Assembly (NCBI GenBank): GCA_003216615.1
Contig: QCIP01000001.1
Coordinates: 1-64,000 of the forward strand
Length of the DNA stretch: 64,000 nucleotides
Origin: Prochlorococcus sp. AG-402-M15
GTDB taxonomy: Bacteria; Cyanobacteriota; Cyanobacteriia; PCC-6307; Cyanobiaceae
Direction of reading: 5' to 3'
Below are positions 1 through 64,000 of the stretch, piece after piece; position 1 is the stretch's first letter; the number at the start of each line of letters is the position of its first letter. The notes beneath the pieces are model-generated. The model saw only the letters and a list, made by a program, of their open reading frames with translations, was not told the origin of the DNA and did no database searches. Made by a program: the position numbers and the translations under genes.

Positions 1-752
1 GAATGACTTCTTATTCCTAGATGCCCACTCCATGGAAAGGTCGTTTCCTCCTCTGGTAAAACACTTATAATTTCGATCTCTTTTTGAATATTTGTACTTA
101 TAATTTTGGGTTTAATAGCGTTCATACCAACTATTGCTCTTGCCGCTTCTTCAATATTTCCTATAGTTGCAGACATTGCCCATATTTGTAAATTTTTTAT
201 ATTACCTCTTAGCCAACTTAAAGATAACTCGCACTGGTTACCTCTTTTACTACCCATCAATTCATGCCATTCGTCAATAATTATTGCTGACAACTCCTTG
301 AACATATTATTAGATTCTTTATTAGAAAGTAAAAGAGATAGAGACTCTGGAGTGGTAATAAGAATATTAGGTGGCTTAGCTAATTGCTTTTTCTTTTCAT
401 ATGGGGTTGTATCCCCATTCCTAATTTCAACAGTGATTTCTTTATTAAAATGTAAGGCTGCTAATTGTATTGAATTTTTTAAATCTCTACTTAGGGTTTT
501 TAAAGGGGTTATTAATAATATATTTACGCTTTTATTATTTTTCGGATTTTCTATCTGTGATAGAGGTCCCATTAATGCAGCATAAGTTTTGCCGCATCCG
601 GTTGGAACTTGTATTATTCCATTCTGCCCATTTAAAAATGCTTCCCATGATTCAATTTGGTAGGGTAATGGCTCCCATCCATTTGTGAAAAAAAACTCTT
701 TAATTCTAGAAATTGAATTATTTTGCTTACTATTTTGCGTAATATTTTTCAT
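1..752 (-). CDS. Ligase-associated Lhr-type DEXH-box helicase, N-terminal part (runs off the left edge)
   Basis: My translation of the minus strand from the ATG at 752-750 stays open to base 1, giving about 250 residues of a longer protein. It shows superfamily 2 helicase motifs in order: motif I PTGCGKT, motif Ia TPLKTLSRDL, motif II DEWHELMGSKRG and motif III MSAT. DEWH followed by GSKRG is typical of the Lhr-like helicases encoded beside bacterial ATP-dependent ligases. The ATG overlaps the ligase stop codon (ATGA, 752-749), so it is translationally coupled as the third gene of a repair operon. The expected role is ATP-driven 3'-5' translocation on single-stranded DNA during repair. The C-terminal half lies outside the window. 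Confidence 0.9.
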   Translation of the reverse strand, partial: MKNITQNSKQNNSISRIKEFFFTNGWEPLPYQIESWEAFLNGQNGIIQVPTGCGKTYAALMGPLSQIENPKNNKSVNILLITPLKTLSRDLKNSIQLAALHFNKEITVEIRNGDTTPYEKKKQLAKPPNILITTPESLSLLLSNKESNNMFKELSAIIIDEWHELMGSKRGNQCELSLSWLRGNIKNLQIWAMSATIGNIEEAARAIVGMNAIKPKIISTNIQKEIEIISVLPEEETTFPWSGHLGIRSH

Positions 753-2389
753 GAAATTTTTCTCATAAGTTCATAAGCATTCTCTAGGCTATCTGCATCA
801 TAAATTTTCTTATCTTTTCTCCATTTTGTTATTCTAGGAAATCTTACTGCTATGCCTGACTTATGACGTTTTGAAATTTGTATTTTCTCAAAAGATATTT
901 CGAATACCATTTCTGGTTTCAATGATCGAACAGGACCAAATTTTTCTATTGTATTTTTCCTTATCCATTTATCTAGCTCTTTAATTTCAATATTCGTTAA
1001 ACCAGAATATGCACTTGCAAATTTAATTAATTTTTGGTCTTTCCATAATGCAAAACTATAATCTGTATAAAGACCAGCTCTTCTACCACTCCCCCCCTTA
1101 GCGTAAATTAGAACAGCATCAAGTTGCATAGGATCAACTTTATATTTCCACCAAATACCTTTTTTCCTTCCAGAAGTGTATTTAGAGTTTTTTTTCTTAA
1201 TTATTAATCCTTCAGTATTATTTTCTCGAGATTTTTCTTTATAAGTTAAAGCCTCAGACCAATCTTTAGGATTTATTAAGTCGCATATTTTGAAAATATC
1301 AGATATATCATTCTCAGTTTTATTTTGCCATTTTGAAAAATATTTTTCTAACTTAATTCTTCTATTTTCTAATTTAATTTCTCTTATATCTCTTCTATTT
1401 ATCTCTAAAAGATCATAAGCAATAAAAATAATTGGATATTTTATTTGGATTGATCTAGTAGGAGATTTTCTATTTAATCTTTTTTGAAGAAAAGAAAAAT
1501 CAAAGGCAATTTGTTTTTTAAAATTCCAAACTAATAATTCCCCATCAAGAACAAAATCATCTTTAATATATGACATTTTCTCTACCAATTCTGGGAAAGA
1601 TTTATTTACTAATTCTTGTCCTCTTGTCCATACCAAAACATTCTCTGATCTTTTAATTAATTGAATTCTTATACCGTCGTATTTCCATTCAAATTGAAAA
1701 TTATTTATTGAATCTTTGAATATTTTATCTTCAAAGGTATTTGCTAGTAGGAATGGAAATGGTTTGGAATTTAACTCTTCAAGATTGATATTCTTGTCAA
1801 TTAAAAATTCATATGAACCAATTGAAGGCTTGAAATCTCCCATCAACCTATGAGAAATAATTTCTTCATCAATATTAATTAGTTTTGATATTGATTTTGT
1901 TATTAATCCTATAGAGACTCCTACTCTAAAAGTTCCAGTAAGAATTTTATTAAAAATTAGATGGTCATCTTCAGGCAATGTTTCCCAAATATTTTTAATC
2001 TCAAAATTTTTTTGTTCCTCATTAAGTTTTGATAAGACAGGTAATGTTTTGCTAAGTAATTCATTGAGACTTATATTTGATAATTTATTATTTTTGGAAA
2101 TATTTTTATTTTTAAGTAATAACGTTATTACCTCAGCAGAATCACCAACTTTTAAATAACATGTATCAATTAACCATTGAGGATATTCATATACTTGAGA
2201 AAAAAGATTTTTTAAAGATCTTCCACTAATAAATCTCTTATTACTTTTTCTAGTTAATAAAAATATTGCCCATGAATTATCTATCGGTTCATTTGATAAA
2301 AAATACCTATTTAAAATTTCAATTTTATTGTTTGTACTATTACTTGAATCTAGATCTGCAAATAATTCTGAAAACTTTTTTAAACTCAT
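749..2389 (-). CDS. ATP-dependent DNA ligase (bacterial, helicase/exonuclease-associated family)
   Basis: A 546-residue protein. The nucleotidyltransferase motif I is EWKYDGIRIQL, with the lysine that takes AMP at about residue 236. Motif IV (EGLIIKKK) and motif V (WWKYKVDPMQLDAV) follow in the C-terminal half, then an OB-fold region. The N-terminal 200 residues look like the alpha-helical ligase domain of this family. It would seal nicks using ATP, in addition to the NAD-dependent LigA that bacteria use for replication (not in this window). It starts 2 bases after the exonuclease stop and its own stop overlaps the helicase start, so the three genes form one unit. The family is well supported; the pathway is inferred from the neighbours. 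Confidence 0.93.
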   Translation of the reverse strand: MSLKKFSELFADLDSSNSTNNKIEILNRYFLSNEPIDNSWAIFLLTRKSNKRFISGRSLKNLFSQVYEYPQWLIDTCYLKVGDSAEVITLLLKNKNISKNNKLSNISLNELLSKTLPVLSKLNEEQKNFEIKNIWETLPEDDHLIFNKILTGTFRVGVSIGLITKSISKLINIDEEIISHRLMGDFKPSIGSYEFLIDKNINLEELNSKPFPFLLANTFEDKIFKDSINNFQFEWKYDGIRIQLIKRSENVLVWTRGQELVNKSFPELVEKMSYIKDDFVLDGELLVWNFKKQIAFDFSFLQKRLNRKSPTRSIQIKYPIIFIAYDLLEINRRDIREIKLENRRIKLEKYFSKWQNKTENDISDIFKICDLINPKDWSEALTYKEKSRENNTEGLIIKKKNSKYTSGRKKGIWWKYKVDPMQLDAVLIYAKGGSGRRAGLYTDYSFALWKDQKLIKFASAYSGLTNIEIKELDKWIRKNTIEKFGPVRSLKPEMVFEISFEKIQISKRHKSGIAVRFPRITKWRKDKKIYDADSLENAYELMRKIS

Positions 2390-2391
2390 AT

Positions 2392-3378
2392 TTATTCCCC
2401 AAAGAAAAGAACATTTATTGATTCCTTCTCAATTAAATATTTACTTAAGGCTTCACTATCTCCATGATGAAAAAATACATTTTTTGCTTCAGAGTTTTTT
2501 ACTACTTCCAGAATCCCATCCCAATCTGCATGATCGGAGATCGCGAATCCTTTATCATATCCTGATCTTTTTCTTAAAGCTCTTAATGACATCCATCCAC
2601 TTGCAAAAGCTGTTTGAATATTTTTGAAATTTTTTAGATAAGAGCCCTTACTTAATGAAGGGGGTAATAATATTAAACTTCCTTTAAGTTCATCTATCTT
2701 TTTTTTATTTTCGATTTTTATAGTATCTTTAATATCAATTCCAAGTTCCTTATAACAATTGTTCATTTTGTAAATACTGCCATGGGAATAAATATTACCT
2801 TTAAAATTTGTTTGACTAATTTCGTTTAACAATCTCTGAGCTTTTCCAAGTGAGTAGCAGAAAAGTAAAGAAGTTTTTTCTGGCGAATTAGTTATCCATT
2901 TTGAAATATCATTTGCTATTTTATTAGTCTCGTCCCATTTGAATATTGGTAAACCAAAAGTACATTCGCTTATTAAATAATCAGTTTTTACTATTTCATA
3001 TTGTTTGCAAGTATCATCTTTTTGAAGCTTAAAGTCACCTGTAATTAGCCATTTTTCTTCAGCAAAAATAAATCTGATTTGACTAGATCCAAGGATGTGA
3101 CCGGAAGGATGAAAAGAAATATTGATGCCATTTATCTTGAATTCTTCTCCATAATCAAAAGTCTTAGTTTTGATATTATCTCCAACTCTTTCTTTAAGAA
3201 GTCTCGCAGTCTCGTTAGTAGAAAGGTATTCTTCACACCCGAATGTAAAGTGATCAAAATGAGCATGTGTTATTAATGCTCTTTTTACTGGCTTACTTGG
3301 ATCAATCCAAATATCAGCAAGTTCACAATAAAGATTTCCATCTTTATATCTAATTAAATCTTCTTGTTTAGTTCTCAA
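2392..3378 (-). CDS. Ligase-associated metallo-beta-lactamase-fold exonuclease
   Basis: A 328-residue protein starting with TTG. It carries the metallo-beta-lactamase metal-binding motif HAHFDH at residues 38-43, a later HPSGHILGSSQ histidine motif, an ITGDF aspartate motif and a C-terminal SDHADW histidine motif. This arrangement matches the beta-CASP-like proteins often labelled mRNA 3'-end processing factor, and specifically the exonuclease family that travels with ATP-dependent ligases and Lhr helicases. It probably resects or cleans DNA ends before the ligase acts. It heads the repair operon, 35 bases downstream of a small membrane-protein gene that may share its transcript. Confidence 0.88.
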   Translation of the reverse strand: MRTKQEDLIRYKDGNLYCELADIWIDPSKPVKRALITHAHFDHFTFGCEEYLSTNETARLLKERVGDNIKTKTFDYGEEFKINGINISFHPSGHILGSSQIRFIFAEEKWLITGDFKLQKDDTCKQYEIVKTDYLISECTFGLPIFKWDETNKIANDISKWITNSPEKTSLLFCYSLGKAQRLLNEISQTNFKGNIYSHGSIYKMNNCYKELGIDIKDTIKIENKKKIDELKGSLILLPPSLSKGSYLKNFKNIQTAFASGWMSLRALRKRSGYDKGFAISDHADWDGILEVVKNSEAKNVFFHHGDSEALSKYLIEKESINVLFFGE

Positions 3379-3413
3379 AACTCCATCTCTTTCAATGAAG
3401 TTAATTTAGCTAA

Positions 3414-3827
3414 TTACACCCATGCTTGTTTTGATAATGCTATAGCTGAAATTGTTAGCAAAGCAATAACTACAACTTTGTTACTCCAAGTAATCATGAA
3501 TGAACTAATTCTGTTAAAAGAAACTCTATTAGATGGCAAAATCTTTTTCTGATTCAGAATGTTTTGATTTTCAATATTTTCTAAGTAATTTAAATTTTTA
3601 ATCTTATTTATTAATTTAGATTCGCAAGTTGAGAGTTGTTCTACTTGATTTAATAAAACAATATCTTCTGGTCTTAATAAAGTATTTAATTCTTTAATTT
3701 GTATCTCGTTGTTTGCAAGAAATTCATTAACTATCTTATCTGTACCTAACCCATTCTTTATTTTTAAAAGAATATCATCTCTTTCCCAGGATTGTTCGAG
3801 AGAATTTAAGACTGAGTTTATGCTCAT
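3414..3827 (-). CDS. Small protein of unknown function with a C-terminal membrane anchor
   Basis: A 137-residue protein that I do not recognise. The first hundred residues are hydrophilic and helical in character (it begins MSINSVLNSLEQSWERDD). A single hydrophobic segment near the C-terminus (WSNKVVVIALLTISAIAL, about residues 114-131) suggests a tail anchor with the bulk of the protein in the cytoplasm. It lies 35 bases upstream of the exonuclease gene on the same strand, so co-transcription with the repair operon is possible, but nothing in the sequence ties it to repair. Confidence 0.7.
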   Translation of the reverse strand: MSINSVLNSLEQSWERDDILLKIKNGLGTDKIVNEFLANNEIQIKELNTLLRPEDIVLLNQVEQLSTCESKLINKIKNLNYLENIENQNILNQKKILPSNRVSFNRISSFMITWSNKVVVIALLTISAIALSKQAWV

Positions 3828-3911
3828 TTTAAGTATTTTTACTTATAATAAATTATTTTTTTTTTATTATGTGGCTTATTCTTTTAAGTAATTAGAAAAA
3901 ATAAGTTTTAT

Positions 3912-4193
3912 TTAAGATTTGCGAATAAGTCTGTTTGCAAAATAGTTTATCTTTACTTTTTCTACAATTTTTCTTGAACTGCTTTTAGCTTTAACTTTAT
4001 TTAAATTAATAACTTCATCTGATACATTTTTACCTGTTTCAAAATAACTTTTAATTTTTTCTAATTCTTGTTTATTTAATCTTTTTGTCGCACCTTTTGC
4101 ATCGATTCCAAGTTTCTTGCAGGCTAATAATATTCTATTACTCTCGACATTTAGATCTTTAGCAATAGCAAAAATGGGAGTGTTGATAGACAT
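3912..4193 (-). CDS. Stand-alone IF2_N-domain protein
   Basis: A 93-residue protein. Residues 6-50 (FAIAKDLNVESNRILLACKK, then LGIDAKGATKRLNKQELEKI) match the small helical IF2_N domain, normally repeated at the N-terminus of bacterial initiation factor IF-2: the same IAKxLxV opening and a central KKLGI. The rest is a short basic tail ending in RLIRKS. No GTPase domain follows, and the gene is free-standing with AT-rich spacers on both sides. It could bind the ribosome or RNA, or be a leftover duplicate of the infB 5' end. The domain call is reasonable; the function is unknown. Confidence 0.65.
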   Translation of the reverse strand: MSINTPIFAIAKDLNVESNRILLACKKLGIDAKGATKRLNKQELEKIKSYFETGKNVSDEVINLNKVKAKSSSRKIVEKVKINYFANRLIRKS

Positions 4194-4289
4194 TATATTT
4201 TTTCTTTTTAAATTTACTATTAATAATATATATATAAAGTTGTAATTAAATCAATTTTTAACTATTTTTAATTTCAGATATTTTGAAAA

Positions 4290-5609
4290 CTAGGCAACTT
4301 CATCTTCTAAATTGGTTAAATCATTAAATTTCTTTTTCATAGTTGGGTTGTTTCTAGTCAATTTTTTTACTGTTAAATCTTGAGATTTGCTGTCAGCAGA
4401 TAAAAGGTGTTTTTTTGAGAGAATTAAAGCCTCCTTTGTTTTTTGCAAATGTGCTATTGACTTATCAATTTCTGTAATTGCATCATTAAATCTATCTTGA
4501 GCTAGTGATACATTTTTACCAACTGCATTTTTAAATTGTTCAAGAGTGCTTTCAAAATTAGTAATGTCGTAATTTTCTCGTCTCATTAAATCAATTTGTG
4601 ATTTGTATTTTAAAGTTTCCATAGATGCATTCCTTAGTAGAGAAATAATTGGCAAAAAGAATTGTGGTCTAATTACATACATCTTTGGAAATCTATGAGA
4701 AACATCTACTATTCCTGCATTATATAATTCACTATCTGGTTCTAGAAGTGAAACGAGTACTGCATATTCACAGGATTTTTGTCTTCTGTCTTTATCTAAT
4801 TCTTTCAAAAAATCTTCGTTTTTTCTTTTATTAGTTCCATTTATAGTTTTGTTTTTCATCTCGAACATTATGGAGACTATTTCAATTTTATTATTATCAA
4901 ATTCTCTAAATATATAGTCACCTTTACTACCTGAAGAGACATCATTATCCTTTTCAAAATATGAGTTTTTAAATGCTGAAGCACGATTAAGGTTGAATTG
5001 GGTTTCACAATGAATTTCTAGGGTCTCGCCTACCATCTTTGTAGACAACTTAGATTTCATTTCTCTAAGCTCCTTAATAGTAAGGTCCCTTTCACTAATT
5101 TTGTTTTTATAACTTTCTTCGATTAATTTTTCATTTATTGATTGTTCAATCCTCAACTTCTCAATGGAATTTGTTAATGATGAGTTTTTTTTCTCTAAAT
5201 TAGTAACAGCTTCAATGACTTTATTTTTCAATGTTAATTCTGAAATTAAAGACTGGTTTTTAATTTCATCCTTTAATTTATTTAATTCATTATTCAATAA
5301 ATTAATTTTATTTGATGCTTGATTTCTTAAATCATTAATGGTATTTGTTTTCTTTTCTTCAGCTATATTTAATTTAGATTTAAGAGCTTGAATTTCAGTC
5401 TCTTTAATACGGTTTTGTTCTATTAATTGGATTTTTAATTCACTCTTTAAAATTTCCAAAGCTTTTTTATTATCTTCTTCAGCTAATATGAGCCTCTCTT
5501 TTATTTGTTTATTAAATTCTTCGTCTTTTATCTGAAGAAGAATTTCTTCAAAGCTGCTGGGATCAATTCGGAATGTTTTCCCACAAGAGGGACATTTAAT
5601 ATCTTTCAT
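4290..5609 (-). CDS. DUF2130-family coiled-coil protein
   Basis: A 439-residue protein. It opens with a zinc-knuckle-like KCPSCGK motif, followed by a long charged coiled-coil region (about residues 20-195, rich in Glu, Lys and Leu heptads). Then comes the compact DUF2130 domain with the landmarks GETLEIHCE, SGSKGDYIF, ISIMFEMKNK-like strands and YVIRPQFFLPII. That domain has a nuclease-like feel (a GDYIF aspartate, then an FEMKNK glutamate-x-lysine), but I only infer this. A second coiled coil ends the protein. The family is scattered in bacteria and has no established role. It is flanked by other unknown genes. Confidence 0.8.
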   Translation of the reverse strand: MKDIKCPSCGKTFRIDPSSFEEILLQIKDEEFNKQIKERLILAEEDNKKALEILKSELKIQLIEQNRIKETEIQALKSKLNIAEEKKTNTINDLRNQASNKINLLNNELNKLKDEIKNQSLISELTLKNKVIEAVTNLEKKNSSLTNSIEKLRIEQSINEKLIEESYKNKISERDLTIKELREMKSKLSTKMVGETLEIHCETQFNLNRASAFKNSYFEKDNDVSSGSKGDYIFREFDNNKIEIVSIMFEMKNKTINGTNKRKNEDFLKELDKDRRQKSCEYAVLVSLLEPDSELYNAGIVDVSHRFPKMYVIRPQFFLPIISLLRNASMETLKYKSQIDLMRRENYDITNFESTLEQFKNAVGKNVSLAQDRFNDAITEIDKSIAHLQKTKEALILSKKHLLSADSKSQDLTVKKLTRNNPTMKKKFNDLTNLEDEVA

Positions 5610-5670
5610 TTTTTAATTGCAAAATTGATATTAGAAAGGATTTAATATTCGAAATTATTTTTAAAGAATA

Positions 5671-5690
5671 TTATTCTTGACTAAGAATAA
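5671..5690. promoter_or_regulatory. Perfect 8-bp inverted repeat between the DUF2130 and ribbon-helix-helix genes
   Basis: TTATTCTT (5671-5678) and AAGAATAA (5683-5690) are perfect reverse complements separated by GACT. The site lies upstream of the DUF2130 start (5609) and just after the end of the gene at 5742-6110. It could be an operator for the DUF2130 gene or a weak AT-only terminator for the upstream gene. It has no GC core and no adjacent T-run, so terminator function is doubtful. Confidence 0.35.
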
Positions 5691-5741
5691 ACAATGATTC
5701 AATGTTATGCATCAAAAAATTATTTAAATGCCCAATAAAAG

Positions 5742-6110
5742 TTATATTAATCCAGATTCTTTAAGAATATTAATTTTATTTGCTAATTCGATATCTGCAG
5801 AAGATATTGAGCGATCAAGTGTTTTGTGAGAGGAAACTGTGTATCCACTATCATCAACAAATTCATCTTCCGCATCTTTTAAATGAACATTTTCGTTATG
5901 CACATCTTTGTATTTATCTGATTTGTATAAATTTGATTTATTAATATTGCTATATCCAAAATTTGCAATTCCTCTAGCATCTAATGCTTCCTCAACTAAT
6001 ATTCCTACAACTTTGGATCTACTTATAGATTCACTTTTGGATATTTCATCAATAATTTCAAGAACCCTTTTTCTGGGAAGATACCCTATCCTTTTAACTT
6101 TATTTTCCAT
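5742..6110 (-). CDS. Ribbon-helix-helix-like protein (putative DNA-binding regulator)
   Basis: A 122-residue protein. The first 45 residues contain a basic strand (VKRIGYLPRKRV) and two helices with the pattern ISRSKVVGILVEEALDARG, which resembles the ribbon-helix-helix fold of CopG/Arc-type repressors (SxSxVV...LIEEAL). The remainder is a polar, low-complexity, probably disordered region ending in a short helix. No toxin gene is adjacent, so an antitoxin role is not supported. Two palindromes lie just upstream of its start (6216-6255), as expected for an autoregulated repressor. The fold is inferred from pattern only. Confidence 0.6.
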   Translation of the reverse strand: MENKVKRIGYLPRKRVLEIIDEISKSESISRSKVVGILVEEALDARGIANFGYSNINKSNLYKSDKYKDVHNENVHLKDAEDEFVDDSGYTVSSHKTLDRSISSADIELANKINILKESGLI

Positions 6111-6215
6111 AAAATTTAATATATGCCATTATCGTAACACTTCTGTCAAATGTTATCTGATTCTAATTGTTAATACTAAGTCTAAAATTAAGCTATTAAA
6201 CTCAGTATAATTTAA

Positions 6216-6255
6216 ATAACTTTCAAAGAAAGTTATGTCTTAATTAGCGATTAAG
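6216..6255. promoter_or_regulatory. Two adjacent inverted repeats in the divergent spacer (candidate operator)
   Basis: ATAACTTTC (6216-6224) pairs with GAAAGTTAT (6228-6236), a perfect 9-bp arm with a 3-base AAA centre. Three bases later CTTAAT (6239-6244) pairs with ATTAAG (6250-6255). The spacer lies between the divergent ribbon-helix-helix-like gene (start at 6110) and the small gene starting at 6336. Short palindromes in tandem are the usual targets of ribbon-helix-helix repressors, but binding is inferred. Confidence 0.4.
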
Positions 6256-6335
6256 GTGGTTTTAATTCATCTCAAAATTACCCTTTTAAATTAGGTCAAA
6301 AATTTAAGATGTTTTTAAATTAAATTTAAAATCTT

Positions 6336-6539
6336 ATGAAAGATAAACTTTATAATAATGCTGACAGTTTTGCGATGTCATTTGATGAGGAATGGGAAAA
6401 TATTGATTGTGAGGATTTACGACTAAAGATAGATAAAGTATTTGAACTTTTATCTGATCATCCTTTTTTAGTCTCTAATCCAGAGAATGCAAGAAAAATG
6501 GCTGAATTTAGGATATTTTCATTAAAGAAATTTAAATAA
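6336..6539 (+). CDS. Small acidic protein of unknown function
   Basis: A 67-residue, unrecognised protein. It has an acidic N-terminal half (MSFDEEWENIDCED) and a helical C-terminal half with SDHPFLVSNPENARKMAEFR, ending in a basic FSLKKFK tail. There is no signal peptide or membrane segment. It is transcribed divergently from the ribbon-helix-helix-like gene and shares the palindrome-bearing spacer with it, so the two may be co-regulated. Confidence 0.6.
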   Translation: MKDKLYNNADSFAMSFDEEWENIDCEDLRLKIDKVFELLSDHPFLVSNPENARKMAEFRIFSLKKFK

Positions 6540-6594
6540 ATATTTTGTCTTTAAATTAGATTAAATTTTTAAGTTTAATATTCAATTCTCAGTT

Positions 6595-6756
6595 TTACAA
6601 ATTTGGCGGGTTAAAAAATCCTTTGCTATATAAAAATATTGCTATTCCTATTATTGGACCTATCCCAAATATAAAAAGAACTAATTTTGCGGAATTTTTT
6701 GTTTGACCTAATTCTTGATTTTTTTTATTTGACTTAGTTTGAATTTTGTTTTTCAT
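6595..6756 (-). CDS. 53-residue single-span membrane protein of unknown function
   Basis: This short frame runs from ATG at 6756 to TAA at 6595. A polar, Lys/Gln/Asn-rich N-terminus (MKNKIQTKSNKKNQELGQ) is followed by one hydrophobic helix (LVLFIFGIGPIIGIAIFLY) and a short tail KGFFNPPNL. The layout fits a small bitopic membrane protein with the N-terminus in the cytoplasm. It fills most of the otherwise empty stretch between 6539 and 6884. I do not recognise the family; a clear TM segment after a charged leader supports its being real. Confidence 0.55.
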   Translation of the reverse strand: MKNKIQTKSNKKNQELGQTKNSAKLVLFIFGIGPIIGIAIFLYSKGFFNPPNL

Positions 6757-6883
6757 GAAAGATATATTACTACATAGGTACTTTGATAAGAAGTAAATCT
6801 CTTAGAATTTTTCTAATTTAGTAAAAATAATTCAGGGATCCTAAAAACACAATAATGTATAATGTTATTAATAAAAAGCAAAT

Positions 6884-7090
6884 ATGAGTGCAACTAAGAG
6901 AGAGGAAGTAAGTTCTCACCTTAGATATATAAGGTTAGAGCTTAGAGAAATGCATCAAATGCTTATCAAAGACGATTTGTTACCTGATCTAAGTGAAGCT
7001 AAGGAAGTGCATGCACAACTTGATGCTTTACTAAATCTATTATCAGATAAAAAAGTAAAGAAGATAAAAAGTCAATTTGGGAACTTTTAA
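6884..7090 (+). CDS. Small helical protein of unknown function
   Basis: A 68-residue, unrecognised protein. It is a two-helix, leucine-rich polar protein (EVSSHLRYIRLELREMHQML, then EVHAQLDALLNLLSDKKVKK), a pattern suggesting a small helical hairpin or dimerising protein. It has no Cys, signal peptide or membrane span. A convergent small gene ends 14 bases downstream. Confidence 0.6.
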   Translation: MSATKREEVSSHLRYIRLELREMHQMLIKDDLLPDLSEAKEVHAQLDALLNLLSDKKVKKIKSQFGNF

Positions 7091-7104
7091 CTCAATTAAA
7101 AAAA

Positions 7105-7299
7105 TTATAAATAATTAGTGGCTGATTCTATTTCTTTGCGATTATCGTGCATCTGTTCTAATTTATTATAAATTTCTTTAATTTGAATTTGTATTAGATC
7201 AGTTGAGTTTATATTGCTTAAAGCATCCATTGCTGATAGAAGACTCTCCTTAGCTTCTATTAAATGTCTGCATTCTTTACTGCCTGCTTCGTAGGACAT
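7105..7299 (-). CDS. Small helical protein of unknown function
   Basis: A 64-residue protein, convergent with the gene ending at 7090. It is fully helical in character: KECRHLIEAKESLLSAMDAL followed by IQIQIKEIYNKLEQMHDNRK. The lengths and leucine spacing resemble a two-helix coiled coil. I cannot assign a family. It sits in a run of similarly small unknown genes. Confidence 0.58.
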   Translation of the reverse strand: MSYEAGSKECRHLIEAKESLLSAMDALSNINSTDLIQIQIKEIYNKLEQMHDNRKEIESATNYL

Positions 7300-7440
7300 G
7301 GTATTTTAAAAATTCTAATTATCACAAATATAGAAAAAATTGTTCCGTATTGCTTGATACTCTTATCAAATAAAAGCTTACTATTGTTATTTTCAATACA
7401 TAACATGTGAGTAATTTTACTAAGATTTAAAAAAAAACTA

Positions 7441-7623
7441 ATGCAAGAAAATTCCAAAGATTATCAATTTTGTATTAAAGTTGCTCTAGATAATGCAAAA
7501 AAAAGGATTAATCTATTAGATAATGCAGATAGAAAATGCGTTTTAGAAGAATATAGGGAATGGATCAATGATGGTTTGAAAAAGCATACAGTTTTACTAC
7601 TTAGAGAAGATCCAATTATATAA
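7441..7623 (+). CDS. Small charged protein of unknown function
   Basis: A 60-residue, unrecognised protein with the pattern FCIKVALDNAKKRINLL, then RKCVLEEYREWINDGL, and two cysteines. It is probably a small cytoplasmic two-helix protein. A perfect hairpin (7641-7661) follows 18 bases after the stop. Confidence 0.58.
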   Translation: MQENSKDYQFCIKVALDNAKKRINLLDNADRKCVLEEYREWINDGLKKHTVLLLREDPII

Positions 7624-7640
7624 AATATACTAAGAACCAT

Positions 7641-7661
7641 TTCTAATTCTTTGAATTAGAA
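7641..7661. terminator. Perfect AT-rich hairpin downstream of the small gene ending at 7623
   Basis: TTCTAATTC (7641-7649) and GAATTAGAA (7653-7661) are perfect reverse complements around a TTT loop. It is placed where a terminator for the plus-strand gene would be, but the stem has few GC pairs and only a weak T-tract follows, so it may only protect the mRNA end. It also overlaps the stop of a 31-codon minus-strand frame. Confidence 0.35.
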
Positions 7662-7738
7662 GTAACTTTAAATAAAAAATAAAGGCTTAATATAAAAGTA
7701 ATAATTAGAATAATAGTTAAGGAAGAAAGATTGTACAT
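7643..7738 (-). CDS. Possible 31-residue membrane peptide
   Basis: ATG at 7738 to TAG at 7643. The peptide is almost entirely one hydrophobic helix (SLTIILIITFILSLYFLFKV) with a short polar end, NSKN. Size and layout recall the one-helix subunits of photosystems and cytochrome b6f, but it matches none I can name (not PetN, PetG, PetL, PsbI, PsbK, PsbM or PsbT). A chance frame in AT-rich DNA also tends to encode hydrophobic residues, so support is weak. Confidence 0.3.
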   Translation of the reverse strand: MYNLSSLTIILIITFILSLYFLFKVTSNSKN

Positions 7739-7795
7739 ATTTATATCTATCAAAGTAACTTAAATATAACAGTATTCATTATATTCCCTTTGAAT

Positions 7796-7924
7796 TCAGT
7801 TCTCTTTAAAGAGTGAAAAAATGTATTTCTTCAAATTTTTGTGTTCTAAAATGATTTTTTTTGAATTATAGTTTTTTAATTTTTTAAAAATCAAATCAAC
7901 TAAATATTCTGATTTTGAATCCAT
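7796..7924 (-). CDS. Possible 42-residue basic peptide after the lipoprotein gene
   Basis: ATG at 7924 to TGA at 7796, starting 9 bases after the stop of the lipoprotein gene on the same strand. The peptide is lysine-rich and helical (MDSKSEYLVDLIFKKLKNYN...) with no signal peptide. The close spacing suggests it could be the last gene of that transcript. I recognise no family, and the composition is also compatible with a chance frame. Confidence 0.3.
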   Translation of the reverse strand: MDSKSEYLVDLIFKKLKNYNSKKIILEHKNLKKYIFSLFKEN

Positions 7925-7933
7925 AAAATAAAA

Positions 7934-8284
7934 TTATTTTTCTAATAAATAAATTTTCTCTTCACCAATTTTATCTGGCTTTGTTACCTTACAGCCCTTA
8001 TCTTTTTCCATATCACAATCTTTTGTGGCAGGAACAGATTTCCAAGTACAAACTTTTTCTTGAAAATCTTCTTTTAAGATAATCCATCCATCATCTAAGT
8101 ATTCTGAAATACCATCCTCTCCACAGGAAAACTTTATTTCCATTCTTTTTTTCTCTAAATTAACATTCTTTTTAATATTTTCTTCCGAATTAATTTTTGG
8201 ATATTCTTTATTGATTGATGAACTACATGAACTCATGAAAATTGTAACTAAAAGTATTTGTGAAAATTGTTCTATTCTTCTCAT
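7934..8284 (-). CDS. Putative lipoprotein of unknown function
   Basis: A 116-residue protein. The N-terminus is a bacterial lipoprotein signal: MRRIEQF, a hydrophobic stretch ILLVTIFM, then SSC with the cysteine at residue 20. The mature part is polar, with five further cysteines (FSCGED, KVCTWKSVPATKDC, KGCKV) spaced as if to form disulfides in the periplasm. I do not recognise the family. Export and lipid anchoring are inferred from the signal. Confidence 0.62.
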   Translation of the reverse strand: MRRIEQFSQILLVTIFMSSCSSSINKEYPKINSEENIKKNVNLEKKRMEIKFSCGEDGISEYLDDGWIILKEDFQEKVCTWKSVPATKDCDMEKDKGCKVTKPDKIGEEKIYLLEK

Positions 8285-8329
8285 TTTTTATTTTTTGATA
8301 ATTGCAATTTTATTTGAATTATAGTTAGT

Positions 8330-8506
8330 TTATTTTGATTCTATTAATTTTAATAGTTGATCCATCTTATTCATCAATTTTTTTACATCTTCTGGTTGCG
8401 GCATTATTAATTCTTCTGTAACTTCTAAATGCATTTTTTTTAAATTTTGTCTTAAATTTTTTAAATGCATTTTTACGTTTTCTTTCTTTTGTCTTATATC
8501 AGTCAT
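8330..8506 (-). CDS. 58-residue helical protein of unknown function
   Basis: ATG at 8506 to TAA at 8330. It is strongly helical and methionine/lysine-rich (KMHLKNLRQNLKKMHLEVTE), with a central turn MPQPEDV and a second helix KKLMNKMDQLLKLIES. The amphipathic heptad spacing looks like a small coiled-coil protein rather than a random frame. No family is recognised. It lies between the lipoprotein and a membrane-protein gene, all on the same strand. Confidence 0.5.
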   Translation of the reverse strand: MTDIRQKKENVKMHLKNLRQNLKKMHLEVTEELIMPQPEDVKKLMNKMDQLLKLIESK

Positions 8507-8580
8507 TGGATTAGATTTAACTTAGCTTAAAGCGAGTGTAGGAATTTTGTAATTGTTGTAAAAAGAAAATAATTAAAAAT

Positions 8581-9018
8581 TTAATTTTTTAAATTTTCAA
8601 TCTCATAGATTTCTTCCCCACCATAACAAAAATTTGTAGATAACATTTTTAACTCTTGCTTATTAATTTCTTTTATATTTTTATTTTTAATAATATAATT
8701 TTTGGCAATTGCTTCACAATTTAATTTATTTTTTGCATGTTGAATAACTGGAAAAAAATAAGTCAATGAAGTAATTACGAACAAAAATGTTATTAATGAT
8801 TTTTTATCATTTTTGATTAATTCTTTAACATTCTTTTTGGTTTTTAATATTTGTATTAGCAATTTATCTGGCAATCCTATTTGAACAAATAACAACTCTA
8901 CCCACCATGGTAAATATTTTTCTTTAATTTTTTTTGAGTTTTCGGGAGTATTCATTTTCTGATCTAGATAAATTTGTTTTTTAGCTTCTTTAGAGTTAAT
9001 TGGTTTTTTTTTATTCAT
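8581..9018 (-). CDS. Membrane-anchored protein of unknown function
   Basis: A 145-residue protein. A lysine-rich cytoplasmic N-terminus (MNKKKPINSKEAKKQIY) is followed by an amphipathic region PWWVELLFVQIGLPDKLLIQ, a hydrophobic span (SLITFLFVITSLTYFFPVI, about residues 75-93), then a polar C-terminal part with two cysteines that may lie outside the membrane. Unrecognised. Confidence 0.6.
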   Translation of the reverse strand: MNKKKPINSKEAKKQIYLDQKMNTPENSKKIKEKYLPWWVELLFVQIGLPDKLLIQILKTKKNVKELIKNDKKSLITFLFVITSLTYFFPVIQHAKNKLNCEAIAKNYIIKNKNIKEINKQELKMLSTNFCYGGEEIYEIENLKN

Positions 9019-9149
9019 ATCATCAAATAATTTATTTGGAATATCGAGGTTTTATTTTGATTTGGAAACTATATTTTTATTTTATAAGTTTTCATTTATT
9101 TTTTCTATTAATTTGATTATTGTTAATTTGTATTTAAAATAGAATTTAG

Positions 9150-9419
9150 ATGGCAAAAAAAAGAAGGAAGTTAAATAAAGATTTCGAGAGGAAAATATAT
9201 TCATCAAAAAAAAATATCGAATTAATTTTGGCTAAAATCTATGATATTGATGATGAAGATATACAAAAGGAATATACAACGGCTTTCAAAGGAGTTGTGT
9301 ACTTATATGATGAATTAAAAGAAAATTATGAATTACAAGGATTTAATGATATTTCAGAAGAACTTTTCACAAACTATAAAAATTCTTTTAATCTTTTCGA
9401 AACAGAATTTGAAATTTAA
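9150..9419 (+). CDS. Small basic/acidic protein of unknown function
   Basis: An 89-residue protein. A strongly basic start (MAKKRRKLNKDFERKI) precedes an acidic helical remainder (DIDDEDIQKEY, YDELKENYELQGF, ending in FETEFEI). No motif I know is present. It is convergent with the secreted-peptide gene that ends 8 bases downstream. Confidence 0.58.
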   Translation: MAKKRRKLNKDFERKIYSSKKNIELILAKIYDIDDEDIQKEYTTAFKGVVYLYDELKENYELQGFNDISEELFTNYKNSFNLFETEFEI

Positions 9420-9426
9420 ATTATAG

Positions 9427-9633
9427 TTACCTTTTATATGGTATTACAGGTATTTCAATTAGATTTCCTTTCTGGAGATTAGATCTTTTCATTTTAAATT
9501 TTTTTATACAAATTAATTCCCTTTTTTCCTTTTTACAAATTTTTTTAATTTGGTAATCAGTAATTGAGAATGATTTATCACCAAAAGTGAATAGAGCAAA
9601 TAATAATAAAGATAGATTTAATCCTAATTTCAT
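9427..9633 (-). CDS. Small secreted basic protein of unknown function
   Basis: A 68-residue protein. A typical signal peptide (MKLGLNLSLLLFALFTFGDKSFS) probably ends near residue 23. The mature part is about 45 residues, basic, with two cysteines (KKICKKEKRELICIKKF) that could form a disulfide. Its C-terminus resembles a short LysM-like tail (LQKGNLIEIPV), but it is too short to call a LysM domain. Confidence 0.55.
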   Translation of the reverse strand: MKLGLNLSLLLFALFTFGDKSFSITDYQIKKICKKEKRELICIKKFKMKRSNLQKGNLIEIPVIPYKR

Positions 9634-9674
9634 TAATTTTCTGAAGTATGACTTCTATATTTCTTTATATTAAG

Positions 9675-9953
9675 CTACTTTTCATTATAAATATCCATAA
9701 GTTGTTTTAATTCTTCTTTATTTAAGTCTGTTGAAATAAATACTTCTTGAGCTGTTTTACCCTTTCTTGCTATTGCTTTATAACCATTTATAGTTTTCAC
9801 TGATAATCTTATTATCAATTTAGAAGATTTTCCTCTAACCCTTGATATTACGGCAGGAGTTACAGTCTTAATATGTGTGTTAAGAGCTAACTTTTGTAAT
9901 AAAGGAATTAGACCTTCTATATTCGAACTATGATTTAATACTAACCTACCCAA
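9675..9953 (-). CDS. DUF2103 family protein
   Basis: A 92-residue protein that matches the DUF2103 family of cyanobacteria: a start with RLVLNHSSNIEGLIPLLQKL, a central TVTPAVISRVRGKSSKL and a C-terminal GYKAIARKGKTAQEVFI. It is often labelled metal-binding, but I see no cysteines and few histidines to support metal binding here. It is divergent from petN. Function is unknown. Confidence 0.75.
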   Translation of the reverse strand: MGRLVLNHSSNIEGLIPLLQKLALNTHIKTVTPAVISRVRGKSSKLIIRLSVKTINGYKAIARKGKTAQEVFISTDLNKEELKQLMDIYNEK

Positions 9954-10066
9954 AATCTTTTTATTTCATTCTATTAGCATAATTGAATTTCTGAGTAATT
10001 ATCTTTAGCTTAAAAATGAAAATTTTTTTGAAGTTCTGTTATATTTATGTAAGTGATTCAAATCAA

Positions 10067-10168
10067 ATGATTTTTCAGATAGGATGGGCTGCATTAGCGG
10101 CAATTTTTACTTTTTCAATTGCAATGGTTGTTTGGGGTAGAAATGGTGACGGTTCAATTGACATATGA
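10067..10168 (+). CDS. petN: Cytochrome b6f complex subunit PetN
   Basis: A 33-residue protein, ATG at 10067 to TGA at 10168. The sequence [20 protein letters not shown] is the hallmark single helix of PetN, the small subunit VIII of the cytochrome b6f complex in the thylakoid membrane, followed by the short tail NGDGSIDI. It is needed for assembly or stability of the complex that passes electrons from plastoquinol to plastocyanin. Its stop overlaps the start of the next small membrane gene (ATGA). Confidence 0.93.
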
Positions 10169-10308
10169 TTTCATTTGTGAATTATGAAATATATTTAAGT
10201 AGATTTCTTATTATTTCATCATTCGTTTTACTCATATTTATAACATTCGCTGTAATTTATATTTCTTTTGTGTCATGGAAGGATAAAAAAAGGCTTAAAC
10301 AAGATTAA
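10165..10308 (+). CDS. 47-residue single-span membrane protein coupled to petN
   Basis: ATG at 10165, overlapping the petN stop by 4 bases, to TAA at 10308. One long hydrophobic helix ([20 protein letters not shown]) is followed by a basic tail [11 protein letters not shown], so the C-terminus is probably cytoplasmic. The overlapping start points to translational coupling with petN. I do not recognise the family; a role near the b6f complex is inferred from position only. Confidence 0.6.
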
Positions 10309-10328
10309 AAAATAAATTCTATTTTTTT

Positions 10329-10931
10329 TTATCTTTTTTTCTTATCCTTTATTTTTAGTTCTTCAATTAATTCTTTCGCTTGTTCCATTTTAGATATAGT
10401 ACTCTTGTAAATTCCTATATCTTTTTCTGCTTTGTTAGTAGATAAGTTTAACTCATCAAAAACATCAGAAATTATCTTATTAGTTTCTGATTCATTTTTC
10501 CCTTTTAGATCTAGGTAGTTCGAAATGATTATATATATTCCTAAGTTCAATATTCGTGAAGGATAAAGTTTGGAATTACTTTTTTCTTTTAATAATTTCA
10601 ATACATCCTTAGACGATTTATCTTTTAATTCGTTCTGAGATTTTTGAGCTATTTCCTTAATTTCATTTGATTCAAAATTTGTAGAACTGCATAAAGATTC
10701 AAATAGAATATCCAAATGTTTCTTTGGTTTGTATCCTTTCATTAATTCTTTGAATGTCTCAGTTAGGCCAACACAAAATAGATAATCTTGTGTAAATTCA
10801 TTTTGATGATTTAAAAGATTTAGTTCGACAAGCATTTCATCAACTATTCTTTTATATAAACCTGGAATAACGTACGGGAATTGTTCATGAAATAACTTTT
10901 TGCTATCTGAAACAGTCAATTTTTCTTTCAA
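10329..10931 (-). CDS. psb29: Psb29/Thf1, thylakoid formation and photosystem II repair protein
   Basis: A 200-residue protein from the TTG at 10931; an upstream in-frame TTG at 10976 would add 15 residues that look unlike the family. TVSDSKKLFHEQFPYVIPGL and VDEMLVELNLLNHQNEF match the conserved Psb29/Thf1 start, and FVGL-like, GYKPKKHLDILFESLC further support it. The C-terminal third is a charged coiled coil (KAEKDIGIYKSTISKMEQAK onward). Thf1 is a stromal or peripheral thylakoid protein required for FtsH-dependent D1 turnover under high light. It lies divergent to clpP and one gene from ftsH. Confidence 0.87.
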   Translation of the reverse strand: MKEKLTVSDSKKLFHEQFPYVIPGLYKRIVDEMLVELNLLNHQNEFTQDYLFCVGLTETFKELMKGYKPKKHLDILFESLCSSTNFESNEIKEIAQKSQNELKDKSSKDVLKLLKEKSNSKLYPSRILNLGIYIIISNYLDLKGKNESETNKIISDVFDELNLSTNKAEKDIGIYKSTISKMEQAKELIEELKIKDKKKR

Positions 10932-11011
10932 TTTTTTATATGTAAACCTTAATAAGGTTAGCGTATGTTCACACAATATCGCTAATATCTAATAAACAGA
11001 TAAATATTATT

Positions 11012-11599
11012 ATGATCCCCTTAGTTTTAGAAGAATCTGGTGGTAGTGAAAGAGTTTTTGATATTTATTCTAGATTACTAAGAGAGAGAATAATCTTTTT
11101 GGGAGAACAAGTTACTAGTGAAACTGCTAACAGAATTGTTGCTCAATTATTATTCCTTGAAGCAGAGGATCCAGAGAAAGATATCTACATGTATATAAAT
11201 TCGCCTGGCGGGTCTGTCTATGATGGTTTAGGAATCTTCGACACAATGCAACATGTTAAGCCCGATATTCATACGGTTTGCGTTGGCTTGGCGGCTAGTA
11301 TGGGTGCTTTTTTGTTAGCGGCAGGTACTAAAGGTAAAAGAAGTAGTCTTAGACATTCAAGAATTATGATTCATCAACCACTTGGAGGAGCTAGAGGTCA
11401 AGCTAGTGATATAAGAATTCAGGCAGATGAAATTTTATTTTTAAAAGAACGTCTTAATACTGAATTATCAGAAAGAACTGGTAGAGATTATGAAACCATT
11501 AAGGAAGATACAGACAGAGATTTTTATATGTCTCCAAAAGAGGCAGTTGAGTATGGATTAATAGATGTAGTATTGGATAAAAAACCCTTTACAGTTTAA
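11012..11599 (+). CDS. clpP: ATP-dependent Clp protease proteolytic subunit ClpP
   Basis: A 195-residue protein. The serine-protease catalytic triad is visible: Ser96 in AASMGAF, His121 in MIHQPLGG and Asp170 in [21 protein letters not shown] is the typical ClpP core. It forms tetradecameric barrels that degrade proteins fed by Clp ATPases in the cytoplasm. Cyanobacteria carry several clpP paralogues; which one this is cannot be settled here. Its stop overlaps the ftsH stop on the other strand by 4 bases. Confidence 0.95.
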
Positions 11600-13509
11600 C
11601 TTAATAGTTGAGGAGTTCTTTCCTTTTCAGGAATAGTAGTGAATTTGGAAAGGATGCTAACAAATTCTTCACCATCTAATGTTTCTTTTTCTATAAGTAG
11701 ATCAACTATTTTGTCCATAGCTTCTCTATTTTTACTGACAATCGAATAAGTTTCTTGATAACATTCCTTAACCATTACTCTTACACTTTCATCAATTTGT
11801 TTTGAAATTGAATCAGAAACTTCGCTTCTAGTCATCAAATCCCTACCTACAAAAACTTCTTGATTTCCTCCTTCTAAAGCTATTGGACCTAAATTACTCA
11901 TACCAAATCTTGTTACCATTTGACGCGCCATAGAAGCAACTTGTTGGAAGTCACCACCAGCTCCTGTTGTGATCTCACCTTTTCCGAAAACAACATCTTC
12001 TGCAGCTCTTCCTCCTAATGCGCCCATTATTCTAGCTTTTAGTTGAGCTCTACTAACGAGGGTTTGTTCATCATCTGGAGTGAACCATGTTAGTCCTTTA
12101 GCTTGACCCCTGGGAATGACTGTTACTTTTTGAACAGGATCATGTGCTTTGACAAGTGAACCAATAAGAGCATGACCAACTTCATGGTAAGCAATTAATC
12201 TTTTGCTTCTCCCATCTGTTAGTGGAGAACCTTCCATTCCAGCTACAATTCTATCTACAGAGTCATCAATTTCTGAAATACTTATAGAATCTTTTCTTCT
12301 CCTAGCAGTTAAAATGGCAGCCTCATTTAATAAGTTTGCTAAATCTGCTCCAGTAAAACCTGGTGTTCTTCTTGCGATGCTTTCAAGTGTTAAATCCTCT
12401 TGAAGTTTCTTATTCCTTGCATGTACTTCCAATATTGAAAGTCTACCTTTAATGTCAGGTGCATCTACGGTTACCTGTCTGTCAAACCTCCCTGGTCTCA
12501 TTAGAGCTGAGTCTAGGACGTCAGGTCTGTTTGTAGCTGCAATTATAATTATTCCACTATTTCCTTCAAACCCATCCATTTCTGTGAGCAATTGATTAAG
12601 AGTTTGTTCTCTTTCATCATTACCTCCTCCGATACCAGCACCTCTTTGTCTTCCAACAGCATCAATCTCATCAATAAATATTAAACAAGGACTATTTTCT
12701 TTAGCTCTTTTAAAAAGATCTCGAACTCTGCTTGCACCAACACCAACAAACATCTCAACAAATTCAGAACCCGATAATGAAAAGAAAGGTACACCGGCTT
12801 CTCCTGCAATAGCTTTTGCTAAAAGAGTTTTGCCTGTTCCTGGAGGTCCTACTAACAAAACTCCTTTAGGAATTCTTGCTCCGACAGAAGTAAACTTTTC
12901 TGGCTTTTTAAGAAAAGTTACAACTTCTTGTAAGTCCTCTTTAGCTTCATTTACACCTGCAACATCGTCAAAAACTACTCCAGTTTCAGCTTCCATTGCA
13001 AATCTTGCCTTCGTTTTTCCAAATTGCATTGCTTGGCCAGGACCTCCTGGCATACCATTTGATCTCCTAGCCAATAAAATTAAACCTCCAATTAAAATAG
13101 CTGGGAAAAGTAAATTGCCAAATATTCCTAATGCAGGTGGGGCTGTTTTAACAGGATGTACATCAAAACTAATTCCCTCATTTTTTAAAATATTTATAAG
13201 TTCTGGTGTTAAGCCTGGAAGATCAACTCGCAATCTTTGAACTTTATTATCTAAGTCTGAATCTATTGTCTCTATAACTGCATTTCTACCTCCTTCAAAA
13301 ATATCAACTGATGTGACTCGTCCTGAATTTACGTAATCTAAGAATCTTCCGTAACTAACTCTTGCTACCGCAGAATTTCTTGGCGCAATTGTTGTTCCAT
13401 TTGATTTAAGTGAATCAACATTATTAGAGGACAAGAGTTGGTAGGAAAGTGCAATTACTAAAAGTATAGGTAAAGCCCATAAAATTATTGTTTTAAATTT
13501 CTGGTTCAT
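11596..13509 (-). CDS. ftsH: Membrane ATP-dependent zinc metalloprotease FtsH
   Basis: A 637-residue, full-length FtsH. An N-terminal membrane helix lies at about residues 8-26 and a second at about 129-147, flanking a lumenal domain. The AAA domain has Walker A GPPGTGKT at 221-228, Walker [13 protein letters not shown] and the SRH segment MRPGRFDR. The zinc site HEVGH is at 442-446. It extracts and degrades membrane proteins, above all damaged D1 of photosystem II. Psb29, which helps FtsH accumulate, is encoded nearby. It is convergent with clpP. Cyanobacterial paralogue number is not assigned. Confidence 0.95.
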
Positions 13510-13615
13510 TAATTAATTTTGATCAATTATCAGATTCTAGACTGAATCAGTTCATTTCGTTGATGTTTTCTATAACTTTGTGCTTATATTACTCTTGACG
13601 GTATTAAATTTATTA

Positions 13616-13825
13616 ATGAAATTTGAGATCAAAGATAAGGTTAAGTTGATTGCGCCAGTTTCCTACCTTAAGACATCAGATAATATGCCAATGCTAAGAC
13701 CACCTGACTTAGTGGCAATTGATGAAATTGGAGAAATCCTATCAATAAAATCCCTAGATACTGTTGAAGTAAAATTTAGAAGAGGTAACTTTTTGATCGA
13801 TGTTGATAAGATCGAGAAAATTTAA
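13616..13825 (+). CDS. sipA: SipA/DUF3148 family regulatory protein
   Basis: 69 residues from the ATG at 13616 (MKFEIKDKVKLIA); an upstream in-frame start at 13580 would add a 12-residue hydrophobic extension not expected in the family. The small beta-rich, SH3-like pattern KVKLIAPVSYLKTSD, ...PPDLVAIDEIGEILSI, ...VEVKFRRGNFLI matches DUF3148 proteins. The Synechococcus elongatus member, SipA, binds and stimulates the histidine kinase NblS in light and stress signalling. Assignment is by family resemblance. It is convergent with the M16 gene, whose stop is at 13827. Confidence 0.7.
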   Translation: MKFEIKDKVKLIAPVSYLKTSDNMPMLRPPDLVAIDEIGEILSIKSLDTVEVKFRRGNFLIDVDKIEKI

Positions 13826-13826
13826 A

Positions 13827-15044
13827 TTAAAAGTTTTTTCCCCAACTATTATTAATTTCTAAACATATTTTTTTATTTCCAGAAATACTCAAAAAAGGTT
13901 TAGAAAAATATTTTTTAGTTATTTTAAGAATATCAAATGAAGAAATTTCATCTATTTTTGAATTTAGATCGATTCCCGAAATAGGTGATATTCCATAGCT
14001 AATTAACTGTATCTTTCGCTGTAAAATTTCGTCTAAAGATTGATTCCCTAAAAGAAAAGAACCTTTTAATTTTTCTTTAGCTAAAAACATTTCAGAATCA
14101 ATCAAAGGGTTTAAAAGTAAATCTTTCCAAAGTGATGATAAAAGTTCAAATGCAAAAAGGGCATTTCTATTGGAGACTGATAAGTAAACTAAAAATGGAG
14201 CATTTTCATTTCTAACAGGATTAAAAACACCTAGATCGTAAGTGATTCCATTTCTTTCTCTAAAAAGTTTAAATAAAGCACCGCTCATTCCATAAGACAA
14301 ATATGACTCCAAAACTTTAAGTGGCAAGTATTCAATACTTTTACGAGAGCAAGTTTGGTTCCCTAACATTATAATAGTTTGATTTGAATTATTATTAACG
14401 TAATCAAACCTATTTATACGATCTAAATTATAATTTCTAAGGCAAGATTGTTCCCCTAGGATTTCTTGATCTGAAGATTCTAAATCTTCTCCGTTTATTT
14501 CTAGATTGTTTGAAATAATATACTTTTCTCTCTTTTCAAAATTTTTAAACTCAGACAAAACGTCTTCGTGACTGATTTTTGAGACATCATTTGAATTGCC
14601 AATTACATTAAATGCATAAGGATGACCAGAGTAAACATTTTTTCTCCATTTTTCAAAACAAATACTGAATGGATTTTCTTTATCTTTTTTAATCAAATCA
14701 ATTGAGGATTTTTTTACTTTTTTAAATTCAATTTCCGAAAGAATTGGCTTATTAATTATTAAATCTATTAGTGGTAGTAATTTTTTGAAATGTTCATTAA
14801 GGGACTTAATGCTTATCGAAATACCATCTTCAAATACTTCTTGATTTAATTCTGCTCCATGTGACTCAATATATTCTGAAAGGACAAAATTATCAAATCC
14901 TTCACATCCTCGGGTTAGTAATGAACATAGAATCTTATTTATACCTTTTTTGCCAATACTATCCATATCACTACCTCCTTTAATCCATATTGAAGCAGTT
15001 GAAAAGTTTCTTTTTTTATTATTTAAAAAATATCTTTTTATCAT
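13827..15044 (-). CDS. M16-family peptidase-like protein without the zinc motif
   Basis: A 405-residue protein with the overall fold pattern of M16 (insulinase/processing peptidase) subunits, e.g. GMSGALFKLFRERNGITYDL. The HxxEH zinc motif is missing: the equivalent region reads LLTRGCEGFDNFVLSEYI. It overlaps the upstream active M16 gene by 4 bases (ATGA). Such pairs of one active and one inactive subunit are known in M16 heterodimers (as in mitochondrial processing peptidase), so it probably partners the 15041-16303 product. Confidence 0.82.
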   Translation of the reverse strand: MIKRYFLNNKKRNFSTASIWIKGGSDMDSIGKKGINKILCSLLTRGCEGFDNFVLSEYIESHGAELNQEVFEDGISISIKSLNEHFKKLLPLIDLIINKPILSEIEFKKVKKSSIDLIKKDKENPFSICFEKWRKNVYSGHPYAFNVIGNSNDVSKISHEDVLSEFKNFEKREKYIISNNLEINGEDLESSDQEILGEQSCLRNYNLDRINRFDYVNNNSNQTIIMLGNQTCSRKSIEYLPLKVLESYLSYGMSGALFKLFRERNGITYDLGVFNPVRNENAPFLVYLSVSNRNALFAFELLSSLWKDLLLNPLIDSEMFLAKEKLKGSFLLGNQSLDEILQRKIQLISYGISPISGIDLNSKIDEISSFDILKITKKYFSKPFLSISGNKKICLEINNSWGKNF

Positions 15045-16303
15045 TTATTAGGTGAAGCAATTAAAGTAAATTTGTCTCCTTGGATAAATTTTGTGATCTC
15101 TTTGAAATTATCCAAATCATTCCAATATTTTAAATGACTTTCTATTTTTTTAATTGAAGTTTTTCTCCCCCAAAGAAGTTCATTACCAAAGAATGAAGAA
15201 AGCTGTGTAGATGTCTCTAAGTTAAAAACATAATTGCTTTTTACAATATTAGTAGCTTTTTTTATTTCATCTAAAGTTAAATTTTTACAATCTGAGATTT
15301 CATCTATTATTTTATTAATTTGCTTTTCTACTAAGTAGATATCTTTTTTTTCACAACTTGCTTCCAAAATTAATAATCCACCTAATTCACCAGCATTTAC
15401 ATCTACATATACTGATTCAACAAGATTATTATCTTCTCTTAATATTTTTACTAACCTGCTGTTTCTTCCTACAGAGAGTATTGATGCTAAAATCTCTAGT
15501 CCAATAATATTTTTTTGATCACTGAGTTTTGGTATAAACCAGGCCATAAATATTCTTGAAAACTCTAAATTATCAAACTTAATAAACTCTGAACCATGCC
15601 TAATTTTTAAAAGAGGTTTATTTTCTAAATTTACTAAATTTGGATAATTATATATGGTTTTTTTATTTATCCCAGATAGATCACTGTTTTCAAAAATTTT
15701 ATAAATATCTCCTGAGAGGTTGCCAGCAATTGAAATACAAATTTTTTCTGAGGTGTAATGTTTGCTGTGAAATTTCTCAAGGTCATTTATATTTAATTTT
15801 TTTATACTATTTTCTGTCCCAAGAATCGAATTCGCATAATTAGAACTTAGCCATACTCTTTTTAAAAAATAATTAAATAATTTCTCTTCAGGCTGATCAT
15901 TTTGTTGCTTTATTTCATCTATGACTACCCCTTTTTCTTTTATAAATTCATCTGCATTAAAATTTGGAGAAATAACAATATTTGTCAAAAGAGCAAGTGA
16001 TTCTCTAAAGTTAATTGGTGGAATGAGGACGTGGTAATGTACATCATCATAACCTGTTGAAGCATTGCTTATTCCTCCTAGGGTTTCAATTTTATGATCA
16101 AATTCACCCGGCATTATTTTGTTAGAGCCTTTAAAAAGCATATGTTCTAGAAAATGAGCAGTGCCATTTTTATTAACTTCCTCAAATGAAGAACCTGCTT
16201 TGCACCAAATATCAATGCTTATAAGCGGTAACTCTTTATTATCCACAAATACGCATCTAGTTTTGCTTGAATGAGTATAGTAGTTAACTTCTCCTACATT
16301 CAT
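15041..16303 (-). CDS. M16-family zinc metallopeptidase
   Basis: A 420-residue protein. The inverted zinc motif HFLEH is at residues 50-54 in GTAHFLEHMLFKGS, with the third ligand Glu130 in GVVIDEIKQQ downstream. This is the layout of M16B processing peptidases. I see no signal peptide, so it is probably cytoplasmic and may digest transit or signal peptides and other short peptides. It is the first gene of a two-gene unit with the inactive-looking partner. It is divergent from pcyA, with a 41-base spacer. Confidence 0.88.
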   Translation of the reverse strand: MNVGEVNYYTHSSKTRCVFVDNKELPLISIDIWCKAGSSFEEVNKNGTAHFLEHMLFKGSNKIMPGEFDHKIETLGGISNASTGYDDVHYHVLIPPINFRESLALLTNIVISPNFNADEFIKEKGVVIDEIKQQNDQPEEKLFNYFLKRVWLSSNYANSILGTENSIKKLNINDLEKFHSKHYTSEKICISIAGNLSGDIYKIFENSDLSGINKKTIYNYPNLVNLENKPLLKIRHGSEFIKFDNLEFSRIFMAWFIPKLSDQKNIIGLEILASILSVGRNSRLVKILREDNNLVESVYVDVNAGELGGLLILEASCEKKDIYLVEKQINKIIDEISDCKNLTLDEIKKATNIVKSNYVFNLETSTQLSSFFGNELLWGRKTSIKKIESHLKYWNDLDNFKEITKFIQGDKFTLIASPNK

Positions 16304-16344
16304 TTAAATTCTCTCTTTAAATTCTATTTTGGCCGTTCTAAACC

Positions 16345-17070
16345 TTGTTGTCTGAATCATTAACTAAAACTAAATTAACAGACCCTCTTATTTTGGACTT
16401 GTTACAAATTATTAGGGAGCATAGATCCATGCTTGAGAACCTTAGAAGTATAGAAGTTGATCCAAATCTTAATAACATAATATCAAACGAAATAGGTAGA
16501 GAACTTTATATAGAAAATGAATTTCATAAAGCAAAAGGATTCAGAAAGTTACATATCGAAGTGGCAGAATTTTCAAAAAATCTTAAAATTTTACACTCTG
16601 TTTTTTTCCCTGATCCAAAGTTTGATATTCCCATTTTTGGAATGGATTTAGTCAAAATGAATGATATTGTCTCAGCTGCCATTGTTGATTTATCGCCAGT
16701 ATCAAAAAATCAGTCTCTCAAATACGAAAAATTTCTCTCTGAAGTTGATAAAAGTTCTTTCACTTCATTGAGGGAGATTCCAAAATGGGGGGAGATTTTT
16801 TCTAATAACGTATTTTTTGCCTCTTTAAAAAATAAATCCGAAAAAAAATCTTTTTGCAAGGTTGTGGATGAGTATCTTTCTATTTTGATTAATCTAAGTA
16901 AGAAAACCAAACCTGAATCTGAGGAATATATTATTAAAGAGAGAATTCATTATCAAAAGAATTATTGTGTCCAACAAATGAAAAATGAAAAGACAAGCAT
17001 GGTTCTCCTAAAATATTTTGATGAAAAATGGGTTAATAATTATATGAAAACTGTACTATTTGATTTTTAA
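16345..17070 (+). CDS. pcyA: Phycocyanobilin:ferredoxin oxidoreductase
   Basis: A 241-residue protein beginning at TTG (16345; a second TTG follows at 16348). It belongs to the ferredoxin-dependent bilin reductase family. The residues known to be catalytic in PcyA are present: Glu72 in LHIEVAEF, His84 in [11 protein letters not shown] and Asp101 in PIFGMDLV. It reduces biliverdin IXalpha by four electrons to phycocyanobilin. High-light Prochlorococcus lack phycobilisomes, so the product more likely serves bilin-binding sensors or a remnant phycoerythrin. Its TAA overlaps the next ATG (TAATG). Confidence 0.9.
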
Positions 17071-17984
17071 TGCATTTAAAAAAATTTAAAAACTTATTTA
17101 TTTTTTTATTATTATTTACCCCATTGTCTCTTGGAATTATTTCTTGTTCTGGCAATAATAAATCAAGTTCTAAATTGAAAAACGAAATTAATTTAGATTT
17201 TATACCATCCATTACAGCTGTTGCAGCACTTGGTCAACTTTCTCCTTCGGGAGAGATCAGGCAATTGGCAGCTCCGATAAGTCAGTTCGGCTCGTCTCCT
17301 CGAATAGTTGAAATTTTAGTCAATGAAGGAGATTTTGTAAAAAAAGGTGACATACTCGCAATTTTTGAGAATAGAGAAAAGTTAATTGCTGATCTTGAGA
17401 GGAATAATGATCTAATCAATAACATTAACGATGAAATTACCTTAAAGAAAGATCAAATTAAAAGATATGAGTTGGCTTTGAGTAAAGATGCATATTCTTA
17501 CGTACAATTATCTCAGAGAAAAGATGAATTGTTAAAGTTGCAAAAACAAAAAATAAACTATATAGGAGATAAAAAAAATATTAAGATAGATCTCTTTAAT
17601 TCAAAACTAAGAAGCCCAATTGATGGATTTATCCTTGGGATAAATACGAGAGTTGGTGAGAGACCTAAAAATGAAGGGATATTGGATATTGGTTCTAATC
17701 AAAAAATGGAAGCTCTAATTGAGGTTTATGAATCTGATATAGATAGAGTCTTTATTTCCCAAAATGTTGAATTGAGCAGCGAGAATGGTGGCTTCAAAAA
17801 AATACTAAAGGGAAAGGTAATTAGGATAAGTCCTCAGGTAAAACAAAGAAAAGTTTTATCAACTGATCCAACAGGCGATGCTGATTCGCGTATTATCGAA
17901 GTACTCGTAAAATTAGATAAAAAATCTATAGAGATTGTGAAGAATTACGCAGGGATGAAAGTAATAGCAAAATTTATTCCTTAA
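17070..17984 (+). CDS. devB: DevB-like membrane fusion protein of an ABC exporter
   Basis: A 304-residue protein. The N-terminal hydrophobic segment ends in a lipobox-like LGIISC (Cys26), so it may be lipid-anchored rather than spanning. A HlyD/biotinyl-lipoyl hairpin follows (VEILVNEGDFVKKGDILAIF), then a coiled coil (about 100-160) and the second half-motif LRSPIDGFILGIN. This is the periplasmic adaptor of DevBCA exporters, which move glycolipids or other lipids across the envelope. Both ends overlap neighbours by TAATG junctions, implying coupled translation. Confidence 0.83.
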   Translation: MHLKKFKNLFIFLLLFTPLSLGIISCSGNNKSSSKLKNEINLDFIPSITAVAALGQLSPSGEIRQLAAPISQFGSSPRIVEILVNEGDFVKKGDILAIFENREKLIADLERNNDLINNINDEITLKKDQIKRYELALSKDAYSYVQLSQRKDELLKLQKQKINYIGDKKNIKIDLFNSKLRSPIDGFILGINTRVGERPKNEGILDIGSNQKMEALIEVYESDIDRVFISQNVELSSENGGFKKILKGKVIRISPQVKQRKVLSTDPTGDADSRIIEVLVKLDKKSIEIVKNYAGMKVIAKFIP

Positions 17985-19156
17985 TGAATTTTTCTCTTTT
18001 TAAATTTAGAAAAATTCCATTAGCCTGGTTATTACTTACTAGGCAACCATTAAGGTTGGTAGTTGCTATTGCAGGGATAAGTTTTGCAGGAATTTTGATG
18101 TTTATGCAATTAGGTTTTAGAGATGGTTTATTTGATACGAGCGTAACTATTCATAAACTTTTAGATGCTGATTTAGTTTTGATAAGTCCCAGGTCAAAAA
18201 GTTCTATAAGTATGAGTGGGTTCCCTAAAAGAAGGTTGATTCAGACTCTTGCAGTAGAAGATGTTGAAAAAACTGCCCCCGTCAATCTAAATTATTTACT
18301 TTGGAGAAATCCCGAAAATCTTAAAACTAGATCGATATTAGCATTAGGTTTTAATCCCTCCGATTCACTCCTTTTAGACGATGGATTTTCAAAGAAAGCT
18401 TATAAATTGAGAAATCCATCAAGAGTTCTTTTTGACAAACTTTCTAGACCTGAATTTGGACCAATTGAAGAATGGTTTTTATCGGATCAAAAAGTTGAAA
18501 CTGAAGTTGCGGGGAAAAGAGTAATTGTTGAAGGTCTTGTAGAGTTGGGACCATCTTTTGGTGCAGACGGTAATTTGATAACTAGCCGAGAAACATTTTT
18601 AAGACTTTTTCCTGCAAATCCTCCAGGAAGTATAGAGATTGGTTTAGTAAAGATTAAAAAAGGATCTGATCCTGAATTAATTTCAAGAATATTAAATAAC
18701 TCACTCCCCAATGATGTACGAGTTCTTACAAAAAATCAATTTATAGAATTTGAGAAGAATTATTGGAAAAATAGTACTGCAATAGGTTTTATATTTAGTT
18801 TGGGAGCTTTGATGGGTTTCGTTGTAGGGTGTGTGGTCGTTTATCAAATTCTTTATAGTGACGTTACAGACCACCTTCCAGAGTATGCCACCTTATTGGC
18901 AATGGGTTATAGACTTAAATCTCTTTTCTTTGTCGTAGCTAGAGAGGGGTTTTTGTTGGCATTGTTTGGTTATTTACCTGCTTATTTCTCTGGTCAAATA
19001 CTTTACTCAGTAATAAGAAGTTCTACTAAGCTCCCAATAATAATGGATGCAGATAAAACGATTCTAATTTTCGTATTAGTTTTAGTAATGTGTATGGGTT
19101 CCGCTGCTGTTGCGATGCGTAAATTAGTTGACGCTGATCCTGCAGAAATTTTTTAA
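17984..19156 (+). CDS. devC: DevC-like ABC exporter permease
   Basis: A 390-residue protein. It follows the FtsX/MacB-type permease layout: one N-terminal membrane helix (LRLVVAIAGISFAGILMFMQ), a large extracytoplasmic domain, then three C-terminal helices (about residues 265-290, 315-340 and 360-380). FGADGNLITSRETFLRLFP and NFIxF-type segments match cyanobacterial DevC. With DevB and the ATPase it forms a complete DevBCA exporter. The substrate cannot be read from sequence. Confidence 0.85.
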   Translation: MNFSLFKFRKIPLAWLLLTRQPLRLVVAIAGISFAGILMFMQLGFRDGLFDTSVTIHKLLDADLVLISPRSKSSISMSGFPKRRLIQTLAVEDVEKTAPVNLNYLLWRNPENLKTRSILALGFNPSDSLLLDDGFSKKAYKLRNPSRVLFDKLSRPEFGPIEEWFLSDQKVETEVAGKRVIVEGLVELGPSFGADGNLITSRETFLRLFPANPPGSIEIGLVKIKKGSDPELISRILNNSLPNDVRVLTKNQFIEFEKNYWKNSTAIGFIFSLGALMGFVVGCVVVYQILYSDVTDHLPEYATLLAMGYRLKSLFFVVAREGFLLALFGYLPAYFSGQILYSVIRSSTKLPIIMDADKTILIFVLVLVMCMGSAAVAMRKLVDADPAEIF

Positions 19157-19169
19157 CAATTAAATATAA

Positions 19170-19898
19170 ATGGATAAATCTAATAAATCAAAAAATAATG
19201 TTAAAAACTTTAAAACGGTCTCAATAAATAATTTGAGTCATTTTTATGGGAAAAATGAGAATAAAAAAAAAGTTCTTAATAACGTAAATTTAAATATTGA
19301 TAAAGGAGAGTTGGTTCTTTTAAAAGGTCCTTCTGGATGCGGTAAAACGACTCTTTTAACCTTAATTGGTGCCTTGAGAACCTGTCAAAGTGGTGATTTA
19401 ACTGTATTAAACAATCAATTAAATGGAGCATCAAGGAAAACGCGTCAGATTCTTAGAAGAAGTATTGGAATGATTTTTCAAGGTCACAATCTTCTGAGAT
19501 GTTTAACCGCGGAACAAAATGTTCAGATGGGAGCTGATTTAATAAAAGGTTTAACATATTTGCAAAGACGAGAAATAGCACGTAATTGGTTGTCAGCAGT
19601 TGGATTAGAAGAGCATCATAAAAAGTTGCCAAATGACTTATCTGGTGGGCAGAAACAGAGAGTGGCAATTGCTCGAGCTTTATCTGCTAACCCAAAACTT
19701 TTATTAGCTGATGAGCCCACTTCTGCCTTAGATAGTGTTACAGGAAGAGAAATAGTAACCCTTTTGAAAAAACTAGCAAAAGAGCAAAATTGCTCTGTAC
19801 TTATGGTGACTCATGATCCAAGAATTTCTGATATGGCTGATAGGATATTAAATATGGAAGATGGTAAAATATATAGTGCTCATAGTGAGCTAATATAA
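19170..19898 (+). CDS. devA: DevA-like ABC exporter ATPase
   Basis: A 242-residue ABC ATPase. Walker A is GPSGCGKTT (residues 53-61), the signature is LSGGQKQRVAIARAL, Walker B is LLADEPTSALD and the H-loop is VMVTHDPR. It is closest in style to the LolD/MacB/DevA subgroup, as expected from the FtsX-type permease directly upstream. It starts 13 bases after devC and is the last gene of the pcyA-devBCA run. Confidence 0.9.
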   Translation: MDKSNKSKNNVKNFKTVSINNLSHFYGKNENKKKVLNNVNLNIDKGELVLLKGPSGCGKTTLLTLIGALRTCQSGDLTVLNNQLNGASRKTRQILRRSIGMIFQGHNLLRCLTAEQNVQMGADLIKGLTYLQRREIARNWLSAVGLEEHHKKLPNDLSGGQKQRVAIARALSANPKLLLADEPTSALDSVTGREIVTLLKKLAKEQNCSVLMVTHDPRISDMADRILNMEDGKIYSAHSELI

Positions 19899-19916
19899 TT
19901 AAAAGTTAAGAATTTC

Positions 19917-20066
19917 ATGTCTAAGAGAAGGAATCTAAAAAAAGAAAAGCAGGAACGTAATCGAGCGTATGCTAGAAAATTCAAAAAAAGGAAATTAAGA
20001 ACTGATGGAAGACCTGATGGAGGGAACGTTACAGGTACAGCAAATAATGGCGGGGCAGCTGACTAG
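19917..20066 (+). CDS. 49-residue basic protein with a glycine-rich tail, unknown function
   Basis: ATG at 19917 to TAG at 20066. The N-terminal 30 residues are extremely basic (KRRNLKKEKQERNRAYARKF, then KKRKLRTDGR) and the tail is small-residue rich (GGNVTGTANNGGAAD). The base composition is less AT-rich than the surrounding spacer, which supports coding. The profile suggests RNA or ribosome binding, but this is inference. It starts 18 bases after devA. Confidence 0.6.
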   Translation: MSKRRNLKKEKQERNRAYARKFKKRKLRTDGRPDGGNVTGTANNGGAAD

Positions 20067-20127
20067 GTAATATCTTTTATTTTTTCTTTTAGGAGTTCAA
20101 TATATTATGCATATTTAAGGCTTGATT

Positions 20128-21039
20128 ATGAATGTAAGTATTGTTATACCGACTTACAATAGACTACCTATATTAGAGAAATGTCTCGTTGCGCTTGAGA
20201 ATCAAAAATTAAATGCAAATATCACTAATTATGAAGTAATAGTAGTTGATGATGGATCCACTGATGGAACAAGCTCTTGGATAAATAAAAATAAAGCTAA
20301 TCTCCCACACGTAATTCTATTTCAACAAGAACATGGAGGCCCTGCAATGGGAAGAAATCTTGGGGTAATTAAATCAAAATATGAAATTATTATATTCATT
20401 GATAGTGATCTTATAGTTTTAGATAATTTTATAAATTGCCACGTAGAAAAATTGCTTGTCTCTTGGAGAAAAAATGATAAAAAATGTTTTACCTATGGTT
20501 CGGTGGTCAATACATCTAATTTTCTAAATCCTCAGAGTGAAAAACATAAAATTATGGATACTTCTTTTGCTTACTTCGCTACTGGGAATGTTGCGATATC
20601 AAAAGAATTGATTTTAAGCGTCGGTTTATTTGATACTTCTTTTAGTCTTTACGGCTGGGAGGATTTAGAACTTGGAGAAAGATTAAAAAAAATTGGGACA
20701 AAATTAATTAAATGTCCAAATGCAGTAGGTTTTCATTGGCATCCACAATTTAATTGCGAACAAATAGGATCATTAATAGCCCAAGAAAAAGAAAGGGCAA
20801 AAATGGCTTTAGTTTTTTATAAGAAACATCCAAATTTAAGGGTTAGATTTATGATTCAATTAACTCCTCTTCACAATTTACTTTGGCAAATTCTTTGCTT
20901 GGGAGGACTAATAAGTGTTGATAGAATCCTTCCTCTATTAAAATTTCTAGTAAATATAAGAAGAAATAGACTTGCACTTGAGATACTTAGGATCCCTCTT
21001 AATATGATTTACATTAAACAGTTAACCAAATCAAGATAA
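20128..21039 (+). CDS. Family 2 glycosyltransferase
   Basis: A 303-residue protein from the ATG at 20128 (an in-frame TTG at 20122 adds two residues). It shows a GT-A fold signature: VSIVIPTYNRLPILEKCLVA at the N-terminus, VVDDGSTDGT (nucleotide-sugar binding), the metal-binding DSD at 92-94, and the late acidic motif WEDLELGERL. The C-terminal hundred residues include amphipathic or hydrophobic segments (LHNLLWQILCLGGLISV) that may touch the membrane. It probably adds a sugar to a lipid or surface glycan. Neighbours give no substrate. Confidence 0.85.
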   Translation: MNVSIVIPTYNRLPILEKCLVALENQKLNANITNYEVIVVDDGSTDGTSSWINKNKANLPHVILFQQEHGGPAMGRNLGVIKSKYEIIIFIDSDLIVLDNFINCHVEKLLVSWRKNDKKCFTYGSVVNTSNFLNPQSEKHKIMDTSFAYFATGNVAISKELILSVGLFDTSFSLYGWEDLELGERLKKIGTKLIKCPNAVGFHWHPQFNCEQIGSLIAQEKERAKMALVFYKKHPNLRVRFMIQLTPLHNLLWQILCLGGLISVDRILPLLKFLVNIRRNRLALEILRIPLNMIYIKQLTKSR

Positions 21040-21092
21040 AAAACTTTTAGAAATACACATCACTTGCTAGAATTGTTGAAATTAAATCCACA

Positions 21093-21156
21093 CATCTGAC
21101 AGTTTCGGGTGATTTTTTAATATAAATTCCCCGTCAGATGGAGGCTAACCCGAAAC
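21093..21156 (+). ncRNA. Structured rpsB leader: perfect H-type pseudoknot (putative S2 autoregulatory element)
   Basis: Two perfectly complementary arm pairs are interleaved as A-B-A'-B'. A is CATCTGAC (21093-21100) with A' GTCAGATG (21133-21140). B is GTTTCGGGT (21102-21110) with B' ACCCGAAAC (21148-21156). This is an H-type pseudoknot with stems of 8 and 9 base pairs, ending 13 bases before the rpsB ATG at 21170. The leader is far richer in GC than the other spacers. A GGAGG at 21140-21144 sits between A' and B'. An alternative pairing of CGGG (21106-21109) with CCCG (21130-21133) could compete. Control by ribosomal protein S2 is inferred from position and from analogy with other ribosomal-protein leaders. 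Confidence 0.7.
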
Positions 21157-21169
21157 CCCTGGTTAAATT

Positions 21170-21874
21170 ATGGCTGTTGTATCACTATCTGAAATGATGG
21201 AAGCTGGTGCTCATTTTGGGCATCAAACTAGACGTTGGAATCCCAAGATGTCAAAGTATATATATTGCGCAAGAAATGGCGTTCATATTATTGATCTTGT
21301 AAAAACAGCATTGTGTATGAACAATGCTTATAAATGGACGAGAAACGCGGCAAAAAGTGGTAAACGTTTCCTATTCGTCGGTACAAAAAAACAAGCCTCA
21401 GATGTAGTAGCTCAGGAAGCTACTAGATGCGGAGCTGCTTATGTAAATCAAAGATGGCTTGGAGGTATGTTGACTAATTGGACAACAATGAAAGCTAGGA
21501 TTGAAAGATTAAAGGATCTAGAAAGAATGGAAAGTAGTGGTTCAATAGCAATGAGGCCTAAAAAAGAAGCTGCAGTTTTAAGGAGAGAACTTGAAAGATT
21601 ACAAAAATATTTAGGCGGACTTAAAGGCATGAGGAGATTACCAGACGTAGTTGTTTTGGTTGATCAGAGAAGAGAATCTAATGCAGTACTAGAAGCTAGG
21701 AAATTGGATATCTCATTAGTGTCAATGTTGGATACAAACTGTGATCCGGATTTGTGCGAGGTTCCAATTCCATGTAACGATGATGCCGTTAGATCTGTGC
21801 AACTTATTTTAGGAAGACTTGCAGATGCTATAAATGAGGGCAGAAAGGGTTCTAATGCCGAAAGAAAAAATTAA
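21170..21874 (+). CDS. rpsB: 30S ribosomal protein S2
   Basis: A 234-residue protein, complete. Landmarks are [19 protein letters not shown] near the start, [36 protein letters not shown] and [13 protein letters not shown]. It helps bridge the head and body of the small ribosomal subunit. It is followed 43 bases later by tsf, the standard bacterial rpsB-tsf pair. The structured leader upstream is the likely control point. Confidence 0.97.
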
Positions 21875-21917
21875 ATTCCAATTTAAAACTTACTAATTAC
21901 TATTTTTATTACTTCAA

Positions 21918-22574
21918 ATGGGAAACATTACAGCAAAACTTGTAAAAGATCTTAGAGACAAGACTGGCGCAGGAATGATGGATTGCAAAAAAGCACTTAA
22001 CGAAACTGACGGAAATGTTGATAAAGCTTTGGAATGGTTAAGAAAAAAAGGGATAGCTAGTGCAGAAAAGAAATCGGGAAGAGTTGCGGCTGAAGGTTCA
22101 ATTGGTAGTTATATTCATACTGGATCAAGAGTGGGAGTTCTATTAGAGTTAAATTGTGAAACTGATTTCGTTGCTAGAGGTGATATTTTTCAATCTCTGT
22201 TAAAGGACGTCTCAATGCAAGTAGCAGCCTGCCCAAATGTTGAGTATGTCTCAATTGATGAAATACCAGAAAATGTTGTGAAAAAAGAAAAACAGATTGA
22301 AATGGGTAGGGATGATTTATCTGGAAAACCAGAACAAATTAAAGAAAAAATAGTTGAAGGTAGAATAGCGAAAAGACTTAATGAGATGGTTTTGCTTTCA
22401 CAACCTTATATTAAAGATAGTTCTCTAACTGTTGAGGATCTCGTTAAACAAGCAGCTGCAAAAATTGGGGAAAATATCAAAGTAAGACGCTTTACAAGAT
22501 ATACTTTGGGTGAAGGTATCGAAAAAAATCAGATGGACTTCGCTGAAGAGGTTGCATCAATGCAATCAAATTAG
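21918..22574 (+). CDS. tsf: Elongation factor Ts
   Basis: A 218-residue protein. The N-terminal UBA-like domain contains [20 protein letters not shown], and the nucleotide-exchange core has [13 protein letters not shown]. The length is that of short cyanobacterial/chloroplast-type EF-Ts (one core subdomain). It recharges EF-Tu by promoting GDP release. It is transcribed with rpsB. Confidence 0.96.
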
Positions 22575-22578
22575 TCAA

Positions 22579-23664
22579 TTGAATGATTTGAATAATTTCA
22601 ATAATTACATAGATATAGATAAAATTAATTCTCAATTAGAGAGAGCAGACATACAAAAAAGAATTTTAATTAAAAAAATCTATAGGGGATATGAACTTTA
22701 CCTTAATCTCGTAAGAGAGATACTTTATATCTCTGTAGAAAAAGGGCTTAACGAAATATATAGTTATACAAAATTTAATGAAAATTCATTAAATGAAAAT
22801 CAATTTCGTTGCCTCTTTGAAAAAAAAATAAGTAAACTCGTTTATACGAACTTGCCCTTATTAACAGTAGAACAATTAAAAATAAATGAAATTGAAAAAA
22901 ATATAAACAAGGAAACTGATTTTAATAGTTTAGATAGTTACCCAAAAACAAAGGATTACCAAAAAGAAAAATTTCAATATGAATATGATTTTCAATTAGA
23001 AGAACCAATTCAGTTTAAGGTAAATAATGATATTTCAAATACTTCTGAATATTATCAAGTTGAAAATCATGAGAAATTAGTATCACTTGATCTAGATAAT
23101 AATGACCATAATTATTATTTATATAATAAAAATATTATTGAAAATATAGGTGTTGAAAAACAATTTATTTCCTCTCTACTTGAATTAATAGAGGAAGTTA
23201 AGGTTGAAAAACCAATACATTCAGTAAAAGACAATATAAATCAAATGGATATTTTCCCTATACATCAGAGTCTTAAAACTTTTGATTTAATAGATAATTC
23301 ATTGGAAAATTTACTAGTGAATCTCTCATATAAGATTAACCAAGAATTGTTTAAGGCAAATCTAATAAAAAAGATTATATCTAAAGATTCCTTTAAGTAC
23401 TTAGTAGGCAAAAAATTGCTAACAAATCATCCATATCCTTTTGTTATTAATTTTGTAGTCAATATAAATAAGTCAAAATCAGAAGGTGATAATATTCCAT
23501 GTATTATTTTCTTTAATATATCTACTATCGAGTTGGAGTTTAAAAATTTAAACCTTTCTAATAAAAGGAATAAAATTAATGAGCTAAAAAATCAATTTCA
23601 GCGTTTGATTAAAAAAGAGACATACTGGAGGCAAAAAGAAATAACTTTGAATAAAATACGTTGA
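22579..23664 (+). CDS. Asn/Lys/Ile-rich protein of unknown function between tsf and recG
   Basis: About 361 residues if translation begins at the TTG at 22579, four bases after the tsf stop; an upstream ATG at 22510 inside tsf is less likely. The protein is rich in Asn, Ile, Lys and Glu. Its middle (about 120-240) is low in complexity and probably disordered. The N-terminal hundred residues are helical (RADIQKRILIKKIYRGYELY). The C-terminal 120 look folded, with alternating strands (HPYPFVINFVVNIN...IPCIIFFNIS). No catalytic motif is visible. It lies in a run with rpsB-tsf and recG. Confidence 0.7.
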   Translation: MNDLNNFNNYIDIDKINSQLERADIQKRILIKKIYRGYELYLNLVREILYISVEKGLNEIYSYTKFNENSLNENQFRCLFEKKISKLVYTNLPLLTVEQLKINEIEKNINKETDFNSLDSYPKTKDYQKEKFQYEYDFQLEEPIQFKVNNDISNTSEYYQVENHEKLVSLDLDNNDHNYYLYNKNIIENIGVEKQFISSLLELIEEVKVEKPIHSVKDNINQMDIFPIHQSLKTFDLIDNSLENLLVNLSYKINQELFKANLIKKIISKDSFKYLVGKKLLTNHPYPFVINFVVNINKSKSEGDNIPCIIFFNISTIELEFKNLNLSNKRNKINELKNQFQRLIKKETYWRQKEITLNKIR

Positions 23665-23686
23665 AAAAGTAACTCTTTTTCCGGAT

Positions 23687-26143
23687 GTGAATAGTAGTTG
23701 GAATAATAATAAACTAATTAAAGATTGGATAAGACCTCTTCAGAAGTCTCTAACTATTGAAACGGAAAACAAATATATTAATACTCAAGGAAGAAAAAAA
23801 TATTTTAGTGATTATTTGCACGATTCATTAACAAGTTTTGGCAATCTAAATCTCTCAGAAGAATATTTAAGGATATTTAATGAGTTTTCAAAAAAATATT
23901 ATCAATATAATAAATTAGATCTTAATCAAAGAAAAAGGTTAATTATAGATACAAGAAAAAGTCTTTATAAACTTGGTAAAACTTTAGAAATAGAAAGTTC
24001 AAATAATATCTCTAATACATCTATTTTGAATCAAACTGATTCAAGTTTGTCTCTTGATTCAGATATTTCATTAATAAAAAATGTTGGCAAAGTTTATAAA
24101 AATAAGCTTAATGAATTAGGTATTTTTCATATTAAAGATCTTATTCATTATTTCCCCAGAACATATTTAGATTATACCAATAGAGATAAGATAATGAATT
24201 TAAAACCAGATAATTTATATACTTGTATCGCAAATATTAAAAGATTTTACATACATAAAAGTTCAAAGAATAGTAATTTATCAATAATGAACTTTGTGGT
24301 TTCTGATGAAACGTCCTCTATAAAGGTTACAAAATTTTTCTTAGGAAGGAGATTTAGATCTTATTCCTTCTTTGCCTCTCAAAAATCTTTGTATACTCCT
24401 GGAACTAAATTAGCAATTTCAGGTAAGGTTAAATTGACAGAATATGGTAAAAGCTTTGTAGATCCGCAGATTGAAATTCTTAAAGATAATAAGGATAACT
24501 TTAATTTCTCTGGAAAAATATTACCCTTGTATTCATTAGCTGAAGCGTTATCAAATATGAGATTTATTAAACTCATGAAAAAGGTACTAGTTTATGCAAA
24601 GCAATATCCAGAAATTTTAAACCAAGAGCAACTTGATTCATTATCTTTATTATCTAAGGGAGAGTCTTTGATTAATATTCATTTACCACCAACTCAAAAG
24701 GCACTTATTGAGTCAAAAAAACGTTTGGTTTTTGATGAGTTGTTCCTATTGCAAATAAAATTTCTACTTAGAAAAAGAAAGAATAATAAAAATGTAATTA
24801 CCAAAAAATTCCCTCAAAAGAAATCTTTACTAAAAGAATTTTTAAATACTTTTCCTTTTGAATTAACAAAATCTCAAGTCAATGTTTTAGATGAAATTAA
24901 GAAAGATTTATCTAATTCCGCACCAATGTCGAGATTGCTTCAGGGAGATGTGGGAAGCGGTAAAACTATTATTGCAGTAGCGTCTCTCTTAATTGTCATT
25001 GAAAAAAACCTGCAAGGTGCTTTTATGGTCCCAACTGAAGTATTAGCAGAACAACACTATAAAAATTTATTAAAATATTTGAATCCACTTTTAGTCTCTG
25101 TTGAACTTCTTACTGGGAATACTCCTCAAAAAAAGAGAAAAGAAATTCTCTCGAATCTGAACAATGGATTAGTTGATATCCTAGTAGGTACTCATGCATT
25201 ATTTGAAGATAAAGTCATTTTTAATTCATTAGGGATGGTAGTAATTGATGAACAACATAGGTTTGGAGTTACTCAAAGAAATAGATTACTTAATAAAGGA
25301 GATAATACTAACTTGTTATCAATGACAGCAACACCAATTCCAAGAACTCTTGCGCTTTCCATTTATGGTGATTTAGATGTTAGTCAAATTACAGAACTTC
25401 CTCCTGGAAGAGTTCCTATAACTACAAAAATAATTTCAGAAGATGATTTAACTAACTTGTTTAAGATTGTTGAAGATGAGATCACTAAGGGAAGGCAAGC
25501 TTATGTGATTTTGCCACTTATAGAAGATTCCGAAAAAATGAATTTAAGTTCTGCAAAAAAAACATTCAAACATTTATCAGAAGAGGTGTTTTTTAATAAA
25601 AAAGTTGGATTATTACATGGCAAATTAAATTCACAAGAAAAGAATGAAGTGATTAATTCTTTTGTGAAAAATGAAATTAATATATTGGTTTCAACTACTG
25701 TTATTGAGGTTGGAATTGATGTGCCTAATGCCACAATTATGATTATTTATAATTCGGAAAGATTTGGATTGTCTCAGTTACATCAATTAAGGGGGAGAGT
25801 TGGTAGGGGATCAACTAAATCTTTTTGTTATTTGGTTACCTCTGATAAAAATGGATTAGAAAATAAGCGACTATGTGTTTTGCAAAAATCTAATGATGGC
25901 TTTTATATTGCCGAAAAAGACTTAGAGCTTAGAGGCCCAGGCCAGATTTTAGGATATAGACAATCTGGATTGCCTGATTTTGTACTAGATAATTTACCCA
26001 ACAATAAATTTCTAATTGAAAAGGCTCGTGAAGAGGCTATTAAGATTGTTAGTGATGATCCTGATTTAAAAGAAAATATTGTTTTAAGGAATATACTTAT
26101 TGATAATTCTGATAATAAATTCATTCATGATTTCTTAAATTGA
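23687..26143 (+). CDS. recG: ATP-dependent DNA helicase RecG
   Basis: An 818-residue protein beginning at GTG. An N-terminal extension of about 130 residues precedes the wedge/OB domain (GKVYKNKLNELGIFHIKDLI, YFPRTYLDY). The helicase motor has Walker A GDVGSGKT at 420-427, DEQHRFG from residue 521, TATPIPRTLA, and the C-terminal TRG-type motif with ERFGLSQLHQLRGRVGRG. It remodels stalled replication forks and Holliday junctions. The length is usual for cyanobacterial RecG, which carries the N-terminal extension. Confidence 0.95.
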   Translation: MNSSWNNNKLIKDWIRPLQKSLTIETENKYINTQGRKKYFSDYLHDSLTSFGNLNLSEEYLRIFNEFSKKYYQYNKLDLNQRKRLIIDTRKSLYKLGKTLEIESSNNISNTSILNQTDSSLSLDSDISLIKNVGKVYKNKLNELGIFHIKDLIHYFPRTYLDYTNRDKIMNLKPDNLYTCIANIKRFYIHKSSKNSNLSIMNFVVSDETSSIKVTKFFLGRRFRSYSFFASQKSLYTPGTKLAISGKVKLTEYGKSFVDPQIEILKDNKDNFNFSGKILPLYSLAEALSNMRFIKLMKKVLVYAKQYPEILNQEQLDSLSLLSKGESLINIHLPPTQKALIESKKRLVFDELFLLQIKFLLRKRKNNKNVITKKFPQKKSLLKEFLNTFPFELTKSQVNVLDEIKKDLSNSAPMSRLLQGDVGSGKTIIAVASLLIVIEKNLQGAFMVPTEVLAEQHYKNLLKYLNPLLVSVELLTGNTPQKKRKEILSNLNNGLVDILVGTHALFEDKVIFNSLGMVVIDEQHRFGVTQRNRLLNKGDNTNLLSMTATPIPRTLALSIYGDLDVSQITELPPGRVPITTKIISEDDLTNLFKIVEDEITKGRQAYVILPLIEDSEKMNLSSAKKTFKHLSEEVFFNKKVGLLHGKLNSQEKNEVINSFVKNEINILVSTTVIEVGIDVPNATIMIIYNSERFGLSQLHQLRGRVGRGSTKSFCYLVTSDKNGLENKRLCVLQKSNDGFYIAEKDLELRGPGQILGYRQSGLPDFVLDNLPNNKFLIEKAREEAIKIVSDDPDLKENIVLRNILIDNSDNKFIHDFLN

Positions 26144-26200
26144 AAACTATCATTGTAATTTTTGATATATATGCCACTATAAATCAATTGCAAATTTCAA

Positions 26201-26884
26201 TTGAAAATTTGGAATAAAATACCAATTAAAGATAATGGAGATAAATTAATAGCTATACCTAGCTGCTTAAAGTTTTTAGATCCCCACCCTTACTCTCATT
26301 TAGGAGCACCTTACAAAGATAAAACTTCTATTTGGAAATTAAGAGAGGAGGTTGTAAATAGATTAGTAAAAGTAAATGATTATTTGATATCAAAGAGTAG
26401 TTATAACCTTTTAATTTATGACAGTTGGCGACCTTTAGAAGTCCAGGAATTTATGTTTAAAAGAGCATTTTTATTAGAGTGTGAAAAATCCCATATTGAT
26501 ATTTCTTTTGAAAATATAAAATCTTATCCATCCATTTTAAAAAAAGTTGAAAAATTTTGGGCATATCCTTCTTATGACACTAGGTTCCCTCCCCCTCATT
26601 CAACTGGGGGTGCATTGGATGTTTGTTTATCAGATAAAGACGGAAATCTTGTTGAAATGGGAAGCATGGTTGATCAAATGGATGAGACCTCAAATCCTTA
26701 TTTTTATGCAAGCATAAAAAATGAAGAAGCAACTATTTGGAATAGTAGAAGAAATTTATTAAGGGAAATTATGACTAAATTCGGATTTGCTCAACATCCA
26801 AATGAATGGTGGCATTTTAGTTATGGTGATCAATTATGGGCTTGGAAAAATAAAAAAGCAAATGCCCTTTATGGAAAAATTTAA
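26201..26884 (+). CDS. VanX-type D-alanyl-D-alanine dipeptidase (M15D)
   Basis: A 227-residue protein starting at TTG. Active-site landmarks of VanX-like zinc dipeptidases are all present: Arg77 in DSWRPLEVQ, zinc ligands His133 and Asp140 in PHSTGGALDVCL, and Glu202/His205 in NEWWHF. No signal peptide is seen, so it should act in the cytoplasm, hydrolysing D-Ala-D-Ala. With no vancomycin-resistance genes nearby, a role in recycling wall dipeptide is more likely than resistance. Confidence 0.85.
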   Translation: MKIWNKIPIKDNGDKLIAIPSCLKFLDPHPYSHLGAPYKDKTSIWKLREEVVNRLVKVNDYLISKSSYNLLIYDSWRPLEVQEFMFKRAFLLECEKSHIDISFENIKSYPSILKKVEKFWAYPSYDTRFPPPHSTGGALDVCLSDKDGNLVEMGSMVDQMDETSNPYFYASIKNEEATIWNSRRNLLREIMTKFGFAQHPNEWWHFSYGDQLWAWKNKKANALYGKI

Positions 26885-26887
26885 ATT

Positions 26888-28675
26888 CTATTGATTTTTA
26901 TTTAGTAAATTCAATATATAATTTTCATCTAGAGCGTTTATAAAATCTCCGAAATCCAAATCTAAATTACTCTTCCAATTATCAAATAATGGTTTAAGAG
27001 TTTTTTCTAAATCGTTAAGTTCCATTCTTTGTAAAAATGGTTTAGCAAGCCTTTGTAGATTTTTACTTCCCCCCAACCATAATTGGTATTTGTTTTGCCC
27101 ACTTCCAACAAGTGCTAATTCGGCCATATAAGGCCTGGTACATCCATTTGGACATCCTGTCATTCTGAATAATATTGTCTTTTGGATTTTTAGATCTAAT
27201 AGTAAATTTTCAATCCTTTTTAATACATCAGGTAATATTCTTTCAGCTTCAGTCATTGCAAGACCACAAAGTGGTAAAGCCGGACAAGCTAAAGCGTGTC
27301 TTTGTATTTCATTAATGTTTTCTAAATTTTTGTATCCAATTTTTGATAGAGATTTTTGAATTTCAGCTTTGTTTTTCTTTGCGATATTACAAAGTAAAAT
27401 ATCTTGATTAGGTGTTAGTCTTAAATCTAAATTATATTTTTTAACAATACTTGTGATGGTATTCTTCTTCTCTCCAGATAATCTTCCTGATAATAGTGGT
27501 AAACCTACAAAATAGGAGGATTTATTTTGTTGATGCCAACCTAGGTAATCAATAAGAACCTTATCAGGTTCTTTTCTGATTTTTTTAATTTCTTTTTTGA
27601 AATACTTATCAGAAAGTATCTTCTTGAACCATTTAATACCTTTTCTATGAAGAAGATATTTCATTCTCGAATTTTTTCTTGATTTTCTATCACCATAATC
27701 TCTTTGAATAGCCACAATGCTTTGTATTAATTCATAAACATCAGGTTCTTCAACATATCCAAGTGGATCTGCAATTCTGGCAAACGTCTCTTCATTATTA
27801 TGTGTGCGACCCATACCACCACCAACATAGAAGTTGCATCCTTCTAAGTTTCCATCTTTAGAGGTAAAGGCAACTATTCCTATGTCATTGGTAAGAAGAT
27901 CAACAGAATTGTCCCCAGGAACTGTAACAGCACATTTGAATTTTCTCGGTAAATAAGTTGAACCATAGAGAGGCTCATCTTTTATCCCACTAAAAACATT
28001 ATCTTTGAATTGGAGCTTTCTAATTGCTTCAATATCTTTGTCAGGCTTTATGGTGTACTCTAAATCTCCATCAGCCCAAAGCTCTAAAAAAGTGCCTTGG
28101 CCAGCCATTGGGGTAAGAAGATCTGCAACTTTTTTTGCCAATACCCTTGCAATATTATAGTCTGGAGAATCAAATGGAGCTGCAGGGGCCATAACGTTTC
28201 TATTTATGTCTCCACATGCAGCTAATGTAGAGCCCATTGAATTTACTATTGTTTGAATTACTTCCTTTAGGTTCTCCTTTCTAATTCCATGCATTTGAAA
28301 GGCTTGTCTTGTGGTGGCCCTAAGTGTTCCATTACCTAGTTTTTCAGATAATTCATCTAATGCTAAAAATAATTTCCCAGGGACTTCACCGCCCGGATTT
28401 CTTAACCTAAGCATCATTTGCCAATCTTTACTTTTGCCGGGCCTTCTATTTTCCCTGTTATCTTGTTGATAACTACCATGAAATTTTAATAACTGAACTG
28501 CATCGTTGGTAAAATGATCGCTCTCATTGACTAATTCCGTAGCAAGTGGTTCTTTAAGAAATTGGCTACTTTTTTTAAAATTTTCAAATTTAGACACTTC
28601 TAGTCCATTTGCCAAACAAGCAGTTTCTTCCTTGGCGGAATCTTTTTTCTTTTTTACTTTCTCAACCTTGATCAA
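26888..28675 (-). CDS. sir: Ferredoxin-dependent sulfite reductase
   Basis: A 595-residue protein. The coupled siroheme-4Fe4S centre ligands are Cys464 and Cys470 (ACPALPLC) and Cys508 and Cys512 (GCPNGCTRP). The two-fold repeated ferritin-like/parachute layout is visible from LRNPGGEVPGKLFLALDELS and later GLPLLSGRLSG. It reduces sulfite to sulfide with six electrons from ferredoxin for cysteine synthesis. Distinction from nitrite reductase rests on overall resemblance. Convergent with the VanX-like gene; divergent from glyS. Confidence 0.92.
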   Translation of the reverse strand: MIKVEKVKKKKDSAKEETACLANGLEVSKFENFKKSSQFLKEPLATELVNESDHFTNDAVQLLKFHGSYQQDNRENRRPGKSKDWQMMLRLRNPGGEVPGKLFLALDELSEKLGNGTLRATTRQAFQMHGIRKENLKEVIQTIVNSMGSTLAACGDINRNVMAPAAPFDSPDYNIARVLAKKVADLLTPMAGQGTFLELWADGDLEYTIKPDKDIEAIRKLQFKDNVFSGIKDEPLYGSTYLPRKFKCAVTVPGDNSVDLLTNDIGIVAFTSKDGNLEGCNFYVGGGMGRTHNNEETFARIADPLGYVEEPDVYELIQSIVAIQRDYGDRKSRKNSRMKYLLHRKGIKWFKKILSDKYFKKEIKKIRKEPDKVLIDYLGWHQQNKSSYFVGLPLLSGRLSGEKKNTITSIVKKYNLDLRLTPNQDILLCNIAKKNKAEIQKSLSKIGYKNLENINEIQRHALACPALPLCGLAMTEAERILPDVLKRIENLLLDLKIQKTILFRMTGCPNGCTRPYMAELALVGSGQNKYQLWLGGSKNLQRLAKPFLQRMELNDLEKTLKPLFDNWKSNLDLDFGDFINALDENYILNLLNKNQ

Positions 28676-28762
28676 AGGACCAAAAAATATCTCTTTTTAT
28701 ACATTAGCGAAAAGCTTATTTAACTGGTAGTAAATTATAGTAAGTGAAGTCATATTTTTTTC

Positions 28763-30925
28763 TTGTCTAAATATTTACTTGAGATTGGAACAGAAGAGTT
28801 GCCCGCGAAATTTTCTCATTCTGTTCTAGAGCAATTTAAATCTCTAATTGAATTTGAATTGGATAAAAAGTTAATCAAATTCGAACATATAGTTGTTACC
28901 TCCACACCAAGGAGGATAGTTCTAATTCTCGAGGGTTTAGTTGATTATTCAGAAGATAAGATAATAGAAAGAAAAGGGCCTAAGGCAAATTCAGCTTATT
29001 TAAATGGATGTCCTACTAATGCTGCTTTAGGATTTGCTAATAGCTTAGATATAGATGTAGGTGAGCTAGAAATAAAAAATACAGAAAAGGGTGATTTTGT
29101 ATTTGGAAAGAAAATTGAGAAAGGACTATCAACAAAAATTTCTTTGTCTTCGATTATCCCAAAATTAGTCAAGAGTCTTCAAGGCCCTCGATTTATGAAA
29201 TGGGGGGCTGGGAACATAAAATTTTCAAGACCTATTAGGTGGATTGCTTCTATTTATAATGATGAAATTCTTGATTTTGATTTTGATGAATGTGATCCAA
29301 AGATCAAAATAAGTAATAAAACAAAAAGTCATAGGCTAATCAATGAAATTTTAGAAGTTCAGAATCCTGATGAATTTTTTGAATTATTGAAACGAAATAG
29401 AGTAATAGCTATTCGAAAAGAAAGAAAAGAAAAAATTGAAAGTTTAATAAATCAAACATCTAATTCTTTAAATCTAAAACCTGACCTTTCTGAGGGATTA
29501 CTAAATGAACTAACTGATTTAGTTGAATGGCCAGACTTAATTATTGGCAAATTTAGTGATGAATTTCTTGATCTTCCGGTTGAAGTTCTCTCAACAGTAA
29601 TGAAAAGTCATCAGAGATACGTTCCTCTTTTATTGAAAAATAAAAGTTTTTCCAAACTAGATTTAAGCTCTGAAAAAAATATCAGTACAACTTTCTTCGT
29701 TATTTCAAATGGGCTTGAAGAATCAAATAATAATATTGCCAAAGGTAATGAGAAAGTATTGAGGGCAAGGTTTTCAGATGCAAAGTTTTTCGTAGAAAGT
29801 GACAAAAAAGTTGCGGCAATCGAAAGAAATGAAAAACTTAAATCTGTTTCCTATTTGAAAGGACTTGGAAATATATTTCAGAGGGTAGAAAGAATAGAGG
29901 AAATTACAAAAAAAATTCTTAAATTTTTAAATGATAAGTCTTTAGAAGAAAAAAAAATAATAGAAGTTGCTAAATACTGTAAAAACGACTTATGTAGCGA
30001 AATTGTTTTCGAATTTCCTGAGCTGCAAGGAATAATGGGTGGAAAATATCTTAAATATGAGGGATTTAGTGAGGATGTTTGCTTGGCTGTCGCTGAGCAT
30101 TATTTACCTTCTTTTTATAAAGATGCTTTACCCTCCACAAAATATGGTGCAATAGTTTCTATAGCAGATAAGGTCGAAACTTTAATAAGTATATTTATTT
30201 CTGGTAAACGTCCCAGTGGATCATCTGATCCTTATGCCTTAAGAAGAAATTTGAATGGAGTGATAAAAATAATTTGGGATTATGAACTTGATTTACCTTT
30301 AGATAAATTATTTAACGAACTTATTGATTTTTGGGAAATGGCATTTCCGAATTTAAACTTCTCAAGAGAAACAGTATTTAATGATTTAAATGAATTTTTA
30401 GTTCAAAGAATTGTTAGTCATCTAGAAGAAATATCACTAAGTAAAGAATTAATAAAGGCCGTTTGCTCTTCTGATGAATTATCTCAAAAAAGAGTATTGG
30501 ATATTGTGGATCTTAAAAATAGGATTAAATCTATTATGAATTTTAACGAAAAGGAAAATTTTGTTGAAATCCATAAGGTAATTACAAGGGTAAGCAAATT
30601 AGCTAAAAATAGTGATCTTTCAACAGACGTTCTCTCAACAAGAGATTATGTAAACACAAAACTTTTTGAAAAAGATTGTGAATTGAAAGTTTTTGAATTT
30701 ATTGGAGAATTAGAAAAACTTTTTTTGGAAGGTTATTTCAATTATTTGGAACTACTAAATTTGTTTGAGAGCAATTTAAACACTATCGAAGATTTATTTG
30801 ATAATGAAAAGGGAGTCCTAATAATGTCAGAGGATTTAAAAATAAGAAATAATAGACTCAATTTGTTGAGCTTAATTAGAAATTATTCTCTAAAAATAGC
30901 CGACTTTACACTTTTGAACTCTTAA
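28763..30925 (+). CDS. glyS: Glycyl-tRNA synthetase beta subunit
   Basis: A 720-residue protein starting at TTG. It opens with the family hallmark LLEIGTEELPAKFS, followed by TPRRIVLILEGL, GPKANSAY and FMKWGAGNIKFSRPIRWI, and has a C-terminal anticodon-binding-like region including PSGSSDPYALRRN. It is needed with the alpha subunit (glyQ, not in this window) to charge tRNA-Gly. Its last 20 bases overlap the end of chlP on the opposite strand. Confidence 0.95.
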   Translation: MSKYLLEIGTEELPAKFSHSVLEQFKSLIEFELDKKLIKFEHIVVTSTPRRIVLILEGLVDYSEDKIIERKGPKANSAYLNGCPTNAALGFANSLDIDVGELEIKNTEKGDFVFGKKIEKGLSTKISLSSIIPKLVKSLQGPRFMKWGAGNIKFSRPIRWIASIYNDEILDFDFDECDPKIKISNKTKSHRLINEILEVQNPDEFFELLKRNRVIAIRKERKEKIESLINQTSNSLNLKPDLSEGLLNELTDLVEWPDLIIGKFSDEFLDLPVEVLSTVMKSHQRYVPLLLKNKSFSKLDLSSEKNISTTFFVISNGLEESNNNIAKGNEKVLRARFSDAKFFVESDKKVAAIERNEKLKSVSYLKGLGNIFQRVERIEEITKKILKFLNDKSLEEKKIIEVAKYCKNDLCSEIVFEFPELQGIMGGKYLKYEGFSEDVCLAVAEHYLPSFYKDALPSTKYGAIVSIADKVETLISIFISGKRPSGSSDPYALRRNLNGVIKIIWDYELDLPLDKLFNELIDFWEMAFPNLNFSRETVFNDLNEFLVQRIVSHLEEISLSKELIKAVCSSDELSQKRVLDIVDLKNRIKSIMNFNEKENFVEIHKVITRVSKLAKNSDLSTDVLSTRDYVNTKLFEKDCELKVFEFIGELEKLFLEGYFNYLELLNLFESNLNTIEDLFDNEKGVLIMSEDLKIRNNRLNLLSLIRNYSLKIADFTLLNS

Positions 30926-32246
30926 CTTTAATGCCTCCCTTTATTGAATAATTTTCTAACATTTTTTCTACTTCTTTATTTTCCCTAACAGCACTATCAA
31001 CGGGTTTATATTTTAGAGGTGCTAGGGCTTTCCCTCTTAAAATCGAACCAAGTGTAAGCATTGTAATTTTTAGTTGCTGTAATGGTTTCATGGCGACAAC
31101 TCTTTTGTATAAGTAACTATCAAAAGTAAGTCTTTGTACATCCATGTCATCACACATCTCAACAAAGGCTTCTCTTGCAGAATCATTTCTGTAGAAAATA
31201 TTTTGAAGGATTTCTAGCACTTTATAAGTTGTGCCATATTTTTTATCCCATTTTTTAAGATAGTTTTTTAAATCTTTTTCTGATGGAATTACTTGACCTT
31301 TTTTTGAAGCTTCAACAATTTCTTCAGCACACATTCTTCCGCTTTTTGCAGCAAAATAAATGCCCTCTCCAGAACTTTTTGTAACATAACCAGCTGCATC
31401 GCCAACCAATGCCATTCTCCCAACTACTCTTCTTGGCCTTGGATGCTCAGGAATAGGGTGAGCTTCTACCTTTATTACTTCACCATTAACAAGTCTTTTC
31501 TTTGCCCTATTCCTTACACCCTCTTGAAGTCCTTTAATTAATGACTGATTCTTTTGCATGGTTCCAGTGCCTACAGCAACATGATCATATTTAGGAAATA
31601 CCCACCCATAAAAATCAGGAGAAACATCAGTTCCGACATACATTTCAGCAAGATCTTCGTAGTAACTCATTTCTTCTTTAGGCAATTTAATTCTTTCCTG
31701 AAATGCTATTGCAACTTTGTAATCTCCTGCATCCATTGCCTTTGCGACTCTGCTATTGGCTCCATCAGCTCCGATCAAAAGGTCAACAGTAAGCTCTTTG
31801 AGTTCCCCTTTTTTATCTCCATTCGCAAAATCTGAATAGGAAAGCTTATATGGCCCTTGATTATTGTCGCCAGTATCAATAGAAGTAACTAATCCATTTA
31901 TTAATGTAGCACCAAGATCTGATGCTCTGTTGCGCATAAAGGCATCCATAACTTCCCTTCTACACATCCCAATAAACTCATTATCACTTTTCCCATAAAC
32001 TCTATCTAAACTTATATCTACCTCTCTATTTGATGGAGATATCATTCTCATATGCCTTACTTTTCTATCAATAATCGACTCAGGTAAATCAAATTCTTCG
32101 ACCATGCAAAGTGGAATTGCTCCTCCACATGGTTTTGCATTATCTAATTTTCTCTCGAAGAGCCAAGTTTTTATCCCAGCTTTAGCGAGTATTTCTGCAG
32201 CACATGAACCACTTGGACCTCCACCAATAACAGCTACTCTCAACAT
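30906..32246 (-). CDS. chlP: Geranylgeranyl reductase ChlP
   Basis: A 446-residue flavoprotein. It has an N-terminal dinucleotide-binding motif VAVIGGGPSGSCAAEILAKA, the GADGANSRVAKA motif and GDAAGYVTKSSGEGIYFAA near the middle, all typical of ChlP/BchP. It reduces geranylgeranyl groups to phytyl for chlorophyll and tocopherol, using NADPH at the thylakoid. It is convergent with glyS, with a 20-base overlap, so their 3' ends are antisense to each other. Confidence 0.94.
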   Translation of the reverse strand: MLRVAVIGGGPSGSCAAEILAKAGIKTWLFERKLDNAKPCGGAIPLCMVEEFDLPESIIDRKVRHMRMISPSNREVDISLDRVYGKSDNEFIGMCRREVMDAFMRNRASDLGATLINGLVTSIDTGDNNQGPYKLSYSDFANGDKKGELKELTVDLLIGADGANSRVAKAMDAGDYKVAIAFQERIKLPKEEMSYYEDLAEMYVGTDVSPDFYGWVFPKYDHVAVGTGTMQKNQSLIKGLQEGVRNRAKKRLVNGEVIKVEAHPIPEHPRPRRVVGRMALVGDAAGYVTKSSGEGIYFAAKSGRMCAEEIVEASKKGQVIPSEKDLKNYLKKWDKKYGTTYKVLEILQNIFYRNDSAREAFVEMCDDMDVQRLTFDSYLYKRVVAMKPLQQLKITMLTLGSILRGKALAPLKYKPVDSAVRENKEVEKMLENYSIKGGIKVKSSKV

Positions 32247-32358
32247 ATGAAAAAAAATAATACTGTATATAAAAACTACATCTTTTTTGCTTATAAAAGT
32301 GCATTTCGTAAAATAATAGTTAATATCGAAATATGTTTTCCAGGTTCACCTATAAATA

Positions 32359-33072
32359 TTGGAACAAAACAAAGATTTAAATCAAATTGATATACCTCTA
32401 GCCAAAAGAATCTACATAAATAATTCCAAATCAATATTATTTAAAAAATTATTAATTTTCTCTCCATTTCTTTTACTTCTTTTTTCTTATGCTGCATTGC
32501 GTTTGATTAAAAATATAGAACAAATCCCTTTTGCCAATCTCAATTTTCAGGCTGAGAAAAATCAAGATAATAGAATTTTGGGCCATTTACCCTATGCGGA
32601 AATTCCTAAGGAGAAATTAGTTCTAATAGAGCCCAATATTGAAGTTCATATTGATATGCGTGATTCTTTATTGAATATGAGAAAAGAAGCGAGAAAGGAT
32701 GGGATATATTTGGTCTTCTTAAGTGGTTATAGATCAATAAATTTGCAAAAAGAAATCTTCTATTCTCTAAAATCTTTTAGAAATCAAGAAGCGGCCGAAA
32801 GAGCTAGAGTTTCAGCTCCCCCAGGCTATTCTGAACACAGTACTGGTTTTGCAATTGATATTGGTGATGCCACTCAAAGAGAAACAGATTTTGAGACCGA
32901 ATTTCAAAATACTGACGCCTTTAAATGGTTAATAAAAAATGCAGCTAAATTTCACTTTAAGTTATCTTTCACCAAAGATAATAAATATATAGATTATGAA
33001 CCTTGGCATTGGAGATATGAAGGATCAATTGAGGCTTTAAAAGTTTTTGAAAGTTCAAATAGAAAATCATAA
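32359..33072 (+). CDS. VanY-like D-alanyl-D-alanine carboxypeptidase (M15B)
   Basis: A 237-residue protein starting at TTG. An N-terminal membrane anchor (KLLIFSPFLLLLFSYAALRL, about residues 30-49) puts the enzyme in the periplasm. Zinc-site residues are His160 and Asp167 in YSEHSTGFAIDIGD and Glu214/His217 in YEPWHWRYEG, with the preceding SGYRS arginine. It trims the terminal D-Ala from peptidoglycan stem peptides. Together with the VanX-like dipeptidase 6 kb upstream, the window encodes two M15-type wall enzymes. Confidence 0.85.
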   Translation: MEQNKDLNQIDIPLAKRIYINNSKSILFKKLLIFSPFLLLLFSYAALRLIKNIEQIPFANLNFQAEKNQDNRILGHLPYAEIPKEKLVLIEPNIEVHIDMRDSLLNMRKEARKDGIYLVFLSGYRSINLQKEIFYSLKSFRNQEAAERARVSAPPGYSEHSTGFAIDIGDATQRETDFETEFQNTDAFKWLIKNAAKFHFKLSFTKDNKYIDYEPWHWRYEGSIEALKVFESSNRKS

Positions 33073-33201
33073 ATCTAATTTATTAATTAAATTATTCAAT
33101 ATGATTATGTTTTTCAAAGTCTTAAAGAGAAAATTCTCATAATAAGCATCCTTTGAGTTAGCCTTAATAAAGTCAATTAACTATTTATATAAGTTTTATA
33201 A

Positions 33202-34998
33202 ATGTCATCTTCTGTAAAAGAAATTAGGAATGTTGCAATTATTGCCCACGTAGATCATGGCAAGACAACTCTTGTGGATGCATTGTTATCTCAATCAGGA
33301 ATATTTAGAGACAATGAAGTCATTCCTACATGTGTAATGGATTCGAATGATCTTGAAAGAGAAAGAGGAATAACAATACTCTCAAAAAATACTGCAGTGA
33401 ACTACAAAGATACCAGAATTAACATTATTGATACACCCGGACATGCAGATTTTGGAGGAGAAGTCGAGAGGGTTTTGGGAATGGTTGATGGTTGTTTGCT
33501 TATTGTTGATGCAAATGAGGGGCCGATGCCTCAAACAAGGTTTGTTTTAAAAAAAGCATTAGAAAAAGGACTTAGGCCTATAGTTTTTGTAAATAAAATC
33601 GATAGACCAAGAGTAGTACCAGAAATAGCAATTGATAAGGTACTGGACTTGTTCTTAGAATTAGGTGCTGATGATGATCAATGTGATTTCCCTTATCTTT
33701 TTGGAAGCGGCCTAACTGGTTTTGCAAAAGAAGAGATGGAATCTAATAGCGACAATATGATGCCTCTTTTTGAGGCTATTATCAGACATGTTCCACCTCC
33801 AGTAGGTGATGCAAATAAGCCTCTTCAGCTACAAATAACTACTTTGGACTATTCTGATTTCTTGGGCAGAATTGTAATTGGGAAAATTCATAATGGAACT
33901 ATAAAAAATGGTCAACAAGCTAGTTTAATCAAAGAAAATGGTAAAACTATTAAAGGAAAGGTTAGTAAACTACTCGGATTTGAAGGATTACAAAGGATTG
34001 ATATAAATGAAGCATTTGCAGGAGATATCGTTGCCGTTTCTGGTTTCGATGACGTCAATATCGGTGAGACCATAGCATGTCCCGATTCGCCCCATCCACT
34101 TCCGTTAATCAAAGTAGATGAACCTACCTTAAATATGACTTTTGTTGTTAATGATTCTCCATTTGCAGGTAAAGAGGGAAAATTTGTTACTAGTAGACAA
34201 TTAAAAAATAGACTGGAAAGGGAACTTTTAACAAATGTTGCGCTAAGGGTCGAAGAAACTGATTCTCCTGATAGGTTCTCAGTGTCAGGAAGAGGAGAAT
34301 TACATTTAGGTATTTTGATTGAAACTATGAGAAGAGAAGGTTTCGAGTTTCAAATCTCACAACCTCAAGTAATTTTTAGAGAAATTGATAATGTTGAATG
34401 TGAGCCTATAGAGACTTTGGTCCTTGATGTGCCTGAAGTATCCGTTGGTTCTTGTATAGAAAAACTTGGATCGAGAAAGGCAGAGATGAAAAATATGCAG
34501 ACAAGTTCAGATGGGAGAACTCAATTAGAGTTTCTTGTACCATCAAGAGGACTAATTGGATTTCGTGGAGAATTTGTTCGGATAACAAGAGGTGAAGGTA
34601 TCATGAGTCATTCATTTTATGAATATAAACCTAAAGCAGGAGATTTTGAAACTAGAAGAAATGGAGTCCTTATAGCTTTTGAGGAAGGTGTGGCCACATT
34701 CTATGCATTAAAGAATGCTGAAGATAGGGGAGTCTATTTCATTAAACCTGGAGTTAAAGTTTATAAGGGAATGATAATTGGAGAGAATAATAGACCTCAA
34801 GATCTTGAGTTAAATATATGTAAAACTAAGCAGTTGACTAATATGAGGTCTGCAGGGGCAGAAGAACTTGATACTTTGCAGTCACCTGTTGACATTACCC
34901 TTGAAAGAGCACTCGAATATATTGGTCCAGATGAAATGCTAGAGGTAACACCGGATTCAATAAGAATGAGAAAAATAAATAAAAAGAAAAGAAATTAA
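33202..34998 (+). CDS. typA: Ribosome-associated GTPase TypA/BipA
   Basis: A 598-residue protein. G-domain motifs are [10 protein letters not shown] (G1, residues 15-24), RGITILSK (G2), [15 protein letters not shown] (G3) and NKIDRPR (G4), with EF-G-like domains III and V and the TypA-specific C-terminal domain (ending near [10 protein letters not shown]). It binds ribosomes under stress or low temperature and aids large-subunit assembly. Full length for the family. Confidence 0.96.
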
Positions 34999-35009
34999 TA
35001 ATTAGTTTC

Positions 35010-35378
35010 ATGAACGAAGAAAGTGCAAAAAGTTTTAAAGATTCTCTTTTTAATGCTTTAAATCTTTTTAACAATCATGAATGGTATGAAGCTCATGATG
35101 CTTTTGAAGAAATATGGAATTCCGTTGATGGTGACGAAAGACAAGTTATACAGGGCATTTTACAAGTATCTGTTTCTCAGTTTCACTTAAGTAAGGGTAA
35201 TTTAAATGGAGCTACTATTCTGCTTGGAGAGGGTTTAGGTAGAATAAAAACTAGAACTAAGATTAATTTAGGAATTGATCTTGAATCATTCTGCCGATGT
35301 TTGGAAGATTTATTGAGGAAATTACAATATAAAGAGCAATTAAGTGAGAACGATAAGCCTTTTTTGAAACCTCTTTGA
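35010..35378 (+). CDS. DUF309 family protein
   Basis: A 122-residue protein. The helical core HEWYEAHDAFEEIW followed by IQGILQVSVSQFHLSKGN matches DUF309, a small metal-site-like helical family (the His, Glu and His-Glu spacing resembles an HExxH-less metal bundle). Function is unknown. It starts 12 bases after typA and is probably co-transcribed with it. Confidence 0.8.
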   Translation: MNEESAKSFKDSLFNALNLFNNHEWYEAHDAFEEIWNSVDGDERQVIQGILQVSVSQFHLSKGNLNGATILLGEGLGRIKTRTKINLGIDLESFCRCLEDLLRKLQYKEQLSENDKPFLKPL

Positions 35379-35383
35379 TAAAT

Positions 35384-35485
35384 ATGAATATTATGAATAT
35401 ATCTTTATCTTCAATGAAATTATTATTTTCTATCCCATTTTTTTTTCAAGAACACAAGAAAACTAATCGATCTCAAGAAAAATGA
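35384..35485 (+). CDS. Possible 33-residue leader peptide upstream of lptB
   Basis: ATG at 35384 to TGA at 35485, overlapping the lptB ATG at 35482 by 4 bases (ATGA). The peptide starts MNIMNISLSSMKLLFSIPFF and ends with a polar HKKTNRSQEK. It looks like the start of a signal peptide, and an LptA/OstA-like gene often precedes lptB in cyanobacteria, so it could be a degenerate remnant or simply a coupling frame. Coding support is weak. Confidence 0.3.
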   Translation: MNIMNISLSSMKLLFSIPFFFQEHKKTNRSQEK

Positions 35486-36210
35486 ACCTAAATATTCATA
35501 ATGTATCCCTTTCAATTAAAGGAAGATTAATCGTAGATGATGTTTCAATAACTGTTAATCCAGGGGAAGTTGTAGGTTTGATGGGACCTAATGGTGCTGG
35601 GAAAACTACAACTTTTAATCTTGCAGTTGGGAATATAAAACCAGATAAAGGTGAAATTTTAATGAATGGAAAAAATATAACCAATCTTCCTCTACCTATT
35701 AGATCAAGACTTGGATTAGGGTACTTAACTCAGGAAGCGAGTATATTTAGAGACCTCACTGTTAAGGATAATATAGATTTGGCTTTACAAAATTCATCTT
35801 ATAGTAGAGCAGCTATAAGAAATAGAAGAGAACAATTAATTAATGAATTTAATTTGAATAATTTTGTAGATAATTTTGGTTATCAACTTTCAGGAGGAGA
35901 GAGGAGGAGGTGTGAAATAGCTAGGGCTCTCACTGTAGGCAGAAAAGGACCTAAATATTTGTTATTAGACGAACCTTTTGCTGGGATCGATCCTCTAGCT
36001 GTTAATGATCTAAAGAAACTAATTCTTAAATTAAGTAGTGATGGGGTCGGGATTCTCATTACAGACCATAATGTGAGGGAAACTCTTTTAATTACTAACA
36101 AATCATATGTATTAAGTGAAGGAAAAATTTTAGCTAACGGTTCATCAAGTGAATTGGCTGATAATCCAATAGTCAAGAAGTATTATCTAGGAGATAATTT
36201 CAAACTTTGA
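35482..36210 (+). CDS. lptB: LptB-like ABC transporter ATPase
   Basis: A 242-residue ABC ATPase. Walker A is GPNGAGKT (35-42), the signature is LSGGERRRCEIARAL and Walker B is LLLDEPFAGIDPLAV, then a D-loop and H-loop ITDHNVRETL. GERRR with DPLAVNDLKK is characteristic of LptB, the motor that extracts lipopolysaccharide for transport to the outer membrane. lptF/G-type permeases are not in this window. It is followed by ccsA with a 114-base gap. Confidence 0.9.
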   Translation: MNLNIHNVSLSIKGRLIVDDVSITVNPGEVVGLMGPNGAGKTTTFNLAVGNIKPDKGEILMNGKNITNLPLPIRSRLGLGYLTQEASIFRDLTVKDNIDLALQNSSYSRAAIRNRREQLINEFNLNNFVDNFGYQLSGGERRRCEIARALTVGRKGPKYLLLDEPFAGIDPLAVNDLKKLILKLSSDGVGILITDHNVRETLLITNKSYVLSEGKILANGSSSELADNPIVKKYYLGDNFKL

Positions 36211-36324
36211 AATGCTTTTTAAAAAATAAATTAAAACTTTATTATTAAAGATTTACTCATATATGAATGATTTTAATTATTATTTGATTGTCATTGAATA
36301 ATAAAACTTGAGAAATTTCTAGAA

Positions 36325-37254
36325 ATGATACTAGATAATTTTTTTAAAAATTTAATATATGAACCGGTTTCAGTTTTAGGTCTTTTAGTTTTTTATTTTT
36401 TATTAATTAACTTACCAATATCTTTGGGTGCAGTTTTTAAAAAAAAGTCTTCTTCTGCTGTAAGACTTATTACGATTTTAGTGAACTTATTGATAACATT
36501 ACAATTACTTTTTAGGTGGTCAATTTCTGGGCACTTTCCTATTAGCAATTTGTATGAATCGCTTTATTTCCTTACTTGGGGTATCACATTAGGTCAACTA
36601 TTGGTTGAAAGAGAATACCAAGCTCCAATAATTCCCTCAATTGCCATACCTATTGAGTTACTGACTGTGGCTTTTGCTTGTTTTGTTTTACCTGAGGATT
36701 TGAAATTATCGTCCAACTTAGTTCCAGCTTTAAGGTCTAGTTGGTTAGTAATGCATGTTAGTGTCGTAATGCTTAGTTATGCAGCATTAATAATAGGTTC
36801 TTTACTTTCAATGTCCGTTTTGTTTATTAATAAAAATAAGCCGCTTCAAATCAGAAGTAGTTCTACAGGTATAGGAGGATTTAAACTTTCAAATAGCTAT
36901 CCTATAAATGATTTAGTTGAACCTATTGAATTTTCTCATTCAGAAGAATTAGATACATTAAGTTATCGTTCTATATTAATCGGCTTTGTTCTTTTGACTC
37001 TTGGTTTAATTTCAGGTGCGGTCTGGGCTAATGAGGCTTGGGGCACATGGTGGAGTTGGGATCCAAAAGAAACATGGGCATTTATCTCATGGTTATTTTA
37101 TGCTGCTTATCTGCATATGAGAATAAGCAAGGGTTGGCAAGGACGTAGACCAGCATTATTAGCATCTACAGGCTTTTTAGTAGTTTTAGTATGTTATTTA
37201 GGAGTTAATTTCTTAGGAATAGGGTTACATAGTTATGGCTGGATATTTGGGTGA
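36325..37254 (+). CDS. ccsA: Cytochrome c biogenesis protein CcsA (heme lyase subunit)
   Basis: A 309-residue, multi-spanning membrane protein. The WWD domain, which handles heme, reads WGTWWSWDPKETWAFISWL near residues 239-257, with conserved histidines before (WLVMHVSVVMLSYAAL) and after (HMRISKGWQGRR). It is the CcsA half of the system II (Ccs1-CcsA) machinery that attaches heme to c-type cytochromes on the lumenal side. Ccs1 is not in this window. Confidence 0.95.
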   Translation: MILDNFFKNLIYEPVSVLGLLVFYFLLINLPISLGAVFKKKSSSAVRLITILVNLLITLQLLFRWSISGHFPISNLYESLYFLTWGITLGQLLVEREYQAPIIPSIAIPIELLTVAFACFVLPEDLKLSSNLVPALRSSWLVMHVSVVMLSYAALIIGSLLSMSVLFINKNKPLQIRSSSTGIGGFKLSNSYPINDLVEPIEFSHSEELDTLSYRSILIGFVLLTLGLISGAVWANEAWGTWWSWDPKETWAFISWLFYAAYLHMRISKGWQGRRPALLASTGFLVVLVCYLGVNFLGIGLHSYGWIFG

Positions 37255-37275
37255 TTTGTTAATCTCCCAGAATAT

Positions 37276-38034
37276 TTATTGAGGTTCAGAAAGAACATTC
37301 CCCTTTTGAGCTTCTTGTGCAACTTTTCTCAAGTCATCACATCCCTCTTTTAATGTTGGGTAAGCAAACATTCCACTACCTGCAATAAAACAATTAGCTC
37401 CAGCATCTGCACATTGTGAAATAGTCCAATTTGCTTTTATTCCCCCATCAACTTCAATGTCGACATTTAAGTTTTTTTCAATAACAAAGTTTCTTATTTC
37501 TCTGATTTTATTAAGCATTGTTGGTATATAAGCTTGTCCACCAAAGCCTGGATTAACTGTCATAACTAAAACATGATCAACCATATCCATAATGTTTTTA
37601 ATCATTTCAAAAGGAGTATGAGGGTTTAATGCAACAGAAGGAGATCCTCCTAAATCTCTTATTCTTCCGAGAACTCTATGCAAATGAATATTTGCTTCGG
37701 CATGAGCTATTACTACTCCTGGTTCACCATTCGCTCCCTTTGTAGCGTTTACATAAGATTCAAGCATGGTTTCACAGTTGTATTGACTCACCATTAATTG
37801 AGTTTCAAAAGGGACATTGCAATATTTCCTGCATGCCGAAATCATTTCAGGACCGAATGTAAGATTTGGCACGAAATTCCCATCCATTACATCAAATTGA
37901 ATTCTATCTACCCCAGCTTCCTCTAGCTCTTTTACACATGCCCCCATATTTGCCCAATCTGCTGGTAAAACTGAAGGAATTATTTGAATTGGTCTATTAA
38001 CACCAGCTAAAATTGTTTGATTTGACTCAGTCAT
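37276..38034 (-). CDS. rpe: Ribulose-phosphate 3-epimerase (divergent metal site)
   Basis: A 252-residue protein. The TIM-barrel landmarks are IIPSVLPADW, VMDGNFVPNLTFGP, VMTVNPGFGGQ and IEVDGG. It would interconvert ribulose-5-phosphate and xylulose-5-phosphate in the Calvin cycle and the pentose phosphate pathway. In characterised epimerases the metal ligands are His-x-Asp, His and Asp. Here the first reads QFD (Gln46, Asp48) and the second TQLMV (Gln79), so both histidines are Gln, while the two aspartates are kept. Activity or metal use may differ. It is divergent from glpX. Confidence 0.86.
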   Translation of the reverse strand: MTESNQTILAGVNRPIQIIPSVLPADWANMGACVKELEEAGVDRIQFDVMDGNFVPNLTFGPEMISACRKYCNVPFETQLMVSQYNCETMLESYVNATKGANGEPGVVIAHAEANIHLHRVLGRIRDLGGSPSVALNPHTPFEMIKNIMDMVDHVLVMTVNPGFGGQAYIPTMLNKIREIRNFVIEKNLNVDIEVDGGIKANWTISQCADAGANCFIAGSGMFAYPTLKEGCDDLRKVAQEAQKGNVLSEPQ

Positions 38035-38100
38035 TTAATTTTTAAATATTTAATAAAGATACTATATTTAGTTGTTTATTCCTAATTTCAAGTCACGGCC

Positions 38101-38113
38101 TGATAAAGTATCA
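38101..38113. promoter_or_regulatory. Short palindrome in the rpe-glpX divergent spacer
   Basis: TGATA (38101-38105) and TATCA (38109-38113) form a perfect 5-bp inverted repeat around AAG, set in the most GC-rich part of the 186-base spacer between rpe and glpX. It might be an operator shared by the two Calvin-cycle genes. It matches no site I can name and is short, so the call is weak. Confidence 0.25.
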
Positions 38114-38220
38114 CCTGTAAAGAGTTAAAAAAAGCTTACTAGCATAATAATTCTTATAAAAAATAACATTTTTTATGAGATCATACTCAAAACCTTTAAG
38201 AAAATCCTCAAAATTTAATT

Positions 38221-39222
38221 GTGAATCAAACTTTAATTCAAGAAATTCTCGAAGTAGTCGAGCAAGCAGCTATTGCCTCAGCAAAACTTACAGGACTTGG
38301 TCAAAAAGATGAAGCTGATGCTGCAGCTGTAGAAGCAATGAGATTGCGAATGGGCAAAATTGAAATGAAAGGGAAAATTGTTATTGGAGAAGGTGAAAGA
38401 GATGAAGCACCTATGCTTTATATAGGTGAAGAGGTTGGCAGTGGAAATGGCCCAGGGGTTGACTTTGCAGTAGATCCTTGTGAGGGAACAAATCTTTGTG
38501 CGAATAATCAAAGAGGTTCTATGGCGGTTTTAGCTGCCTCTGATACGGGTGGTCTTTTCAATGCGCCTGATTTTTACATGAACAAATTAGCAGCGCCTCC
38601 TGCAGCTAAAGGTAAAGTAGATATTAGAAATTCAGCTACTGAAAACTTGAAGATACTAAGTGATTGTTTGGGCCTTTCTATTGATGAGCTTACTGTAGTT
38701 GTAATGGATAGAACTAGGCATAAAGATTTAATTAAAGAGATACGAGGATGTGGTGCAAAAGTACAACCGATTTCTGATGGTGATGTTCAAGCTGCGATTG
38801 CATGTGGTTTTGCAGGTACTGGAACACATTGCTTGATGGGTATAGGTGCAGCTCCAGAGGGTGTTATTTCGGCTGCTGCAATGAGAGCTCTCGGCGGACA
38901 CTTTCAAGGACAACTAGTTTATGATCCAGCAATCGCTCAAACTTCTGAATGGGCTGATTACACAAAAGAAGGAAATATAAAACGTCTTAATGAAATGGGC
39001 ATAACAGATATAGATAAAATCTATGAAGCGAATGAATTAGCATCTGGAGAAAATGTTGTTTTCGCTGGAAGTGGAATAACTGATGGATTATTATTTGACG
39101 GAGTTAAATTTGAAAGGGATTGTGTTAGAACAAGTAGTCTAGTTATTAGTACATTAGATAGTACTGCAAGGTTCACAAATACTGTCCATATAAAAGATGG
39201 TGCCAAGAGTATCAGCCTTTAA
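38221..39222 (+). CDS. glpX: Class II fructose-1,6-/sedoheptulose-1,7-bisphosphatase (GlpX type)
   Basis: A 333-residue protein starting at GTG. Conserved features include [54 protein letters not shown] and [14 protein letters not shown], typical of the dual-specificity cyanobacterial enzyme. It removes the C1 phosphate from fructose- and sedoheptulose-bisphosphate in the Calvin cycle. It is followed 18 bases later by hemA. Confidence 0.95.
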
Positions 39223-39240
39223 AAATTCACTTTTGATTTT

Positions 39241-40551
39241 ATGCATATTGTTGTCGTCGGACTGAGTCATCGCACGGCACCTGTCGAAGTGCGTGAGAAG
39301 TTAAGTATTCCTGACCAATCCATAACAGAGTCATTGAAAGCATTAAAAGCTTTCTCTGATGTATTAGAGGTGTCAATTTTAAGTACTTGTAATAGGTTGG
39401 AAATATATGCGCTAGTAAAGGATAAAAATACTGGAATTTCATCTATTAAAGAATTCATATCAGAATATTCTGGAATTATTTTTGAAGATTTAAATCCACA
39501 TCTTTTTTGCTTTAGACAGGAAGAAGCAGTTTTGCATTTGATGAAAGTCTCGGCAGGACTCGATAGCCTCGTTTTAGGGGAAGGACAAATCCTTTCGCAG
39601 GTAAAAAAAATGATGAGATTAGGTCAAGAGAATCAATCTACTGGACCAATTCTTAATAGATTATTAACTCAATCAGTTAGTACAGGTAAAAAAGTAAGAT
39701 CCGAAACAAATTTAGGAACTGGTGCTGTGTCAATCAGTTCAGCAGCGGTAGAACTAGCTCAATTAAAAATTGGACAAGAAAAGGGTTTTGATACTCTTGT
39801 AAGTTTGGAATCAGAGAACGTTCTTGTTGTTGGCGCAGGACGAATGAGTAGGCTTTTAATAACTCATTTAAAATCAAAAGGATGTCATAAACTTATCCTT
39901 TTAAATAGAAATATTGATAGAGCATTAAATCTTGCTCAAGACTTCCCTGATTTAGAGATTGTTTGTAGAGGGTTAAACGAATTAGAAGAAAACATATCAT
40001 TATCTTCGCTTGTTTTTACCAGTACTGCTTCTGAAGAGCCAATTATTGATCTCACAAAAATTGAAAAAATAAATTTGAGTAATAGACTTAAATTTATTGA
40101 CATTGGTGTACCGAGAAATATATCTAATGATGTCAAACAACATGAATTTGTAAAATCATTTGATGTTGATGACTTACAAGAGGTCGTTTCAAGAAATCAA
40201 GAATTTAGACAGAAAATAGCAAAGGAAGCAGAATCTTTAGTAGAAGAAGAAAGGATCATTTTTCTAGAATGGTGGGCAAGTTTAGAGGCCGTTCCAGTAA
40301 TTAATAAACTTAGATCAGATTTGGAGTTAATTAGAAAAGAGGAATTGCAAAAAGCACTTAGCAGAATGGGACCAGATTTTTCGGCTCGAGAAAGAAAAGT
40401 TGTGGAAGCTCTGACTAAAGGAATAATTAATAAAATACTTCATACTCCGGTCACCAAGTTGAGAAGTCCTCAATCAAGAGAAGAAAGACAAGTTTCTTTG
40501 AAAATCGTTGAAAAATTGTTTTCTTTGGTAGAAGAGGATAAAAATAACTAA
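39241..40551 (+). CDS. hemA: Glutamyl-tRNA reductase
   Basis: A 436-residue protein. Active-site Cys50 lies in STCNRLEIY, preceded by GLSHRTAPVEVREKL, and GLDSLVLGEGQILSQVK follows. The NADPH-binding domain has VLVVGAGRMSRLLITHL, and the C-terminal dimerisation helix is long. It reduces glutamyl-tRNA-Glu to glutamate-1-semialdehyde, the committed step to heme and chlorophyll. Likely co-transcribed with glpX. Confidence 0.96.
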   Translation: MHIVVVGLSHRTAPVEVREKLSIPDQSITESLKALKAFSDVLEVSILSTCNRLEIYALVKDKNTGISSIKEFISEYSGIIFEDLNPHLFCFRQEEAVLHLMKVSAGLDSLVLGEGQILSQVKKMMRLGQENQSTGPILNRLLTQSVSTGKKVRSETNLGTGAVSISSAAVELAQLKIGQEKGFDTLVSLESENVLVVGAGRMSRLLITHLKSKGCHKLILLNRNIDRALNLAQDFPDLEIVCRGLNELEENISLSSLVFTSTASEEPIIDLTKIEKINLSNRLKFIDIGVPRNISNDVKQHEFVKSFDVDDLQEVVSRNQEFRQKIAKEAESLVEEERIIFLEWWASLEAVPVINKLRSDLELIRKEELQKALSRMGPDFSARERKVVEALTKGIINKILHTPVTKLRSPQSREERQVSLKIVEKLFSLVEEDKNN

Positions 40552-40681
40552 CTTTTTTCGATTTATATTAAGTTTTTCCAGTAATTTATCGAAATACCTT
40601 TGTAAACTGACCATTAGTATTTCTAAATATGCCCACAATCAGTTACTTTAAATAGTTGTATATCTACCTCCATTAGATTTA

Positions 40682-41977
40682 ATGAAGCGTGTGTTGGCCA
40701 TTATCCTCGGAGGAGGAAAAGGTTCTAGACTTTACCCTTTAACAAAAATGAGGGCTAAACCTGCAGTGCCGTTGGCAGGTAAGTATCGTTTAATAGATAT
40801 ACCAATTAGTAATTGTATAAATTCAGGCATTGAAAAAATGTACGTATTGACCCAGTTCAATAGTGCATCTCTAAATAGACACATAGGAAGAACCTATAAT
40901 TTAAATGGCCCTTTCGGCCAAGGATTTGTGGAGGTTTTAGCAGCGCAGCAGACTCCTGATAGTCCTAAGTGGTTTGAAGGTACTGCTGATGCTGTAAGAA
41001 AATACCAATGGTTATTTCAAGAATGGGATGTTGATGAATATTTAATATTGTCAGGGGATCAACTTTACAGAATGGACTACAGTTTATTTGTTCAACATCA
41101 TAGAGATAATGGTGCTGATTTAACCGTTGCAGCTTTGCCTGTCGATGAAGCTCAAGCAGAGGGTTTTGGCCTCATGAGAACAGACGATGTAGGAAATATA
41201 AAAGAATTCAGTGAAAAGCCCACTGGAGAAAAGTTAAAGGCAATGGCAGTAGATACTTCAAAATTTGGATTAAGTAAAGAGTCAGCTACTGAAAAACCTT
41301 ATTTAGCCTCTATGGGTATTTATGTTTTTAGCAGAAATACTCTCTTCGATCTTTTAAATAAATTTCCTAGTTATACCGATTTTGGTAAGGACATAATTCC
41401 TGAAGCCCTCAACAGGGGCGATACTCTTAAAAGTTATGTATTCGATGATTATTGGGAAGATATCGGTACCATTGGGGCATTCTTTGAGTCAAACCTTGCC
41501 TTGACTGAGCAACCAAAACCTCCATTTAGTTTTTATGATGAAAAATTTCCAATTTATACAAGACCAAGATTTCTTCCCCCTTCTAAACTAGTAGATGCTC
41601 AAATTACTGATTCAATAGTTTGTGAAGGCACAATATTGAAGTCATGTAGTATTTTGCATTGTGTTTTAGGTGTAAGAAGCAGGATTGAAAGTGATTCGGT
41701 TCTTGAGGACACTCTTGTTATGGGTGCCGATTTCTTTGAATCGCCTGAAGAGAGGATTGAATTAAGAAAAGGAGGCGGAACACCTCTTGGAGTAGGTGAA
41801 GGAACTACTGTAAAAAGAGCAATTCTTGATAAGAATACAAGGATTGGTGATAATGTCGTAATCATTAATAAAGATCGAGTAGAAGAAGCAGATAAGCCAG
41901 AATTAGGCTTCTATATAAGAAATGGAATTGTTGTAGTAGTTAAAAATGCAACTATTGCAAACGGAACTGTTATTTAA
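40682..41977 (+). CDS. glgC: Glucose-1-phosphate adenylyltransferase
   Basis: A 431-residue protein. It shows [20 protein letters not shown] (nucleotide and activator site), [20 protein letters not shown], the [12 protein letters not shown] catalytic loop and a C-terminal left-handed beta-helix. It makes ADP-glucose, the glycogen precursor, and is the control step, activated by 3-phosphoglycerate in cyanobacteria. It is followed by gnd and pgl, which oxidise the stored sugar. Confidence 0.96.
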
Positions 41978-42072
41978 ATCTTTTCGATGATTTTTCGCTG
42001 ACATAAGTATTTTTTTTGAGCAATTTTGTTGAGTTGCAGGCACACTATATTTATTGAGTTTTTTAATTTTTT

Positions 42073-43491
42073 ATGTCCAAGGCACATTTTGGTTTAATAG
42101 GTCTTGGTGTTATGGGCGAAAATTTAGTTCTTAACGCAGAGAGAAATGGATTTTCTAGTATAGTTTTTAATAGAACTTTCTCAAAAACTCAAGAATTTTT
42201 ACAAGGTCGTGGTCTTGGTAAGAATATAGAGGGAGCTGAAACTCTTCAAGAATTTGTTAATAAGCTAGAGAGACCTAGAAGAATTCTAATGATGGTAAAA
42301 GCTGGACCCGCAACAGATGCTGTTATAGACAATATTTCTGGATATCTCGAGGAAGGAGATTTATTGATAGATGGAGGTAATTCTCAATTTAAAGATACAG
42401 AAAGAAGGGTAAATACTCTTGAAAGTAAAAGTTTTGGATACATTGGAATGGGAGTCTCAGGTGGTGCCAAAGGAGCTCTAGAAGGGCCAAGTATGATGCC
42501 AGGCGGTACTAAGGCTTCATATGATGCAATAGAAAGCTTATTAACAAAAATGGCTGCAAAAGTTGAAGACGGACCATGTGTTGCATATGTTGGACCAGGA
42601 GGTTCAGGCCATTTTGTAAAAACTGTTCATAATGGAATTGAATATGGAATTGAACAAATACTCGCAGAAGCTTATGACCTTATGAAGAGAGTCAAAGGTA
42701 TGAATGGAAAGCAGATGTCAGAGGTATTTGGTATTTGGAATAATACTGATGAATTAGGTTCTTATCTTGTTGAGATAACAGAGATTTGTCTAAATACACA
42801 AGATGAGATAACTGGAGATGATGTCGTCGAAAAAATATTAGATAAAGCTGGCCAGAAAGGTACAGGGTTATGGACTGTTGTAAGTGCTTTAGAACTGGGT
42901 GTATCAGTCCCAACTATTTATGCATCTTTAAATGCAAGAGTAATGAGTTCTTTAAAAGAGCAACGTAGTGAGATTGAAAAAACTATACCATCTAAAGAGA
43001 TAGAGGATTTTGATTTAGGAAATATATCAGATGGAATGAAACCTTTATTTGATGCTGTAGTCCTTGCCACAATTGCTAGCTATGCACAAGGTATGGATAT
43101 TTTAAGAGAAGCATCTGCAGTATATAACTATGGTTTGAATATGCCTTCAATTGCTCAAATATGGAAAGGTGGTTGCATAATTAGATCAAAATTATTAAGT
43201 AAAATTCAAGATGCTTATAACAAAGACCCTAATCTAAAAAATTTAATTTTTGATGATTGGTTTAATAATGAAATTGCGACAAGATTAGATAACTTAGCTA
43301 AGGTAGTTTCTCTATCCACAAAAGCTGGTATACCAGTGCCGTGTCTATCTAGTACCTTAGATTATTTAAATAGTTATAGAACCAATAGACTTCCACAGAA
43401 TCTTGTTCAAGCAATGAGAGACTGTTTTGGCTCTCATACGTATGAAAGAATTGATAAGGAAGGTAGTTTTCATACTGAATGGATGAAATGA
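42073..43491 (+). CDS. gnd: 6-phosphogluconate dehydrogenase
   Basis: A 472-residue protein. The N-terminal NADP site is GLGVMGENLVLNAERNGF, the substrate site is GPGGSGHFVKTVHNGIEYG with the catalytic lysine, and the C-terminal region has YASLNARVMSSLKEQR-type helices. It oxidatively decarboxylates 6-phosphogluconate to ribulose-5-phosphate, yielding NADPH, mainly in darkness. Its TGA overlaps the pgl ATG. Confidence 0.96.
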   Translation: MSKAHFGLIGLGVMGENLVLNAERNGFSSIVFNRTFSKTQEFLQGRGLGKNIEGAETLQEFVNKLERPRRILMMVKAGPATDAVIDNISGYLEEGDLLIDGGNSQFKDTERRVNTLESKSFGYIGMGVSGGAKGALEGPSMMPGGTKASYDAIESLLTKMAAKVEDGPCVAYVGPGGSGHFVKTVHNGIEYGIEQILAEAYDLMKRVKGMNGKQMSEVFGIWNNTDELGSYLVEITEICLNTQDEITGDDVVEKILDKAGQKGTGLWTVVSALELGVSVPTIYASLNARVMSSLKEQRSEIEKTIPSKEIEDFDLGNISDGMKPLFDAVVLATIASYAQGMDILREASAVYNYGLNMPSIAQIWKGGCIIRSKLLSKIQDAYNKDPNLKNLIFDDWFNNEIATRLDNLAKVVSLSTKAGIPVPCLSSTLDYLNSYRTNRLPQNLVQAMRDCFGSHTYERIDKEGSFHTEWMK

Positions 43492-44216
43492 TTGAAAAGG
43501 TCAAAAATGGATACACCTTAAACATATACAAAGACAAGTTAGAACTATCAACAGCGGTTTTTAAGTTTATTGAATTTCACATTATTCATACTTTAAAAAG
43601 GAAAGACAGATTCAAATTTTGTGTAAGTGGAGGTTCAACGCCTAAATCTGTGTATCAACTCTTATCTAATAGTGATCTTAGATGGGATATGGTTGATGTC
43701 TTTTTAGGAGATGAAAGATGTGTTGATCCAAATTCAGAATTAAGTAACTCGTTAATGTTGAAAAATTCTTTGTTAACTAATTTTGGATCTAAAGCTTATT
43801 TTTATGAAATTTTCAGTGATTTAAACGCTGATGATGAAGCTACAAAAAATCAATTTATTTCTAAATTATTTGAAAAATGCGGATCAAACTCTCCCTCCTT
43901 TGATTTAACTTTATTAGGTCTTGGAGACGATGGACATACAGCTTCACTATTTCCTTATCAAAAAAATAATAATACAGATGATTTTGTGATTTTTAATGAA
44001 GGCAAAGGTTTAAAAAGAATTTCATTAACGCCAAAGGTCCTTTCAGCCTCAGCAAAGATAGTATTTTTGGTTAGTGGAGCCAATAAAAGAATTGCTCTTG
44101 AGAGGTTATTAGATGAAAAAGAGTCTCTCGATAGAACACCATCAAAATTAATAAAATCTATTAATCAAATTTCAATATTTTGTGATCAAGAATCAGCAAA
44201 AGAATTAAAAATTTAG
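43488..44216 (+). CDS. pgl: 6-phosphogluconolactonase
   Basis: 242 residues from the ATG at 43488, which overlaps the gnd stop (ATGA); an upstream ATG at 43479 would add three residues. Landmarks are FCVSGGSTPKSVYQLL, WDMVDVFLGDERCVDPNSEL, SNSLMLKNSLL and LLGLGDDGHTASLFP. It hydrolyses 6-phosphogluconolactone, the step just before Gnd, so the overlapping pair makes two consecutive enzymes of the oxidative pentose phosphate pathway in equal supply. Confidence 0.93.
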   Translation: MIEKVKNGYTLNIYKDKLELSTAVFKFIEFHIIHTLKRKDRFKFCVSGGSTPKSVYQLLSNSDLRWDMVDVFLGDERCVDPNSELSNSLMLKNSLLTNFGSKAYFYEIFSDLNADDEATKNQFISKLFEKCGSNSPSFDLTLLGLGDDGHTASLFPYQKNNNTDDFVIFNEGKGLKRISLTPKVLSASAKIVFLVSGANKRIALERLLDEKESLDRTPSKLIKSINQISIFCDQESAKELKI

Positions 44217-44247
44217 TTAAAGTCAAACAATAATTTAAATTATTTTA

Positions 44248-44796
44248 ATGAGTAAGAAAAAATTTTTATTCCAGAAAAAGGAGTTCGATGGTTGGAAAAC
44301 ATTAAATGATACTGTTATGGGCGGATCAAGTTCAGCTTTTTGTGAAATTTCGAATTCTGGTTTGTTATTAAAGGGTAATATTGTCGAGAAGGCAGGAGGA
44401 TTTGTTAGTTGTAGATCTTCTTTATATAAACCATCTTTAAATGTATCTGAGTATTCATCATTTGAATTAAATATTGATGGACAAGGAAGAACTTTTAAAT
44501 TTGCTGTAGCATGTGAAGATGCTTTACTAGGACTAACCGAATTTATTCCAGGTGGTCTCAGGTGGATTAAATCATTCCCTACAAGAAAATTCGGAACAAC
44601 AACAGTTCAAATTCCTTTTAGTGAGTTAAAACCTTCAGTAAGAGCTAATAAAGTACGTTTCCCATTTAAATTTAAGCCTTCTAAAATTAAAAGATTGCAA
44701 CTACTACACTCTAAGTTCGGTGATGATGGATTACCTAATAATGAGTTTAAACAGGGTTCCATAAAAGTTTTAATTAAATCAATAAGTGTTATTTGA
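44248..44796 (+). CDS. CIA30-family protein
   Basis: A 182-residue protein. WKTLNDTVMGGSSSAFCEIS near the start and GFVSCRSS further on are the marks of the CIA30 (complex I intermediate-associated protein 30) domain, a carbohydrate-binding-like jelly roll. Family members help assemble NADH dehydrogenase in mitochondria; in cyanobacteria the role is unproven. It lies 31 bases after pgl and overlaps the next gene by 11 bases. Confidence 0.82.
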   Translation: MSKKKFLFQKKEFDGWKTLNDTVMGGSSSAFCEISNSGLLLKGNIVEKAGGFVSCRSSLYKPSLNVSEYSSFELNIDGQGRTFKFAVACEDALLGLTEFIPGGLRWIKSFPTRKFGTTTVQIPFSELKPSVRANKVRFPFKFKPSKIKRLQLLHSKFGDDGLPNNEFKQGSIKVLIKSISVI

Positions 44797-45172
44797 AAAT
44801 TCATCTAAAAATATAGAGAGCTTAATCGCTAAGTCAGCAGATTTAACAAATAAACCTTTTGTTCATTGTGTCGTAAAAATAAATGGTGAATACGAAATCG
44901 AAGAAGAATATATTGATTTAACAGTTAATATCTTATGTCGAGATAAAGAAGGTAAAAGATTAGAAATTTATGATCTTGAATTAGAACTTTTTAAATCAAA
45001 TAAAGAATTGGTTTTAGTAATCTCTAAGCTTAATTTTCCTGATGAACCAATATTATGGTGTGGAGTTAAAACACTATGGATGGATAGCAATAATGGGAAA
45101 AAATGCAACTCACCAAAATACAGCGCTAGATTGGAAAATTTAGCAAATAGGATTAAAAGTTTTATTGATTAA
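44786..45172 (+). CDS. Conserved-looking protein of unknown function coupled to the CIA30 gene
   Basis: A 128-residue protein starting at GTG, overlapping the CIA30 gene by 11 bases. It looks like an alpha/beta protein (VHCVVKINGEYEIEEEYIDL strands, then a final helix ARLENLANRIKSFI), with the segment PDEPILWCGVKTLWMDS. It lacks a signal peptide. I cannot name the family. The overlapping start suggests it is made together with the CIA30 protein. Confidence 0.65.
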   Translation: MLFENSSKNIESLIAKSADLTNKPFVHCVVKINGEYEIEEEYIDLTVNILCRDKEGKRLEIYDLELELFKSNKELVLVISKLNFPDEPILWCGVKTLWMDSNNGKKCNSPKYSARLENLANRIKSFID

Positions 45173-45193
45173 TAAAATAAACTTTGAGCTGAT

Positions 45194-46867
45194 TTATAAA
45201 TCAGTAACAGCCCCTAAACTTGATGTACTTACGATTCTCGAATATTTTGAAAGAATTCCTCTTTTGTATTTTTGTATAGGTTTTACCCAATCTTTTTTTC
45301 TTTTTTCTAATTCTTCGTCTGATAAATCAACTTCAATTAGTTGTTTAACAGCATCTACTGTAATTAAATCACCTTGTTTTATTAGAGCAATATTTCCTCC
45401 AACAGCAGCCTCTGGAGCTATGTGACCCACAACAAGACCATAAGTACCACCGCTAAATCTGCCATCGGTAATTAAAGCTACCTTCTCTCCTAGCCCTTGA
45501 CCAACAATTGCAGATGTTGGAGCTAACATTTCTCTCATGCCTGGACCTCCTACAGGGCCTTCATTTCTAATAACAACAACATCACCAGCTTTGATATCGT
45601 TATTTAATATCGATTTTAAACAATCCTCTTCACTTTCAAAAATCTTTGCTGGACCTTTTAATACAGGGTTTTTTACTCCGCTAATTTTGGCTACAGAACC
45701 TTCGCACGCTAAGTTACCTTTTAAAATTGCCAGATGTCCTTTTTTATAAAGAGGGTCATCTATATCTCTTATGACATTTTGATTTGTTGGAGGCTTATCC
45801 GGAATATTCTGTAAGTATTCTGAGATAGTTTTGCCTTCTATGTTTTTGCAATCGCCATGAATTAATCCTGCATTCAAAAGTATTTTCATTACTTGTGGAA
45901 TTCCACCTGCCTTATGAAGATCTACTGTCACATATTTACCACTCGGTTTAAGGTCACAAATAACGGGTACTTTTTGTCTGATTCTCTCAAAATCATTAAT
46001 ATTGATATTTATTCCTGCAGTATTCGCAATAGCTAAGATGTGCAATACCGCATTTGTTGATCCGCCAATTGCCATAATTACTGATATTGCATTTTCAAAT
46101 GCTTTCTTAGTCATTAGGTCTAGAGGTCTTATATCTTTTTCTATTGCAGAGACTAATATTTCAGCACTTTTATCTGCACTTATTTCTTTTTCAAGATCTT
46201 CAGCAGCCATAGTGGAACTGTGAGGAAGACTTAACCCTAATACTTCAATAACCGCAGACATTGTATTAGCTGTAAACATCCCTCCACAGCTACCAGCACC
46301 AGGAATACAATTTTTCTCAACTTGGATTAGCCTTTCTTCATTAATTTTGCCTGATGTTAATTGTCCAACAGCTTCAAATGCACTAACAACAGTAAGATCT
46401 TCTCCATGCAATTTCCCAGGCTTTATTGTCCCTCCATAAATGAAAATTGAGGGAATATTCATTCTTGCAATTGCAATCATGGCACCAGGCATGTTTTTGT
46501 CACATCCACCTATAGCAAGTACTCCATCCATACTCTGAGCATTGCATGCTGTTTCAATTGAATCAGCAATAACTTCTCTTGAAACTAGGGAATATTTCAT
46601 GCCCTCAGTTCCCATAGAAATGCCATCACTTACTGTTATAGTCCCAAACATCTGAGGCATCCCACCTGATCTTTTTATTGACTCTTCAGCTTTTAGAGCT
46701 AACTTATTTAAACCCATATTGCATGGTGTTATGGTGCTGTATCCATTTGCAACTCCAATAATAGGTTTATTAAAATCTTCATCATTAAATCCAACCGCTC
46801 TTAACATCGATCTGTTAGGGGATCTTTGCACACCTTGGGTTATTGCAGATGATCTGAGTTTATTCAT
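45194..46867 (-). CDS. ilvD: Dihydroxy-acid dehydratase
   Basis: A 557-residue protein. The Fe-S ligands expected for the family are Cys50 (ITPCNMGL), Cys122 ([10 protein letters not shown]) and Cys194 ([14 protein letters not shown]). Near the C-terminus [19 protein letters not shown] is conserved. It performs the third step of valine/isoleucine synthesis, dehydrating dihydroxy acids to keto acids. Convergent with the preceding gene. Confidence 0.96.
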
Positions 46868-46890
46868 ATTATTTGAGAACCTTTTTTATT

Positions 46891-47181
46891 CTATTGCCCC
46901 AACTCTTCAAGTTGCTTCCTCACATCAGCAATTGCAGAATTAAGTTGCTCAACTTTCTTCTCCAGATTATCTCCTTCAACTTCATTTATATTTTCATTTG
47001 AATCAATCGCTTCAGAACCGTCTTGAATCCTGGAGGAATACATCATTGCTTTTTGTTTTTTTTCCTCCTTTCTTTTGTCTGCTTCGGATATTAACCACCA
47101 AGCTAAACCAGCTGCTCCAATAAAAGCACCGCTTATTAATGATAAAAGATTATTTGAAGACGAATCTCTGTATTCAGACAT
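46891..47181 (-). CDS. Small membrane-anchored coiled-coil protein of unknown function
   Basis: A 96-residue protein. A membrane segment near the N-terminus (LLSLISGAFIGAAGLAWWLI, about residues 12-31) is followed by a strongly charged region (SEADKRKEEKKQKAMM) and a C-terminal coiled coil (NLEKKVEQLNSAIADVRKQL). The glycine/alanine-rich helix and basic flank suggest a cytoplasmic coiled coil tethered to a membrane. It lies 23 bases before ilvD on the same strand. Unrecognised family. Confidence 0.65.
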   Translation of the reverse strand: MSEYRDSSSNNLLSLISGAFIGAAGLAWWLISEADKRKEEKKQKAMMYSSRIQDGSEAIDSNENINEVEGDNLEKKVEQLNSAIADVRKQLEELGQ

Positions 47182-47210
47182 TAGTAAAATATTTGCTCCT
47201 ATATTCTATA

Positions 47211-47828
47211 TTAGTTCTTATCTTGAAATATAGTACTCAAACGCAATAAAGGATTCCCAATACCCGGTACTAATGTTTTTGCGTTTTCGTCTTCCTCATC
47301 TATGCAAGAGGTGTAAATTACCTGGTTAGGGAATAATTTCGCAATTTTATTTAACCCTTTATTTGAGCAAATAGCAGTTATTAACAAAATCCTATTGGAA
47401 TCAACTCCTAATTCCTTTAATTTTATTAAAGTTTCTAATGTTGCCGATTTTGTTGTTATTTGTTCCGAATAAAAAATAACACCTTCATTTGATTCAATAG
47501 TTTTTGGAAGTTCTCCTAATGAAAGAGTTGCATTAGGAATTACCTCTTTAGATCCAAACCAAAGAGATAACCCTTCGGGCAACATTGCGAGCACTTTTAT
47601 TGGATAATCATTATTAATAAAGAATCCATCTGCGTCTCCATTATCAGTATTTACTATTTCTTTTTTATATGGAAGCCAATTACGTAATGCTTCATATGTA
47701 AGCCATTTTCCTAATTGTTCATATCCTGTTGAGTACAAGATATTTGGAGTATTTTTTTCTCGCAATATTGAAAGCCAATGTTTTATTAATGGATGAGGAG
47801 GAACAATAACCTTTAGTGACATTGCCAT
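47211..47828 (-). CDS. Uracil phosphoribosyltransferase-like protein lacking the PRPP motif
   Basis: A 205-residue protein. The N-terminus (VIVPPHPLIKHWLSILR...YEQLGKWLTYEALRNWLP) and the C-terminal PGIGNPLLRLSTIF follow the uracil phosphoribosyltransferase pattern (HPLxxHKL...LLAYEA, PGLGDAGDRLFGT). The PRPP loop, normally DPMLATGGS, reads SEQITTKSA here, and the uracil site GDAGDR is GNPLLR. It probably descends from a UPRT but is unlikely to be a normal UMP-forming enzyme. It is 29 bases upstream of the membrane protein gene and probably shares its transcript. Confidence 0.72.
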   Translation of the reverse strand: MAMSLKVIVPPHPLIKHWLSILREKNTPNILYSTGYEQLGKWLTYEALRNWLPYKKEIVNTDNGDADGFFINNDYPIKVLAMLPEGLSLWFGSKEVIPNATLSLGELPKTIESNEGVIFYSEQITTKSATLETLIKLKELGVDSNRILLITAICSNKGLNKIAKLFPNQVIYTSCIDEEDENAKTLVPGIGNPLLRLSTIFQDKN

Positions 47829-47891
47829 ATATTTTCCTTTAAGATACTCTTACAAACTTTAAATACTTAAGTTCTAAAATACAGTTTTATT

Positions 47892-48404
47892 ATGATTAAA
47901 TCAATTGTTTTCCCTTCACTAAAAAATGCGTTAATTGCATTATTGCTTATTGGAATTATATTTTTTAATTCTGTAAATTCTGCATGGGCTAAAAGACCTC
48001 CTGAGATTAGAAACCAACAAGACCTTAATTTAGAGCCAGATATGCATGGTCAAGATTTAAGTGGTAACGAATACGTTAAGTTTGATTTGAATGGGTTTAA
48101 TTTCAGTGAAAGTAATTTAGAAGGCGCGGTTTTCAATAATAGTAAATTGCAAAACTCAAAGTTTAATGGAGCCAATTTAAGAGATGCACTAGCTTATGCA
48201 ACAGACTTTACAGATGCAGATCTTTCAGATGTTAATTTTACAAATGCTTTGTTAATGGAGAGTAATTTTGAGGGAGCAAAAATAGATGGTGCAGATTTTA
48301 CTGATGCTGTTCTTAGTCGAACACAACAAAAACAATTATGTGCGATTGCTAATGGAACAAATAGTTCCACAGGAGAGAGTACAGAATATAGTCTCGGTTG
48401 TTAA
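47892..48404 (+). CDS. Exported pentapeptide-repeat protein (probably thylakoid lumen)
   Basis: A 170-residue protein. A signal peptide (ALIALLLIGIIFFNSVNSAWA) predicts export to the lumen or periplasm. The mature part has tandem pentapeptide repeats of the A(N/D)LxX type: FNFSESNLEGAVFNNSKLQN, FNGANLRDALAYATDFTDAD, LSDVNFTNALLMESNFEGAK. These form a right-handed quadrilateral beta-helix. A cysteine pair (CAIAN...SLGC) may form a terminal disulfide. Such proteins are common in cyanobacterial lumens, with little known function. Confidence 0.85.
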   Translation: MIKSIVFPSLKNALIALLLIGIIFFNSVNSAWAKRPPEIRNQQDLNLEPDMHGQDLSGNEYVKFDLNGFNFSESNLEGAVFNNSKLQNSKFNGANLRDALAYATDFTDADLSDVNFTNALLMESNFEGAKIDGADFTDAVLSRTQQKQLCAIANGTNSSTGESTEYSLGC

Positions 48405-48413
48405 TCATTAAGG

Positions 48414-49478
48414 ATGAAAAAAAAAATACCAGTAATAGTTGTTTCCGGTTTTCTTGGTTCAGGTAAAACAACTTTTCTTAGATACTTGTTAAAGGAGAGT
48501 AATAAAAAATTCGGTTTAATAATTAATGAATTTGGTGATGTTGGAATTGACGGTGATTTAATTAAAAGTTGCGATAAATGTGATGAAACTGAAGAAGAAT
48601 GCGTAATCGAATTAAATAATGGATGTTTATGTTGTACTGTTCAAGATGATTTTGTTCCATCAATAAAAGCTCTCCTAGAATTTAATCCTCCTATCGAATC
48701 AATAATTATCGAAACAAGTGGCTTGGCACTACCAATTCCTTTAATTCAAGCACTTAACTGGCCTGAGATTAGGTCTTCCATCTATCTTGATGTTGTTATT
48801 GGTATCGTTAATGGAGAATCAATGCTTAATGGTTCACCAATTAATGATTTAAATAAGATAAAAAAACAATATAATTCAACAGATAAAATTGATCACAACG
48901 CTACTATAGATGAACTTTTTGAGGAGCAACTAGAAGTTTCTGATATCGTTTTAGTCTCTAGATCAGATATCTTAAATGATGATCAATTTGACGTTGTAAA
49001 AAATAAAATTCAAGGAAGTCTAAACTCATCTACACCAGTCCTTAAATCAAAGAATGGCAAAATTGATTTAAATTATCTATTTGATTTTAATTTTAAAAAA
49101 GAGACTTATAAAGAATTTATAACGGAAGAACATGACCATAATCATGTTGAGCTTGTATCAGATTCATTTAAATTAAATTATTTCCTTGAAAAAAATCACT
49201 TTGAAAAGGAGATGTCAAAAATTTTGGATGAATTAAACATTCTTCGAATTAAAGGACGTATTTGGATACCAAACAAATCATTGCCTTTACAAATACAAAT
49301 TGTTGGAAAGAAAATTAATACTTGGTTTGAAGAAGCTCCAGACAATTGTTGGAGACCAAATGATAATGCTGGGCTTGAATTAGTAATAATTTCCTTTGAT
49401 GAAAAATCTATAAAAACTTTCAATAGAAAAATTAAAGAGAAATTTAAGATTTTAAGTGACCCAAAAATAGCAATTTGA
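48414..49478 (+). CDS. CobW/COG0523 family GTPase (metal chaperone)
   Basis: A 354-residue protein. Walker A is GFLGSGKTT (12-20), the metal-binding CxCC motif is at Cys71-Leu-Cys73-Cys74 (NNGCLCCTVQDD), and ETSGLALP is the GTPase switch. A histidine run EEHDHNHVE near the middle and a C-terminal CobW domain (RIKGRIWIPN) complete the family. Extra cysteines (SCDKCDETEEEC) between Walker A and CxCC are typical of the subgroup labelled CobW. It delivers metal (zinc or cobalt) to a target protein; which one cannot be told. Confidence 0.9.
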   Translation: MKKKIPVIVVSGFLGSGKTTFLRYLLKESNKKFGLIINEFGDVGIDGDLIKSCDKCDETEEECVIELNNGCLCCTVQDDFVPSIKALLEFNPPIESIIIETSGLALPIPLIQALNWPEIRSSIYLDVVIGIVNGESMLNGSPINDLNKIKKQYNSTDKIDHNATIDELFEEQLEVSDIVLVSRSDILNDDQFDVVKNKIQGSLNSSTPVLKSKNGKIDLNYLFDFNFKKETYKEFITEEHDHNHVELVSDSFKLNYFLEKNHFEKEMSKILDELNILRIKGRIWIPNKSLPLQIQIVGKKINTWFEEAPDNCWRPNDNAGLELVIISFDEKSIKTFNRKIKEKFKILSDPKIAI

Positions 49479-49524
49479 CTTTATAGTTACCTGTCGGGAT
49501 ACTTACTACAGTAGATAGTCCAAG

Positions 49525-49689
49525 ATGGAAAATCCAAAAATTGCTTTAAAACAAATAATCTCTGACGAAGTTACTTCAATTGATAAAATAAAATGTTCAA
49601 AATGTGGAGGGGCAGGAAATTTTAAAACACATGAAAATTCAAGAAGAACTTGCTTAGTTTGTTTTGGTAGAGGCTACATAAACATTTAA
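49525..49689 (+). CDS. 54-residue DnaJ-type zinc-finger protein
   Basis: ATG at 49525 to TAA at 49689. The sequence has two CxxC motifs in the DnaJ central-domain pattern: CSKCGGAGNF, then CLVCFGRGYI, i.e. CxxCxGxG twice with 18 residues between them. This is one zinc module, as in plant BSD2-like proteins, with no J domain. It may assist folding of a metal- or thiol-containing protein. It lies 47 bases after the CobW gene. Confidence 0.7.
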   Translation: MENPKIALKQIISDEVTSIDKIKCSKCGGAGNFKTHENSRRTCLVCFGRGYINI

Positions 49690-49789
49690 TTACTCAGAAA
49701 ACCTTTAGGTTAAAAAAATATTTGTTTATTAATCTATAGTACCTTTTATTAAAATTTAAACTAATCTTCTAGTAGAAATTAATTTTTAA

Positions 49790-50044
49790 TTGGACCAATT
49801 TGCTGTAAAAGTTTTTGTAAGGCTAAGACCCTCAGTTTTAGATCCAGCAGGGGAAGCTACTAAATCTGCTTCTATAAAACTTGGAGCCGAGGGAATAAAA
49901 TCGTTACGTATAGGAAAAATGATTGAGGTTAAAATAGAAGGTAATGGTGAAAACGAAGTAAGAGACAAAATTGATTTATTGTGTGATAGGTTATTCGCAA
50001 ATACTGTTATTGAAGATTATGAGTATTCACTAGAAAAATTATAA
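49790..50044 (+). CDS. purS: Phosphoribosylformylglycinamidine synthase subunit PurS
   Basis: An 84-residue protein starting at [23 protein letters not shown] and the following [17 protein letters not shown] are conserved in PurS. It forms the bridge between PurL and PurQ, with ammonia channelled for FGAM synthesis in purine biosynthesis. It is one base upstream of purQ. purL is elsewhere. Confidence 0.92.
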
Positions 50045-50045
50045 G

Positions 50046-50711
50046 ATGGATAATTTTACTGTAGGAGTTGTTGTCTTCCCTGGTTCTAATTGTGATCGTG
50101 ATGTTTCATGGGCATTGGAAGGTTGTCTAGACATAAGAACAAAATACTTGTGGCATGAGTCTTCAGATTTAAGTGATGTAGATTCAATAGTTTTACCTGG
50201 AGGATTTAGCTATGGTGATTATTTAAGATGCGGAGCAATTGCGAGATTCTCTCCATTAATAAATGCCTTGGATGAGTTTGTTAAAAGCGGAAAAAGAGTT
50301 TTAGGAATTTGTAATGGGTTTCAAATTTTGACAGAATCTGGTTTTTTGCCTGGTGCTCTTGTTGCAAATAAAAATCTACATTTTATCTGTGATGACGTTG
50401 AACTGGATATTATTTCTTCAAAAGGAGGTTGGTTTAATAATAGAGATGAAAAACAAACTATTAAGTTGCCAATAGCTCATGGAGAAGGAAGATATCATTG
50501 TGATTCTGATACTTTTAAAAAACTTGTAGATAATGAATTGATTGCTTTGAGATATAAAAATAATCCTAATGGATCCTCATACGATATCGCAGGCATAACT
50601 AATGAAAAGGGAAATGTTTTAGGTTTAATGCCTCATCCAGAGCGAGCATGTGACGAGACAATCGGTGGGACTGATGGTCTCTTTACATTAAAATCATTAA
50701 TATTGAAATAA
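50046..50711 (+). CDS. purQ: Phosphoribosylformylglycinamidine synthase subunit PurQ
   Basis: A 221-residue class I glutamine amidotransferase. The nucleophile Cys89 is in GICNGFQ, and the His-x-Glu of the triad is in [10 protein letters not shown] near the C-terminus, with [11 protein letters not shown] at 51-61. It hydrolyses glutamine and supplies ammonia to PurL through PurS. A strong terminator follows. Confidence 0.95.
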
Positions 50712-50744
50712 AAAAAAGACCCCGAATTTTGGAGGTCTTTTTTT
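50709..50744. terminator. Bidirectional rho-independent terminator between purQ and the class II aldolase gene
   Basis: An A-run and AGACC on the left, then GGTCT and a T-run on the right, form a stem of about eleven base pairs (AAAAAAAGACC with GGTCTTTTTTT) around a loop containing CCGAATTTTGGA. Long A and T runs on both sides let it work for both convergent genes. It is the clearest intrinsic terminator in the window. Confidence 0.85.
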
Positions 50745-50761
50745 GTTTGATTCAGTTTTAA

Positions 50762-51835
50762 TTAAACATTAGCTTTTACTTTTGGATCTAAATCACCTTT
50801 TGCGTAAAGATCAGCAAAATAATTAGTGCTGTTTTGTTTGATCTTACTTGCTTGACCTTCGCACCAGAACTGCTTGTATCTATCAAGACAAACTTGCTTC
50901 ATATATTTTCTAGCAGGTTTGTTGAAATGTCTTGGGTCGAAGTTTGCCTTATCAGCAAATGCTGCCTCTCTAACTGCGGCAGTGAAAGCAAGTCTGTTAT
51001 CGGTATCAATGTTAACTTTCCTGACTCCATTTCTTATCCCCTCTTGAATTTCTTCAACAGGAACTCCATATGTTTGAGGAATTTCACCACCATATTTGTT
51101 AATGATATCTAACCATTCCTGAGGAACTGAACTAGATCCATGCATTACAAGATGGGTATTTGGAAGTGCTTTATGAATTTCAGCAATTCTGCTTATTGCA
51201 AGTACTTCCCCTGTAGGTTTCCTTGTGAATTTATAAGCACCATGACTTGTACCTATAGCAATAGCTAATGCATCAACTTTTGTTTTGGCAACAAAATCTG
51301 CAGCTTCTTCAGGATCAGTCAAAAGCATATCTGTAGAAAGTTCACCTTCAAATCCATGACCATCTTCTGCTTCACCTTTCCCTGTTTCTAATGAACCTAA
51401 GCAACCTAATTCTCCTTCAACACTAACTCCAACTGAATGAGCAAAATCTACTACTTTTTTAGTAACTGCAACATTATATTCGTAACTAGCAGGTGTTTTT
51501 GCATCTGCCTCTAAAGAACCATCCATCATTACTGATGTGAAACCATTTATTGCTGCTGAATAGCATGTTGATGGCTCATTACCATGGTCTTGGTGCATTA
51601 CCACTGGAATATTAGGATATGTTTCTGTAGCAGCAAGGATTAGATGACGTAGGAAAATTTCTCCTGCATAATTTCTTGCTCCTCTTGAAGCTTGGAGGAT
51701 TACAGGACTATCAGTTTCATATGCTGCTTCCATGATTGCTTGAACTTGCTCAAGATTATTAACATTGAAAGCTGGAATACCGTAAGCATTCTCAGCAGCG
51801 TGATCTAAAAGTAGTCTTAGTGGAACGAGGGCCAT
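50762..51835 (-). CDS. fba: Class II fructose-bisphosphate aldolase
   Basis: A 357-residue protein. The zinc site includes [21 protein letters not shown] and [12 protein letters not shown], followed by [15 protein letters not shown] near the C-terminus. It is the zinc-dependent, cyanobacterial Calvin-cycle type, cleaving or forming fructose-1,6- and sedoheptulose-1,7-bisphosphate. Immediately upstream on the same strand lies an unrelated class I aldolase. Confidence 0.95.
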
Positions 51836-51981
51836 AATAAAAATAAATTAAATGCTATGTAAAGCATATGTTTTCGAGATTTTAGTATAAATAGGTATCA
51901 AATGTCACGTCATTAGATATACAAAATACTAAATTAAAGAAACTAATTTTATGACCCAGAGTATATTTTTAGAATTTTTAG

Positions 51982-53049
51982 TTAGTAAGTGTAGCCTGCC
52001 ACAAACAATTGCTCATCAGATGAAGGTTGGGATCCTGCTACATAGGCACCTTTTGAAGCTTCAGAGTTTGCTTGAGCTCTTGCTATTAATGCTTTTTGAC
52101 CTCCTTCAACGTCGCTTCCTTCCCAGGCCTTTAAACATGAGTGCTGTAATGCTCTTCCATAGGAGAATGAAACATTCCATAAAGCTTTCCTGTAAAGAGT
52201 GTTCATATTATTTAAATAAACAGAAGCAGCTTCTTCGCTTAACCCTCCTGATAAGAAAACTATTCCAGGAACAGATGCAGGAACGCATCTTTCCATAGTT
52301 CTTATTGTCATTTCAGCAACTTTCATAGGATCAGCCTTTGTTGGACAATCTGCTCCATTGACAGTCATAGAGGGTTTTAATAGAGTTCCTTCTAGAAAAA
52401 CTCCATTTGCTTGACAGGCAATATAAACCTGCTTTATAACCTCTTCTTGGACTTCAGCAGTTTTTTCAATAGTATGATCGCCGTCCATTAAGATTTCAGG
52501 TTCAATAATTGGTACCAAGCCAGATTCTTGAACTGATCTCGCATACCTTGCTAATCCCCAAGCATTCTCTTGAATTGATAGTTTTGAAGGAGAACCATCA
52601 TTTGTAATTTGCAGTACTGCTCTCCACTTTGCAAATCTTGCACCTTGTTCATAATATTTTGCTGCTCTTTCAACTAACCCATCTAGGCCAGAGCAAAAAG
52701 TTTCTAAATCTCCTCCTCCAGGAAGTGGACTTAGACCTTTATCGACTTTTATACCTGGAATAATACCTAAATCATTTAGTTTCTTAACCATTGACTCACC
52801 ATCTTGGTGATTCTGATAAAGAGTTTCTTCGAAGAGGATTGCTCCACTTATATATTTACCAAGACCTTCTGTAGTAAAAAGCATTCCTCTATATGCTTTC
52901 CTATTGTCTTCAGTATTCTCAACGCCAATTCCAGCTAATCTTTTACCTACTGTTTTAGTGGATTCATCTACTGCTAATATCCCTTTTCCTTTAGAAGCTA
53001 GTAATTGAGCATTTTCTTTAAGCTCATTTTTGTAATAATTTAAAGCCAT
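51982..53049 (-). CDS. Class I fructose-bisphosphate aldolase (plastid/eukaryote-like)
   Basis: A 355-residue protein. KGKGILAVDESTKTVGKRLA, IKVDKGLSPLPGG and the Schiff-base lysine motif EGTLLKPSM define class I. It ends in LFVAGYTY, resembling the C-terminal tyrosine tail that completes the active site in plant and animal aldolases. It makes or breaks fructose-1,6-bisphosphate without metal. A class II enzyme is encoded 146 bases downstream. The pair may work in opposite directions or conditions. Confidence 0.92.
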   Translation of the reverse strand: MALNYYKNELKENAQLLASKGKGILAVDESTKTVGKRLAGIGVENTEDNRKAYRGMLFTTEGLGKYISGAILFEETLYQNHQDGESMVKKLNDLGIIPGIKVDKGLSPLPGGGDLETFCSGLDGLVERAAKYYEQGARFAKWRAVLQITNDGSPSKLSIQENAWGLARYARSVQESGLVPIIEPEILMDGDHTIEKTAEVQEEVIKQVYIACQANGVFLEGTLLKPSMTVNGADCPTKADPMKVAEMTIRTMERCVPASVPGIVFLSGGLSEEAASVYLNNMNTLYRKALWNVSFSYGRALQHSCLKAWEGSDVEGGQKALIARAQANSEASKGAYVAGSQPSSDEQLFVAGYTY

Positions 53050-53152
53050 TCTTTAATAGTTCAGTTCAATTGATTTTTTCAGAATATTAAAAAAAAATAA
53101 AATCAATCCAATACTTTATCGGGTGATAATTGCTACTTATAAATGTATAGCC

Positions 53153-54250
53153 TTAAATTTTGATTCTAAATCCGCTTTTCGAAGATTCTCTTATGGCTTC
53201 GCAAACTTTATTACTGGCAAGTCCTTCGCATAAGCCTGGAATGATAGGTGTTTTATTAAAAATACTTTCAGCCCATAAATTTTGAATTCTTAAAACTGGA
53301 GCTATCCTCCCATCAGACCATGTTTTTTCAAAATTAAAAATTGAATCAGCAGTTAGATTTTGTATTTTATTTTCGTTGTTTGAATATTTCAAATTAAAAC
53401 CATGTACATAATCTTTTTGGTTCTCGCTTTTAAGAATAAGTGAACCTTCGCTTCCATATATTTCTAGACTAAATCCTCTACCGTTTTTAGAAATCGATGA
53501 TAAAGATACCTGACATGGAATAAGATTGGAGCTGTAGTTTGATATTTCTATATTAGCGAGACAAACATCCTCGCTAGTAACATCATTTAAATCAGATGAA
53601 TTAGGTAAAGGTCTTTTTTTGATTGATGTTGCTAACTTACCAGATACATTTATTGATTCTCCAAAAAACCAATTCAACATGTCGAATGCATGAGTACCTA
53701 AAGCGCCAATAACTCCTCCACCTTTTTCTTCCAAAGAATACCAATTCCAAGGTCTTTCAGGATCAGATCTGCTCCCCATTAACCAATCTAACTTGACTAA
53801 ATATATTTCTCCTAAAATATTTTCATCAATAAGTTTTTTTGTCTGAAGAAAAAGGGGTACTGCTCTATATTCGAAATCAACACATACGCTTAAGTTATTA
53901 ATCAAAGATATTCTCTGAAGCTCTTCTATTTCAAAGGACGATATTGAAACGGGTTTTTCTAGTAGCAAATTTTTATTATTCTCAAGCGCCCTTTTTGCTA
54001 ATTCAAATCTTGATTCAGGAGGAGTAGCAATAATAATTCCATCAATTTCCGGAGATTTAACTAAGTCTTCCCAATCATGAAAAAAATCTAAGCCCGTTTC
54101 TTTTTCTAATATCGATTTTTGTTTTTTCTCGTAATGATAAATAGCTACAGGAGTTAAGGAATCAGATTCTTTTAATGCCTCTAAATGAACTTTTTTACCA
54201 AACCCTAGTCCAGCGATTGCTATTTTTAATTTTTTATTTTTAGTATTCAT
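53153..54250 (-). CDS. Gfo/Idh/MocA-family NAD(P)-dependent oxidoreductase
   Basis: A 365-residue protein. The N-terminal Rossmann motif is KIAIAGLGFGKKVHLEAL and the conserved NLLLEKPVSIS lysine-proline motif lies near residue 97. The C-terminal alpha/beta domain contains GGVIGALGTHAFDMLNW with the usual histidine. Such enzymes oxidise or reduce sugars, inositols or related polyols; the substrate is unknown. Neighbours (accD on one side, aldolase on the other) do not clarify it. Confidence 0.88.
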   Translation of the reverse strand: MNTKNKKLKIAIAGLGFGKKVHLEALKESDSLTPVAIYHYEKKQKSILEKETGLDFFHDWEDLVKSPEIDGIIIATPPESRFELAKRALENNKNLLLEKPVSISSFEIEELQRISLINNLSVCVDFEYRAVPLFLQTKKLIDENILGEIYLVKLDWLMGSRSDPERPWNWYSLEEKGGGVIGALGTHAFDMLNWFFGESINVSGKLATSIKKRPLPNSSDLNDVTSEDVCLANIEISNYSSNLIPCQVSLSSISKNGRGFSLEIYGSEGSLILKSENQKDYVHGFNLKYSNNENKIQNLTADSIFNFEKTWSDGRIAPVLRIQNLWAESIFNKTPIIPGLCEGLASNKVCEAIRESSKSGFRIKI

Positions 54251-54252
54251 TC

Positions 54253-54645
54253 TTATCCATTAATAAACTCTGAACAGCTATTTTCAATTACAACATCTAT
54301 AAGTTCATCATTATTAGTAGTTTGCCATTTTGAATTGAATTGAGGAATTCCATTTATGGAAGTATCTTTGAACTTTTTTTCATCGCAATTAATTCTCATT
54401 ACATAAAGTGATAACTCTCCATCATCATCAGAATTAGTTGGATTTTTAAAGAACTTTGTTAAGACACTTATTTCACCGTTTGGAAGAGGCTTAATACTGC
54501 CTTTATCAAGCCATTCTTTCCCTTCATTATTCTCTTTTAGGAGGACCCAGTCAACATTTCCTATTCCATAAGAATATGGAGCAAAATTTAAAATAAAACA
54601 TAAAAGGCATAATGAAAAATAAAAGAAATTTGAAATAATTCTCAT
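54253..54645 (-). CDS. Secreted protein of unknown function
   Basis: 130 residues from the ATG at 54645, one base after the accD stop; an earlier in-frame start at 54666 would overlap accD. The start MRIISNFFYFSLCLLCFILN is a signal peptide, probably cleaved near residue 28 (APYSYG). The mature protein is mixed strand/helix with VDWVLLKENNEGKEWLDKGS and two cysteines that may pair. It fits small exported surface-adhesion-like proteins of cyanobacteria, but I cannot name the family. It lies between accD and the oxidoreductase, same strand. Confidence 0.7.
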   Translation of the reverse strand: MRIISNFFYFSLCLLCFILNFAPYSYGIGNVDWVLLKENNEGKEWLDKGSIKPLPNGEISVLTKFFKNPTNSDDDGELSLYVMRINCDEKKFKDTSINGIPQFNSKWQTTNNDELIDVVIENSCSEFING

Positions 54646-54646
54646 T

Positions 54647-55528
54647 TTATATATTAGCTTTTGCAAGTTCTTTTACACCATGAATTTTTAAAATTTTAGT
54701 CAGAGTATCCTTGAGATCTTTCCTTTTAACTATTACATCTACAAAACCATGCTCAAGCAGATATTCAGCTGTTTGAAAATTATCGGGTAATTTTTCTCTT
54801 AATGTTTGTTCTATAACCCTTCTTCCAGCAAATCCAATAAGAGCTTTAGGTTCCGCCAAAATTAAATCACCTAACATTGCAAAGCTTGCTGTTACCCCCC
54901 CAGTGGTTGGATGAGTTAATAAGGGCATATATAGAAGATTTTTTTCTTTATGCTTTTTTAATGCTCCAGATATTTTTGCCATTTGCATGAGACTTAACAT
55001 GCCTTCTTGCATCCTCGCTCCTCCTGATGCGCAAACAATAAGAATTGGAAAATTTTCTAAAGTTGCTTTCTCAATTATCCTTGTAATTTTTTCACCAACT
55101 ACTGAACCCATGGATCCTCCCATAAATCTAAAATCCATAACAGCTAATGCTAGAGGCATTGAATTTACAGAACAGATACCTGTTACGACTCCATCTCTTA
55201 AACCTGTACCTGCTTGACTTTCTTTAATTCGATCAGCATATGACCTTCTATCTTTAAAACCTAAAGGATCTGTAGGACTTAGTGAACTATCAAACTCTTC
55301 GAATGAATTTTTGTCAGCAATTATATTTATCCTTTCATCACTATTAATCCTATTGTGGTGTCCACAATTACTACAAACATTAAAATTTGAAATTAGGTCT
55401 TTTCTATAGGCTACTTGTGAACATTCTGAACATTTAACCCACAAACCATCTCCCTCATCAGTATCTTGCGAAACTTTCCCAACAAATTGATCTTTACGCC
55501 TTGCGGCGAACCAGTCGATTAATGACAC
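54647..55528 (-). CDS. accD: Acetyl-CoA carboxylase carboxyltransferase beta subunit
   Basis: A 293-residue protein starting at GTG. The N-terminal zinc ribbon has Cys33, Cys36 (CSEC) and Cys52, Cys55 (CSNC). The crotonase-like core carries MEF-like segments and [20 protein letters not shown] and [18 protein letters not shown]. With AccA it transfers the carboxyl group to acetyl-CoA, making malonyl-CoA for fatty acids. The gene precedes a small secreted-protein gene by one base. Confidence 0.95.
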
Positions 55529-55668
55529 AACGTTACCTGTTTTTTCTATTTAAATCTAAACAAGGTACTTTTATCAAGAAAGATATATAAAAATTTGAGA
55601 TCCTCTAGATTAGAAACTCCTCAAAATAAAAAATATAATGATTTGAGCTAATAATAGAAAATTAATTA

Positions 55669-56565
55669 TTATTTATTTTTCTCCTCAATCATTTTATGAA
55701 TTATTGGAGTAAGAATTAGTTCCATTGCGAAACCCATTTTTCCACCATTTACAACGATACTTGTTGGACTTGACATAAATGAATCGTTAATCATTCCAAG
55801 CAAGTATTGAAAATCAATCCCCCATTTCTCTCTTGCTCCTTTTCTGAAATGTATAATCACAAAGCTTTCATCAGGAGTTGGGATATTCCTGCATATGAAA
55901 GGATTGGAAGTATCAATTGTGGGAATCCTTTGGAAATTAATATCGGTTTTGCTAAATTGTGGGCAAATGTGATTTATATAATCAGGCATTCTTCTCAATA
56001 TTGTATCCACAATGGTTTCCGCTGAATAACCTCTTTCTGCGTTATCTCTATGGATTTTTTGAATCCACTCTAAATTTGTTATCGGAACAACACCAACAAG
56101 TAAATCAGCATAAGATGCCACATTGTATCCAACACCTTCTACCCCGCCATGCAAACCTTCATAAAAAAGTACGTCTGTTCCCTCAGGAATATCTTCCCAT
56201 GGAGTAAATTGACCAGGTTCTAAGGATGTCCCAAGTCTTGTATTATGTTCTTCTGCTTCTTCAAGACTATGTAGATAATATCTTTTCTTTCCTCCTCCAG
56301 TTTCACCATAGATTTTAAAAAGTTCTTCTAGCTTGTCAAAAAGATTAGCCTCTGGACCAAAATGAGAGAAATTTTCACCTTTTGAAAGAGACTCTGCCAT
56401 AGCTTTTTTCATAGGCATTCTTTCAAACCTGTGGTAACTATCACCTTCTACAACTGCTGGAACAATATCTTCTCTGGCAAAAATATGCTCAAAGGCTCTT
56501 TTTACTGTACTTGTTCCTGCTCCTGAAGATCCTGTTACAGCGACTACTGGATGACGTTTTGACAT
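55669..56565 (-). CDS. prk: Phosphoribulokinase, proteobacterial (class I) type
   Basis: A 298-residue protein. The P-loop is GSSGAGTST (12-20), followed by VEGDSYHRFER, FSHFGPEANLFDKLEELFKI, YGETGGGKKRYYLH, LFYEGLHGG and EWIQKIHRDNAERGY. These match the ~290-residue proteobacterial (Rhodobacter-like) PRK rather than the ~330-residue cyanobacterial/plant form with GDSGCGKST. The P-loop cysteine used for thioredoxin/CP12 control in the plant type is absent. It phosphorylates ribulose-5-phosphate to the RuBisCO substrate. It is the last known Calvin-cycle step before CO2 fixation. Confidence 0.9.
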   Translation of the reverse strand: MSKRHPVVAVTGSSGAGTSTVKRAFEHIFAREDIVPAVVEGDSYHRFERMPMKKAMAESLSKGENFSHFGPEANLFDKLEELFKIYGETGGGKKRYYLHSLEEAEEHNTRLGTSLEPGQFTPWEDIPEGTDVLFYEGLHGGVEGVGYNVASYADLLVGVVPITNLEWIQKIHRDNAERGYSAETIVDTILRRMPDYINHICPQFSKTDINFQRIPTIDTSNPFICRNIPTPDESFVIIHFRKGAREKWGIDFQYLLGMINDSFMSSPTSIVVNGGKMGFAMELILTPIIHKMIEEKNK

Positions 56566-56654
56566 TTTTTAAAAACAATATTTAATGATTCTGACAGGTC
56601 ATATGCCAACTTTAAGTTTTACTTAAAAATATTTTTTTATTTATTAATTTTTTT

Positions 56655-57728
56655 TTAAATTTCATCTATTATTTTATCTCCGATTTCACTGCAAGATAAA
56701 ACTTCAGAAGACGCATCAGCTAAATCGGCTGTTCTAAATCCGTTTGATAAAACTTTATCAATAGCAGTTTCTAAATTTTCTGCGGCTTCTTCTTCATTTA
56801 ATCCAATTTTTAACATCATGGAAGCGGATAAAAGCATCGCAATAGGATTTGCCATGTTTTTACCAGCTATATCAGGAGCCGAACCATGAACAGGTTCAAA
56901 AACTCCTGGACCATTTTTGTTCAGAGAAGCAGATGGAAGCATACCAATCGAACCAGTTAACATTGCAGCTAAATCGCTTAAAATATCACCAAATAAATTA
57001 CTAGTTAAAATCACATCAAATTGACCAGGATCTCTAACTAATTGCATTGCTGCATTATCAACATACATATTGCTTAGAGATATATTTTTATCTTTTGAGG
57101 TGATATTTAAAACTGTATCTCTCCACAATTGGCTAACCTCAAGAACGTTTGATTTATCAACAGAACATATTTTTTTATTTCTTTGGTTAGCAACTTTTAT
57201 TGCTATTTCAGTTATTCTCTCTATTTCGGCCGAATCATAAACCATCGTATTGAAAGCTTTTGGGATCTTTGTATTTGTTATATGACCTCTTGGTTTTCCA
57301 AAATAAATACCCCCTATTAATTCTCTTACAACAATAAGATCTACATTCTCAACGATTTCTTTTTTTAATGTACTTGTATCTAAGAGAGATTTTCTTATTT
57401 TGACAGGCCTGATATTTGCGAAAAGATTTAGGGCCGATCTTAACTTTAGTAACCCACTTTCTGGTCTTAATTCTCTTGCAAGTGAGTCATATTTAATATC
57501 TCCAACACATGCTAAAAGTACAGCATCACTTTTTTTGCATTGATCTAGTGTCTCGTCAGGAGCAGGAGTCCCATATTTTTCATAAGCTATCCCTCCAAAT
57601 AATTTTTCAATAATCTCAATATCGAAATTATGATTTTTTGAAAGCTTTTTTAAAACTTTTTTTGAAACTTCTGAAATCTCTGGTCCAATTCCGTCTCCTG
57701 ACAATAAAACAATCTTATATTTCTTCAT
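56655..57728 (-). CDS. leuB: 3-isopropylmalate dehydrogenase
   Basis: A 357-residue protein. The start IVLLSGDGIGPEISEVSKKV and the motifs VVRELIGGIYFGKPRG, SNLFGDILSDLAAMLTGSIG and FEPVHGSAPDIAGK identify LeuB. It oxidises and decarboxylates 3-isopropylmalate in leucine synthesis. It follows lpxD by 31 bases on the same strand. Confidence 0.96.
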   Translation of the reverse strand: MKKYKIVLLSGDGIGPEISEVSKKVLKKLSKNHNFDIEIIEKLFGGIAYEKYGTPAPDETLDQCKKSDAVLLACVGDIKYDSLARELRPESGLLKLRSALNLFANIRPVKIRKSLLDTSTLKKEIVENVDLIVVRELIGGIYFGKPRGHITNTKIPKAFNTMVYDSAEIERITEIAIKVANQRNKKICSVDKSNVLEVSQLWRDTVLNITSKDKNISLSNMYVDNAAMQLVRDPGQFDVILTSNLFGDILSDLAAMLTGSIGMLPSASLNKNGPGVFEPVHGSAPDIAGKNMANPIAMLLSASMMLKIGLNEEEAAENLETAIDKVLSNGFRTADLADASSEVLSCSEIGDKIIDEI

Positions 57729-57759
57729 TTGAATTTTTGTTTAATAGAACAATAAATTA

Positions 57760-58791
57760 TTACTTATCTAATTGTCTAAGTTTTTTTGCTAATTCTGGTA
57801 ATTTTTTAAAAATACTTGAACTCCTTAGCCATGATTTATTTTCCATTGCGGGGAAACCACTAATTACCTTGCCATCTTCTATGTCAGAATGGATCCCGCA
57901 TTTTGAACTCGCTATGACATTATTCCCAACTTTTACTCTATTATTTACTCCTACTTGCCCTGCCAAAATAACACCATCTCCAATATTTGCTCCTCCAGCG
58001 ATACCAACTTGAGCTGCAAATGCGCAATTCTTACCAATTTTAACTCCATGACCTATTTGTACTAGATTATCCAACTTTGTTCCCTCATCAATAAAAGTAA
58101 ATCCTACTGAGGGTCTATCAATACAACAATTCGTTCCAATTTCTACAAAACTCATTATTTTTACACCACCTTTTTGAGGCATCTTTACCCATTTGCCATC
58201 TTTAGGAATAAAACCAAATCCCTCTGATCCAATAACAGAATTTGAATTAATTACACAATTATTTTTTAGAGTGGTATTTTCGTAAATAACACAATTTGGA
58301 TGAATTATATTATTATCTCCTATTCGAACATTGCCTAAAATTGATGATCCAGGGAGAATATGATTTTTGTCACCAATTATAGTATTTTCTCCAATATAGA
58401 CATTAGGTCCAATGTGGCAATCTGCTCCAATTATTGCTGTTTTATCAATAACCGCTGAAACGTGAATTCCTGGTTTGAAATTGATAGTTTTATATAAACA
58501 ATTCAATACTTCTGCAAATGCAATTCTTGGATTTTTAACGATTATGTTTGATATATTGAGTTTCTTTAGGGCACTAACGATTTCATCGTTGTTAGTAGTT
58601 ATTATTGCTGATGCTTTAGTTTGATCTAATTTTTCTTTAAGGATATTATTTTCTTCTAAAAAAGATATTTGATGGTTAACTGCAGCATCTAATGAGGCAG
58701 CATCATCTATATTTAAATCTTCCAAAATATTGGCACTAATAAAATTTGAATTTCCTTTTTTTATTAGATCAACTAAATCACTTAAAAGCAT
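57760..58791 (-). CDS. lpxD: UDP-3-O-acyl-glucosamine N-acyltransferase LpxD
   Basis: A 343-residue protein. An N-terminal uridine-binding domain precedes a long left-handed beta-helix of hexapeptide repeats ([40 protein letters not shown]). The catalytic-loop histidine lies in [13 protein letters not shown]. It adds the N-linked acyl chain in lipid A synthesis, consistent with the lptB-encoded transport motor elsewhere in the window. Confidence 0.93.
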
Positions 58792-58812
58792 TTTTCAGTT
58801 TTTAATTTTTTT

Positions 58813-59895
58813 CTAAGAGAGAGCAAGAACATCTCTGTGTACGACAATTATCGAGGAGTTGTTATTTTCTTTATTATTTAAGATACTTCTTAATTTGTCG
58901 CTACTTATTGATACTAAACCTTTTGCAACTTCTTTATCATTTGTATTTACGATTTTAACTGCCTGATTAACCGTAAAGTTTCCTTCTACTTTCTTAACAC
59001 CAACCGCTAAAAGTGAGGCACCCTTTTTTTTGATTGCGAAAGAAGCTCCATTATCTAAAGTGATTTTCCCTACTGTTTGAATTGCATGAGAAAGCCAACT
59101 TTTTTTGTTTCCTATAGGTTTTTCTACTGGATAAAATAAAGTTCCAATTTTATTGTCATTAAAAATTTCAATTAAGTTTTTTTTATTAGTTCCATCAACT
59201 AGTTGCACTTCAACTCCTCCTTTTGTTGCTATTTCTGCAGAAATTAATTTTGTAGAAATTCCTCCTGTACCCCATTCATTATTTGAGTTTTTAATATTTT
59301 TATCTTTAATTTCTTTTAATTCACTATTATGAACTTCTTTAATAGGTTGCGCATCTTTATTATTACGTGGATCTTTTGAGTATAGATTTTCAATATCGGT
59401 TAATAAAATAAGCTTGTTAGCATTTATAGCTAAGGCAACTAAAGCAGAGAGGGTATCATTATCTCCATATTTAAGCTCTTCATTTGCTACGGTATCATTT
59501 TCATTTACTATTGGAATAACATTCAAATCGATTAATTTTTTTAAAGTTTTAGAAGCGTTATTAAAGGATTCTCGTGAATTGAAATCGGCTTTAGTAATTA
59601 AAATTTGAGCAATATTGTGACCTAATTTCTTAAATACTTTATCGTACAAGGACATTAAATTAACTTGACCTACTGCAGCAGTAGCTTGAAGGGTACTTAA
59701 ATCATTTGGTCTCTTTTGAATATTTAATTTTTGGCAACCTAATCCAACGGCTCCACTAGTTACCAAAATTAATTTGTTTCCTTTTGAAAGAAAATTTGTA
59801 AAGGATCTAGAAAGGGTTTCAATTACTTCTTCTGTAGATGTTTCCTCTGTTCCTCTTAAAATACTAGTACCAATTTTTATAACCCAAGTTTTCAT
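58813..59895 (-). CDS. proB: Glutamate 5-kinase
   Basis: A 360-residue protein. The amino-acid kinase domain has [45 protein letters not shown] and [15 protein letters not shown]. The C-terminal PUA domain begins near [20 protein letters not shown]. It phosphorylates glutamate in the first step of proline synthesis and is feedback-inhibited in the family. Its start overlaps the upstream YqeG-type gene by 4 bases (ATGA). Confidence 0.95.
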
Positions 59896-60386
59896 TTTAT
59901 AAAATGAGAAATTAATTTTTCTATTTTCAAAGTTAAATTCAATTTTATAGGCAAGCCATCTATATTTAATCGCTTAACTAATATTGTTTTTATATTACAT
60001 CTATTCCCAACGATAATATCTGTAAAAATTCTGTCGCCAATAATGGCTATATTTTTTGGTTCACTGCCAATTTCTTTGATAGCAGACAAAGTCACTTTTT
60101 TTCTTGGTTTTGATGAATTGTATTTGTATCTTAAATTTAATTCTTTCGCTATTTTTGCGATTCTTTTTTTGGATGGATTATTACTTATTAGATATAAGGA
60201 GAAAAATTTTTTAGATTCTATGATCCAATTTTTTACAGCTTTTGGGATCATATTTGATTTTCTATTTACTAGAGTCCCATCCACGTCTAGCAATAAAGAA
60301 TTAATTCCTTTTTTTTGCAACTCAGATTGAGAAATCGCATATATTGGTAAGTTTGAATCCCAATTGACGTTTAGGATAGATCTCAT
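59892..60386 (-). CDS. YqeG-type HAD-IIIA phosphatase
   Basis: A 164-residue protein. The nucleophile motif is [15 protein letters not shown] with Asp34 and Asp36, then [10 protein letters not shown] and [16 protein letters not shown]-like motif III/IV ([15 protein letters not shown]). YqeG-family HAD proteins of bacteria and plastids (PGP phosphatase in some lineages) dephosphorylate phosphatidylglycerol phosphate; that role is plausible for thylakoid lipid here. It overlaps proB by 4 bases and follows the DUF3727 gene by 5. Confidence 0.87.
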
Positions 60387-60391
60387 TTATT

Positions 60392-60928
60392 TTAAGAACT
60401 ACTTTTTTCAAGCTCAGTTTCAATCAAAGGTTGAATTTTATCGAACTCATCATCTTCAACTAATAAGGCCCTTTTGTCTTTTAATTTACCCACAATAAAA
60501 AAAGGATCTAGTGGAATATATAAGCCATATTCTTGGTCAAAAAGATTAAAGTTAACAAGTAATTCATAACTCTCAGTATCATCATCGACGTAATCTTCTT
60601 CTAATTCATCGTAAATTGGTTCTTCAAGTTCTCCTGATACTGTTAATGTAACTGCTGATCTAATAAGACTTAAATCATGTTCTTGAAGAACCGCTTCAGC
60701 ATTTTTTAGTATTTGTTCATTTTTATCTATTTTCTCAATTAGTTCAGGTTCATCTTTTTCATTTATCTTGAAAAGACTTACTGGAGTATCAACTGGTGTT
60801 AATAAAGCATATTCTTGACCTTCAACACTTACTAATTGTTCAAGATAACAAAATAGCTCGTTTCCATTTGAGTCATTTAATATTAGTGTCTGTGCATCAT
60901 AATTATCATTTGAGTTGGTTTCTTTCAT
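60392..60928 (-). CDS. DUF3727 (DUF1292-like) acidic protein
   Basis: A 178-residue, strongly acidic protein. The N-terminal part (LILNDSNGNELFCYLEQLVS, then GQEYALLTPVDTPVSLF) resembles DUF1292/DUF3727, and the C-terminal repeat of that theme (VNFNLFDQEYGLYIPLDPFF) suggests two tandem copies. The linker is Glu/Asp-rich (YDELEEDYVDDDTES). The function is unknown. In cyanobacteria it is commonly found next to ruvX and yqeG, as here. Confidence 0.8.
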   Translation of the reverse strand: MKETNSNDNYDAQTLILNDSNGNELFCYLEQLVSVEGQEYALLTPVDTPVSLFKINEKDEPELIEKIDKNEQILKNAEAVLQEHDLSLIRSAVTLTVSGELEEPIYDELEEDYVDDDTESYELLVNFNLFDQEYGLYIPLDPFFIVGKLKDKRALLVEDDEFDKIQPLIETELEKSSS

Positions 60929-60984
60929 TTAAAAATTATCTATCCTTTTTAATACTAATATTTTATCTGAAGTTTACCACTTAA

Positions 60985-61416
60985 TTATTCTAATTCAGGA
61001 CCTTCTTCGATCCATTGTTCAAGTATTATTTTTGCTGAAAAACTATCAATTAATCCAGATTTATCTTTTTTTATTCCAAATCTATTTGAAGATTCCCAAG
61101 TTGAACTATGTTCGTTGACGTAAGAAAATGGAAGCTTTAATTCATTTGAAAGTAATTGACAATATTTTTTACAATCAATAGCTTGAGTGGTGATTTGACC
61201 TTCCTCATCAAGTGGAATACCCACAATAAATCCAGTCAAATTTAATTCATCTATATGATTTCTAATGATTTTAATCTCTTGATGATTTTCAAACCTATTT
61301 ACTGCTGGAAGTATATTTGATGTAATGCATAGGGGATCACAATAAGCTAATCCTATTCTTTTGGTTCCTATATCCAAACTCAAAATTGATTTCGGTTTGG
61401 GTTTGCAAAATTTCAC
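60985..61416 (-). CDS. ruvX: Putative Holliday junction resolvase RuvX/YqgF
   Basis: A 143-residue protein starting at GTG. The RNase H-like motif [16 protein letters not shown] carries the first catalytic aspartate (Asp15), [17 protein letters not shown] follows, and [10 protein letters not shown] and [14 protein letters not shown] provide the later acidic residues. YqgF-family proteins act on branched nucleic acids and/or 16S rRNA 5'-end processing. Its start overlaps the upstream gene by 4 bases (GTGA). Confidence 0.88.
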
Positions 61417-62468
61417 TTTGTTTTTAATGGAAAAGGAGATGGATATGGATTACCTTGTGGACTTAATTTTTCAAAGATTGATTCCAAAGATTGATTAATT
61501 TTATTTACTTGTTTGGCTTCATTCTTAACTATTGTATTCCTGATAAGAATAATTTCTTGATTTTTTTCTTTGAGATTACATTCTTCGAGAAAAAGATTTA
61601 ATTGAGAATTTTCCTTATAGGTTTTTAAATATGAAACAGGAGATTTTTCAAAAAATCTTTTTATAAATTCTTTTAAAATAGAATTGAATCTCTTATCCCA
61701 ATATCTACTTATAGTTAAAGTATAAATTTCTTCATGTTGATAATTTATATCTTTTAAAATTGAACATATAACAGAATTTTCATATATTAAGGCACCACTT
61801 TTAGAGTTATTTCTTTTAAGAATGTCGTCTTGATCAAAATCTAAAATATTTCTTATTAAGGGAGATTGATTTGATCTTATGAAATTCACTATTTTCAATA
61901 TGTTTTGTTTATTAATGTTTTGGAATTCATTAATTAATGCATAGCAATCGGTATTTTGCTTTTTAGATTTATTTAGATTACAACCATCCCAAAGTATTAT
62001 CTCGCCTAAAGGTTGGAAGCCTAATTCTCTTGAGGTTGATATGATGTCAACATTCTTTATATCAGCGTTAATTATCCAACTTGAAGTTTTGATGTCTTTT
62101 ATTGAGATCGATTTTTTTATCAATCCTAAAGTTAATTGTTTATCTGTTAAAGAACACTCGTTGTTGATTAACTTGGGCTTAGATATTTTTAAGCAAGTCT
62201 CTTTTTTGTTTAAAGGGAAAATATTCAAATAACCAATAATTTCGTTTCCAGATATAGCAATTATGCATTTATTTTTATTTTTCTTAAGATTATTTAAAAA
62301 ACTTTTTAAGTCATCAAAGGTATTAATAATGGCCATCTTTAAGAACCAATTATTCAATTCCTTATTTTTGAAATCTATTAAAAGGTTAATGTGCCGTATA
62401 TGGAGCTCTTCATAAGTTACTTCCATTCCTTTTTTAGATTGAAAAGAATTAGATGTATCTTTTTCCAT
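61413..62468 (-). CDS. GNAT-like protein of unknown function
   Basis: A 351-residue protein. The N-terminal half (about 15-170) has the order of an acetyltransferase fold: [14 protein letters not shown], then [19 protein letters not shown] and [16 protein letters not shown], which resembles the final strand of GNAT domains (xGF..xGEI). The acetyl-CoA loop (Q/RxxGxG/A) is not clear. The second half may be a degenerate copy ([20 protein letters not shown]). A catalytic role is not supported; the fold is inference. It links the CofE-like gene and ruvX. Confidence 0.6.
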
Positions 62469-63635
62469 TTACTTTTTTTCTCTTATTAACACTATAGGAG
62501 TTTTTTCATCTCCATTGCCAGCTGGATTAGATATTAAATTTCTTTTAAGAATTTTATTTACTGTTTTATTTGAACTGGCTAAAATTTTTACACCTCCAAG
62601 ATCATTAACATCGACTACTGCAACATCTATATTTAAATATTTGGAAACCTCCTTACAAAATAAATCTGCATTGATAGGACCCATAACTATGCTTTTGTCG
62701 TAGGGTGTGACTGTACCACTTATATCATCAATGAGAGACGATTCTGAACCAGTTAATCTATAAAATATCCCTTTGATGCCAATTAATTTAAAGATAAATC
62801 CAACAATTAATGCAAAGGTTATTCTTGTTACTCCAATTCTATTTATTAATAATTGCATGCCGCAAGCTGTAGCAAGACTGCTTGTGGGGTGAAAAAAATA
62901 ACATAAAGCTTTCGAAAATACACTATATTCTAAATTCTGAGGGGAAATATATCTATTTTGCATAATCGCAAGTGGACTTTCACCGATTGTTAAAATATCA
63001 TTTTTTTCTACAATTCCTTTACAGTATTTAATCACAGTATTTACTGGGTCATCAAGGCAACCAAGTAAATCAGTTTTAATAGCAAAAGCATTATATTTAT
63101 TATTTAATGGAATTTCAAAAACTTCTTTCGGTATTTGTTTTTGACCATCTAAATTAATTAACAAACAATCCTTTTTTTTTGAAATACCAAAATGTCCATA
63201 ATTTTCCCAATAAACTTTTAACCATATATATTTTATTTTTTTTCTAAAATTGTAATTGCTAAATTTATAGATGATTTTTATAAATAATTCTGAATTTGAT
63301 TTGATAATTGTTGTAGGCCAATAATTATTTAAATTTTTTAATTTATTTTTATCATATATATAAATATCTTCTTGATAGTTTAAGTTTTGGCAAAATTCGT
63401 TCCCTTTACTTTTAAAAAAATCTAATTCAAATTTTATATTATTTACCATTGTCTCTTTGGATTTACTTGTATTAGATATTTTTAAATCAATAATTAATTC
63501 GTTTAAACCATCCCTTTTTTTGATTTTGTAATTTATGGGTAATAGATTTAACTTTGATTTGGGTGAGTTTTTAATATATAAATCTGAAAGAATTAAAAAA
63601 ATTAAAAGAACTAAGAGGATATTTATTAATATCAT
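62469..63635 (-). CDS. CofE-like F420-0:gamma-glutamyl ligase family protein, membrane-anchored
   Basis: A 388-residue protein. An N-terminal hydrophobic segment (LINILLVLLIFLILSDLYI) anchors it. Residues about 30-180 form a beta-rich domain. The C-terminal 200 residues match the CofE family: NAFAIKTDLLGCLDDPV, ILTIGESPLAIMQNRYI, FYRLTGSESSLIDDISGTV and AVVDVNDLGGVKILAS, all similar to F420-0 gamma-glutamyl ligases. F420 synthesis is not established in cyanobacteria, so it may glutamylate another substrate. It is directly adjacent to the gene at 61413-62468 (no spacer). Confidence 0.78.
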   Translation of the reverse strand: MILINILLVLLIFLILSDLYIKNSPKSKLNLLPINYKIKKRDGLNELIIDLKISNTSKSKETMVNNIKFELDFFKSKGNEFCQNLNYQEDIYIYDKNKLKNLNNYWPTTIIKSNSELFIKIIYKFSNYNFRKKIKYIWLKVYWENYGHFGISKKKDCLLINLDGQKQIPKEVFEIPLNNKYNAFAIKTDLLGCLDDPVNTVIKYCKGIVEKNDILTIGESPLAIMQNRYISPQNLEYSVFSKALCYFFHPTSSLATACGMQLLINRIGVTRITFALIVGFIFKLIGIKGIFYRLTGSESSLIDDISGTVTPYDKSIVMGPINADLFCKEVSKYLNIDVAVVDVNDLGGVKILASSNKTVNKILKRNLISNPAGNGDEKTPIVLIREKK

Positions 63636-63645
63636 TTTTTAATAG

Positions 63646-64000
63646 TTAGTTTTTGTTTTTATCTTTTCTTTCAGAAATAATACTGTTATATTCATTAAAA
63701 CTTTCTACAGAAAACTCAGTATCGTTTATATCAATTCCTTTTAATTCTCCTATAACTTTGTTTAATTCATCGATATTAGTCATTCCATTTTGATCATACT
63801 TAACTTCGCCATCACTATTAATAATAATGGTTTGTGGAATTAATCCATTCCAATAATAATTAGGTTCATTTGGAAGATAAGGTTTTCCTTTGTCCTGTAA
63901 TTCATCTGTAGTTAGAGCAATGATATCTATATTATTTCTCCATATCAAATCTAAACCAGATATTATCGGAGCCATAGCTTTACTATCAGAACTATCATCA
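63646..64000 (-). CDS. Thioredoxin-fold protein with Ser-x-x-Ser instead of Cys-x-x-Cys (N-terminus beyond the right edge)
   Basis: The frame is open to base 64000; 118 C-terminal residues up to TAA are visible. It matches membrane-tethered TxlA/HCF164-type thioredoxins: AMAPIISGLDLIW after the active site, NIDIIALTTDE, then the cis-proline segment NGLIPQTIIINSDGEVKY. In this family the active site reads WCxxC-K-x-M-A-P. Here I read DDSSDSKAMAP, so both cysteines are serine. The protein should not do thiol-disulfide exchange by itself. It heads the visible operon with the CofE-like gene 11 bases downstream. Confidence 0.75.
   Translation of the reverse strand, partial: DDSSDSKAMAPIISGLDLIWRNNIDIIALTTDELQDKGKPYLPNEPNYYWNGLIPQTIIINSDGEVKYDQNGMTNIDELNKVIGELKGIDINDTEFSVESFNEYNSIISERKDKNKN

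Follow-up and report, generated by a model that had tools for sequence, protein, structure and literature searches.

The pseudoknot upstream of rpsB in Prochlorococcus sp. AG-402-M15 is probably a copy of the described rpsB leader motif

Introduction

Directly before rpsB in Prochlorococcus sp. AG-402-M15, two perfect stems have strands that alternate along the DNA, an arrangement that in RNA would form a pseudoknot. The original prediction, made from a stretch of 64,000 nucleotides of this genome (contig QCIP01000001.1, positions 1 to 64,000 of the forward strand; hereafter the window), held that this arrangement was very unlikely by chance and read it as an S2-responsive control element for rpsB-tsf of a kind apparently undescribed in picocyanobacteria. 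The locus raises two questions: whether the knot is real and, if it is, whether it is new. In short, the knot is real, conserved in the photosynthetic cyanobacteria compared and functional-looking, and it has already been described.

Results and Discussion

Architecture of the leader

All features described here lie on the forward strand. The letters and coordinates of the two stems match the original prediction exactly and are in A-B-A'-B' order. The first stem, P1, joins CATCTGAC (21093-21100) to GTCAGATG (21133-21140) in 8 bp, and the pseudoknot joins GTTTCGGGT (21102-21110) to ACCCGAAAC (21148-21156) in 9 bp; besides the letters themselves, P1 is assigned from the changes seen in class and family alignments, and the knot from anchored counts and the same alignments. 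Between P1 and the 3' strand of the knot lies a purine link, GAGGCTA (21141-21147), whose letters are conserved in family and class rows. Inside the long loop there is a third helix, P3 (21111-21128), which the original prediction did not mention. In the window it is a weak hairpin, GAUUU/AAAUU, that appears in the nested fold of the leader, is absent when the loop is folded alone and is worth +0.9 kcal/mol as a duplex, compared with -10.3 kcal/mol for P1 and -13.0 kcal/mol for the knot; it is stronger in many relatives.

The knot ends 13 nt before the rpsB ATG at 21170, as predicted, and the intervening spacer (21157-21169) has no Shine-Dalgarno-like (SD-like) motif in a motif search of the family rows. 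The gene itself (21170-21874) encodes ribosomal protein S2, of 234 aa (TIGR01011, 326.2 bits, cut-off 76.3), and is followed by tsf, for elongation factor Ts (21918-22574; TIGR00116, 225.4 bits, cut-off 104.05). On the 5' side an open frame ends at 21039; it is glycosyltransferase-like, its matches to the listed families all falling below their cut-offs. The leader is also richer in G and C than its surroundings, as had been noted: the GC content of 21093-21156 is 0.422, compared with 0.308 in the window as a whole and, in the two spacers compared, 0.275 upstream (21040-21079) and 0.163 between rpsB and tsf.

Chance expectation

Topology alone proved to be common. The window has five listings of perfect 8+9 interleaved stems of comparable span, which fall at four places, and 2500 dinucleotide-shuffled windows yielded 2170 such stem pairs, about 0.87 per window. 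In a separate run, 117 of 200 shuffles held at least one 8+9 interleaved pair, and when the 130-nt spacer was shuffled by itself 18 of 50,000 sequences did so. Since the topology is frequent in shuffled AT-rich sequence, it was rejected as proof of an element. The part of the improbability claim that stood concerns base composition: the stems of the rpsB leader contain 9 G/C, those at the other three places in the window 0 or 1, and a stem pair with at least 9 G/C was found in none of the 2170 shuffled cases, in which the maximum was 8, reached in 8 of them. The nested fold of the leader was unremarkable (z of -0.99, with 32 of 200 shuffles folding as well), as computed by a program that cannot score pseudoknots. 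Judged on the letters of the relatives, comparative evidence is the stronger argument for the reality of the knot.

Conservation and covariation among relatives

S2 genes were identified in 51 of the 61 genomes of the genus and in 286 of the 291 genomes of the phylum. We collected 157 rpsB upstream sequences (rows): 59 from the genus, 24 from other genera of the family, 64 from the rest of the class, hand-chosen from 104 genomes, and 10 from outside the class, out of 150 genomes. The last group (L148-L157) is excluded from all class counts. The 147 class rows reduce to 145 distinct ones. With a rule requiring both GGGTG and ACCC, 145 of the 147 could be parsed, and the two rows that it missed (L135 and L137) carry the variant TACGGGT/ACCCGTA. 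Two alignments were used for covariation. The first, A1, holds 50 of the 64 rows from outside the family, the 14 omitted having long or irregular loops or an odd link length, with one near-duplicate among them; the second, A2, holds 18 of the 83 family rows.

P1 is conserved and covaries. Each of its pairs is formed in 133 to 145 of the 145 distinct rows by MAFFT column counts, in which L135 and L137, whose P1 was misaligned by MAFFT, enter as unpaired cells. In A1 all 8 pairs of P1 have changed on both sides while 96.3% of cells are paired. The total covariation of A1 is 0.255, against 0.152 when shuffled (0 of 500 shuffles as high, a count that is not a probability because the shuffles keep the relatedness of the rows) and at most 0.097 when slid. 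Within the family, 3 of the 8 P1 pairs in A2 have changed on both sides; 16 of 500 A2 shuffles reach that number of both-side pairs and 38 reach the number of pair types, and these too are counts rather than probabilities, for the same reason.

The knot behaves differently. Its counts were anchored on ACCC, which is present after P1 in every one of the 145 distinct class rows; these rows also all have G-C at knot pairs 2-4. As the anchors GGGT and ACCC can themselves pair with one another, only the flanking knot pairs are independent tests. In the 81 distinct family rows, pairs 1-8 are always formed and pair 9 is formed in 80; in the 64 other class rows, pairs 1 to 9 are formed in 63, 64, 64, 64, 64, 61, 53, 35 and 15 rows, respectively. 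It follows that most other class rows have a knot of 7 bp, and the family one of 9 bp. Compensation outside the family is seen at pair 5 (CG in 61 rows, TA in 2, TG in 1) and at pair 6 (TA in 58, AT in 2). In A1, 4 of the 7 knot pairs are invariant and 1 has changed on both sides, and in A2 none of the 9 has. The strands are nearly invariant in the family, so the pairing is not independently proved there. Lack of conservation or covariation in related strains had been named as a result that would count against the original prediction; in the rows compared P1 covaries, and support for the knot is mostly conservation, with compensation rare.

The remaining parts are shared as well. The link reads GAGGCNA in all 81 distinct family rows; in the other class rows GAGG opens it in 56 of 64, and it is 8 nt long in 60 of 64. 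At the position where a helix P2 could lie there is only a link of 1-2 nt in 138 of the 145 class rows. For P3, 83.4% of the cells in A1 are paired and 4 of 7 pairs have changed on both sides. A plain H-type knot with no further helices is ruled out, P3 being conserved in relatives.

In eight rows (L079, L092, L095, L098, L119, L127, L132 and L145) the loop that bears P3 has grown to 71-138 nt. P1, link and knot are still readable in these rows, and each is matched by the covariance model described below with E of at most 0.024.

Searches with covariance models

From A1, and hence with no member of the window's own family, we built a covariance model, R1. In the genome of the window, R1 finds the rpsB leader with 58.2 bits and an E of 1.8e-9, and the next site has an E of 3.5; the leader is thus the only significant site. 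Across the 291 phylum genomes at an E of 0.01, 122 genomes were matched, with one match each: 12 of 13 in the genus, 9 of 24 in other genera of the family, 101 of 104 in the rest of the class and none of the 150 others. The single genus genome with no R1 match (G295) also has no S2 match. A point against the model is that 15 of 24 other family genomes were unmatched at this E. Strict filters lose weak matches, and direct reading of the letters shows the knot in each of the 24 rows from other genera of the family. Twenty matches were compared by eye with the positions of rpsB, and all 20 adjoin it.

Outside the photosynthetic class, R1 matched 1 of the 10 upstream sequences (L148, 24.3 bits, E 0.0049) and, with the strict filters, none of the 150 genomes.

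The Rfam models reach this leader less well. RF00127 (t44), the family located at the E. coli rpsB leader (tff), matches the window over its full length with 28.7 bits (E 1.8e-4 over 201 bases), which is below its curated cut-off of 44 bits, and a genome scan with strict filters gave no RF00127 match at E of 1 or lower in any of the 291 phylum genomes, the window's own included. RF01815, which from its name and subject we take to derive from Meyer et al. (2009), reaches its cut-off in none of the 40 class genomes examined. Among genomes with a mapped rpsB, its matches lie at rpsB in six (G065, G093, G102, G114, G269 and G338) and away from it in two, G096 and the window's own genome (G000), where the sole match has an E of 0.42. 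The two Rfam entries appear to describe one leader. Because the Rfam cut-offs are not reached, we file the element under the published rpsB motif and not under RF01815 or RF00127. A class-wide model such as R1 would annotate the leader in class genomes that remain below those cut-offs, as did every class genome examined here.

Interpretation as a probable S2 leader

We consider it highly probable that the window holds a copy of the rpsB motif acting as an autogenous leader that limits the synthesis of S2. The original reading of a structured rpsB-tsf leader is upheld in that a structured leader is present, probably transcribed whole given the promoter box discussed below, and most likely responsive to S2. 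We infer the following course of events. Free S2 in excess of 30S subunits, perhaps together with S1 as in E. coli, would bind a surface formed by P1, the link and the knot. Binding would stabilise the knot; with 13 nt between its 3' strand and the start codon, the stabilised knot would keep a 30S subunit from settling on the rpsB start, so that expression of rpsB and of the downstream tsf would fall together. In a lineage that lacks SD sites the blocked step would likely be the loading of a 30S subunit, assisted by S1, on the unpaired spacer. The operator of E. coli is reported not to include the ribosome binding site (PMC10931766), and direct blocking is therefore not established even there.

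A different function for the same structure would be that of an mRNA-stability or ribosome-standby element with no response to S2, conserved because it enhances translation at a constant level. Conservation of structure by itself names no ligand, and our search of the accessible literature found no S2-binding or reporter data for cyanobacterial rpsB leaders. The parts and their order are, however, those of the E. coli leader, for which repression by S2 is reported (PMC10931766), and the element occurs once per matched genome, adjoining rpsB wherever the two were compared; we regard a structure indifferent to S2 as unlikely.

Much the same low probability attaches to the idea that the picocyanobacterial leader is a two-state switch that works with no SD site. 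According to this proposal the 5' strand of P1 (CAYYY) would pair with the 5' strand of the pseudoknot (GGGUG) in the nascent transcript, to the exclusion of both final helices, and would later give way to P1 and the lengthened 9-bp knot, which by itself would close an S1-dependent entry site. Such a nascent hairpin can be drawn in the window (21093-21099 with 21105-21111), at -5.4 kcal/mol, far weaker than P1 or the knot. Of 143 class rows (L135 and L137 being excluded from this count), 142 have it with at least 5 contiguous pairs, and in 135 of the 143 it closes the minimum-energy fold of the nascent stretch. These counts are given little weight, since substitutions at P1 positions 1-5 stay within purines or within pyrimidines, so that the nascent pairing would persist without any selection for it; its conservation follows from like-for-like changes alone.

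Another second state had been suggested by the original prediction, a competing pairing of CGGG with CCCG. It exists in the letters, and its GGG/CCC part appears in the nested minimum-energy fold of the window leader. Of the 57 distinct rows of the genus, 54 have it, against none of the 24 from other genera of the family and none of the 64 from the rest of the class; as a conserved feature it was rejected.

Translation start

In the 18 nt directly before rpsB, AGGA, GGAG and GAGG are absent from all 83 family rows. In the other class rows a script found an SD-like motif there in 62 of 64, and the two exceptions, L135 and L137, have AGGAG once a shifted start is allowed, which brings the number to 64 of 64. 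These members of the class keep AGGAG or a similar motif shortly 3' of the knot. Among the rows compared, two traits thus mark the family: a knot of 9 bp instead of 7, and the loss of the SD site. The loss is not special to rpsB, because tsf likewise lacks an SD site in all 58 family loci. This, together with the published statement that Prochlorococcus is probably not dependent on SD sites and may employ S1 (PMC5607370), makes the loss look like a trait of the lineage and not of the rpsB operator. The same operator with and without an SD site offers a natural contrast for asking how repression by S2 works.

We also considered that the conserved GGAGG at 21140-21144 might serve this lineage as its ribosome binding site, with the folded knot placing it close to the start codon. 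This is the sole SD-like motif in the window leader, and the family rows that lack an SD site near the start preserve GAGGCNA throughout. The same GAGG is nevertheless present in the 56 other class rows noted above, which have SD sites of their own, and in the E. coli leader; with the loss of SD extending to tsf and Prochlorococcus probably independent of such sites (PMC5607370), we judge this role very improbable.

Probable transcription of the leader

The S2-leader reading calls for the knot to be on the transcript. An extended -10 element, TGCTAGAAT (21065-21073), precedes P1 in the form TGnTAnnnT, and its spacing from P1 is kept: the distance from the end of this element to P1 is 18-20 nt in 59 of 59 genus rows. 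All 24 other family rows have the element 18-23 nt before P1, as do 52 of the 62 other class rows parsed for promoter counts (out of 64); within 15-32 nt it occurs in 57 of these 62, the other 5 having none there. Among 725 six-nt bins taken 40-69 nt upstream, none contained TGnTAnnnT. A promoter scan gave TTTAGA-16-TAGAAT with a TG, one of 3 promoter-like sites where 1.0 were expected. Transcription would then start near 21080, and the fixed spacing of the promoter box implies that the whole knot is probably transcribed. A mapped rpsB transcript start was not found in our literature search, which included the accessible part of PMC5607370.

Transcription attenuation, in which the knot strands or an alternative 5' hairpin would form a terminator before rpsB, is hardly credible: 47 of 57 distinct genus rows have TTTT no more than 12 nt after the knot, and in the window the 7-pair hairpin of 21093-21111 is followed by six T, with five T after this hairpin in 4 more of the 57, yet the window itself has no TTTT after the knot (CCCTGGTTAAATT), TTTT follows the knot in 0 of 24 other family and 1 of 64 other class rows, and the 5' hairpin is followed by at most 3 consecutive T in 52 of 57 genus and 24 of 24 other family rows. 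An attenuator as a general feature was rejected on these counts.

Comparison with known leaders

The expectation that such a leader is undescribed in cyanobacteria did not survive the literature. Meyer et al. (2009; PMC2704228) present the rpsB motif, with its pseudoknot, as occurring in Cyanobacteria among others, and state that P2 is absent or very short there. The window agrees with the motif in its P1, its P3 hairpin, the absence of P2 and its place directly before rpsB, and in a pseudoknot that joins the P2/P3 junction with a 3' extension after P1. Taken feature by feature, the element stands in the rpsB 5' leader, 13 nt from the gene and with a promoter box upstream; it has a long P1 that covaries at 8 of 8 pairs; knot pairs 1-5, between junction and 3' extension, are formed in 63-64 of 64 rows outside the family and in 81 of 81 within it; and P3 is present, if weak in the window, with P2 absent or very short. 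The knot as published (PMC2704228) is of about 5 bp, compared with 7 in most other class rows and 9 in the family. The knot is a described S2 leader and hence ordinary, and the prediction of a new element was a false lead, corrected here: the knot is a regulator of a known kind.

Other accounts touch the same leader. Voss et al. (2009; PMC2662882) list as cluster 394 a "possible rps2 5'UTR" or "rps2 leader", predicted to be conserved in two cyanobacteria, which from the order of the table would be Synechocystis and Microcystis; the gene is the same, and a pseudoknot is not mentioned in the accessible part of that paper. An element named "rpsB RNA" appears in PMC6429828, t44 RNA is listed before rpsB of Shewanella in PMC2659441, and the accessible part of PMC7247131 gives no cyanobacterial rpsB leader.

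The contrast that the original prediction drew with gammaproteobacteria was wrong, because the E. coli leader follows the same plan, with its parts in the same order. In E. coli, S2 represses rpsB-tsf and S1 is needed (review PMC10931766, which cites Fu et al. 2013, Aseev et al. 2008 and Mustoe et al. 2019). R1 matches the E. coli leader over its full length with 18.7 bits, at an E of 0.00055 over 401 bases and of 0.098 over 71 kb; the latter value means that the model alone is no proof of homology, to which the shared order of parts and the shared letters add. Before rpsB, E. coli has a P1 of 8 bp (CACGTATC/GATACGTG), then an 8-nt link, GAGGCATA, and then a 5-bp knot in which GGGGU/ACCCC replaces the cyanobacterial CGGGU/ACCCG. 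The letters in common, a comparison chosen here and not taken from PMC2704228, are the GGAGG of the link, AACCC and GGGUG. E. coli differs in a further long helix around GGGUG in the t44 consensus and in having more letters between the knot and the start. Since the regulator is known and its plan is common to cyanobacteria and E. coli, the window calls for annotation and not for a new class of element.
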